From Bdellovibrionia bacterium (GTDB taxonomy: Bacteria; Bdellovibrionota; Bdellovibrionia; Bdellovibrionales; UBA1609): 35,894 bases of DNA. The notes under the pieces are model-generated. The model made no database searches, was not told the origin of the DNA, and saw only the letters and a program-made list of their open reading frames with translations. Where the stretch lies: positions 1-35,894 of the forward strand of contig JAUILT010000025.1 in the NCBI GenBank assembly GCA_030432925.1. The letters run 5' to 3'. The translations under genes were made by a program, and so were the position numbers. Of this stretch, positions 1 through 35,894 are shown one piece after another (position 1 is the first letter of the stretch; each line of letters opens with the position of its first letter).

Positions 1-118
1 TAAAAGTGAGCCCTCTCTTAAAGATATGCTTGTAGTACAAAAGGGACAGCGCTTGAGTATTCAACCCGTGAAAAAAAAACATTTTGATCAAATTTTAAAA
101 ATGGCTCGCCAAAAATGA
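1..118 (+). CDS. EVE-domain protein, 3' end only
   Basis: Only the last 38 codons are in the window; the frame begins at base 2 and stops at TGA 116-118. The visible tail reads SLKDMLVVQKGQRLSIQPV and then a short helix, which matches the C-terminal strand-helix of EVE (PUA-like) domain proteins, where a Leu-Lys-Asp-Met stretch is followed by an R-L-S-V/I-x-P-V segment. EVE domains are thought to bind modified bases in nucleic acids. The stop overlaps the ATG of the next gene (ATGA, 115-118), so the two are probably translationally coupled. The pairing of a modified-base reader with a tRNA-modifying enzyme is suggestive but unproven. The start and N-terminus lie outside the window. Confidence 0.72.
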   Translation, partial: KSEPSLKDMLVVQKGQRLSIQPVKKKHFDQILKMARQK

Positions 119-1083
119 CCTCCCCTTTTATCTCATTAGCTCCTATGGAAGGTGTTGTAGACCCTGTTGTCCGCGAACTACTCACAGCTATAGGAGGTAT
201 TGATCAGTGTGTGACTGAGTTCGTGAGAGTGACTGACAAACTCTTACCTGACCATGTTTTTTACAAATACTGTCCCGAGCTCAATACCAAAGGAAAAACA
301 ACGGCTGGCACGGAGTGCTACATTCAACTCCTAGGAGGTCAACCTGGCCCTATGGCTGAAAATGCTCGAAAAGTCTTTGAACTGGGAGCCCCAGGCCTTG
401 ATCTCAACTTTGGCTGTCCAGCCAAAACTGTGAATCGACATGATGGTGGAGCGGTCCTTTTAAAAAACCCTCACCGACTGTTTGATATTATCAGCACTGT
501 CAAAAAAGCCTTGCCCGTAAATTATCCCGTAACAGCAAAAGTGCGGTTAGGCTTTGAAGACAAATCTCTCGTCCAAGAAATTGCTCGGGCCGTAAGTGAA
601 GCCAAGGCCCATCGATTGACCATACACGCACGCACCAAAGTAGAGGGCTATAGGCCCCCCGCCCACTGGGAATTTATCGCCCAAATGAAAGAGGTGGCCT
701 CTATTCCAGTTGTAGCCAATGGGGACCTTTGGACCGTCGAGGACTACCTCAAGTGCCGTGAGATTTCTGGCTGTGACGATGTTGCCTTAGGACGATCACT
801 GATTGCACGGCCAGATTTGGGGCTTCAAATTAAAGCGTATATGGTCGGCTCCCCCTATCAAGGCCTGAGCTGGAGTCAAATTCTCACCGGTTTTCTACCA
901 TTGTTTTTGCAAAGTTCAATGGAGTTTCGACACAAACAATATGCAGTGAACCGAATGAAGCAATATCTAAAAATGCTCAAGCCCGCCTACCCTTGTGCCG
1001 GAAGAGCCTTCGAGGTTCTAAAGGTCAAAAACACATTTGAAGAGATCCATCAAGGGCTGCTCGATCTGCAAAAAGAATTCTGA
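115..1083 (+). CDS. dusC: tRNA-dihydrouridine synthase, DusC type
   Basis: This 322-aa protein reduces uridine to dihydrouridine in tRNA using FMN and NADPH. It has the family opening LAPMEGVVDPVVRELLT near residues 8-24, the catalytic loop LNFGCPAKTVN with Cys101 as general acid, the VKVRLG-type strand (here AKVRLGFED), HART near 171 and an ANGDLW/GRSLIARP pair lining the FMN phosphate site. The ITEFVR-like segment (here VTEFVRV) and the ISGCDDVALGR strand resemble E. coli DusC (U16-specific) more than DusA or DusB. Length is normal. The start overlaps the stop of the upstream EVE gene by ATGA. The subfamily call (C rather than A/B) is a judgement from remembered sequence features. Confidence 0.9.
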   Translation: MTSPFISLAPMEGVVDPVVRELLTAIGGIDQCVTEFVRVTDKLLPDHVFYKYCPELNTKGKTTAGTECYIQLLGGQPGPMAENARKVFELGAPGLDLNFGCPAKTVNRHDGGAVLLKNPHRLFDIISTVKKALPVNYPVTAKVRLGFEDKSLVQEIARAVSEAKAHRLTIHARTKVEGYRPPAHWEFIAQMKEVASIPVVANGDLWTVEDYLKCREISGCDDVALGRSLIARPDLGLQIKAYMVGSPYQGLSWSQILTGFLPLFLQSSMEFRHKQYAVNRMKQYLKMLKPAYPCAGRAFEVLKVKNTFEEIHQGLLDLQKEF

Positions 1084-1118
1084 GTCACCACACCCCTGAA
1101 TGACTTCTGCTCGCAAAT

Positions 1119-1769
1119 TCAATGCACAATTAAAGGTCCAGTGGCAAACACGTAGGGGTTATGAACTTTGTTGAGCTGCCAACCCCACTTTTTTGCAATA
1201 AACTCAAAAGTGCATTGACTGAAAAATCCAATATGAGTCTCATCACTGGCATACCACCAGTCCCTCATCTTATCCATTTCAGGATGAAAGCAAGTTCTAA
1301 GAGTAATGAGCCCCCCCGGTCTCAGCAATTGATTCCAGTGATCAAACACCCGTGTGGGAAAAAATGCATGCTCAATGACTTCCGAACAAAAAATGACATC
1401 TACTTTTCCAAATTCCATTTGCAGATCTTGAGGCCAAAAGATGGGGTCATAACTCAAAACTCGATAACGGGGTTGCAAGAGCTTTTCCAGTCCCTTTGTC
1501 GGCCCACACCCATAATCCAAAACCACACTGCCCGATGGAAGAGGTCCCACCTGCAGCCAGGTTTTCTCCAAATATTTCAAATAGCGAAGATCTCGCAAAT
1601 CGTTATTGTGCTCAAGGTAGCGCCTTCTTTCTTGCTCAAAACTCAGACGAGTCTCAGGAGACTGAAAAATATAATCACAGTGGCCGCAGTGAAAAAATAA
1701 CCGACCATGACTCTCCACCCCTTGTGGAGAAGGAGACTTACAGATGAGGCAGGAGGAGTAGGTTCTCAT
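1119..1769 (-). CDS. zinc-ribbon class I SAM methyltransferase
   Basis: The 216-aa product starts with a treble-clef or zinc-ribbon-like module holding two Cys pairs (C7-x2-C10 and C28-x2-C31), then a Rossmann methyltransferase of the Methyltransf_23 type. Motif I is VLDYGCGPTKG near residues 83-93; an acidic strand end SYDP follows, then VDVIFCSEVIEH, and a LLRPGGLITLRT strand typical of this fold. The substrate is not evident. Close relatives with an N-terminal zinc ribbon are annotated simply as methyltransferases. It is convergent with dusC (35 bp between stops) and divergent from the permease gene. The upstream GAAGAG is only a weak ribosome binding site. Confidence 0.8.
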   Translation of the reverse strand: MRTYSSCLICKSPSPQGVESHGRLFFHCGHCDYIFQSPETRLSFEQERRRYLEHNNDLRDLRYLKYLEKTWLQVGPLPSGSVVLDYGCGPTKGLEKLLQPRYRVLSYDPIFWPQDLQMEFGKVDVIFCSEVIEHAFFPTRVFDHWNQLLRPGGLITLRTCFHPEMDKMRDWWYASDETHIGFFSQCTFEFIAKKWGWQLNKVHNPYVFATGPLIVH

Positions 1770-1896
1770 AAGCTCTTCAACCTATTTTACTGTAAGCGTA
1801 GCGTCAACAGGCCTGAAGAATAAAGCTTTTATTAACATTCCCATCTTCAGGTTTTATTCTGGGCTTTTATAACAACACATCTAAAAGGGGTCATTA

Positions 1897-3729
1897 GTGG
1901 CTATGCACAAAGGCACCGGTCTCAACTGGGTGATTGCAGCTGGCATTGTTGGGGCTGATATTGGAACTTCCATTTTTTATGGAACAGGAATTCTCTATCC
2001 CATTGTGGGATATCTAGCCCCTATTTTTGTTCTAACCACTTGTATAATGATGTGGGTCTTTAAGCGCACCTACGAAGAGGGGTTAGCTCTCAGTCCTTAT
2101 AATGGTGGTGCTTACTCCATGATTTTAAGAAGTGTGGGGCGCCGTGCAGCTGTCTTGGCGGGAGCATTGACGTTTGTTTCTTACCTGGCCACCGCCGCAG
2201 TATCTTCTCTCAGCGGAGGTTTTTACCTCACCTCTCTCGTAGAAGGGGGTATGTCCAACTCTATTGTGGTACTTTTGTCCTTTGTACCTCTAGTGCTGTT
2301 TGGACTTCTCAATACTCGAGGCATTAAGGAGCCCGCCAAGCTGGTGACCGTCATTGCTGGCTTTCACTTTGTATTGCTCATTCTGATGGTATTTTGGGGG
2401 TTTGGCTATCTGGCTTTCAACTTTAGTGAAATTGATTTCAGTAAACTGAGCCGACTCACTCCCTCTGGAGAACTCACTCTACCCATGTTGGCCTATGGTT
2501 TTGCCGCTGCCTTCTTAGGAATCACAGGCTTTGAATCCGCCGCACAGATTGTTGAAGAGCTGGAAGACCCTATTTTAAGAACAGTGAGGCTTCTTTATAA
2601 AACGGTAGTCATTCTAGTTTCTGCCACCGCACCGTTCATTTCTTTTCTTTGCCTGATCCTAATGACTCCAGAAGAGGTCGACGGAAACCTGAACTACCTC
2701 CTGTCAGGCCTGGCTGACAAACTCGGAGGTCGGTTTCTTCTAACTATCGTGGTGATTGATGCCACACTCACACTCTTTGCCGCCACAAACACAGCCTTCG
2801 TCGGATTTATTGGCCTGGCAACCACCATGGCCAAACAAGGAAACCTTCCCTCATTCTTGCTTTACCGGGTGGCTCACAAATACCCCACTATTCAGGGGTA
2901 TCCGCTTATTGCCCTACCCTTTATGGGAGTGGGTATGTGCATGTCCGCCGTTGTGGCTGGTGAGCTCGAGATTGCCGCAAAAGTCTATGAAATCTCATTT
3001 CTTGGTGTGATGGTGAGTTTTTGTGTGGGTGTGGTGCTGATGAGAAACCGCGATATGCGTCGGGATACTCCTAACCAATACCTGTCCTCCACTCTATTAA
3101 AATTCAAAGAGCGCATTGTTCCCATCCCCCCCTTATTTTCAGGTGTTGTTCTAGCACTGGCTGTAAGTATTCTGTTTTTACATGCCAACACGGATGCCCT
3201 GTTGATGCTTGTCACACTTCTAGCGGCCACTTTGCTATTGATGGCCTATTACCGGTGGGGAGTCCTAGAAAACCGCCTGGAATCTCGCCATGACCTCCGT
3301 TTAGGAATGGGAAAATTTTCCACAACAATAGACCTTCCTGAAGAATTGCCCCGCTATGTTCTGTGTGCCGGAGGGACTGGAGCCCGACGATTGATCAATA
3401 AAGCTCTCAAACACCTACTGGCTAACACAAATAACCCCTTTGAACTGGTGGTTTTTCATGCTGAAGAGGGAAAAGACCCTGAGGGATTCTTTTATGAACT
3501 TCTACAGCGGGTAGTTTCCCAGCAAATTGCTCCTGTCTACGCCAACGAGGATCTCGTTCTAACTGTTAAAATTCTTCCAGGCAGTCTCTCTGAAGGATTA
3601 CAAACCTTAAAGAAGTCCATTAATTTTAAAACGCTCCTATTTGGAAGTGGGCGCAACCCAAAAATAGCCAAGCAGATCGCCGAAAATATCACCCATGAAC
3701 TGGAGGTGAATGTGGCATTTCTTGAATAG
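1897..3729 (+). CDS. APC-superfamily amino-acid permease with C-terminal cytoplasmic domain
   Basis: About 480 residues of alternating hydrophobic segments (around 12 membrane spans) begin with the APC signature region GADIGTSIFYGTGILYP in the first helix, which in this superfamily forms the unwound substrate-binding segment. TM6 carries GFESAAQIVEELEDP, the usual APC TM6 to loop motif. The last 120 residues or so (from about 485, after RLESRHDLRLG) are soluble and have the look of a universal-stress-protein-like Rossmann domain, as found in some long APC transporters. The substrate cannot be told from sequence. The start is GTG 1897, chosen because AAAGGGG ends 6 bases upstream; an in-frame ATG lies two codons later. 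The glutaredoxin gene follows 12 bp downstream and may be cotranscribed. Confidence 0.85.
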   Translation: MAMHKGTGLNWVIAAGIVGADIGTSIFYGTGILYPIVGYLAPIFVLTTCIMMWVFKRTYEEGLALSPYNGGAYSMILRSVGRRAAVLAGALTFVSYLATAAVSSLSGGFYLTSLVEGGMSNSIVVLLSFVPLVLFGLLNTRGIKEPAKLVTVIAGFHFVLLILMVFWGFGYLAFNFSEIDFSKLSRLTPSGELTLPMLAYGFAAAFLGITGFESAAQIVEELEDPILRTVRLLYKTVVILVSATAPFISFLCLILMTPEEVDGNLNYLLSGLADKLGGRFLLTIVVIDATLTLFAATNTAFVGFIGLATTMAKQGNLPSFLLYRVAHKYPTIQGYPLIALPFMGVGMCMSAVVAGELEIAAKVYEISFLGVMVSFCVGVVLMRNRDMRRDTPNQYLSSTLLKFKERIVPIPPLFSGVVLALAVSILFLHANTDALLMLVTLLAATLLLMAYYRWGVLENRLESRHDLRLGMGKFSTTIDLPEELPRYVLCAGGTGARRLINKALKHLLANTNNPFELVVFHAEEGKDPEGFFYELLQRVVSQQIAPVYANEDLVLTVKILPGSLSEGLQTLKKSINFKTLLFGSGRNPKIAKQIAENITHELEVNVAFLE

Positions 3730-3741
3730 AAAGCGGCCCCT

Positions 3742-3993
3742 ATGAAACCTGTAAAAGTGTATTTATGGACCACCTGTCCCTTTTGTGTAAAAACTATTCA
3801 ATTACTAAAATCCAAAGGCATCGAGCCTGAAATCATCAACCTCGATGGAGATAATGAGGGCTTACAAAAAATCCGCCAACAGACCGGACAAAGAACAGTC
3901 CCACAGATTTTTATCGGAGATGAGTTTATTGGAGGCTATAGTGAACTGGCCGCTTTAGATCGCTCAGGAAAACTCAAACACAAACTAACCTGA
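3742..3993 (+). CDS. grxC: glutaredoxin 3-like protein
   Basis: This 83-aa single-domain glutaredoxin carries out glutathione-dependent reduction of disulfides or mixed disulfides in the cytoplasm. The active site is C12-P-F-C15 (CPYC in E. coli GrxC, so Tyr to Phe), with the cis-proline motif TVP at 52-54 and the glutathione-binding GG at 64-65 followed by SELAALDRSGKL. Length matches GrxC. It directly follows the permease gene, and a glutathione synthetase gene is present in the same window (11018-11947), so a glutathione system is present. Its stop is one base away from the stop of the convergent gene at 3995. Confidence 0.92.
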   Translation: MKPVKVYLWTTCPFCVKTIQLLKSKGIEPEIINLDGDNEGLQKIRQQTGQRTVPQIFIGDEFIGGYSELAALDRSGKLKHKLT

Positions 3994-3994
3994 C

Positions 3995-4642
3995 CTATTG
4001 AGAAGCCAACGAACAGATACTCGGCTCCCCTGCTGAGCACACAACCATAAAGTTGATGGAGCCTACGGCAGCCTTATTCAGTCCGTTCAATGAAGTACAG
4101 GCCCTTGTCAGACGCTCTACAGAGAGCTTATTTCCTTGATGCTCACTGATCTCCATTCCGTCACAAATGAGTTGGCCATTGACGTTGCCTCGCATATTAG
4201 GGTCTGCTGCACCACACTGTTGAGAGCAGTGCTGCCGCTGAGCTTGACACATTAGAGCTCCGCGGGCAGCTGCATTTTGAGCTTCTAGTATCGCTCGCAC
4301 ATTTTGTGAACGAAGACCTACATCAGAAGTCTCTCCCGTGGACGCCATTAAGGCCCCCGTGTAGCCCCCACAAGTGTCAATATCCATACAACAGGAGTAG
4401 GCTCTGTCCAAAGCCTGCTTGCAAGCAGGGTCCACCGGCATGGATATCACTGCATCATAGCGGTTTTTAGTATTTTGAATATATTGAGGGCCATAATGAC
4501 TACTCGCCTGAGTATCAAAAGAGTTGAGCACTCCAAAATCTGGGGCACCGTTTCCTCCACAGCCCATCACCTGAGAAGAAGCCTGGTGGGGAAACCCAAA
4601 AAGTAAATATGCCGTTAATACTAAAAGCCACGCTGATCTCAT
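3995..4642 (-). CDS. secreted Cys-rich protein of unknown function
   Basis: I do not recognise a family. The start is placed at ATG 4642 (215 aa) rather than the in-frame ATG at 4660, because AGGAG sits 9 bases upstream of the former and nothing like it precedes the latter; this start also gives a clean signal peptide (MRSAW, then a hydrophobic run, then a cleavage region around HQASSQ). The mature part contains twelve cysteines, including a CC pair at 84-85 and clusters C132/C139/C143, an even number that fits multiple disulfides after export to the periplasm or outside. The segment ARGALMCQAQRQHCSQQCG looks like a helix with Cys on one face. It sits alone between glutaredoxin and purK. Confidence 0.7.
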   Translation of the reverse strand: MRSAWLLVLTAYLLFGFPHQASSQVMGCGGNGAPDFGVLNSFDTQASSHYGPQYIQNTKNRYDAVISMPVDPACKQALDRAYSCCMDIDTCGGYTGALMASTGETSDVGLRSQNVRAILEAQNAAARGALMCQAQRQHCSQQCGAADPNMRGNVNGQLICDGMEISEHQGNKLSVERLTRACTSLNGLNKAAVGSINFMVVCSAGEPSICSLASQ

Positions 4643-4822
4643 AGTAAACACTCCTCGCATAAAGTTTTCGGCAATGTCTCAATTTTACTACAGTCCCAAA
4701 TATCGACTCTCAGCAAAACCCCTGAATGTCTCAAATTGATTCAAGATTGAAGCACATCTCTTCTGTAAGATTCATAACATTGGGAACTTGGCAATATTGG
4801 AAATCTCAGGTAGATTCCAACA

Positions 4823-5956
4823 ATGGAAGACCGTAAAATACAGCCTATAAAAATTGGAATTCTTGGTGGCGGTCAGCTGGCTCGAATGCTGCTTTTAAAA
4901 AGCCATGAAATGGGCTTGAACGTTTTCGTCCTCAGCTCCAATAAGACAGATCCCGCGGCCCAGGTAACCAGCCAATGGATTCAAGGAAACCCTTTTGAAT
5001 ACAGTGATCTAAAAAGCTTCTTTAAAACTGTAGATCTTGTCACATTTGAAAGTGAGTTCGTCGATGCAGATCTCATTTCAAAAGCTAGCCAGGACTTGAA
5101 TGTAAAATTCTCTCCATCTTTGGACATCTTAAAAGTCCTACAGAATCGAAAAACTCAAAAAGCCTGCTTTAAAAAATACGGTCTTGATACAGCTCCCTTC
5201 ATGGAGTTAGACATATCTTTATCTTTTGAAGCTATCTGTAAAAACTTAAACTCAGGCTCTTTTGTCATTAAAAAGTGCTTTGGTGGTTATGATGGTTATG
5301 GCACCTGGGTGATTCGTAATGATTCACAATGGGATAAATTTTTAAAATCTGATTACGACAAAAATACAGAGTATCTGGCAGAAGCATTTATCCGCTTTAA
5401 AAGAGAGTTGGCCATGACTTTTGCCCGCTCCTCAGGGGGTGATATTGTACATTTTCCCATGGTAGAAAGCCATCAGGAAAACTCCCGATGCCTGTGGGTG
5501 AAAGGCCCCCTGAGTCACAAAAAAATTCCAGGCTTTGTCAAGTCTGTAACTTCCATGCTGAACCGCATGGATTATGTTGGAGACATCGCCTTTGAACTCT
5601 TCGAAAACCCCAGTGAACAATTCATTGTCAACGAAATCGCTCCCCGAGTTCATAACTCCACTCATTACAGTCTGAATGGGTTCAATATTGATCAGTTCAG
5701 TTTGCACTTGAAAGCCATTTGTGGAGACAAACTCAATTCACCAAAAACCGGATGGGGTGGTTTTGCCATGTATAACCTTTTAGGAACTGGAGACTCCAGC
5801 CTGGCACTGGACACACAGCTGGATGTACAGCTGCATTGGTATGGAAAATCCAAAAACAACCTAGGCCGAAAAATGGGACACATCAATACTCAGGGAATCA
5901 ACCCTGAGGCCGCATTAGAAAGGCTGAAAAAAGCCAGAAAGGAAATAAAACTATGA
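4823..5956 (+). CDS. purK: 5-(carboxyamino)imidazole ribonucleotide synthase PurK
   Basis: PurK carries out ATP- and bicarbonate-dependent conversion of AIR to N5-CAIR in purine synthesis. The 377-aa ATP-grasp protein begins with the biotin-carboxylase-like N-terminal domain ([21 protein letters not shown]), followed by the FESEFVD segment, the ATP-grasp lid [30 protein letters not shown], and the metal-binding end [17 protein letters not shown]. All expected motifs are present. The E-F/E-N region FESEFVD is slightly unlike the usual FE-x-E-N/H. The gene overlaps purE by ATGA, so the two enzymes that replace a single carboxylase step are translated together. Confidence 0.95.
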
Positions 5957-6447
5957 AGGCTCAAGTCGCTGTGATCATGGGAAGTGACTCTGACCTTCCA
6001 GGAATGAAAGATGCCATTGATATTCTGGAATTTTTTGGCATCAAACTGCATGTAGAGGTGGTTTCCGCCCACCGCACCCCCGAAAAAATGCTGAACTTTG
6101 CCAAAAAAGCTCGCCATCAAGGCATCCAGGTGATTATTGCTGGTGCCGGTGGGGCCGCCCACTTGCCTGGAATGGTGGCCTCCATGACTACACTGCCTGT
6201 TATTGGTGTTCCCATTGTTACTGGAAAAATCAAAGGACTGGACTCTTTATTGTCTATTGCACAAATGCCTAAAGGGGTCCCTGTTGCCACCATGGCTGTG
6301 GGCAACTCCCACAATGCAGGGCTTTTAGCGACCAGAATTTTAAGCCTGCGTTCAAAGCCTCTGCAAAATAAACTCTTAAAATTCCAAAGATCACAAAAAA
6401 TCAAAGTTTCACAAATGAATCAAAAACTGAAAGACAAATTGAGTTAA
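5953..6447 (+). CDS. purE: N5-carboxyaminoimidazole ribonucleotide mutase PurE
   Basis: PurE class I moves the carboxyl group of N5-CAIR to C4 to give CAIR. The 164-aa protein has the substrate-phosphate loop [13 protein letters not shown] (9-21), the SAHRTP motif with the catalytic His at residue 40, [14 protein letters not shown], and the [33 protein letters not shown] segment (broken here: [11 protein letters not shown] then [11 protein letters not shown]). The usual G-x-A-NAALLA is [10 protein letters not shown] here, a mild variation. Its start overlaps purK by 4 bases. Confidence 0.95.
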
Positions 6448-6482
6448 TAGAGTGGCTTTACAGCTTCTCCCCGGAGAGATTT

Positions 6483-6941
6483 TTATAGACCCTTACAGTA
6501 GTTCATGCAACTACCGGTATTTCCCATAGCCATCCCCGCTATGGCTCCATCTACTGTGAGCTGATAGTCTTTCCACTCAAAATAGGTTTTAGAACTACAA
6601 TCTTCCAAATCTTGATATTCCTTGTACCAGGCAGCATAAACGGCTGTCTCCATTGAAACCTCTCGAGCTATCTTACAACCCATATAACAGTGTTTTTGCT
6701 TATCACTGCGTAACTCTTCAGCCTTCTTTTTTTCTCGTGAATATAAATTATAGGCAAAGAACAGGTTCAAGAGTCCTGGACTCTCTGGCTCTTCAGAGGC
6801 CCACTGATCTTTTAGCTCCTGCCACTCAACCCCACTCATACGCTCATGAGTTTTTGGGTGGATCTCTACGTTTATACACATATCTTGTGAATACGCAGGT
6901 AAAGCTATAGATACAGTTAATACAAATAAAATTTTTCTCAT
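6483..6941 (-). CDS. secreted protein with HCxxGC motif, unknown function
   Basis: The 152-aa product has a signal peptide (MRKILFVLTVSIALPAYSQ, cleavage near residue 19). Six cysteines follow (22, 85, 89, 115, 145, 149). The segment KHCYMGCKIAREV (84-96) followed by AAWYKEYQDLED resembles a pattern of an R/KHC-x2-x-C helix, then a KE-x-x-D helix, that I associate with C-terminal regions of some secreted or polymorphic-toxin-like proteins; this resemblance is from memory and not tested. The C-terminal half has a glycine-rich GAIAGMAMG segment before the last two Cys. It is isolated and convergent with purE. Confidence 0.68.
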   Translation of the reverse strand: MRKILFVLTVSIALPAYSQDMCINVEIHPKTHERMSGVEWQELKDQWASEEPESPGLLNLFFAYNLYSREKKKAEELRSDKQKHCYMGCKIAREVSMETAVYAAWYKEYQDLEDCSSKTYFEWKDYQLTVDGAIAGMAMGNTGSCMNYCKGL

Positions 6942-7162
6942 ATGTGACGAGACACTAACTAAACCCTAGAAGCAAGTAAAGTGAAAGTCCAAAACACATA
7001 AAAATAGAGTGAGAACTTCTGCTACGAATGTAGAAAATTCCCAGGCTGAGACAAATTGCGGCCTTCTGCTTCAGCCTGAGACCCTGCAGGTAAAGAGCTT
7101 ATTTTTTACTGGATGATCGTCTTGAAGATATCGTTAAAAAACCTTCATGTTCTGATTTTTGT

Positions 7163-7189
7163 TCAATATGAACCGTCGGCTTCCGATAA
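7163..7189 (+). promoter_or_regulatory. candidate sigma-28 (FliA-type) promoter
   Basis: TCAA at 7163-7166, then exactly 15 bases, then TCCGATAA at 7182-7189. The classical sigma-28 consensus is TAAA-N15-GCCGATAA, so this matches 3 of 4 and 7 of 8. It lies 30 bases before the favoured ATG (7219) of the response regulator and would give a leader of about 20 bases. Seen in sequence; the sigma factor assignment is inference. Confidence 0.45.
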
Positions 7190-7218
7190 AAGACATGTAT
7201 ATTAGAAGGAGCCGTTCG

Positions 7219-7671
7219 ATGTCAGAAACACCCGAAACGCCAAGCGAAAATGAATCAGTGAGTGGAACTCAGGAAAAAATCATTGTTGCTGAAGACTCCC
7301 CTCCCAACAGAAAAATCCTTGTTCATCTACTACAAAAACTCGGATATAAAGTGGAAGGTTTTGAAAATGGTAAGTTAGCTTGGGAAGCTGTAGAGGCTGA
7401 GAAAAATCCAGAGCACCTTGTAGCAGTGATTTCTGACATCATGATGCCCACAATGGACGGAATTGAACTTCTTAAAAACATCAGAGGCTCCGAAAAATTC
7501 AAAGATCTTCCTGTGCTTTTGGTAACAGCAGTCTCCGATAAAGAGTACATTCTAGAGGCTAAGTCCATGAACGTGAATGGGTATATTTTGAAGCCTGTCA
7601 CATTTCAACGGGTGACCGGAAAACTCTCCGAACTGTTTCCAAATAAAAAATTCCCCAAACTGGCGGCTTGA
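7219..7671 (+). CDS. receiver-only response regulator
   Basis: The protein is a single CheY-like receiver domain of 150 aa with no output domain. The acidic pocket is E25-D26, the phosphoacceptor is D73 (ISDIMMPTMDG), the switch Thr is T103 (LVTAVSDK) and the conserved Lys is K125 (ILKPV). The first 18 residues are a short, polar Ser/Glu/Thr-rich tail. The start is set at ATG 7219, where AAGGAG ends 7 bases upstream; the longer in-frame reading from 7159 would run through the likely promoter. The gene is followed directly by the HDOD and histidine kinase genes, so it is probably phosphorylated by that kinase and acts by protein contact, for example on the HDOD protein. Confidence 0.88.
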   Translation: MSETPETPSENESVSGTQEKIIVAEDSPPNRKILVHLLQKLGYKVEGFENGKLAWEAVEAEKNPEHLVAVISDIMMPTMDGIELLKNIRGSEKFKDLPVLLVTAVSDKEYILEAKSMNVNGYILKPVTFQRVTGKLSELFPNKKFPKLAA

Positions 7672-7676
7672 TATTT

Positions 7677-8567
7677 ATGGCAGTGGAGGCCCTCTCACAA
7701 GACTACATTGTTTCACGCCTGGAAGAGCTGCCAACACTTCCAACAATTGTCTATGAGCTTTCCCGTGTGATCAATGATCCTATGTCATCCACAGCCGAAG
7801 TAGAGCGAATTATGTCTGGGGATCAAAGTCTTACAACAAAAGTTCTGAAATTGGTGAACTCTGCTTACTATGCCATTCCTGGTGGTGTCAGTAGTGTGAG
7901 TCGTGCCATTGCGTTTATTGGATTTGATACCGTCAATCAACTGGTTTTATCAGCATCTATTCTCAGCGCCCTAGAAATCAAGGGACCTGTAAGGTTTGAT
8001 GTCAATGAGTTCTGGAAGCATTCCCTCGGTGTAGCCATTGCGGCTGAGACTGTTGCTGAACACATACGACACCCCAATCCTCCAGATATGTTCACCAGCG
8101 GCCTAGTCCATGATATGGGTAAAGTCGCACTCTATACAATTCATCAAGAAGCTATGTTATCTATTCTCAAAAACGCTGAAGACAAAGACATCAGTTATTT
8201 TGAATCTGAAGGAGATCTGGACATTCCCCGCCACACAACTCTTGGGTATCTTTTGGCACAAAAGTGGACATTGCCTGCACAAATTATGGCTGTTATCAAA
8301 TACCATCATCAAAAAGACCCTAACCTACGGGGAGGTTTGAGCTCTGACCTTAACCAATCTGTGGATATTGTCTACCTCGCCAACCTTCTTATTCATGCAT
8401 TAAAGTTTGGAAACAGTGGACACACCGTAATTTTAAATGCCCCTAAAGATGTTTTAGGACGCCTGACCATTGACCCCAATCAGGGGTTTAAAAAACTACT
8501 TTTGGAGATAAAAGGCAATCTAGATAAGGCCAATGATCTAATAAGAATTTTGTGCAGTGAGGGTTAA
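7677..8567 (+). CDS. HDOD-domain signalling protein
   Basis: The HDOD domain fills most of the 296 residues: LPTLPTIVYELSRVINDP near the start, then VERIMSGDQSLTTKVLKLVNSAYY, SRAIAFIGFDTVNQLVL, and SGLVHDMGKVALYTI, which keeps an H-D pair (H145-D146). HDOD proteins are noncatalytic relatives of HD hydrolases that act as scaffolds in two-component and c-di-GMP signalling. The start is ATG 7677; a TTG at 7668 in the same frame would overlap the previous stop. It lies between a receiver protein and a histidine kinase, with a stop-to-start gap of only a few bases and overlap on its 3' side, so all three are one operon. Confidence 0.88.
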   Translation: MAVEALSQDYIVSRLEELPTLPTIVYELSRVINDPMSSTAEVERIMSGDQSLTTKVLKLVNSAYYAIPGGVSSVSRAIAFIGFDTVNQLVLSASILSALEIKGPVRFDVNEFWKHSLGVAIAAETVAEHIRHPNPPDMFTSGLVHDMGKVALYTIHQEAMLSILKNAEDKDISYFESEGDLDIPRHTTLGYLLAQKWTLPAQIMAVIKYHHQKDPNLRGGLSSDLNQSVDIVYLANLLIHALKFGNSGHTVILNAPKDVLGRLTIDPNQGFKKLLLEIKGNLDKANDLIRILCSEG

Positions 8568-8568
8568 T

Positions 8569-9777
8569 GTGGCTCAAAATATTCTAAAACAGGATCTGGA
8601 AAAACTCTACAATGTTATTGCCGATGAGGCAATTCTTGCCTTTTTAGCCTTTGAAAGAGAGCAGGGACAATGCCTATATATCAACACCCTTGGAAGAGAG
8701 CTTTTTGAACTTCCTGATAATACCCCTGAGGAACATATCAGTATGGAGGCTTTGTTTTCTTCTGAAGAACACTCACAGGTTCGATCCTTCTCTTCTCAAC
8801 TTTTGAAGCACGAGGGTCTCTATCAAGATATTTTGATCCAAAAGCCTTCTGGGCACAAACTGATTGCCAATATAGGAATCAAACAACTGAGCTTTGACAA
8901 GCATGAAATTGACTTACTAATGATTCAAGACATAACAATTCAAAAAAAATTACAGCGAGAAATAACAGCCAAACAAATTGAAATCAAAGCAGCCTACGAA
9001 GAGCTGCTCCGTCAGAATAATCAGTTAAAAGAACTTGACTTAGCTAAAAACAGATTCATTGCTCTCACCACCCACGAACTTCGCACCCCCCTCTCAGCCA
9101 TGGTGGCTTCTGCAGAAGTTTTGAAAATGGGTCTTTATGATACTGAAGAAGAAAAAAATGAATTTGTAGATATCATCTACGATCAAGGACTCCACCTTTC
9201 AACCCTGGTCAATGATATCCTCGATTTTGCAAAAATCCAGGCAGGTAAAATGGATTACTACATTCAACAAGGGTCTCCTGAGAAGATGGTTGATGATGTG
9301 GTTGAAAGCTTAGAGGCCATGGCAGAGGCTGACAACATTGAATTGACTTTTGAAAACAAAGCCACCGAGTCAGACTGCTACTTTGATGAAGTACGCCTCA
9401 AACAAGTCGTCACCAACATTGTCAATAATGCCATCAAATACAATAAAAAGGGAGGATGGGTAAAAATATTAATGGAGTCTAACAGTGCCCACATTATTTT
9501 ACATGTCCAAGATAGTGGCAAAGGTATTTCCAAAGAGCAACAATCCAAGGTGTTTGATGAGTTTGAAACTCTTGGAAAAGTTGCCCTGCACCACCAAGGA
9601 ACCGGCCTGGGCATGCCTATTTCTAAGCGTTTAATTGAAGGTATGGGAGGGTCCATCAATCTGGAGAGCGAAGAAGGTGTTGGCACCCGATTTTGGGTGG
9701 AAGTGCCTCGTACAAAAGTTCTCGACGATGAGGTTTACCGTGAAAGACCTGATTCCATTGGTGACCTAGCTGCTTAG
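8569..9777 (+). CDS. PAS-domain sensor histidine kinase
   Basis: This is a soluble kinase of 402 aa. A PAS-like domain covers about residues 10-125 (ending in the ILIQKPSGHKL and LLMIQDIT strands), a coiled coil 125-160 leads to the dimerisation and phosphotransfer domain with H169 in the H box TTHELRTPLSAM, and the HATPase domain follows with N box NIVNNAIKYN, G1 DSGKGIS, and G2 GTGLGMPISKRLIEGMGG. No membrane segment is seen, so the signal is cytoplasmic. The start is taken as GTG 8569, which has GAGG 6 bases upstream; GTG 8557 in the same frame would overlap the HDOD stop by 11 bases. It is probably the kinase for the receiver encoded first in the operon. Confidence 0.9.
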   Translation: MAQNILKQDLEKLYNVIADEAILAFLAFEREQGQCLYINTLGRELFELPDNTPEEHISMEALFSSEEHSQVRSFSSQLLKHEGLYQDILIQKPSGHKLIANIGIKQLSFDKHEIDLLMIQDITIQKKLQREITAKQIEIKAAYEELLRQNNQLKELDLAKNRFIALTTHELRTPLSAMVASAEVLKMGLYDTEEEKNEFVDIIYDQGLHLSTLVNDILDFAKIQAGKMDYYIQQGSPEKMVDDVVESLEAMAEADNIELTFENKATESDCYFDEVRLKQVVTNIVNNAIKYNKKGGWVKILMESNSAHIILHVQDSGKGISKEQQSKVFDEFETLGKVALHHQGTGLGMPISKRLIEGMGGSINLESEEGVGTRFWVEVPRTKVLDDEVYRERPDSIGDLAA

Positions 9778-9782
9778 AAAAA

Positions 9783-10976
9783 TTAGTACAATAAAAACTC
9801 TTGGCGCTCTTCCACCCAACGAGCTTCATCCTGCCTCAGGTAACTGTCTAACTCGGCAATCGAGCCAGCCTTCTCCACCCAACTTTTAAGAAAGGAACTA
9901 CCAGAGAGAATTTCTATTGGCAAAAGTTTCTCCTCGTACTCATAAGGAGGGTCTTTAAAAAGAGTAAATTCTGGATGAAGCTGATGAATGACATGAAACA
10001 CAGCTGATACAAATCGATACGGTTGAAAAGCCTCCTCTTGGTAACAACAATTATCAGCGTGGATCTGCACTCCAGCACACAGTTCACCTTGAAACTTATG
10101 AAAAGTCGGCTCGAAATAACACGGTCGTAGCAATACTCCTTTTGTCCAAGGCTCAAACTGCCGAACGACTTCAGACACTAGCTTTTCTGGATTCAGCATA
10201 GGCGCACCAATGACTTCCAGTGGGCGTGTGGTTCCCCGACCCTCACTCAAGTGAGTCCCTTCTACAAGAACACTTCCGGGATAGACACGACACCCAGAAA
10301 GGGTCGGTAAGTTTGGTGATGGGTTCAGCCAAGGCAAATGATCCGGCCACCCCCACTGATGGTTTTTATCCAAGTAGTAGTCTTGCATGGCAAACACTTT
10401 GAGATCTGTATCAAAACCCTGACCTTTTAAAAACCAATGGGCAGCTTCGGCCAACGTTAACCCATGCCGCATGGGAACCGCTCCCCCCCCTACAAAACTA
10501 TAAAAACCATCCTTAAGAATATTGCCTTCCACGGGGCGTCCTGCTGGGTTGGGCCGATCCAACACCCATAGAGACTTCCCGGTTCCAGAAAGATCTTCAA
10601 TCAAGTAGAACAAAGTGGTCAAAAATGTATAGATACGACAACCCACGTCCTGTAAATCAAAGAGCAAAATATCAAAGTGATCCATCATCTCTACTGTCGG
10701 ACGCCTGACTTGTCCATAAAGACTGAATGTAGGGACTCCCAGTTTGGGATCAGTAAAGTCATCACTTTCAATCATATTGTCCTGTTTTTCACCACGAATT
10801 CCGTGCTGAGGTCCAAATAGACAAGTCAGATTTACACCAACATCAGATAAGACATCCATCGTATGATAAAGATTAGGCAACACGGAGGCCGGATGTGCTA
10901 CCAATCCGACATTAGAGTTTTTTAAAAGCTCTAGCGATTTTTTATCTTCAAGAAGGACCTCTAACCCAAGCTTCAT
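9783..10976 (-). CDS. namZ: exo-beta-N-acetylmuramidase NamZ-like (DUF1343)
   Basis: The DUF1343 / YbbC family includes NamZ, an exo-lytic N-acetylmuramidase that removes MurNAc from the non-reducing end of peptidoglycan fragments. The 397-aa protein shows the family landmarks: GLEVLLED at the start, NVGLVAHPAS, LTCLFGPQHGIRGEKQDN, VPTFSLYG, DILLFDLQDVGCRIYTFLTTL, LWVLDRPNPAGRPVEGN, PMRHGLTLAEAA, and the LVEGTHLSEGRGTTRPLEVIGAP stretch (in two blocks). Length matches. The N-terminus MKLGLEVLLEDKKS has no signal peptide, unlike many exported members, so it may act on fragments already in the cytoplasm. It lies 41 bp downstream of gshB on the same strand. Confidence 0.9.
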   Translation of the reverse strand: MKLGLEVLLEDKKSLELLKNSNVGLVAHPASVLPNLYHTMDVLSDVGVNLTCLFGPQHGIRGEKQDNMIESDDFTDPKLGVPTFSLYGQVRRPTVEMMDHFDILLFDLQDVGCRIYTFLTTLFYLIEDLSGTGKSLWVLDRPNPAGRPVEGNILKDGFYSFVGGGAVPMRHGLTLAEAAHWFLKGQGFDTDLKVFAMQDYYLDKNHQWGWPDHLPWLNPSPNLPTLSGCRVYPGSVLVEGTHLSEGRGTTRPLEVIGAPMLNPEKLVSEVVRQFEPWTKGVLLRPCYFEPTFHKFQGELCAGVQIHADNCCYQEEAFQPYRFVSAVFHVIHQLHPEFTLFKDPPYEYEEKLLPIEILSGSSFLKSWVEKAGSIAELDSYLRQDEARWVEERQEFLLY

Positions 10977-11017
10977 GACCCTTGATGATACGAACTGGAA
11001 TCAAAGATGTCCAGAGC

Positions 11018-11947
11018 TCAATAGCCGGTGGTCAGCTTTTCTATAATACGAAGATGATGATTTTCTCCTGAAAAGCGCATCAACTCTTGCAGACCAGTAG
11101 GGCTGGTCACATTAATTTCTGTCAACCAGGGTCCCAACATATCAATTCCAACAAAAAATAGGCCCTGCTTCACTAAATCAGGCTTCAAGCTTGCGCAAAC
11201 TTCTAGATCTCGGTCTGTCAGGTCGCAAGGCTCCGCTGCTCCTCCTTGATCCAGGTTATTCAACTGACCAGGTACTGATGCTTTTCTCAATACACCACCA
11301 ATGGGCTCCCCATTAACAAGCAAAATTCTTTTGTCTCCATCTATTGCCTCCTTCAAATAAGGATTCACTACGATTTTTCGTGAGCCATGGTGAGTCAACT
11401 CTTCAATGGCAGACTTTAAACCTGGCACCTGACTGGCTTTTAAATGAAAGACCCCCCTTCCCCCATGCCCATCCAGTGGTTTTAAAATCACATCTTTGTG
11501 AACCCCTACATAACTCAAAATTTCTTGCTCATTCTCACTAATCAATGTTGGTGGACAGAATTTCTGAAATTTAAGAGCACTGAGCTTTTCATTCCAGTCC
11601 CTGAGGGCTCCTGGACGATTCACTACATTGGTGGTTGAGGGGAGAAAATCCAGAAGCAGGGTGCTGTAAAAATAGCGTCGGTCAAAGGGAGGGTCCTTAC
11701 GAACTACAACGGCATTCATTTCAGAAAGATTATGCGTTTGCCTATTACTTGTATCGAATTTTTTGGCATTATGAACAGTCACCACTCGAGTATTGCCTTT
11801 GACCTCTCCGTCCTCAAAAAATAGGTCATCCTGAAGCAAGTGATGAACCTCATAGCCCAGCTCAGCGGCGGCCACCATCAGTATCCAAGACGTGTCCTTT
11901 TCTACCTTGACCGTGTCCATTGGATCCATCAAAAAACAGATTCTCAC
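11018..11947 (-). CDS. gshB: glutathione synthetase
   Basis: GshB ligates gamma-glutamylcysteine to glycine with ATP. The 309-aa ATP-grasp protein has the family N-terminus (ICFLMDPMDTVKVEKDTS), VVVRKDPPFD, STTNVVNRPGALRDWNEKL, the ATP-binding ILKPLDGHGGRGVF, KRILLVNGEPIG, and the C-terminal LTEINVTSPTGLQEL metal and substrate region. Start is GTG 11947, with only a weak ribosome site. No gshA is in this window. Together with the glutaredoxin at 3742 it shows that the cell uses glutathione. Confidence 0.93.
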   Translation of the reverse strand: MRICFLMDPMDTVKVEKDTSWILMVAAAELGYEVHHLLQDDLFFEDGEVKGNTRVVTVHNAKKFDTSNRQTHNLSEMNAVVVRKDPPFDRRYFYSTLLLDFLPSTTNVVNRPGALRDWNEKLSALKFQKFCPPTLISENEQEILSYVGVHKDVILKPLDGHGGRGVFHLKASQVPGLKSAIEELTHHGSRKIVVNPYLKEAIDGDKRILLVNGEPIGGVLRKASVPGQLNNLDQGGAAEPCDLTDRDLEVCASLKPDLVKQGLFFVGIDMLGPWLTEINVTSPTGLQELMRFSGENHHLRIIEKLTTGY

Positions 11948-11983
11948 TGAGCCCGCCCCATTACTTTTTTACTAAGAGTACCG

Positions 11984-12289
11984 TCAGTATAAATAACATC
12001 TAATATGCCCACCAGCACTTATAAAAGGGTCTGCAACGTCAGTGTAAACATAAATATAGGCCCATTGACCGGGATAAACCAAAGCATCCATCTCCGCGTA
12101 GAGGTGTCCCCCATAGTAAGTTCTTCCAAAAACCTCGCCCTTACAATAAATTGCAGAACTCCATTCATTATATACAGTTCCTGTAACCTCCCTATGGGTA
12201 AAAATCACCTCTGTATCTGGCCGAAACCACTGAGCTTGAGCTATTACAGGTGAAGCGAAAATCAATAATACCAACAAAAATTGAACCAT
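11984..12289 (-). CDS. small secreted protein of unknown function
   Basis: This is a 101-aa product with a clear signal peptide (MVQFLLVLLIFASPVIAQA, cleavage near residue 19) and a short mature part of about 80 residues rich in aromatic and beta-strand-forming residues (VTGTVYNEW, GRTYYGGHLYAEM, PGQWAYIYVYT). Two cysteines, C49 and C98, could form one disulfide across a small beta sandwich. AAGGAG lies 8 bases upstream of ATG 12289, and a candidate promoter precedes it. No family recognised. It is separate from gshB by 36 bp. Confidence 0.68.
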   Translation of the reverse strand: MVQFLLVLLIFASPVIAQAQWFRPDTEVIFTHREVTGTVYNEWSSAIYCKGEVFGRTYYGGHLYAEMDALVYPGQWAYIYVYTDVADPFISAGGHIRCYLY

Positions 12290-12320
12290 TTTGTACTCTC
12301 CTTGAACCTTTTGAGCACTT

Positions 12321-12350
12321 TTTCTACAGATTGGCCCAACAAAGAGTCAA
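12321..12350 (-). promoter_or_regulatory. candidate sigma-70 type promoter of the small secreted gene
   Basis: Reading on the minus strand, TTGACT (12350-12345) is followed after 18 bases by TAGAAA (12326-12321). The transcript would start about 25 bases before the ribosome binding site and ATG at 12289. Spacing is one base above optimum; the -10 element matches 4 of 6. Confidence 0.38.
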
Positions 12351-12436
12351 CCTTCCTCACCTGTAAAATACAATCTTCACGAAAGGGTAAATATTCTTCA
12401 AATGTACCTACCTGGCTTGAGAGGGCTTCTTGGCCA

Positions 12437-14278
12437 TTAAGAAGCCACTTTGACCTTATCTGCCGACTCCGCCTCAAAGTCCGAATATGGAGTTTGTACA
12501 CGAACTTCCTGCCCCTGCTCGTCGACATATCCACGCACCTTGAACATGGTGAGAGGCTCAGATTTTCCCTTCACCTCAGCCCTGCCGGCCTCCTCTATAA
12601 TGAACCTCTCCTTCACGTCTTCTGCCAGAGAGTCTGATAACAATAGATCCGTCCCAAAAGCCTTTGTTGAGGCCTCAATTCTAGCTGCCTGGTTCACGGC
12701 GTCCCCGATAACGGTATACTCCATACGCTCATCAGAACCAATAGTTCCAGAGATTGCCGAACCCCTATGTAAACCAATACCTATTTTGATGGGCACTTGG
12801 CCTCTCTCAATCCGAGCCTCATTGAGCCTTTCTAAAGCCTGACGCATTTCCAAGCAAGCCCTAACGGCATTGATTGAGTCATTCTCCTGTGGTGTGGGGG
12901 CACCCCATACAGCCATAATGGCATCCCCAATAAATTTGTCCACAATGCCATTATTTCTATTAATAATCCCCACCATGATCTGAAAATACTCATTGAGCAT
13001 ATCCACCACCTCTTCAGGTGTGTGGCCTTCACTAAACTTGGTAAAGTCTCTAATATCACTAAAAAAAACTGTGACCTCTTTTTTAGTCCCCCCAAGCGCC
13101 AAATCACCTTTGAGCAGGTCCTCAGCAACAGACGAACCATGAAATTTATTGAGCATATTCTTCACTTTATCTCGCTCCTGGAGCCCCTCAATCATATGAT
13201 CAAAAGCCTGCCCCAATTGACCTACTTCATCTCTAGAACGAATATCAGCCTTTTTATCAAATTGCCCTTTTGCCACACGAGAGGTGATCTCCACAAGTTT
13301 TTCAATGGGTGCTGTTAAAGTGATCGAAAATACAAAAATTGCAAAAAGAGCTACTGATAACACTCGACCGGCTACATAAAAGGACTCTTTTTGCACTTGC
13401 CTTGCAGCTTCCAGAATAACCTGCTCTGAAGCAACGGCCACAACTGTGGGGCCGAGAGAAGTCTTTGTGTAAGCACCTATAAATGCCTCGCCGTTTTTAT
13501 TACTATAGTTTTTTTCTGCCTGCTTAAATTGAGACTTTATCGCTGCCTCCACAATAGGAATAGCCACCATAGATTCTGCGCGAAAAACCCTTTCCTCAGA
13601 AGGATGGGCTAGTAAGTGGCCCTCTTTGTCTACGAGATACATTTCTCTTTCAGAAATATTTCCAAATACTTTTTGCAATCGCGCCAGTCGAATATCACTC
13701 ACAGCTATATAGGTGACATTTCCATAGTCATCTTTAGCTAAAGGAATTCCGACAGTCAAAAGAGGGGCTCCTCCTTCCAAAGAAGAATTTCTAATTTCTA
13801 CATCGCCAGCAAATACTGCCGTAAACTGAAATAAACTATTTTGTCTTTGAGAGCTTCTAACACGAGAGATATAACCCGTTGTTAATTTATATTGGTCCAG
13901 ATAGCTTTTATTCACAACTCTCCTTGTGGGCTCTATCGACCCCACCTTAATAACTTCAACAGATACCAGGTCTCGATCCCTTCTGAAAGTCAGCTCTAAC
14001 TCCCTCTCTACATCCATATCTACTTGGTGCCCTTTCAATAGCAAACCACCAACAATTTTGATTTTGTCGATATAGCTAATCAGGAGCCCCTCTACCTCAG
14101 TGGCTCGAGCCCGACTCTGGTCCCTATTGGAGTCTTTCTCCCTATCTTTCGAAATGGACATAAAACGACGTGTCGACTGAAATGAAATAAAACCCGCTGT
14201 AGAAAGTAACAAGACTACTGTAATAGTAATCAGCTTGAATGAGATAGGAATTTGAAAACGCTGCTGTCCTTCTTGCAC
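12437..14278 (-). CDS. membrane class III adenylate cyclase with periplasmic sensor and HAMP
   Basis: The 613-aa protein has a TM helix at about 13-34, a large periplasmic sensor (about 35-300) that looks like a dCACHE domain (the strands YLVDKEGHLLAHP and GEAFIGAYTKTSLGPTVVAV are typical), a second TM at about 303-322, HAMP 323-375, and a class III cyclase domain 398-575. Metal-binding aspartates are D408 (FSDIRDF) and D452 (GDAIMAVWGAP); K448 in DKFIGD and D526 fit adenine recognition, and N529/R533 (VNQAARIE) fit the transition-state pair. All catalytic residues are present, so it should make cAMP in response to an external ligand. Start is GTG 14278 with a weak ribosome site. There is a 40-residue acidic tail after the cyclase domain. 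Confidence 0.92.
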   Translation of the reverse strand: MQEGQQRFQIPISFKLITITVVLLLSTAGFISFQSTRRFMSISKDREKDSNRDQSRARATEVEGLLISYIDKIKIVGGLLLKGHQVDMDVERELELTFRRDRDLVSVEVIKVGSIEPTRRVVNKSYLDQYKLTTGYISRVRSSQRQNSLFQFTAVFAGDVEIRNSSLEGGAPLLTVGIPLAKDDYGNVTYIAVSDIRLARLQKVFGNISEREMYLVDKEGHLLAHPSEERVFRAESMVAIPIVEAAIKSQFKQAEKNYSNKNGEAFIGAYTKTSLGPTVVAVASEQVILEAARQVQKESFYVAGRVLSVALFAIFVFSITLTAPIEKLVEITSRVAKGQFDKKADIRSRDEVGQLGQAFDHMIEGLQERDKVKNMLNKFHGSSVAEDLLKGDLALGGTKKEVTVFFSDIRDFTKFSEGHTPEEVVDMLNEYFQIMVGIINRNNGIVDKFIGDAIMAVWGAPTPQENDSINAVRACLEMRQALERLNEARIERGQVPIKIGIGLHRGSAISGTIGSDERMEYTVIGDAVNQAARIEASTKAFGTDLLLSDSLAEDVKERFIIEEAGRAEVKGKSEPLTMFKVRGYVDEQGQEVRVQTPYSDFEAESADKVKVAS

Positions 14279-14485
14279 ATGGCTATATCGGTAATGAGGG
14301 CTCTATAAATGATTGAAACTCAGCGATTTAGCCCTATGTCTAGTCGACAGATCTTACGACGCTCCCCTCCGAATAATGCTCTTTAAAGCAGGTCGAATAT
14401 TGACACCTCCCCCTACCTACTGGTGGACTGGGTGTCTTGACCAGTGAATCTTTTGCCCTTCCGACAGCCATTCAAGAGGTCTTTC

Positions 14486-15553
14486 ATGTTTTATTCTAGC
14501 AAAAAAATATCCAGAATCTTTCAAACACCTAAGAGTAAGATTGCGCAAAAAGAGGATCTTAAAGAACTGATCGAAACGTTTTCTCTGCCCTCTCTGCATA
14601 AAGACCAGGATGGTGAAAGCCATGGAACTGGTTACAACACCCAAGATCTGCCCCTATTGGGTCAACACCTTGGATTCCTCAACAAACCGGACCACTCCCA
14701 AGTGATCTCTGTGTTTGTGACAAAGGGTGGAGTTTTGAAAACCTCCTTAACATTAAACCTAGCCCGCATGGCCGCCCTTCATAATATTCGCACCCTAGTG
14801 ATTGGACTGGATATGCAATGTGATATCACTTCAGCTATGGGTGTTGTGAGCGATGTCTCCAACTCAGAGAATCTGAAAACCGCTATGTCAGAAATAGATA
14901 GGGTAAAAGGACTTTCTGATTATTTTTATGAACGCTGTGAGCTTCCCGATATTATTGTAAAGTCTGATATTCCCACATTAGATGTCATTCCAGAAACACC
15001 AGAATTGGTTGCTGTGGAGCAATCTCTACTTCACAAAGCCAAGAGAGAGAGCTGGCTGAAAGAAAAAGTCATAGAACCTATAAAGTCAGAGTATGATCTG
15101 TTTGTTATTGACTGTTCTCCCAACTGGAACCAATTGATCACCAATGCTCTTACGGCCTCTGACCTATTGATCTCTCCACTCGAATGCAAAATTAATAATT
15201 ACAGAAACTTTCAAATGTTTCGATCATTCATTGAAGAATTTATCGATGAAATGGGACTGAAATTACAACACATCTATGTGCCCACAAGGTTTACCCAATC
15301 GCGAAAACTATCTAAAGAAATTCGCAACTGGTATTTCTCTGAAATCTCCAATTGTATTCCTGTGGCCATCAAAGATAGTGTTGTTGGAGAGGAGGCCACT
15401 GCCATGAAGGTCTCCGTTCCAGAATATCAGCCTGGCAGCGATGCCGCCCTAGAGGTCAATGAAATCCTGAACCTGATATGGGATCGTATGAAAAAAAAGT
15501 CTTCTCCATTCAACAAAACCCACAATTCCCTAATACCTGAGGCAAATGCTTAA
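14486..15553 (+). CDS. ParA/MinD-family ATPase
   Basis: A deviant Walker A motif occurs as VTKGGVLKTSLTLNLA, with signature Lys80 and Lys85, followed by LVIGLDMQCDITSAMG (Walker A', D109) and the Walker B strand YDLFVIDCSPNW. The N-terminal 70 residues are extra (a basic, helical region and GYNTQDLPLLGQHLGFL), resembling the N-terminal extension of plasmid-type ParA proteins. ATG 14486 is chosen (355 aa) since AGAGGT lies 5 bases before it; the frame stays open to GTG 14444. Such ATPases position DNA, chemoreceptor arrays, carboxysomes or flagella by binding DNA nonspecifically. No parB lies beside it; instead a small basic protein gene follows 12 bp later, as in cargo-positioning systems. 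The cargo is unknown. Confidence 0.88.
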   Translation: MFYSSKKISRIFQTPKSKIAQKEDLKELIETFSLPSLHKDQDGESHGTGYNTQDLPLLGQHLGFLNKPDHSQVISVFVTKGGVLKTSLTLNLARMAALHNIRTLVIGLDMQCDITSAMGVVSDVSNSENLKTAMSEIDRVKGLSDYFYERCELPDIIVKSDIPTLDVIPETPELVAVEQSLLHKAKRESWLKEKVIEPIKSEYDLFVIDCSPNWNQLITNALTASDLLISPLECKINNYRNFQMFRSFIEEFIDEMGLKLQHIYVPTRFTQSRKLSKEIRNWYFSEISNCIPVAIKDSVVGEEATAMKVSVPEYQPGSDAALEVNEILNLIWDRMKKKSSPFNKTHNSLIPEANA

Positions 15554-15565
15554 CGGGAGCACACT

Positions 15566-15940
15566 ATGGCACTGACACTTAATGACGTAGGAAAAAGTAA
15601 AGGTCCCTCTAAAAAGAAGGCCGCCGTTCGCACAACCCAACAAATACAGACACAGATCAAAAAAGTGCGCCCCTGGCAAACCCCAGAAGAAATAAAGCGC
15701 ATTGAAGAACGTGACACCCAAGAGGGCCCTCAACCTCTGCCCATGGAGTGGGCTGGGCGGCCTCTTCCTCAGGAAGTTGTGGAAATTCTACAAAAAGTGG
15801 AAGTTTTTAAGAATGACTGCCTGACCCAACTACCACCAGAGTTCGGCTCCTTCATGAAAGACTCTTGGGTGACAAAGCTTCAGGTCTACCCCAAAATCAA
15901 GATACCCGTACCCAAATTTCTAGTACACAAAGAGAAATAA
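15566..15940 (+). CDS. small basic protein, probable partner of the ParA-type ATPase
   Basis: This is a 124-aa soluble protein without recognised domains. The first 37 residues are strongly basic and probably disordered (K9, K12, K16-18, R22, K32-33, R35), followed by WQTPEEIKRIEER, a proline-rich hinge (EGPQPLPMEWAGRPLPQ) and a C-terminal helical part with a single Cys85 and a lysine-rich end. It begins 12 bp after the ATPase stop with GGGAG just upstream, so the two are one operon. ATPase-stimulating partners such as ParB, MinE-like and McdB proteins often carry a basic N-terminal peptide; this fits but is inference. It lacks a ParB fold, so it would be a nonstandard partner. Confidence 0.72.
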   Translation: MALTLNDVGKSKGPSKKKAAVRTTQQIQTQIKKVRPWQTPEEIKRIEERDTQEGPQPLPMEWAGRPLPQEVVEILQKVEVFKNDCLTQLPPEFGSFMKDSWVTKLQVYPKIKIPVPKFLVHKEK

Positions 15941-15941
15941 T

Positions 15942-15965
15942 AAAAAAATACGATCGTACCTTTTT
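15942..15965 (+). terminator. candidate terminator after the ParA pair
   Basis: An A-run, then TACGATCGTA (self-complementary), then CC and a T-run, directly after the stop at 15940. The stem is weak because the palindrome leaves only a small loop. Its 3' arm, TCGTACCTTTTTG (15954-15966), is identical to that of the terminator at 33728-33750. Confidence 0.38.
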
Positions 15966-15981
15966 GTTATCAATTGCGCAC

Positions 15982-16008
15982 AAAAAAACGGACGACAAAT
16001 GCCGCCCG
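15982..16008 (-). terminator. rho-independent terminator of the minus-strand secreted gene
   Basis: On the minus strand, CGGGCGGC (16008-16001) pairs with GTCGTCCG (15996-15989) over an ATTT loop, giving an 8-bp stem with two G-T wobbles, followed directly by seven T (15988-15982). It lies 41 bases after the stop at 16050. Confidence 0.8.
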
Positions 16009-16049
16009 CTTTCAAATCAGCTATTTCTATTATTGTGAAAAGGAGTTTT

Positions 16050-16781
16050 TTATCTTCTTCCACCATGCTCTTTAGGCTGACCAGGGGCCATGCCTCTGTT
16101 TTTACGCACGTCTTCAGCACAGTCCAATCTCTCACCGTTGTTACCACCAAACAGTTCAGCTATAGAGTCAATGCCATTCACAAAAAGGCTTAAAGCGTAG
16201 CATAGAGGCATAGCTCCAACACCGTGAAGCAGATCTCCAATAGCGGCATCTAATTGGCCTCTTGTAACCGCATCTAAAGCGTCAGAAACAAATCTTACAG
16301 ACTCACCAGCGGCACGACCCAAGTGAACCACAGATTCAGCTACATAATAGCCAGAAGTGTAAACCAAGTGTCCTGCAGCATGAAAAGTCCAAGCAAAACC
16401 AGCACAAACAGTTTTTTCAATATTGTCTCTAGGGTTGGCTTCACAAACTTCAAAAGAAGTCTGCACAGCGTCCAACATACGACCAGGAACCTCAGTAACC
16501 AGAAGAGCCAACTCTCCTCCAAAATCACCAAGAGTCACAAAGGCAGGTCTTACGACGCCATTAATAGGCATTTGATAGATACAACGGCTGTTTTGCCCGC
16601 CAACTACACAGTCATTGGCACGAGCAAACTCACCTATTTCAGAGGGATACTCGCCAAGATCCTCAAGAGCGTTTCCAGCTCTATCAACCACAATAGCTCC
16701 AATTTTCTTATTTGATTTTTGGTGAGCATGAGCCACTCCACCAACCAGCATAGACAGTACTACTGCTGTAAATAGTTTCAT
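16050..16781 (-). CDS. secreted protein of unknown function
   Basis: The 243-aa product has a signal peptide (MKLFTAVVLSMLVGGVAHA, cleavage near residue 19, AHA-H). The mature protein has six cysteines in well separated positions and a middle part of amphipathic and hydrophobic helices rich in Gly, Ala and His (AWTFHAAGHLVYTSGYYVAESVVHLG cut into helices), then a polar, Arg- and Gly-rich tail ending GGRR. No family recognised. AAAGGAG is well placed before ATG 16781. It has its own terminator, so it is a single-gene unit. Base composition is similar to neighbours. Confidence 0.68.
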   Translation of the reverse strand: MKLFTAVVLSMLVGGVAHAHQKSNKKIGAIVVDRAGNALEDLGEYPSEIGEFARANDCVVGGQNSRCIYQMPINGVVRPAFVTLGDFGGELALLVTEVPGRMLDAVQTSFEVCEANPRDNIEKTVCAGFAWTFHAAGHLVYTSGYYVAESVVHLGRAAGESVRFVSDALDAVTRGQLDAAIGDLLHGVGAMPLCYALSLFVNGIDSIAELFGGNNGERLDCAEDVRKNRGMAPGQPKEHGGRR

Positions 16782-17145
16782 AAGGTTTCTCCTTTGCTTA
16801 TCCCCATAGGGGAATTGTTTAAAGACTTTTTAGAGAGAGTTCCTTAGGGTATTTGCGTTCATGACTTCACATACATCCCATCATTATCGTTTTTTAAGTG
16901 CTGCCCCCAGAATCCCCTCGATTTTTTAGCTTCTGACCCCCGTTTAGTCGCCATGCACAAAATCCGCAAATAAATTCCCCAAAAGGGACGACTGGTAGTA
17001 AAAACTGCAGGATTGTCTGTACTTTATTACCCACCCTCCGGTGGCCCCTCTGAAATAACAGGAGAGTTTCCAACCCATAGAGTCAGAAATGACTTGGCAA
17101 ATGAGGGACTTGGAGATAGTCTCCTCAGTCTTTGGAGGCTCGACT
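16782..17145. other. 364-bp divergent intergenic region with hairpins
   Basis: No convincing gene is seen. Near 16781 a TCCCC-ATA-GGGGA hairpin (16801-16813) lies in the leader of the minus-strand secreted gene. Toward rpmG, CCACC-CTCC-GGTGG (17031-17044) forms a 5-bp hairpin, and overlapping stems around the rpmG ribosome binding site occur at 17112-17146 (separate entry). Promoters are not obvious; several T- and A-rich stretches could serve. No transposon or repeat borders seen. Confidence 0.6.
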
Positions 17146-17146
17146 A
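17112..17146 (+). promoter_or_regulatory. possible mutually exclusive hairpins at the rpmG ribosome binding site
   Basis: GGAGA (17112-17116) can pair with TCTCC (17120-17124). The same CTCC (17121-17124) can instead pair with GGAG (17134-17137), the ribosome binding site of rpmG, with TAGT (17117-17120) and ACTA (17143-17146) extending the second fold around a bulge. The two structures exclude each other, so one leaves the site free and the other hides it. Pairing is seen in the sequence; regulation is inference. Confidence 0.35.
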
Positions 17147-17328
17147 TGGCAAAGAAAAAGGGAAAAGTTCGTATTATTACATTGGAATGCACAGAAGCCC
17201 GTAAGCTGGGCAAGCCTCCATCTCGTTATACGACCAAAAAAAATACACAGACGCACCCTGAGCGACTGGAGAAGAAGAAGTACAACCCCCACCTCCGCAA
17301 ACACACGGTCCATAAAGAGATCAAATAG
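17146..17328 (+). CDS. rpmG: 50S ribosomal protein L33
   Basis: The 60-aa protein reads [19 protein letters not shown], then [14 protein letters not shown] and the conserved [17 protein letters not shown] end, all typical of L33. It is the C-minus form, with a single cysteine rather than the four zinc ligands of C-plus paralogs. The ATG 17146 start has GGAGG 7 bases upstream; the frame is open further upstream but that part ([11 protein letters not shown]) has no L33 character. It is monocistronic, convergent with the OmpR-type regulator gene. Confidence 0.95.
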
Positions 17329-17343
17329 ATCATCTACAGCGTA

Positions 17344-18063
17344 TTAGCTCGCCTGCTGGTGAGCTTCCGGGAGGGACAAGCGGTACCCAACCCCATGTAC
17401 AGACTTAATAATCACTCCCAGCCCCTTCACTTTCTTCCGAAGAGCGGCTACATAGGTATCCACAGACCGAGCCATAACATGGGTATTTTTACCCCAAACC
17501 TGATTAAGAATTTGTTCTCGATTGAGAGCTTCACCCTGGTGACGAGCAAAAAAGTATAGGAGTTTATATTCTATAGGAGTCAGGTTCAGCTCACTCAAGA
17601 CTCCACCGTCATCCACAAAGACCGATTGGTTTTCAAAACTAAATACCAACCCCCCCACCCTATACTCTTTAGCAACAGGACTGTCAGGAGCTTTCATAAG
17701 TTTTGAATCCAAACGAGCACGCAGTTCTCTAGGGTCACACGGCTTTATCACGTAGTCATCTGCACCCAAGGAGAAACCTTTGATCTTACTATTCACATCA
17801 TCCAGAGAGGTCAAAAACACTATAGAAGATTTCTTATGTTTATTGTGAGAACGAATGGCTTCCACGAGGTCAAACCCAAGTCCATCACCCAACATTACAT
17901 CCAAGAGAAAAAGATCAAATGACTCATCGGCCAACTTTTGCAAGGCTTCCTGATAACTGGAAACCACTTCATATTGATAAAAGCCCCTCAGCGCCTTACT
18001 AATTACTAGTTGGTGGGCTGGCTCATCCTCCACCAATAACAGCCTTTTTTCCTTTAAATTCAT
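17344..18063 (-). CDS. OmpR/PhoB-family response regulator
   Basis: The receiver domain covers residues 1-118, with E12-D13, phosphoacceptor D55 (LFLLDVMLGDG), T85 and K107 (VIKPCDPREL). A winged-helix Trans_reg_C domain follows at about 140-237 (LTPIEYKLLYFFARHQG, NREQILNQVWG, RSVDTYVAALRKKV, IKSVHGVGYRL). The protein is 239 aa from ATG 18063, chosen because GGGAG lies 8 bases upstream; the frame runs on to GTG 18105 without a ribosome site. No kinase gene is adjacent, so it is an orphan in this window. A sigma-28-like sequence lies immediately upstream. Confidence 0.93.
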   Translation of the reverse strand: MNLKEKRLLLVEDEPAHQLVISKALRGFYQYEVVSSYQEALQKLADESFDLFLLDVMLGDGLGFDLVEAIRSHNKHKKSSIVFLTSLDDVNSKIKGFSLGADDYVIKPCDPRELRARLDSKLMKAPDSPVAKEYRVGGLVFSFENQSVFVDDGGVLSELNLTPIEYKLLYFFARHQGEALNREQILNQVWGKNTHVMARSVDTYVAALRKKVKGLGVIIKSVHGVGYRLSLPEAHQQAS

Positions 18064-18086
18064 AGGTTTTGCTCCCGATGATCGAT

Positions 18087-18114
18087 TTATCGGAGATTCA
18101 ATCACAGGTATTGA
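18087..18114 (-). promoter_or_regulatory. weak candidate sigma-28-like promoter of the orphan regulator
   Basis: On the minus strand, TCAA (18114-18111) is followed by 16 bases and TCCGATAA (18094-18087). The -10 octamer matches the sigma-28 consensus at 7 of 8, but spacing is one base longer than the usual 15. It overlaps a stem (CTCCGAT pairing with ATCGGGAG) that would cover the ribosome site if transcription begins further upstream. Confidence 0.28.
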
Positions 18115-18175
18115 ATAAAACTAAAGAATATCTTACTTTGAGACGCTCAGATTTTTTGAAGAATGGGACTTTGTC

Positions 18176-18613
18176 ATGACCGCTGAACATCGACATATGA
18201 AATGGGACAGGTGGGGCCTGCTCCTCTCTGGACTCTGCTTGATTCACTGCCTGGGCACTCCATTTTTACTGCTCCTTTTTCCTATGTTTCATAGCCTTCA
18301 AGGGTTCCACTCCAGTATTCACTGGATAGCTGCTTTTCTTCTTATTCCTATGGCAATCTATGCTGTGACCCAAGGCTACAGCCATCACCGCAAAAAAATT
18401 GTCCCCACCTTAGCAGGGCTCGGAGGAGTATTGGTGCTTCTAGGGGCCCTCGCCCCCTTAACCTTATCTCACCAGCACCTTCATGAGGCTCATTGGTTTA
18501 CAAAAGATATTATTATTTCCATGATGGGCAGTGTCTGTCTGTTGACCTGCCATGGCCTGAATATCTGGTTCTGTAGACAAAACAACGTTCAGCCTACCTG
18601 CCACAGTCATTAA
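18176..18613 (+). CDS. MerC-family membrane protein
   Basis: A 145-aa protein with about four TM helices. The first helix holds C21-LIH-C25 (LSGLCLIHCLGTPFLLL), the paired Cys motif of MerC mercury transporters, and the end of the protein is rich in possible metal ligands (HQHLHEAH, and CHSH at the C-terminus). The MerC family includes both Hg(II) uptake proteins of mer operons and unlinked proteins of unknown role. No merA, merT, merP or merR is in the window, so mercury resistance is not supported by context. The last base of the stop TAA overlaps the convergent gene's stop by 4 bases. Confidence 0.75.
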   Translation: MTAEHRHMKWDRWGLLLSGLCLIHCLGTPFLLLLFPMFHSLQGFHSSIHWIAAFLLIPMAIYAVTQGYSHHRKKIVPTLAGLGGVLVLLGALAPLTLSHQHLHEAHWFTKDIIISMMGSVCLLTCHGLNIWFCRQNNVQPTCHSH

Positions 18614-19338
18614 GGCCCACCCTCAACAGATATTCGAGCCTTTAAAGGCAAGTGATCAGAAAGTCCTACCCATATCTGTGAACTGACCCTTTCTAACGAC
18701 AGTAATTTTATATTTTTGGTAAAAATTCGATCTAATGAAAGCAAAGGAAAAAAGCTCGGGTAAGTCTTCAACTTATCTTCTCCTTGATTTTCAGCAATAT
18801 CAAAAAAGTTCATCAGATATGAGGTCAAACGCCCTGTCCAATCATTAAAATCCCCAGCAATAATTATAGGATCCTTTGCTTCAACCTTTTCATCAACAAA
18901 TTCCAAGAGATCCCTTACCTGTAAAAAACGGGCTTTTTCCCGCAAATTTAGATGAAGGCAAAATAAGTGCATAGGAGACTCTACACTCTCTATCTGTAAA
19001 CGAGAATACAAAATCCCTCGCCTCTCAAATCTGTTCTGGCTGATATCTCTATTTTCAAGTTTGTCCATTGGATACCTACTGAGTATGGCATTGCCATGGT
19101 GGGCTGATGTGTAAGCTGCATTTTTTCCGTAGGCAGAGTGAGGCCAGAGAGTGTCCGCCAAGTGCTCCAGTTGATTGCTATGCTCACCTTTTGGACAAAG
19201 TCCCCGCACCTCCTGAAGAAAAACCAGATCGGCATCAAGAGTTTCCAAATACTGCTTGATAAGACTCAATGTGTACTTTCGACCAAATAGAGAAAACCCC
19301 TTGTGTATATTATACGAAATAATATTCAGCTCTTTCAT
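18610..19338 (-). CDS. endonuclease/exonuclease/phosphatase-family hydrolase
   Basis: The 242-aa EEP-family protein has ISYNIHKG at residues 7-14, the metal-binding Glu in FLQEVRG, the internal NAILSRYPM, HLNL, the catalytic GDFNDW and the final LSDHLPLKA motif with the catalytic Asp-His pair. The set is complete. In E. coli, ybhP (same family) lies beside clsB; here a phospholipase D-family gene lies 14 bp upstream on the same strand, so the linkage is conserved. Substrate is unknown; a role in phospholipid or phosphoester metabolism with the neighbour is plausible. Confidence 0.9.
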   Translation of the reverse strand: MKELNIISYNIHKGFSLFGRKYTLSLIKQYLETLDADLVFLQEVRGLCPKGEHSNQLEHLADTLWPHSAYGKNAAYTSAHHGNAILSRYPMDKLENRDISQNRFERRGILYSRLQIESVESPMHLFCLHLNLREKARFLQVRDLLEFVDEKVEAKDPIIIAGDFNDWTGRLTSYLMNFFDIAENQGEDKLKTYPSFFPLLSLDRIFTKNIKLLSLERVSSQIWVGLSDHLPLKARISVEGGP

Positions 19339-19352
19339 ATTGATTCACCCAC

Positions 19353-20480
19353 TTATAAAAAAGTCCGAAAAATGTACAACAGGGTTCCCATTACTTTTTC
19401 AAATAAGGGCCTTTGATTGAGCTTATTCAATGTAACCCTATCTGATTTTTTAGAAAGGTCATTTACAAAGTTCTGAACTTGATCTTGTTTTTCTTTACCT
19501 CGCACCTGAACATTTAGCTCCATATCTAAATGAAGACTTCTCTGGTTCAGGTTGCAAGACCCCAAATGCACCCATGAATCAGCCATGACTATCTTAGCAT
19601 GCACCATCGGTTCGGCCTTGAAAACCTTGACCCCTGAATCCACCAAGGGATAAAGGTACTTGTCAGCTAGCCAATTCATAAACCGATGGTCTGGACTTTT
19701 AGAAAGAATTAAAGTTACTTCCACTCCTCGTTGACAAGCCTGTATGAGGGATTTCATCAACCACAAAGTGGGAACAAAATATGGAGTAACCAATGTGATA
19801 TGACTCTGCGCCTGTAAAAAAGCTTTTTTATGACGCCTTCTAAATAAGGCTCGGTGATTTCTTGTCTTCTGAAATAAAACTTCTTCAGCATCAGAGTCAC
19901 TGCCTATTTTCAAAACTGTTTTAAAAAAATCAGAATGAACTTCTCCTCTCTGCAAAATAAGGCTTTGTTTTTTTAACTGTAGATAAGTATCCAGAAGCAC
20001 ATAAACCACTTCTCGCTCACACATCACACCACACTCCACCCATTGAAAAGCAAAGTCATGAATATTCATGGAGCCCACAAATGCATAGTTCCCATCTACA
20101 ATGGCTAGTTTTTTATGATTTCTATGATTAATTCGAGACCAATACTTTAAAAACTTTCCCATTTTTGGAATCTGAGAAGCCAAAAATCTGGAAAATGGCC
20201 AAGGAATTGGGTTGAATATTTTGATCTCACCGTTCTTAAAGATGCAGGGAGGGCTGTCTCTCATTAACCACTGCCGACTTCCCACGCCATCGAGGTGGAG
20301 CATCACCTGAACGCCTCGATCGTCTGCATTTTTCAATGCCTCAAGAATTTTTTTACCAATTTTAGATTCAAAATCTAAAATGTAGTATTCTAAAATAATA
20401 AAATTTTGAGCATGATTGATTTTTTCGATGAGGCCTTCAAAAAAAGAGTTGGAGTCTCTGAAAAACCGGATGGTTGCCAA
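19353..20480 (-). CDS. clsB: cardiolipin synthase ClsB-like (phospholipase D family)
   Basis: The 375-aa protein has two HKD motifs: H122-x-K124-x4-D129 with GSMN after it, and H294-x-K296-x4-D301 with GSCN after it. These form the active site of bacterial cardiolipin synthases. Family features LEYYILDFE, IEK-type helix near the start and RSLHLDMELNVQV near the end fit ClsB/ClsA. It has no N-terminal TM helices, unlike ClsA, in keeping with ClsB. Start is TTG 20480, the only option because an in-frame TAA lies a few codons upstream and AAGAGGA is 7 bases before it. Functions with or beside the EEP gene downstream. Confidence 0.9.
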   Translation of the reverse strand: MATIRFFRDSNSFFEGLIEKINHAQNFIILEYYILDFESKIGKKILEALKNADDRGVQVMLHLDGVGSRQWLMRDSPPCIFKNGEIKIFNPIPWPFSRFLASQIPKMGKFLKYWSRINHRNHKKLAIVDGNYAFVGSMNIHDFAFQWVECGVMCEREVVYVLLDTYLQLKKQSLILQRGEVHSDFFKTVLKIGSDSDAEEVLFQKTRNHRALFRRRHKKAFLQAQSHITLVTPYFVPTLWLMKSLIQACQRGVEVTLILSKSPDHRFMNWLADKYLYPLVDSGVKVFKAEPMVHAKIVMADSWVHLGSCNLNQRSLHLDMELNVQVRGKEKQDQVQNFVNDLSKKSDRVTLNKLNQRPLFEKVMGTLLYIFRTFL

Positions 20481-20528
20481 GTCTGTGTCCTCTTAAGGTA
20501 AGTTTTGCACAAACCCCTGCTACTTCTA

Positions 20529-21545
20529 CTACTCTGTTTTTATTTGCTGATTTTTTCTATTTCGATCTTCTCTAGAAATAGTCATTGCCACCTGACCAGA
20601 AATATCTTGCAGACGATCAAACTTGTCTAAAGCCTTCCGAATATTGTTTTTTAACTCGATAGTAAGTACCGGCACTTTTTGATCATGCCACATATATCGC
20701 CCCAAACTGCCTGGGTAGGTTCCCAATGAAATCCAAGGTAAATTGGAAAAACTTGGAAAATTCAAACGAGGGCCATCAAAATCCAGAACTCCTAGTGGCG
20801 TATGAACAGAAATAATTAGATCTGGCTGGAAGTCTTTGATGTGATCCATGGAGCACTGGGTTTCTGGCTCGCTGGCAGCACTCGGCCCAGGATACCTTCT
20901 GGGGTCTGATTTCTTTTTGATTTTCCACCACTTCAAAGCCAACTCATTCCAATCCGCAGAGGGATAATTACGGTTAATATCTACACCAGCAGCATTCATT
21001 CGAGTTTTTTTATCATAACCATCAGGATTGAGCACAGGCACCACCCTCCACTCATTACGAGGGTTGATTCGAGAGAGTCTATTTGCCCAACTGCGAGCTA
21101 CAGAACCTGAAGCCAACTCATCACCGTGAGTCACAGCAAAGGTTAAAATACGCTCAGCATTTTTTTTAATGGACGGCCGGTCATAATGAATAATGGGCTG
21201 ACCATTACGTGAAACACAGGAGTCCAGAATCTGAACATCCTTACAGACATCATCTAATAAATTCCCGTCGTACTTTCCAGGAAAAGTCTTTAATTTTTCA
21301 AGACAGAAAGAGTGCAACTCCTTACGAGAAAAATCACTGCCTTTCTTGCTGCGCACCCTGGTTTTCACAGTTTCGTTAAGTCGATTGTCCTCAAACTCAC
21401 TGGCATCAGCAGCAGAGTCCGCTTTGGCCTTCACCATCTGATCACTGGCCCCTGGATCATGAATGGTTTTTACCGTACATCCTGCGTTCACAGAAAAAAC
21501 AATCACTAAAAATGTAAAACACCGGGTGAACAAAAATACTCTCAT
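20529..21545 (-). CDS. M14 zinc carboxypeptidase lipoprotein, MpaA-like
   Basis: A lipobox, VNAGC (acylation at C23), ends a signal peptide, so the 338-aa protein is probably anchored in a membrane and faces the periplasm or outside. The M14 fold is complete: zinc ligands H140 and E143 (THGDELASG) and H248 (SVHTP), substrate-binding R182, N191 and R192 (DINRNYP), and general base E297 (LTIELKN). It resembles the murein tripeptide amidase MpaA, which cuts the D-Glu-diaminopimelate bond. It lies on the same strand as clsB, 48 bp upstream, and follows prpC by 9 bp. The polar linker (24-75) is long for the family. Confidence 0.85.
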   Translation of the reverse strand: MRVFLFTRCFTFLVIVFSVNAGCTVKTIHDPGASDQMVKAKADSAADASEFEDNRLNETVKTRVRSKKGSDFSRKELHSFCLEKLKTFPGKYDGNLLDDVCKDVQILDSCVSRNGQPIIHYDRPSIKKNAERILTFAVTHGDELASGSVARSWANRLSRINPRNEWRVVPVLNPDGYDKKTRMNAAGVDINRNYPSADWNELALKWWKIKKKSDPRRYPGPSAASEPETQCSMDHIKDFQPDLIISVHTPLGVLDFDGPRLNFPSFSNLPWISLGTYPGSLGRYMWHDQKVPVLTIELKNNIRKALDKFDRLQDISGQVAMTISREDRNRKNQQIKTE

Positions 21546-21554
21546 CGTTGGTTG

Positions 21555-22685
21555 TTATCCGCGCTCAGCCAAAGGTTTGACAGTTCTTTCCCCTTGCCCA
21601 TTATAAGCACTTAATGGACGAATCAGACGATTGTTTTCAGCCTGCTCAATGATGTGAGCAGACCAGCCGGTGATTCGCGACATCACAAAAACGGGTGTGA
21701 AGAAATCAATTTCAAAACCCATCATATAATAGGCTGGCCCTGCTGGAAAGTCCAAGTTGGGATGAATATTTTTTTCTGCCACCATGATTTTTTCTAGACC
21801 ATCATACATCTGCATCCATTTGCTCTGCCCAGTTACATCCGCCATTTTTTGGGCATACTTCTTCATAGTAGGTACTCTGGAATCACCTTTTTTGTAAACA
21901 CGGTGTCCAAAACCCATGATCTTGCGCTTTTCCTTCAGAGCTGTCAGCATCCACTCTTCTGCTTTGGCAGGGTTGTCAATCTCTTTCATCATATGCATGA
22001 CCTGCTCATTGGCTCCACCATGCAAAGGCCCTTTCAAGGCACCAATCCCACCAACAACAGCAGAATAAATGTCAGACATAGTAGAGGTAATCACCCGAGT
22101 AGTGAAAGTTGAAGCATTAAAACTGTGCTCAGCATAAAGAATCAAAGACACATCAAAGGCTTTTACCACTTCAGGGGCTGGGACTTCACCAAAGCACATT
22201 TTAAAGAAGTTTTCTGAAAAGCCCAAAGAAGGGTCTGGATCAATAATGTCCTGACCTTTTTTAGTTCTGAAATCAGCAGCAATCATCGTGGGGATTTTAG
22301 CCAGAAGGTTTAGGGCTCTTTGCTTCTTTTCACCTGGCTCATTATCCCAGTGATTGGAGTCCTCAGCACCCAGGTAGCTCACCGCTGTGCGAATAGAGTC
22401 CATGGGGTGGCACTTTTTATTGAGAGAGGTGATCATACTTTTCAAGTTGGCTGAGATGGGGCGCAAACCTCTTTCGGCCTTGCTGAACTCCTCTAATTGA
22501 GTTTTGTTGGGCAAATCCCCGTTCCACAACAGATAAGTCACTTCTTCAAAATTACAATTTTCAGCCAAATCCTGAACCGGATATCCCCTGTAAACGAGAG
22601 AGTTAATTTCGGGCATCACCTTGGAAATGGTGGTTTCATCAACAACAACACCATCCAATCCTTTTTTCACATTCACTTCAGTCAT
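21555..22685 (-). CDS. prpC: 2-methylcitrate synthase
   Basis: The 376-aa citrate-synthase-family enzyme condenses propionyl-CoA and oxaloacetate. It shows GLDGVVVDETTIS near the start, YRGYPVQDLAE, the catalytic GPLHGGANEQVM and GFGHRVYKKGDSRVP motifs, and LDFPAGPAYYMMGF with the catalytic Asp. The short type II-like length and the position beside prpB and prpD support 2-methylcitrate synthase over citrate synthase, though dual activity is common. It is the third gene of prpD-prpB-prpC. Confidence 0.9.
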   Translation of the reverse strand: MTEVNVKKGLDGVVVDETTISKVMPEINSLVYRGYPVQDLAENCNFEEVTYLLWNGDLPNKTQLEEFSKAERGLRPISANLKSMITSLNKKCHPMDSIRTAVSYLGAEDSNHWDNEPGEKKQRALNLLAKIPTMIAADFRTKKGQDIIDPDPSLGFSENFFKMCFGEVPAPEVVKAFDVSLILYAEHSFNASTFTTRVITSTMSDIYSAVVGGIGALKGPLHGGANEQVMHMMKEIDNPAKAEEWMLTALKEKRKIMGFGHRVYKKGDSRVPTMKKYAQKMADVTGQSKWMQMYDGLEKIMVAEKNIHPNLDFPAGPAYYMMGFEIDFFTPVFVMSRITGWSAHIIEQAENNRLIRPLSAYNGQGERTVKPLAERG

Positions 22686-22700
22686 GTTTTGCTCTCCCTG

Positions 22701-23600
22701 TTACGATTTCAATGTAAAATTATAAATGCTTTGATCAAATTTATTGTAGTCTTCATAGCGGACAATCTCATACAGCCGTTTTCTGTGCTGCATGCGATCC
22801 AAGACTCCCTCCTGAGTTCCCTTTTCCTTGATCTCCCGAAAGGCATCCTCGACGGCCTTCATGGCCAACCTCAGACTGGTTACTGGGTAAATCACCAAGT
22901 TGAATCCCACGCTCTCCAAGGTCTTTACATCTAGCAATGGTGACTTTCCAAACTCAGTCATATTGGCCAGCATGGGAACATCCACGGCTTTCTTAAATTT
23001 TTCAAACTCCTCTGGCCCCTGAAGAGCCTCAGGAAAAATCATCTCTGCCCCGGCATCCACATAGGCCTTGGCTCGATCGATAGCCTTATCCAGCCCCTCA
23101 CTGGCCCGAGCATCCGTTCTGGCAATCAGTAGGAAGTTTCCATCACGCTTGGCGTTGGCAGCCGCCTTCACTTTACGGACCATTTCAGATACGTCCACAA
23201 TCTGCTTGTTGTCCAAATGTCCACAACGCTTGGGATTGACCTGGTCCTCAAGGTGACACCCTGATAACCCCAACTCCTCCAGTTCAATAATGGTGCGAGC
23301 TACGCTCATAGTCTCACCAAAGCCAGTGTCAATATCAATGATGGCGGGAAGATTGGTCACCCGAGCTACCTGACGCCCCCGACCACTCACTTCACTCAAA
23401 GTTGTCAGTCCAATGTCCGGCAGCCCCAGATCATTGGAGAGAACAGCTCCAGATATATACACTCCATCAAAACCAATATCCTCAATCAGCTGGGCCACAA
23501 TGGGAGCAAAGGCTCCAGGAAACTGCAAAAGCTTTCCGGAACTCAATGCTGTGCGAAGTTCTTTGCGTTTTTGTTCCGGCGCTTTGGTTTCCATTAACAT
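22701..23600 (-). CDS. prpB: methylisocitrate lyase
   Basis: PrpB cleaves 2-methylisocitrate to pyruvate and succinate. The 299-aa ICL/PEPM-family protein has the hallmark K-R-C-G-H motif at 124-128 (catalytic C126), DTGFGE for metal binding, and IARTDARA. The start ATG 23600 overlaps the last base of prpD's stop (TAATG), with AAAGGGA 7 bases upstream, so translation is coupled. Length is typical. A second in-frame ATG two codons later is possible. Confidence 0.94.
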   Translation of the reverse strand: MLMETKAPEQKRKELRTALSSGKLLQFPGAFAPIVAQLIEDIGFDGVYISGAVLSNDLGLPDIGLTTLSEVSGRGRQVARVTNLPAIIDIDTGFGETMSVARTIIELEELGLSGCHLEDQVNPKRCGHLDNKQIVDVSEMVRKVKAAANAKRDGNFLLIARTDARASEGLDKAIDRAKAYVDAGAEMIFPEALQGPEEFEKFKKAVDVPMLANMTEFGKSPLLDVKTLESVGFNLVIYPVTSLRLAMKAVEDAFREIKEKGTQEGVLDRMQHRKRLYEIVRYEDYNKFDQSIYNFTLKS

Positions 23601-25111
23601 TAAAAAATCCCTTTCGTGTCTCTTTCTGTCTGAATCATTTGATCCAAAGGCACCTGAACATTCAGTTCCATAATCTGAGCGGCTGTCAGGTTGGGCAGAT
23701 CCTGAACGAGGTCCAAAAAGCGGTTGCGTTCATCAACAGTGATAATATCTGCAGTCAATGTGTCAAATTTGTGAATGTAGTTCTCACGAACAAAAGGTCG
23801 GGCTCCTGCCGGGTGAGCATTGGCCACGGCAATTTCATCTTCCACCACACGACCATCATTCATAGTCACAACAACCTTGGCGCCAAAAGCCTTTTTATCT
23901 GGATCCGGATCATGGTAGCGCTCCGTCCATTTGGAGTCTTCAACAGTACTGATTTTGTGCCACAGGGCCACAGTGTCTGAGCGCTTAGCTCTTTCAGGCG
24001 CATAGCTCTTCACGTGGTGCCATTCACCATCCTGAAGGGCCACGGCAAAAATATACATAATGGAGTGATCCAGAGTTTCCCGGCTGGCATTAGGGTCCAT
24101 CTTTTGAGGGTCACCCGCTCCGGTACCAATCACGTAGTGAGTGTGGTGGGAGGTGTGAAGCACGACACTTTTGACTTCATCTAGAGGACCCACTTGATCT
24201 CTCAAACGAAACGCCAGATCAATCAAAGCCTGTGACTGATACTCAGCAGAGTGCTCCTTTGTGTAAGTCTCAAGAATGGCGCGCTTTTCTTCGCCAGCTT
24301 CGGGCAGTGGAACTTCATAGCGTCCATCTTTCCCGTCCAGCATATAGGCAATCACACTGTCTTCACCTTCATAGATGGGAGAAGGCGCTCCTTCACCACG
24401 CATGCAGCGATCTACGGCTTCGATCGCTAGCTTGCCTGCATGGGCCGGGGCATAGGCTTTCCAAGAAGAAATCTCTCCTTTTCGAGACTGCCGAGTGCTA
24501 AAGGAAACGTGAAGAGCCTGCTGAATGGATTGAAAAATTGTTTCTGTATCGAGACCCAGTAGAGTTCCTATACCTGCAGCCTGAGCCGGACACAGGTGGG
24601 CAATATGATCTTTTTTATGTTTGTGAAGACAGATGCCCTTCACTAGGTTCACATGAAGTTCATAACCCGTCACCAAGCCTTTTAATAATGACTGCCCATT
24701 TTTTTCTAGCTGTTGAGCTACCGCCAGAATAGGGGGAATATTGTCGCCCGGATGAGAATAGTCTGCCGCAAGATACGTATCGTGATAATCCAATTCACGA
24801 ACCGCAGTGCCGTTGGCCCAGGCCGCCCACTCAGCGTTAAATTTTTGGGAATTAGGCATACCAAAAATGGTGCTCCCCCGTCCATGGCCCGGATGAGCCA
24901 GAGCCATAGAGCGAGCGCTAGCAACGGGACGACGGTTCACTGAGGCGACAGCTACGGAGGCATTATCGATGATCCGGTTGATGATCATGTCCTCCACCTC
25001 TTTGGAGATGGCAACATCATCAGTGGCTACTTTAGCCATCTTCCACGCCAACTGCTCTTCACGGGGCAGGTTTTCTTTGGATGGATACACTCGGATCATA
25101 TGATTTTTCAC
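23600..25111 (-). CDS. prpD: 2-methylcitrate dehydratase
   Basis: The 503-aa MmgE/PrpD-family protein dehydrates 2-methylcitrate to 2-methyl-cis-aconitate. It shows the family features RMAGV-like blocks: [55 protein letters not shown], and the conserved [13 protein letters not shown] plus [16 protein letters not shown] segments. It starts at GTG 25111 with AAAGGAG 9 bases upstream; it is the first gene of the operon. No PrpR regulator gene is beside it. The set of three is enough for the methylcitrate cycle if an aconitase acts elsewhere. Confidence 0.95.
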
Positions 25112-25134
25112 GAACTCTGACTCCTTTAAAAGAG

Positions 25135-25293
25135 ATGATAATGGGACAAGCTAACTGTACCGGCATTCAGAGTCAACGCCTCGATAACGCTGAAGAAAAC
25201 CCCTCTGGCCAGGCCCTGCAAAGGGCAATGCGTCAAGGGTGCCCAAGCTTGGGGGCTGTGACACAACGGAGCCTCGTTAAGGAGGCCTCATGA
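25135..25293 (+). CDS. possible 52-aa small protein, coupled to the next small frame
   Basis: A short frame ([12 protein letters not shown]..., ending SLVKEAS) whose stop TGA 25291-25293 overlaps the ATG of a following 74-aa frame. No family and no strong ribosome site before its ATG (only AAAAGAG). It lies in the gap between prpD and the minus-strand lipoprotein gene. The only argument for it is the ATGA coupling to a frame with a perfect ribosome binding site. Confidence 0.25.
25148..25176 (-). promoter_or_regulatory. candidate promoter of prpDBC
   Basis: On the minus strand TTGACT (25176-25171), 17 bases, TAGCTT (25153-25148). The -35 box matches 5 of 6 and the -10 box only 3 of 6. It would give a leader of about 30 bases before GTG 25111. 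It overlaps the small plus-strand frame at 25135. Confidence 0.32.
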
Positions 25294-25514
25294 AACAAAA
25301 GTTGAAAAATCTGCGACAGACGGCTCAAAGAGCCCGCCTCAACGCCATGAGGTATACTTTTTTTACTTTTCAAAAGCTCCTCGATCAAAATGCCCATCAG
25401 CACCGCGAGTCACACCTGACATATCTTTGTCAAAGGGAGCTTTTAACACAAGGCCTGGGTCCGTGGCTATCTTCAACCTATAGTCTGACACAAGAGGGTC
25501 TGAACTTGCGTTGA
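25290..25514 (+). CDS. possible 74-aa basic small protein with perfect Shine-Dalgarno
   Basis: TAAGGAGG (25278-25285), fully complementary to the 16S anti-Shine-Dalgarno, lies 4 bases before ATG 25290. The product is basic and helical ([20 protein letters not shown] at the start, followed by FFTFQKLLDQNAHQ). No family recognised. Its last two thirds overlap the 3' end of the minus-strand lipoprotein gene (25363-28062), so the coding signal there is constrained by that gene. It could be chance: the ribosome site is also part of a GCCTC/GAGGC hairpin. Confidence 0.3.
   Translation: MKQKLKNLRQTAQRARLNAMRYTFFTFQKLLDQNAHQHRESHLTYLCQRELLTQGLGPWLSSTYSLTQEGLNLR
25305..25334 (-). terminator. candidate terminator of the mosaic lipoprotein gene
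   Basis: On the minus strand GGCTC-TTT-GAGCC (25334-25322) is followed by TCTG-TCG-CAGA (25320-25310) and then five T (25309-25305). Two short stacked hairpins before a T-run, 29 bases after the stop at 25363. Each stem is short, so this is moderate evidence. Confidence 0.42.
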
Positions 25515-28062
25515 CAAATGGAGATGAAGATAGTGTTTGACCATGGATTTCTAATTGAGCAGCTTCCCCATCCTTTGGACAACCACCATCTGGACAACCA
25601 CTGACCCTTCTGTTTTTTACGAATAAATTATAATCATGACTTCCTGAAATTCCAAAAGAGTTTGCAATATTATTGAACCAAATATTGTTCATCACACGAT
25701 TACCAGAACCTGGCAGAACCAAACCCCCTTGAGAAGAACCGGGCATATTGACAATAATATTATTGTAAAAAGACAAGTTGGTCATAAATTGAGAATTGGT
25801 TCCTCCAGATCCCACATTGTTATAATAATAAATTGTTGTGGTACTTCTTGAAAAAATATTTCCATATATCTTCCAATCAACAGATTCACCAACATTGATC
25901 CCAGCAAAGACAGCTGTACCTTTGATGTTATCCCAAAGGTTGTATCTAAAGGTGATATTTCTATTTTTACCAATAGTAGCCACTCCTTCACCGTGGATAT
26001 TTGTACAATAGGCATCGTTTGCGCCCGTACTTCTAACATCGGCAATATAATTGTGCTCGAAAACAGAGTTGGACCAGTTATTCATATAAAGAGCCTGGCC
26101 AAATATCGTGTGAATGGCGTTATAAGCGAAAATGATGTTGGTACTACCACCGCCTTCAGTTGTGGCATTGATCCCACGAATTTTATAATTATTTGATGTT
26201 GCAAACATTTGTGTATGACGAATTTCTAAATCAGAAGCTCCATTTTTTATGGCGATAAATGCATCATTCCCTGTGCATTTTTGCTCGGGCGTTAAAGACA
26301 CTTCAATGCCATAACCTGACTTCCAAGAGCCTTCTCCTCCACCAGTTTGACCGTCAATTTTATAAAATCCTGTGCTAAACGTCCATTGAGTAAAGCGAGC
26401 AGGGTCGATTGAATACGTATCGTTCCAACCAACGTCAGTCCCATGATCACTGGACAATGCTTTTCGCAATTGAATCCATTGGCTTCCAGACTGAGTATCA
26501 TTAAAATTGTAAGAGCCGTAATTCCCTTGTGCGATAAAGTACACGGCCCCTCTTACTAAAGAGTCTGGTAACGAAGAATAGGCATTCTCCCAATCCATCC
26601 CCGTATTATTACCAGCAGCTCCACTGCGTACGTAAAAACACTCTAATTGCTGACAGTCGATGGGCTCATTATTGACTACTGGTGGTTCTGGCTCCACAGA
26701 GCACGATAGCGCTGTGTATTCGTTAGGAAAAAAGTTGCCATATTTTCCACTGACACACTCTTGCACTTGTTGTTGAGATTGACAACTTGAACCGTAGGGA
26801 ACAGTTTCAGATTCGTATCTAACTCGAGTGATTTTTTCCCCTTCAACACATTTTGTAATAGAATTATTGAGTGATCCTGGAGACAACACAGGCTCTGTTG
26901 AATCCACCTTATACCCAAATACACGAACTTCGGCGATACTGTTCCAGTTATGACTGGTATTATTACCCAACCCAACAATTTTGAGCCCCGTGGAATCAAA
27001 GCTGTCAGAAATATCATAAGAATTAGTAACGTTGGCATCATGCGCGGCCGATTCACCTTTCAAAATCTGTACAAGTTCAACTCCTGCTTGTAAATAGGCA
27101 TCAAAATAAGACTCAGTCTGATTGACATCACTGGCATAAATAACTTCTACGCGACTGACTTGGTAGTGAGCATCAAAAGTGATATCAAGGAACTCTCCAA
27201 TTCCATTAGCTGACCATCTGGTATCCACATCTCTATCAATAGCATATTCTGGTAAATGACCATCATGAGAGCTTGCTGTGACTTTAACCAAAGTTATTTC
27301 TTGCTCAACCATTGGCAGTGGCTCCGAATCCGATAAAACGGTCTCATCAACAGAAATGTCCTCAAATGGATTATAAGAGATAGAGAAATCAGACCAATAC
27401 TTCACCCCCGGCCCCATGGACCAAACACCAATAGTTCCTTGTTGAAACCTTTCCTGGCTTGAATCGGAACAAAATATTGTACTTGCCTGATCCTCAGATG
27501 TTCCATGCTTCCAAATGGATACAGTAAAATCTGTTTTTGAAGAAAATACTGCAGTTGTGACTTTAAATCTGTACCAAGTCATAGGCTCTGGATTGATATC
27601 TAAATATTTTTTTGAACAGGCCGTATTGCCGTGGTTTTCAATGTGAAAAACTGAATTGTTTTGGTATCTACGAACGCGGTAATAAGCATCTGTAAACGGA
27701 TATTGAGATAAAAAAGTAATTCCTATTCCCGCGCGAGCATCCGAAACCATCATTGATCCGGAGTAAATCATTGACTGATATCCGGGGCTCACATTTAGAT
27801 GAGAATGAATATTTGTCTCAGTGGACTCTGTTTTAAGAATAAGACGAGCCTTTTCTCGGTAAAATTGAAATAAATCATCTTGCGTTTGCAGTGAGTTTCC
27901 TGAACCGGTATCAAAAAAATCTGTTGTTTTAAAGCTCGATAAAGCAGTATTACTGCTTGTTGAATTTAGATAAGTTTCAAATTTTGAACAGCCACCTAGA
28001 CTTACGGATAAAAAGGCAAAACCGACGAAATTCAGTAGAAGTTGAACTGGCTCGTATTTCAT
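25363..28062 (-). CDS. mosaic surface lipoprotein: lectin-like, discoidin, Cys module, parallel beta-helix
   Basis: This 899-aa lipoprotein has a lipobox LGGC with C25. Domains in order: a concanavalin/laminin-G-like domain (about 45-245, ending YWSDFSISYNPFED), an F5/8 type C (discoidin) domain (about 255-390; ASSHDGHLPEYAIDRDVDTRWSANG in blocks, IAEVRVFGY), a Cys-rich module (about 395-455; RVRYESETVPYGSSCQSQ), and a right-handed parallel beta-helix with N/I/F ladder repeats (ITFRYNLWDNI, FSRSTTTIYYYNNV) ending in the typical DRGAFEK. Such proteins bind or degrade polysaccharides; the beta-helix resembles polysaccharide lyases but no catalytic residues could be assigned. The upstream poly-G acts as ribosome site (GGGGGGG before ATG). 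Confidence 0.85.
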   Translation of the reverse strand: MKYEPVQLLLNFVGFAFLSVSLGGCSKFETYLNSTSSNTALSSFKTTDFFDTGSGNSLQTQDDLFQFYREKARLILKTESTETNIHSHLNVSPGYQSMIYSGSMMVSDARAGIGITFLSQYPFTDAYYRVRRYQNNSVFHIENHGNTACSKKYLDINPEPMTWYRFKVTTAVFSSKTDFTVSIWKHGTSEDQASTIFCSDSSQERFQQGTIGVWSMGPGVKYWSDFSISYNPFEDISVDETVLSDSEPLPMVEQEITLVKVTASSHDGHLPEYAIDRDVDTRWSANGIGEFLDITFDAHYQVSRVEVIYASDVNQTESYFDAYLQAGVELVQILKGESAAHDANVTNSYDISDSFDSTGLKIVGLGNNTSHNWNSIAEVRVFGYKVDSTEPVLSPGSLNNSITKCVEGEKITRVRYESETVPYGSSCQSQQQVQECVSGKYGNFFPNEYTALSCSVEPEPPVVNNEPIDCQQLECFYVRSGAAGNNTGMDWENAYSSLPDSLVRGAVYFIAQGNYGSYNFNDTQSGSQWIQLRKALSSDHGTDVGWNDTYSIDPARFTQWTFSTGFYKIDGQTGGGEGSWKSGYGIEVSLTPEQKCTGNDAFIAIKNGASDLEIRHTQMFATSNNYKIRGINATTEGGGSTNIIFAYNAIHTIFGQALYMNNWSNSVFEHNYIADVRSTGANDAYCTNIHGEGVATIGKNRNITFRYNLWDNIKGTAVFAGINVGESVDWKIYGNIFSRSTTTIYYYNNVGSGGTNSQFMTNLSFYNNIIVNMPGSSQGGLVLPGSGNRVMNNIWFNNIANSFGISGSHDYNLFVKNRRVSGCPDGGCPKDGEAAQLEIHGQTLSSSPFVNASSDPLVSDYRLKIATDPGLVLKAPFDKDMSGVTRGADGHFDRGAFEK

Positions 28063-28339
28063 GTAACCCCCCCAATAATTCTTTCCCTCCTATATTTTCC
28101 AATACTGTTTTAAAGCCTTAAACTGACATTTTTCAATAGAACCTAGAATTGGTGGATTTCGCTAATAATATAACTCCATTGGTTTTTCATTTTGGCAGTG
28201 ATGTTGCCCTTTTAGGAGATCATGTCTCTCCACGCCCCCAAATATCTCAACTCCTACAAAAGGCACTTGGCCATGTTATTTGTTTGACTGAACTCATTAT
28301 TGCAGATTTCGAGCACAGGGATAAGGGGCTCAATCAACA

Positions 28340-28687
28340 CTAAAGTCGGCCATTCTTTGAACGAGCTTTTTCCACAGGGTATTTGATAGCATTCTTTTTG
28401 ATTTTTGCCTGCAGTATATCCTTTAGAGACATCTTGTTTCGCTGAGCAAACCGCAGTAAAAAAAACAACACATCTGCAACCTCCTCCTCCACAGCTTTTC
28501 TGCCCTCAAAATCTGAAAGTTTCTCTTCCACCTGATGGTCCGATAAAAATCGAAATTCATCGAGCAGTTCTGAACTCTCTGTCACTAGACCAATGGCCAG
28601 CTCTTTGGGAGTATGAAAGGGGTCCCACTCCCTTTCTTCACAAAACTGCTGTACATTTTTCATCATTTGCTCGAGTGAATCCGCCAT
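28340..28687 (-). CDS. MazG-like nucleotide pyrophosphohydrolase (dCTPase type)
   Basis: The 115-aa all-alpha NTP pyrophosphatase is of the RS21-C6/dCTPase subgroup. The metal-binding motif is split as ELAIGLVTESSELLDEF (E-x2-E) and EEEVADVLFFLLRFA (E-x3-D), with the end NAIKYPVEKARSKNG typical of the subgroup. These enzymes hydrolyse noncanonical or excess dNTPs to dNMP and PPi. Single gene. The region downstream (28063-28339) holds no convincing gene. Confidence 0.9.
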   Translation of the reverse strand: MADSLEQMMKNVQQFCEEREWDPFHTPKELAIGLVTESSELLDEFRFLSDHQVEEKLSDFEGRKAVEEEVADVLFFLLRFAQRNKMSLKDILQAKIKKNAIKYPVEKARSKNGRL

Positions 28688-28880
28688 AAATACCCTCCGT
28701 ATAAACTCTCACATGAGAGCAATCATCATTTCGCCACTAAAATCCGCTGGCAACATCCCTTCAATAGGCTTTACACGAAAAAAATCTGTAAGCCAAATAA
28801 GCTGGCCCTCAACTCATTGAGGTAGAATCTTTCCAGCTCAAGGTCGAGGTCTAGAATCTTTTGTAAGTGTCTGGATTTGT

Positions 28881-28907
28881 TAGTTTTTCAAATAATTTTG
28901 ACGATAA
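28881..28907 (+). promoter_or_regulatory. candidate sigma-28-like promoter of the FecR/barrel pair
   Basis: TAGT (28881-28884), 15 bases, GACGATAA (28900-28907). The -10 octamer matches sigma-28 at 7 of 8 and the -35 only 2 of 4. The start codon is at 28933, with AAAGGA between, giving a plausible leader. Confidence 0.33.
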
Positions 28908-28932
28908 GAAAGAGAGCGAAAGGACTTGAGCT

Positions 28933-31059
28933 ATGAACAGGTATGCCCAGAGACTACTGATTGCTTTTTTGATTTCATCGGGGTGCTACACCTTCACATA
29001 TCTGTGGTACCAAAATGTTTCTGATAGCTCTCGATCACGAACCCAGCAAAACCCGGTGGCAAAGTTAAGTCGAGCCATCAATGACGTGCAACGAAAACCG
29101 TTGGCACGAGTGATCTGGGAAGAGATCACACTGAACGAAGACCTCTATGCCGGTGAGGCGATTCGAACCAGCGCAGCCTCCGAAGCTAAAATTCTTTTTC
29201 TAGAAAATGGAACTGAGGTTGAACTAGAACCCGAATCTTTAATTGTCTTAGAAAGAACAGATGATGGAATTGCTCTTGATTTTCTTAAAGGAAACCTGCT
29301 CGTAAAATCCAAAAAAGGAACTGAAGGCTCGACAAGCATCAAACTTAAAACTGGAGATAATGAAATTCAGCTCAATGATGCTGATCTCTCCCTCTCTAAA
29401 TCTGACAAAGGTAAGGTGGACCTAGAGGTTTTCAGCGGAACTGCGGAGTTGCGGCAAGATGGAAAATCCACCGTTCTGGATCAATCAAAGTCTGGAACAC
29501 TGGATGATAAAGGCCTAAAGATGAATAAAAGTCGGCTTCAAGTCCTTTCCCCTATACCTGGAACCCCTGTGTACATTGACCCTGCAAAAAAAGAAAAACT
29601 CCCACTGGTCTGGCAAAAAACTCCTCAAGGCTACACTGTTTATGTAGAAAGAGGGAGAGATCGAGGTCGACTTTACCGCAACCAACACCTGACCAGTCCA
29701 GGAGAAGCCGGAAACATAGAAGTTCCCACGAAGGTGGGTAAGTTCTTTTTTCGCCTTATCGCTGTCCCTGCAGACACGACAAAGCCAGAGTTAAGATCTC
29801 ATATTTTTCCCGTAGATATTTTGGCCAAATCCCCCCCCGTACTTCTGCAACCAGAAAAAAACCAACAGATTATTATTAAGCGCAACCAAACAAAATTAAA
29901 AATAAAATGGATCAGTAAAAATCTGTTTGAAAATATGGTTGTGGAAATCTCAAAAGACCCCGGTCTTCGACAAAAAGTACTCACTGAACCCCTTAACCCC
30001 AAACTCACATTTGGAGAAGTGGAATTCCAACAGCAAGGTCCATTTTATATGAGAATCACTGGCTATATGAAGACCAACAATAAGACTGAGCCGCTATCCA
30101 GTCCCGTCATTCCTTTTACGGTCAAAAAGGGGGTCGACCTTATTCCTCCACAACTGAGATCCCCGGCCCCCGATCAAAGACTGACATTTCAACAGGTCCA
30201 TGAGCAAGGGTTATTTCTATCCTGGGAGAACGTTCCGGGAATTAAAAACTACAAACTCCGCATTCAAAACTCCAAAAAGAAAATGATCGTTGATCGAGTG
30301 GTAAATACCAATCCCTTACGCCTCAACGATATTCTCCCCGGCAAGTACCGTTGGTCAGTGGCATCACTAGGGCCTGAAGATAAGCTTTCTAAGTACGCAA
30401 AACTAAGAACTTTTACTGTTGAAGAAATGCCTCGTATTCTCTGGGTGAATGGCTCAGATATGTCTCAGTACTTTTACTGGACCCAAACACCCCATCTTGT
30501 TGCTCAATGGCAACGCAACGTTAAAGATGTAAGGTCCTGGAGGGTTCGTTTTGCCACTGAAGGAGCAGTAATATCCGATGCTCAATGGCAACCCACTTCA
30601 GTGCCTATGGTGAAAATGCAAGTCCATCAAGATGGCATATACGATGTCGAAGTCGAAGGACTTAACGAAGAAGGCCAAGTCGTTGCTCGCAGCTCCAGAA
30701 AATCATTTACTATCGCACCTCAAGCTCTTCTTCCAGCTCCTCAGTTTGCTAAAAGCCTCCCAGAAACCCTTAAGGCCGATCGCCGTGGAAACCTCGCCGT
30801 AGAATGGACTCAAGTAAAAGGTGCCAAACACTATAAACTAGAGGTTTTAAGTTCAGATGGAGAAAGAGTGGTTTCTGAGAGCAAGGTGCAAAGAACCACA
30901 GCTTCGCTCAAAAAATTGCCCCCAGGTAATTATAAAATCACTGTAAAGGCTATTGATGAATACGACCGAGATGGAGAGTCTACAGAGGCAAAGGCTCTAG
31001 ATGTTCCAAAAAAGAGTGCCATCCGAGCTCCAAAAATAAAAAAACTAAAAGTGAAGTAA
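28933..31059 (+). CDS. FecR-domain envelope protein with repeated FnIII-like domains
   Basis: The 708-aa protein has one N-terminal TM helix (about 8-27) and a large periplasmic part. A FecR domain spans about 60-200 (NEDLYAGEAIRTSAASEAKILFLENGTEVELEPES in blocks, then LDFLKGNLLVKS and SGTAELRQDG), a fold used in sensing and in envelope assembly proteins. It is followed by four or five immunoglobulin/FnIII-like repeats (for example WENVPGIKNYKLRIQNS then LPGKYRWSVASLG; WTQVKGAKHYKLEVLSS then LPPGNYKITVKAID) and a Lys-rich end. The next gene begins 6 bases after the stop and encodes a protein with similar repeats plus a barrel, so the two likely work together across the envelope. Confidence 0.85.
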   Translation: MNRYAQRLLIAFLISSGCYTFTYLWYQNVSDSSRSRTQQNPVAKLSRAINDVQRKPLARVIWEEITLNEDLYAGEAIRTSAASEAKILFLENGTEVELEPESLIVLERTDDGIALDFLKGNLLVKSKKGTEGSTSIKLKTGDNEIQLNDADLSLSKSDKGKVDLEVFSGTAELRQDGKSTVLDQSKSGTLDDKGLKMNKSRLQVLSPIPGTPVYIDPAKKEKLPLVWQKTPQGYTVYVERGRDRGRLYRNQHLTSPGEAGNIEVPTKVGKFFFRLIAVPADTTKPELRSHIFPVDILAKSPPVLLQPEKNQQIIIKRNQTKLKIKWISKNLFENMVVEISKDPGLRQKVLTEPLNPKLTFGEVEFQQQGPFYMRITGYMKTNNKTEPLSSPVIPFTVKKGVDLIPPQLRSPAPDQRLTFQQVHEQGLFLSWENVPGIKNYKLRIQNSKKKMIVDRVVNTNPLRLNDILPGKYRWSVASLGPEDKLSKYAKLRTFTVEEMPRILWVNGSDMSQYFYWTQTPHLVAQWQRNVKDVRSWRVRFATEGAVISDAQWQPTSVPMVKMQVHQDGIYDVEVEGLNEEGQVVARSSRKSFTIAPQALLPAPQFAKSLPETLKADRRGNLAVEWTQVKGAKHYKLEVLSSDGERVVSESKVQRTTASLKKLPPGNYKITVKAIDEYDRDGESTEAKALDVPKKSAIRAPKIKKLKVK

Positions 31060-31065
31060 AAAAAT

Positions 31066-32733
31066 ATGCTTTTTAAAGTAGATAACACAGTAAAAACTCT
31101 CTCCTCTGACCGATTTTGTCTGAAATGGTTGAGCTTAGGTTTGCTGTGCTTTTTACTCCATTCGCCCTTAGCTCTAACCAAGGAGTTTCAACGAGCCGTA
31201 AACCTTGAGTTTGAGTCTATTCAAGGAGCTACTGGCTATGAAGTCAAAATTCAAAGAGTTCTTGCCAGTGGAAAGAAAAAACCACCAATCACTTTTCAAC
31301 TTAAAAAGCCTATTTGGGAGGCCTCAGTCAACTACGGTAAGTATGAGTTGTCTTTAAGAACTTTTGATGACCGAGGTGTTCCCGGTGACTGGTCAGAAAG
31401 CATGGAGTTTGTAGTTGCCCCTTTACCTCCTCAACTCATTGCTCCTCAACCCCATCAAAAAATAAAAACTGCTCAAGAAAACAGCTACCAAGTGCCATTT
31501 CAATGGCAGGCTGTCCCCGGTGCCAGCTCCTATGAGTTAATTATAACGGATACATCCAATAACAAAAGTAAAACCTATTTGGTAAAAAAGAAAAATCACT
31601 ATGATGCTGACCTAGAGGTTGCCAAAACTTATGAGTGGAAAGTTATATCTTTACTGTCAGAGGGTCTCAAAAGTGACTCTGATAGCTTCACACAAACATT
31701 TCAATTGATTGGAAAACCTCTCCAAACTCCAGATGTGGATGAGCCTTCTAGTAAATTTCCACAAAAAATCACTTGGAATAAACCAAAACATGCCGACTCT
31801 TATACTTATGCCCTCTACTACAAAACCAATTCTGGAAAATGGAAACAAATAAAGTCCCAGCGCCATATCAAAGAGCCACAAATCCCATTCAACTTAGCCC
31901 ACCCTACCGGAGAGTATCAAATCAAAGTACGGGCAGAAGGCCAAGGTCGCCAGCCCTCTCAACTGGCCTCTCAGACTTTTAAGGTTCAAGGGGGCTTAAG
32001 ATCACCCGCCGCCATAGAGGCTGCTCAACTCAAAGACTCTTTAAATAAGCCCACAAACTTTTATGCTATTGCCAGCTACTTTATAACCCAAATGAACTAC
32101 TCTGGAGACCGCTACGAAACCGGTAAGCGCTCTACATTTCAAGGGGTTGGTGGAACAGGACGATTAGGACTTGGTTACCAAAAATCTTTTCAACAATGGG
32201 GAGCTTTTGGAATTGTAGACCTTGGTGGAATCAACATTGGAGAAGAAAATTACACCTTTGCCTCGGCAGAACTCCACGGAACCTGGCAACTTCATTTAAC
32301 CCCGTTCAGTCTCTTGCAAGTATCCACCGGGCTTTACATGAAAGAACTGCCTGAACTACAAGGAAACGACACCGCAGGTATCACTGGGGTGAATAAGGCC
32401 AAAAACTTGGGTCCTCATTTAGGCTTCAAGTACTGGGTGCCCTACAGCTACAAATATGGCCTCCAACTGAACGGACGTGTGTATTATTCTCTTCTTGGAA
32501 CAGCTCCCAACGGCAAAGAGGTGCAACCGTCGATATCCTATCAGCTAGGAGTCTTGGGTAGTGTGAAACTAACAAAAAAGTTTATGGGGTATGCCGGCTA
32601 TGCCTACAGAGTGGATGAGTCTCACTATAGTGCTGATTCAGAGGCTGCATTTTCTAATGCCCAACCCGGAGACATCAATGTGATACAACTTCAGGGACAT
32701 TATCTCAACTTGATTCTAGAGTATTCATTCTAA
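31066..32733 (+). CDS. FnIII-repeat protein with C-terminal outer-membrane beta-barrel
   Basis: The 555-aa product has an N-terminal export signal (hydrophobic run LSLGLLCFLLHSPLALT, cleavage near residue 38), about three FnIII-like repeats (residues 40-320; WQAVPGASSYELIITDTS, AKTYEWKVISL, GEYQIKVRAEG) and from about 330 a beta-barrel-like domain of alternating strands (GRLGLGYQKSFQQWGAFGIVDLG, FTPF-like strands) ending in YLNLILEYSF, with a C-terminal Phe as in outer-membrane proteins. It starts 6 bases after the FecR gene. Family unknown to me. The FnIII repeats would hang in the periplasm, facing those of the FecR partner. Confidence 0.8.
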   Translation: MLFKVDNTVKTLSSDRFCLKWLSLGLLCFLLHSPLALTKEFQRAVNLEFESIQGATGYEVKIQRVLASGKKKPPITFQLKKPIWEASVNYGKYELSLRTFDDRGVPGDWSESMEFVVAPLPPQLIAPQPHQKIKTAQENSYQVPFQWQAVPGASSYELIITDTSNNKSKTYLVKKKNHYDADLEVAKTYEWKVISLLSEGLKSDSDSFTQTFQLIGKPLQTPDVDEPSSKFPQKITWNKPKHADSYTYALYYKTNSGKWKQIKSQRHIKEPQIPFNLAHPTGEYQIKVRAEGQGRQPSQLASQTFKVQGGLRSPAAIEAAQLKDSLNKPTNFYAIASYFITQMNYSGDRYETGKRSTFQGVGGTGRLGLGYQKSFQQWGAFGIVDLGGINIGEENYTFASAELHGTWQLHLTPFSLLQVSTGLYMKELPELQGNDTAGITGVNKAKNLGPHLGFKYWVPYSYKYGLQLNGRVYYSLLGTAPNGKEVQPSISYQLGVLGSVKLTKKFMGYAGYAYRVDESHYSADSEAAFSNAQPGDINVIQLQGHYLNLILEYSF

Positions 32734-32857
32734 AAAGCCTCTCTCGGCTATCTTTAATCCTTATTGAGACATGCAAAGAGTTTGTTTATGGAATGTGAGG
32801 AAATCCTGATATTCTGTAAAAGTATTGACCAGTTTAAACGCACACCGAGGAACGTAT

Positions 32858-33697
32858 ATGAAGATGTGTTATCAATATCGTCAAAATCAATGGCTTTGGA
32901 TATCTCTCCTTTTTCTAGGCCTCACCACTTTCTCCTCACAGGCTTTTGCTCAAAGTGGAAATCTCATAGAAGACGTCCGCTGCACAGGAGGCTCTTGTCT
33001 CACAGGAGGCTATGAAAAATATGATGCCTTTGGAAGCCTCATGGAGATTGGAACCTGTACAAATGGAGACTGTGCCACTCAAGGCTGGCAGGTATTGCGG
33101 CTCTCTGGTCTGAATACTCATGTTGTATGTAATGAAAATAGCTGTTTTGAGAACGGTTTTAGTGAAGTAAATACCAGCGACAACTCCCTTGTCTCTGTGA
33201 GAGCTTGTAATGAGGGAGACTGCCTACTGAATGGCTGGGTGGATCACACCTTTATTCCAGAAGAGATCATTGAGGGAATTCACTGCAACGCTCAAGGATG
33301 CGACTTTGGTTTTATAACTGAAGAGCTATCACAAATCATTGATGAAAATAATAAAAGCAGAAGAAGACTTGAGACTCGCAAAGCCCGTATAGAGTCCCGT
33401 ATTGCAGCCAAACAGATAAAACAAAATAAAATCCAACAACAAATAGATGCTCTCAAAAACCGTAAATATAAAAAAAGAAAATGTAAGAAAAAGAGTCACC
33501 ATCTGTTTAGACTAGTGAGACGTTATTTTAAAATTGAAATACAGATTCAAAAACTGCAGCAACGACAGGCCCGTATTCAAGAAAAACTCGACGCGATTGT
33601 TGACCCAACAATCGTACTGAGCTCCAAACAGGCATTTTGCATTAGCCCTGGCGGATGCTTTTCTGATGGCTATATGGTTTATACCCAAAATGATTGA
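32858..33697 (+). CDS. secreted Cys-x4-Cys aromatic-repeat protein with basic coiled coil (copy 1)
   Basis: The start is ATG 32858 (279 aa): GAGGAA ends 7 bases upstream and a signal peptide follows (cleavage after A31, AFA-Q). The mature part has six repeats of C-x4-C-x3/4-G-aromatic: C42/C47 (GY), C67/C72 (GW), C91/C96 (GF), C117/C122 (GW), C143/C148 (GF) and C261/C267 (GY, C-x5-C). The first five are spaced 24-26 residues. Between repeats 5 and 6 lies a coiled-coil of about 100 residues (155-250), strongly basic (KNRKYKKRKCKKKS). I know no named family. Copy 2 follows at 34068 with the same plan. Distinctive conserved phrase: NGDCATQGW. Confidence 0.85.
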   Translation: MKMCYQYRQNQWLWISLLFLGLTTFSSQAFAQSGNLIEDVRCTGGSCLTGGYEKYDAFGSLMEIGTCTNGDCATQGWQVLRLSGLNTHVVCNENSCFENGFSEVNTSDNSLVSVRACNEGDCLLNGWVDHTFIPEEIIEGIHCNAQGCDFGFITEELSQIIDENNKSRRRLETRKARIESRIAAKQIKQNKIQQQIDALKNRKYKKRKCKKKSHHLFRLVRRYFKIEIQIQKLQQRQARIQEKLDAIVDPTIVLSSKQAFCISPGGCFSDGYMVYTQND

Positions 33698-33727
33698 GTG
33701 AATTTATTTGACTGACTCGCTCTCTAC

Positions 33728-33750
33728 AAAAAGGTATGTCGTACCTTTTT
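33728..33750 (+). terminator. terminator of repeat-protein copy 1
   Basis: AAAAAGGTA (33728-33736), loop TGTCG, TACCTTTTT (33742-33750): a 9-bp perfect stem whose 3' arm supplies the T-run. It is 30 bases after the stop at 33697, so copy 1 and copy 2 are separate transcripts. The 3' arm shares 13 bases (TCGTACCTTTTTG) with 15954-15966. Confidence 0.6.
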
Positions 33751-33871
33751 GAGACTGTTGCACCGCAAAGACCTTACAAAACCTGTTGCAGTCATTGGCC
33801 CCTGTCCTGGCCCTGTTTCTTCTTAAAAAACTTTGCAAAATCATTATGTTACGGGCGATGCGCTTATCCAC

Positions 33872-33902
33872 GTTAAAAGGTTTAACAGGTGTCAAATGAC
33901 AC
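33872..33902 (+). promoter_or_regulatory. two adjacent palindromes, possible operator before copy 2
   Basis: GTTAAAAGGTTTAAC (33872-33886, arms of 6 with a 3-base centre) and GTGTCAAATGACAC (33889-33902, arms of 6 with a 2-base centre) are separated by two bases. Both are perfect inverted repeats; the second resembles, but does not match, CRP-type sites (TGTGA-N6-TCACA). They sit 165 bases before ATG 34068. A role as binding sites is inference. Confidence 0.42.
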
Positions 33903-34067
33903 ACTCAGGCCCAAGACATTTGGACATTTCACTCGACTTTAGCCTCGTTTATTTTGTTCTGCCATGGCACAGCCTTCGCTAAACCAATGAAGCAGCGAAC
34001 GTTACCAAAAAGCTCACGTCAGTAGACAGTTCATAAACCTTTAAACAACTTCAATGAGGAACCTAAT

Positions 34068-34781
34068 ATGAAAGCACTTATGTTTATAATCACAGGAATG
34101 ATCGCCAGTTTATCTGCACAGGCACAGGAACAAAAACTCTGCACAGGAGGGGATTGTTTAACCTCTGGATATGAATATTATGATCAGTTTGGAAGTCTCA
34201 GTGAAATTGCTACGTGCAACAGCGGCGACTGTGCCACTCAAGGGTGGACTATTTTAAGAGCGACTGGCGTCAATACCAGTGTGGTTTGCTCAGACAATAG
34301 CTGCTTTGGAAAAGGCTTTCAAGAAATCAACCCTTCCAATAACAATGAAATGATTCGCACCCGAACTTGTGCGGCTGCAACTAGTGGTGGCGCGGGTGAT
34401 TGCTTTGCCAACGGATGGGAGGATGAACACTTTGGCGTCAATGCCCGAGTCGAGCAGATCTCCTGTACAGATGGTATCAGCTGTAAAAATGGCTTTATCA
34501 TTGAAACAATTGTTGATCAAACGGCTCTCCTTGAAGAAGAAATCACCGATTTAAAAGCTGAAGCTCAAGCCAAGAAGATAGAACTCAAGGAGTATTTAAA
34601 GACCAACCATAAAATGAATTTCACTCTTTTAAGAGAAATCATTTCTCTGAAAAAGCAAATCCTCCAGTTAAAAAAGGAGCTCCGCAACGGGGACGGTGTG
34701 CAAGTTGTAGACAGCCAAGAGGCCGTTTGCCTCTCTCCTGGCGGATGCTTCAAAGATGGGTATCAACTCTTTGAATATTAA
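34068..34781 (+). CDS. secreted Cys-x4-Cys aromatic-repeat protein with coiled coil (copy 2)
   Basis: The 237-aa paralog of the protein at 32858 has a signal peptide (MKALMFIITGMIASLSAQA). Repeats are C25/C30 (GY), C50/C55 (GW), C74/C79 (GF), C101/C112 (GW), C133/C139 (GF) and C221/C227 (GY). Repeat 4 has a six-residue insertion between its two Cys (TSGGAG region), so that pair is C-x10-C. The coiled coil between repeats 5 and 6 (about 150-207) is shorter, about 60 residues, with mixed charge, unlike the basic one of copy 1. Phrases GSLSEIATC and GDCATQGW match copy 1 almost word for word. Own ribosome site GAGGA before ATG, own terminator downstream. Confidence 0.87.
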   Translation: MKALMFIITGMIASLSAQAQEQKLCTGGDCLTSGYEYYDQFGSLSEIATCNSGDCATQGWTILRATGVNTSVVCSDNSCFGKGFQEINPSNNNEMIRTRTCAAATSGGAGDCFANGWEDEHFGVNARVEQISCTDGISCKNGFIIETIVDQTALLEEEITDLKAEAQAKKIELKEYLKTNHKMNFTLLREIISLKKQILQLKKELRNGDGVQVVDSQEAVCLSPGGCFKDGYQLFEY

Positions 34782-34807
34782 AAGGTAATTCATTCAATAA
34801 AAAACCC

Positions 34808-34840
34808 GGGGCACACAAAGTTTTTTGTGCCCCATTTTTT
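34808..34840 (+). terminator. rho-independent terminator, bidirectional
   Basis: GGGGCACA (34808-34815), loop CAAAGTTTTT, TGTGCCCC (34826-34833), then A and six T (34835-34840). An 8-bp GC-rich stem, strong. On the minus strand the stem is followed by GGG then TTTTTT, so it may also end the convergent gene at 34864. Confidence 0.88.
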
Positions 34841-34863
34841 ATATCCATCTGTTTTAATTTCCC

Positions 34864-35894
34864 CTAAGGAATAGTCACCGTATTGTCAAAATTAATACTG
34901 TTAGCGTTATTATTATTACCCACAGGATCCTGAATACTCGAGGCCCCAATATTCAAAGAAAGATTTCCTGAGCCTCCGCTGAATCCCACCTCGACTCTGT
35001 AAACTCGGCCCTCCACAAGAGGAGTGATTTGATAACTGTATGGAGACATCACTCCACCTGTACCCACGGCCATCAAATCTGATGAATCGAAGGTATTAGG
35101 ATTTATCTTTCGGCTGAACGTCAGCAAAAACTGAACTGTTGTCGCTCCTCCTAGAGCAGGGTCTGGCTGTTTGGGAGCCCGACGAACAACCACATCAAAA
35201 CTTCCACCCAGTTTTTGATAACGATAGATAGCCCCAGTACTGGACCCCGTATTTCCTGACGGAGATGATGTTCCATAGTAAACCCCTGCCCCCACACTGT
35301 CTTCATTATCCGCAGCGACTACTAAATAATCCCCCTCTAAAAACAACGACTCTCCAAAATAATCACCCGTATCAGAGTAAGCACTCACAAGGGTCGATGC
35401 AGAACTCCAAAGGGCCCCTGTTCGCTCAAACAAGTAAACCATGTTTAAACTCGAATTGAACTGCCCAACAGCTAACCTGTCACCACTGATACCTACAGAA
35501 TAACCAAAGGAGGCATTTCCAGAGACAGCTGGCGACTTGACATAGGCCTCTTGGCTCCAAGAAGTCTCCGCTCGTTTATAGATATACACCGCACCACTGC
35601 TTGCTAAACTATCATCTGTTGAAGAGCCTGTTCCATTAGTTATGCCTGAGACATTACTGTCTTCAAGGTGAGAGCCTACAACAAGAGTTTCTCCTTCAAG
35701 GTCTAGAACTCGTCCAAATTGATCTCCCGTACTTAAATTTCCAGGTTTAATATAAGCTTGCTGTTGCCAACTATTGGCATTGTTTCTATGATAGACATAG
35801 ACAGCTCCAGCACCAGATCCAAAGCTGTTATCTGACGACGCCCCCGTTCCGTTGGTAATATATGTTTGGTTACTCTCTTCAAGAGGCGCACCCA
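34864..35894 (-). CDS. beta-propeller (FG-GAP-like) surface protein, C-terminal part only
   Basis: The frame stays open to the window edge, so the start is outside. The 343 visible residues begin with at least two to three integrin-like FG-GAP blade repeats of about 50-60 residues, each with a GDQFG/GYSVG-type turn, L-E-G-E-TLVVGS and a G-x-VYVY/AVYIY-type strand (GDQFGRVLDLEGETLVVG; then NASFGYSVGISGDRLAVG; then GDYFGESLFLEGDYLVVAA), with calcium-loop-like Asp/Asn/Ser-rich segments (NGTGSSTDDS, NGTGASSDNS). A C-terminal Ig-like domain follows (TTVQFLLTFSRKINPNTFDSSDL in blocks, ending FDNTVTIP). Such proteins are exported adhesins or surface proteins. An internal GTG at 35589 is not the real start. 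Confidence 0.8.
   Translation of the reverse strand, partial: GAPLEESNQTYITNGTGASSDNSFGSGAGAVYVYHRNNANSWQQQAYIKPGNLSTGDQFGRVLDLEGETLVVGSHLEDSNVSGITNGTGSSTDDSLASSGAVYIYKRAETSWSQEAYVKSPAVSGNASFGYSVGISGDRLAVGQFNSSLNMVYLFERTGALWSSASTLVSAYSDTGDYFGESLFLEGDYLVVAADNEDSVGAGVYYGTSSPSGNTGSSTGAIYRYQKLGGSFDVVVRRAPKQPDPALGGATTVQFLLTFSRKINPNTFDSSDLMAVGTGGVMSPYSYQITPLVEGRVYRVEVGFSGGSGNLSLNIGASSIQDPVGNNNNANSINFDNTVTIP

Follow-up and report, generated by a model that had tools for sequence, protein, structure and literature searches.

A family of exported proteins with six cysteine-pair units, and a helical insertion in two paralogues of a Bdellovibrionia bacterium

Results and Discussion

Genes A and B of the window, by which we mean the whole 35,894-nucleotide stretch analysed here (an entire contig, C145, of an assembly of 3.04 Mb in 172 contigs that is 96% complete), encode two secreted paralogues built from six short cysteine-pair units. 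The reading that we favour, with a probability of roughly 0.6, is that each is a periplasmic or secreted binding head, ring-shaped and stapled by disulfides, with a projecting arm; closure of the ring, pairing of the disulfides and binding are what we infer in it. The architecture of the two proteins is well supported, and there is hardly any doubt that they belong to an uncatalogued family and that the helical insertion lies at the turn of hairpin 5.

Units and export signals of A and B

Gene A occupies positions 32858..33697 of the plus strand, on which the features of both genes lie (ATG at 32858, stop at 33697), and its product of 279 residues consists of a signal peptide, five units, a helical insert and a sixth unit. 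The probable signal peptide, read by eye from the sequence, comprises residues 1-31 (32858..32950) and ends in AFA. The units are CTGGSCLTGGY (unit 1, 32981..33013), CTNGDCATQGW (unit 2, 33056..33088), CNENSCFENGF (unit 3, 33128..33160), CNEGDCLLNGW (unit 4, 33206..33238), CNAQGCDFGF (unit 5, 33284..33313) and, after the insert, CISPGGCFSDGY (unit 6, 33638..33673). Gene B (34068..34781; ATG at 34068, stop at 34781) encodes 237 residues in the same layout with exactly 12 cysteines, and its units are CTGGDCLTSGY (34140..34172), CNSGDCATQGW (34215..34247), CSDNSCFGKGF (34287..34319), CAAATSGGAGDCFANGW with a long loop (unit 4, 34368..34418), CTDGISCKNGF (34464..34496) and CLSPGGCFKDGY (unit 6, 34728..34763).

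Each protein thus carries six C-x(4-10)-C-x(2-4)-G-aromatic units, and both combine an export signal with exactly six units of the wider form C-x(3-18)-C-x(2-4)-G and 12 cysteines. When mature A and B were shuffled with composition preserved (20,000 times each), no shuffled sequence held more than two units; the six short units that the initial annotation had described in each protein are real, and their coordinates exact. Its account of their geometry was partly right: two cysteines five residues apart are found in five units of A and three of B, but unit 4 of B is C-x10-C, and C-x5-C occurs in units 5 and 6 of B and in unit 6 of A. Likewise, the first five units are spaced by 24-26 residues throughout A, in which units start at residues 42, 67, 91, 117, 143 and 261 (spacings 25, 24, 26, 26 and 118), but not in B (starts 25, 50, 74, 101, 133 and 221; spacings 25, 24, 27, 32 and 88), where 27 and 32 occur. 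That A and B are secreted paralogues is supported by a signal-peptide-like N-terminus in each, with a putative cleavage site, judged by eye, between AFA and Q in A and between AQA and Q in B, and by 54% identity between the two proteins outside the insert.

Members and distribution of the family

A search of the same genome revealed a third paralogue on contig C95, 166 residues long, with six units and without the coiled coil. At a loose limit (E<=1), 20 of the 47 genomes of the same GTDB family gave matches, and a profile built from 17 members gave matches at E<=0.001 in 14 of the 141 genomes of the order and in 24 of the 369 genomes of the phylum. These Bdellovibrionota members, of about 165-200 residues, have a signal peptide and six units but lack the coiled coil. 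As to the expectation of many Bdellovibrionota matches with the same layout and no Pfam entry, the six units bore it out; the coiled coil, known from only three proteins, did not. When 84,980 species were searched with a two-unit DNA pattern, which recovers 26 of the 28 loci with a known member, more members came to light in Bdellovibrionota and, unexpectedly, in Myxococcota; the pattern demands two strict neighbouring units, and members in other phyla may have escaped it. Both bacterial groups are known for predators.

In the Myxococcota (Nannocystis, Polyangium, Paraliomyxa, Sandaracinaceae and unclassified MAGs) the six units form a C-terminal domain, which in Nannocystis and Polyangium lies behind an apparent lipobox and a charged helical stretch. 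The unit-for-unit alignment of the Bdellovibrionota and Myxococcota profiles extends over 133 columns (probability 99.1%, E 9e-19). A clear match was obtained in 5 of the 284 genomes of the Myxococcota phylum sample, and the distribution is therefore patchy. Seven of the Myxococcota proteins (L066, L074, L075, L103, L116, L133 and L164) appear to be lipoproteins; their N-terminal part is charged and helical, and their middle units are nearly identical.

DNA-pattern matches outside the two phyla lacked six units when they were read, the pattern also picked up low-complexity and antisense frames, and the profile search was negative in four genomes that had such out-of-phylum matches. The profile found no match in 399 genomes of the Halomonas phylum, and only one broken, 44-residue chance match in 297 genomes of the Dyadobacter phylum; empty phylum searches are weak when no positive genome is at hand, and the same profile did match in Myxococcota. 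A plasmid search gave no match, and a literature search no description of the six-unit family. The initial annotation had recognised no named family, and indeed no relative was found in Pfam, NCBIfam or the PDB; new to all three is thus a family with a strong structural rule of six that spans two phyla including many predators. Matches of Myxococcota members to AcrIIA4, Tcp10_C and Beta_helix were rejected, since they are short (about one unit) and summed over repeats, and those inspected fall below the curated cut-offs.

Two further sequences deserve mention. A viral-labelled contig (L205; IMG/VR UViG_3300010401_000061, complement of 10448-11176) has a single open frame in which a Fis-like helix-turn-helix and a hydrophobic stretch precede a six-unit domain, so that the frame is either two genes or a membrane-anchored sensor-regulator; support for phage origin from PHROGs is thin (one transglycosylase). 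A Bacteroidales protein (L097), in which another kind of Cys-rich unit (CCDGRICPPGTECCGxxCMNxGY) is repeated at least 11 times, is unrelated to the six-unit family.

Constant number of units and probable closure of the sheet

In the alignment of A with 32 relatives, each of the 33 members has six units, neither more nor fewer, and unit positions hold at least 12 cysteines, 12 in Bdellovibrionota and 14 in Myxococcota. Of the extra Myxococcota pair, one cysteine precedes unit 6 by two residues and the other follows the first cysteine of that unit by 12, positions that fit antiparallel neighbours. The middle units of a Myxococcota member resemble one another more than they resemble those of other proteins, arguing that they have been copied or homogenised, and yet their count is still six. 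It is mainly from this number, which never departs from six, that we infer closure of the sheet. Among Bdellovibrionota, units three apart (1/4 and 3/6) are slightly more alike, a weak sign that an older three-unit duplication may lie behind the six.

AlphaFold2 was run on B and on the compact relative L079 with alignments of 33 and 28 rows, respectively. The B model reached a pLDDT of 90.8 and a pTM of 0.75, and the 12-stranded L079 model a pLDDT of 93.3 and a pTM of 0.82; in both, six hairpins supply 12 short strands, and within the Cys loop a short helical turn begins at the second cysteine. The exported core would be a single six-unit domain, in which a unit consists of a strand, a Cys-closed loop with a short helical turn, a Gly-aromatic strand and a tight turn; six such units make 12 short antiparallel strands. 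Closed on itself, the sheet would form a ring or shallow barrel, one rim carrying the C-x4-C loops and the opposite rim the tight turns. Strand 18-24 of the L079 model overhangs its sole sequence-neighbour partner (34-38), leaving residues 18-19 without a partner there; as modelled, pairing of these residues with the C-terminal strand 160-164 would fit closure. We consider a closed ring probable.

One could instead envisage an open, extended antiparallel hairpin sheet like that of MORN repeats, in which six would be a historical number, and there are points in its favour: the weak Foldseek matches repeatedly include MORN proteins, junctophilins and OspA, and some of them (MORN, OspA) are open single-layer sheets that were counted against the closed ring, and MORN repeats are, like the six-unit repeats, short beta-hairpins of similar length (about 24 residues). 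However, superposition on the extended single-layer sheets of MORN1 and junctophilin entries was poor, with TM 0.15-0.25 and an rmsd of 9.5-14 A, near 10 A or more. The MORN motif has no cysteines, and no MORN or MORN-variant Pfam match was found in the window proteins or in the sets of 17, 28 and 6 relatives. MORN proteins vary in repeat number, unlike the present family, in which six is constant over two phyla despite the homogenised units of the Myxococcota. We therefore regard the open sheet as rather unlikely and favour the closed ring.

Foldseek searches of the PDB and a viral library returned nothing at E<0.001. The best viral fold matches of the compact model were three uncharacterised giant-virus proteins (BFVD A0A481ZC52, A0A6N1P065 and A0A3G4ZR97), with a probability of 0.96-1.0 and a query-normalised TM of 0.51-0.54, but with E values of 0.017-0.19. 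Being confident and yet without a significant counterpart in the PDB, the model makes a good target for structural studies.

Likeness to beta-flowers and Tubby-like barrels

Beta-flowers are shallow barrels of 8, 10 or 12 short antiparallel strands with 4-, 5- or 6-fold symmetry (PF21784, PF21785 and PF21786 of clan CL0395; Durairaj et al. 2023, PMC10584680). The sixfold form has 12 short antiparallel strands in hairpin repeats, with loops of about nine residues on one side and short turns on the other; it had no PDB match, some of its members are lipoproteins, and its discoverers likened it to the Tubby-like lipid binders, which have a 12-stranded barrel (PMC10584680). Among known architectures, the sixfold beta-flower or Tubby-like barrel comes closest to the six-unit family, which shares strand number, hairpin repeats and loop asymmetry with it, a likeness of fold by description: 12 strands in six hairpins are predicted for the family, and the barrel would follow from the closure argued above. 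Unlike the beta-flower, the six-unit family has a Cys pair in each long loop and, in A and B, a helical arm; its unit is longer (about 24 residues against about 20), and it lacks a hydrophobic helix at the C-terminus. The motif [DNEQ]xxG, semiconserved at the hairpin tips of beta-flowers, was only mildly enriched, at 46 of 163 tips against 24 expected from shuffled tips.

By analogy, the six-unit domain may work like a beta-flower or a Tubby-like barrel, and this would allow a lipid-binding function, with a lipid or a hydrophobic helix in the channel, in envelope lipid traffic or sensing. The shared layout speaks for this possibility. In contrast, hmmscan gave no match to PF21784-PF21786 for the window proteins (E<=10), for sets of 17 and 28 relatives (E<=1) or for 6 relatives (E<=10), and hhalign against three members of PF21786, one of the three models, gave probabilities of 0.5% and 0.05%. 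Membership in the beta-flower families by sequence was rejected on these grounds, and a C-terminal helix of hydrophobic character is missing. The Tubby C-terminal domain has much longer strands, a central helix and no Cys pattern, Pfam gave no match to it for the window proteins and 6 relatives, and the weak Foldseek match to TULP1 (E 3.0, TM 0.15) is not significant. Lipid binding seems a rather doubtful use of the ring.

Gene neighbourhood

In 12 Bdellovibrionota genomes (L172-L177, L179, L180, L183, L187, L188 and L088), a gene for a compact family member stands directly upstream of tilS, and ftsH, cdaA, cdaR and glmM come next wherever the contig is long enough. The linkage was seen in 11 of 20 extracted regions, where nnr-type genes continue the series, and a twelfth case, G009:C191, comes from the window's own genus. 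In most linked loci the reading frame of tilS begins before the six-unit gene has ended, and in many the tilS ATG falls within the Gly-Trp codons (GGATGG) of the last unit.

Given this arrangement, compact members might be periplasmic partners of FtsH or CdaA-CdaR, with A and B as paralogues that have left the role. However, tilS lies on contig C98 of the window's own genome with no compact gene beside it, the linkage is absent at about ten other loci, and the coupling with cytosolic tilS may be merely expressional; the partnership is therefore unlikely, although the linkage to tilS-ftsH-cdaA-cdaR-glmM provides a testable lead to a periplasmic factor near FtsH and c-di-AMP synthesis. Also unlikely is the boldest reading, in which a new fold family in Bdellovibrionota and Myxococcota, a disulfide-stapled closed beta-ring of six hairpins, would serve in its compact form as a periplasmic FtsH or CdaA-CdaR (c-di-AMP) partner, while in the window's lineage a helical-hairpin arm would have been acquired, making the protein an envelope adaptor with two contacts.

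Upstream of A and B lie a gene for a FecR-like/Ig protein and then one for an Ig/barrel-like protein. The proposal that the pair sits beside envelope genes is correct locally, with the FecR-like/Ig protein and an apparent outer-membrane barrel just upstream, but the region at 19-25 kb holds a propionate-type cluster. The adjacent pair at 28933-32733, a FecR-like/Ig repeat protein with weak similarity to Leptospira LIC11435 followed by a protein with Ig and barrel-like parts, has the look of a surface system made up of two genes. Among the extracted regions, no neighbours were shared between the window pair and other members, the neighbours in the window indicated no partner for A or B, and a promoter and terminator scan of the A/B region performed no better than shuffles.

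The predicted helical arm

The insert occupies the turn of hairpin 5 in A, in B and in a protein of one congener (G009). That a helical insertion of considerable length is present is borne out: it covers 95 residues in A (158-252; 33329..33613) and 64 in B (149-212; 34512..34703). In the B model, strands 142-150 and 211-221 flank two helices (151-180 and 185-207) with a short connecting loop; an antiparallel helical hairpin is accordingly what the model very strongly suggests for the insert, and A would have the same by extension from B. In A, B and the one relative, an antiparallel helical hairpin of 64-95 residues would replace the tight turn of hairpin 5 and project from the rim. Because both ends of the arm lie together, unit 6 stays in the same domain. 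Thus, an arm can be added to such a ring without breaking it.

The initial annotation had taken the units for independent disulfide loops and had seen in the coiled coil a spacer or an oligomerisation rod displacing unit 6. Helices do part units 5 and 6 in the sequences of A and B, but six contiguous units without helices are the normal form in the relatives, and the two-helix hairpin of the B model sits between neighbouring strands with its ends side by side; this earlier model is very improbable. FemA/FemX and MacA/MexA likewise have an antiparallel helical hairpin inserted in a globular domain, and FemA was a Foldseek match over 89 columns (probability 0.99, E 0.15); the analogy is limited to the arm, since their host domains are unlike the six-unit domain. 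Pfam matches of the helices to FapA, PI3K iSH2 and Rootletin fell below the cut-off and were set aside as coiled-coil noise.

A tree groups A and B with the G009 protein in a single clade (100/99) that has a long stem, and B is nearer to G009 than to A. From this branching, the insert probably arose once, and the duplication probably preceded the split. The inserts of B and G009 are both of 64 residues and 48% identical (core, 52%); as length and identity have been kept while third positions are near saturation, the insert appears to be under selection. That of A has diverged, with 23% identity to B.

Each Cys pair most likely staples its own loop, and within-unit disulfides, the simplest pairing and the one proposed at the outset, are quite probable. 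A redox or metal protein using the 12 thiols is scarcely credible: the Cys pairs are invariant, but a pattern of C-x4-C to about C-x18-C (unit 4) is disulfide-like and not that of a metal knuckle, and the proteins are exported.

As to use, the favoured disulfide-stapled head with its arm would most likely serve as a rigid binding module of the envelope, with the head binding one partner or a lipid and the arm another; we propose this adaptor function only tentatively. In A, the arm is strongly basic and the core acidic (net charge +20 in the insert and -16 in the core), and the arm might perhaps reach an anionic surface. The most basic stretch of the A insert (KYKKRKCKKK) is found near its middle, the expected tip, and contains one extra, unpaired-looking cysteine.
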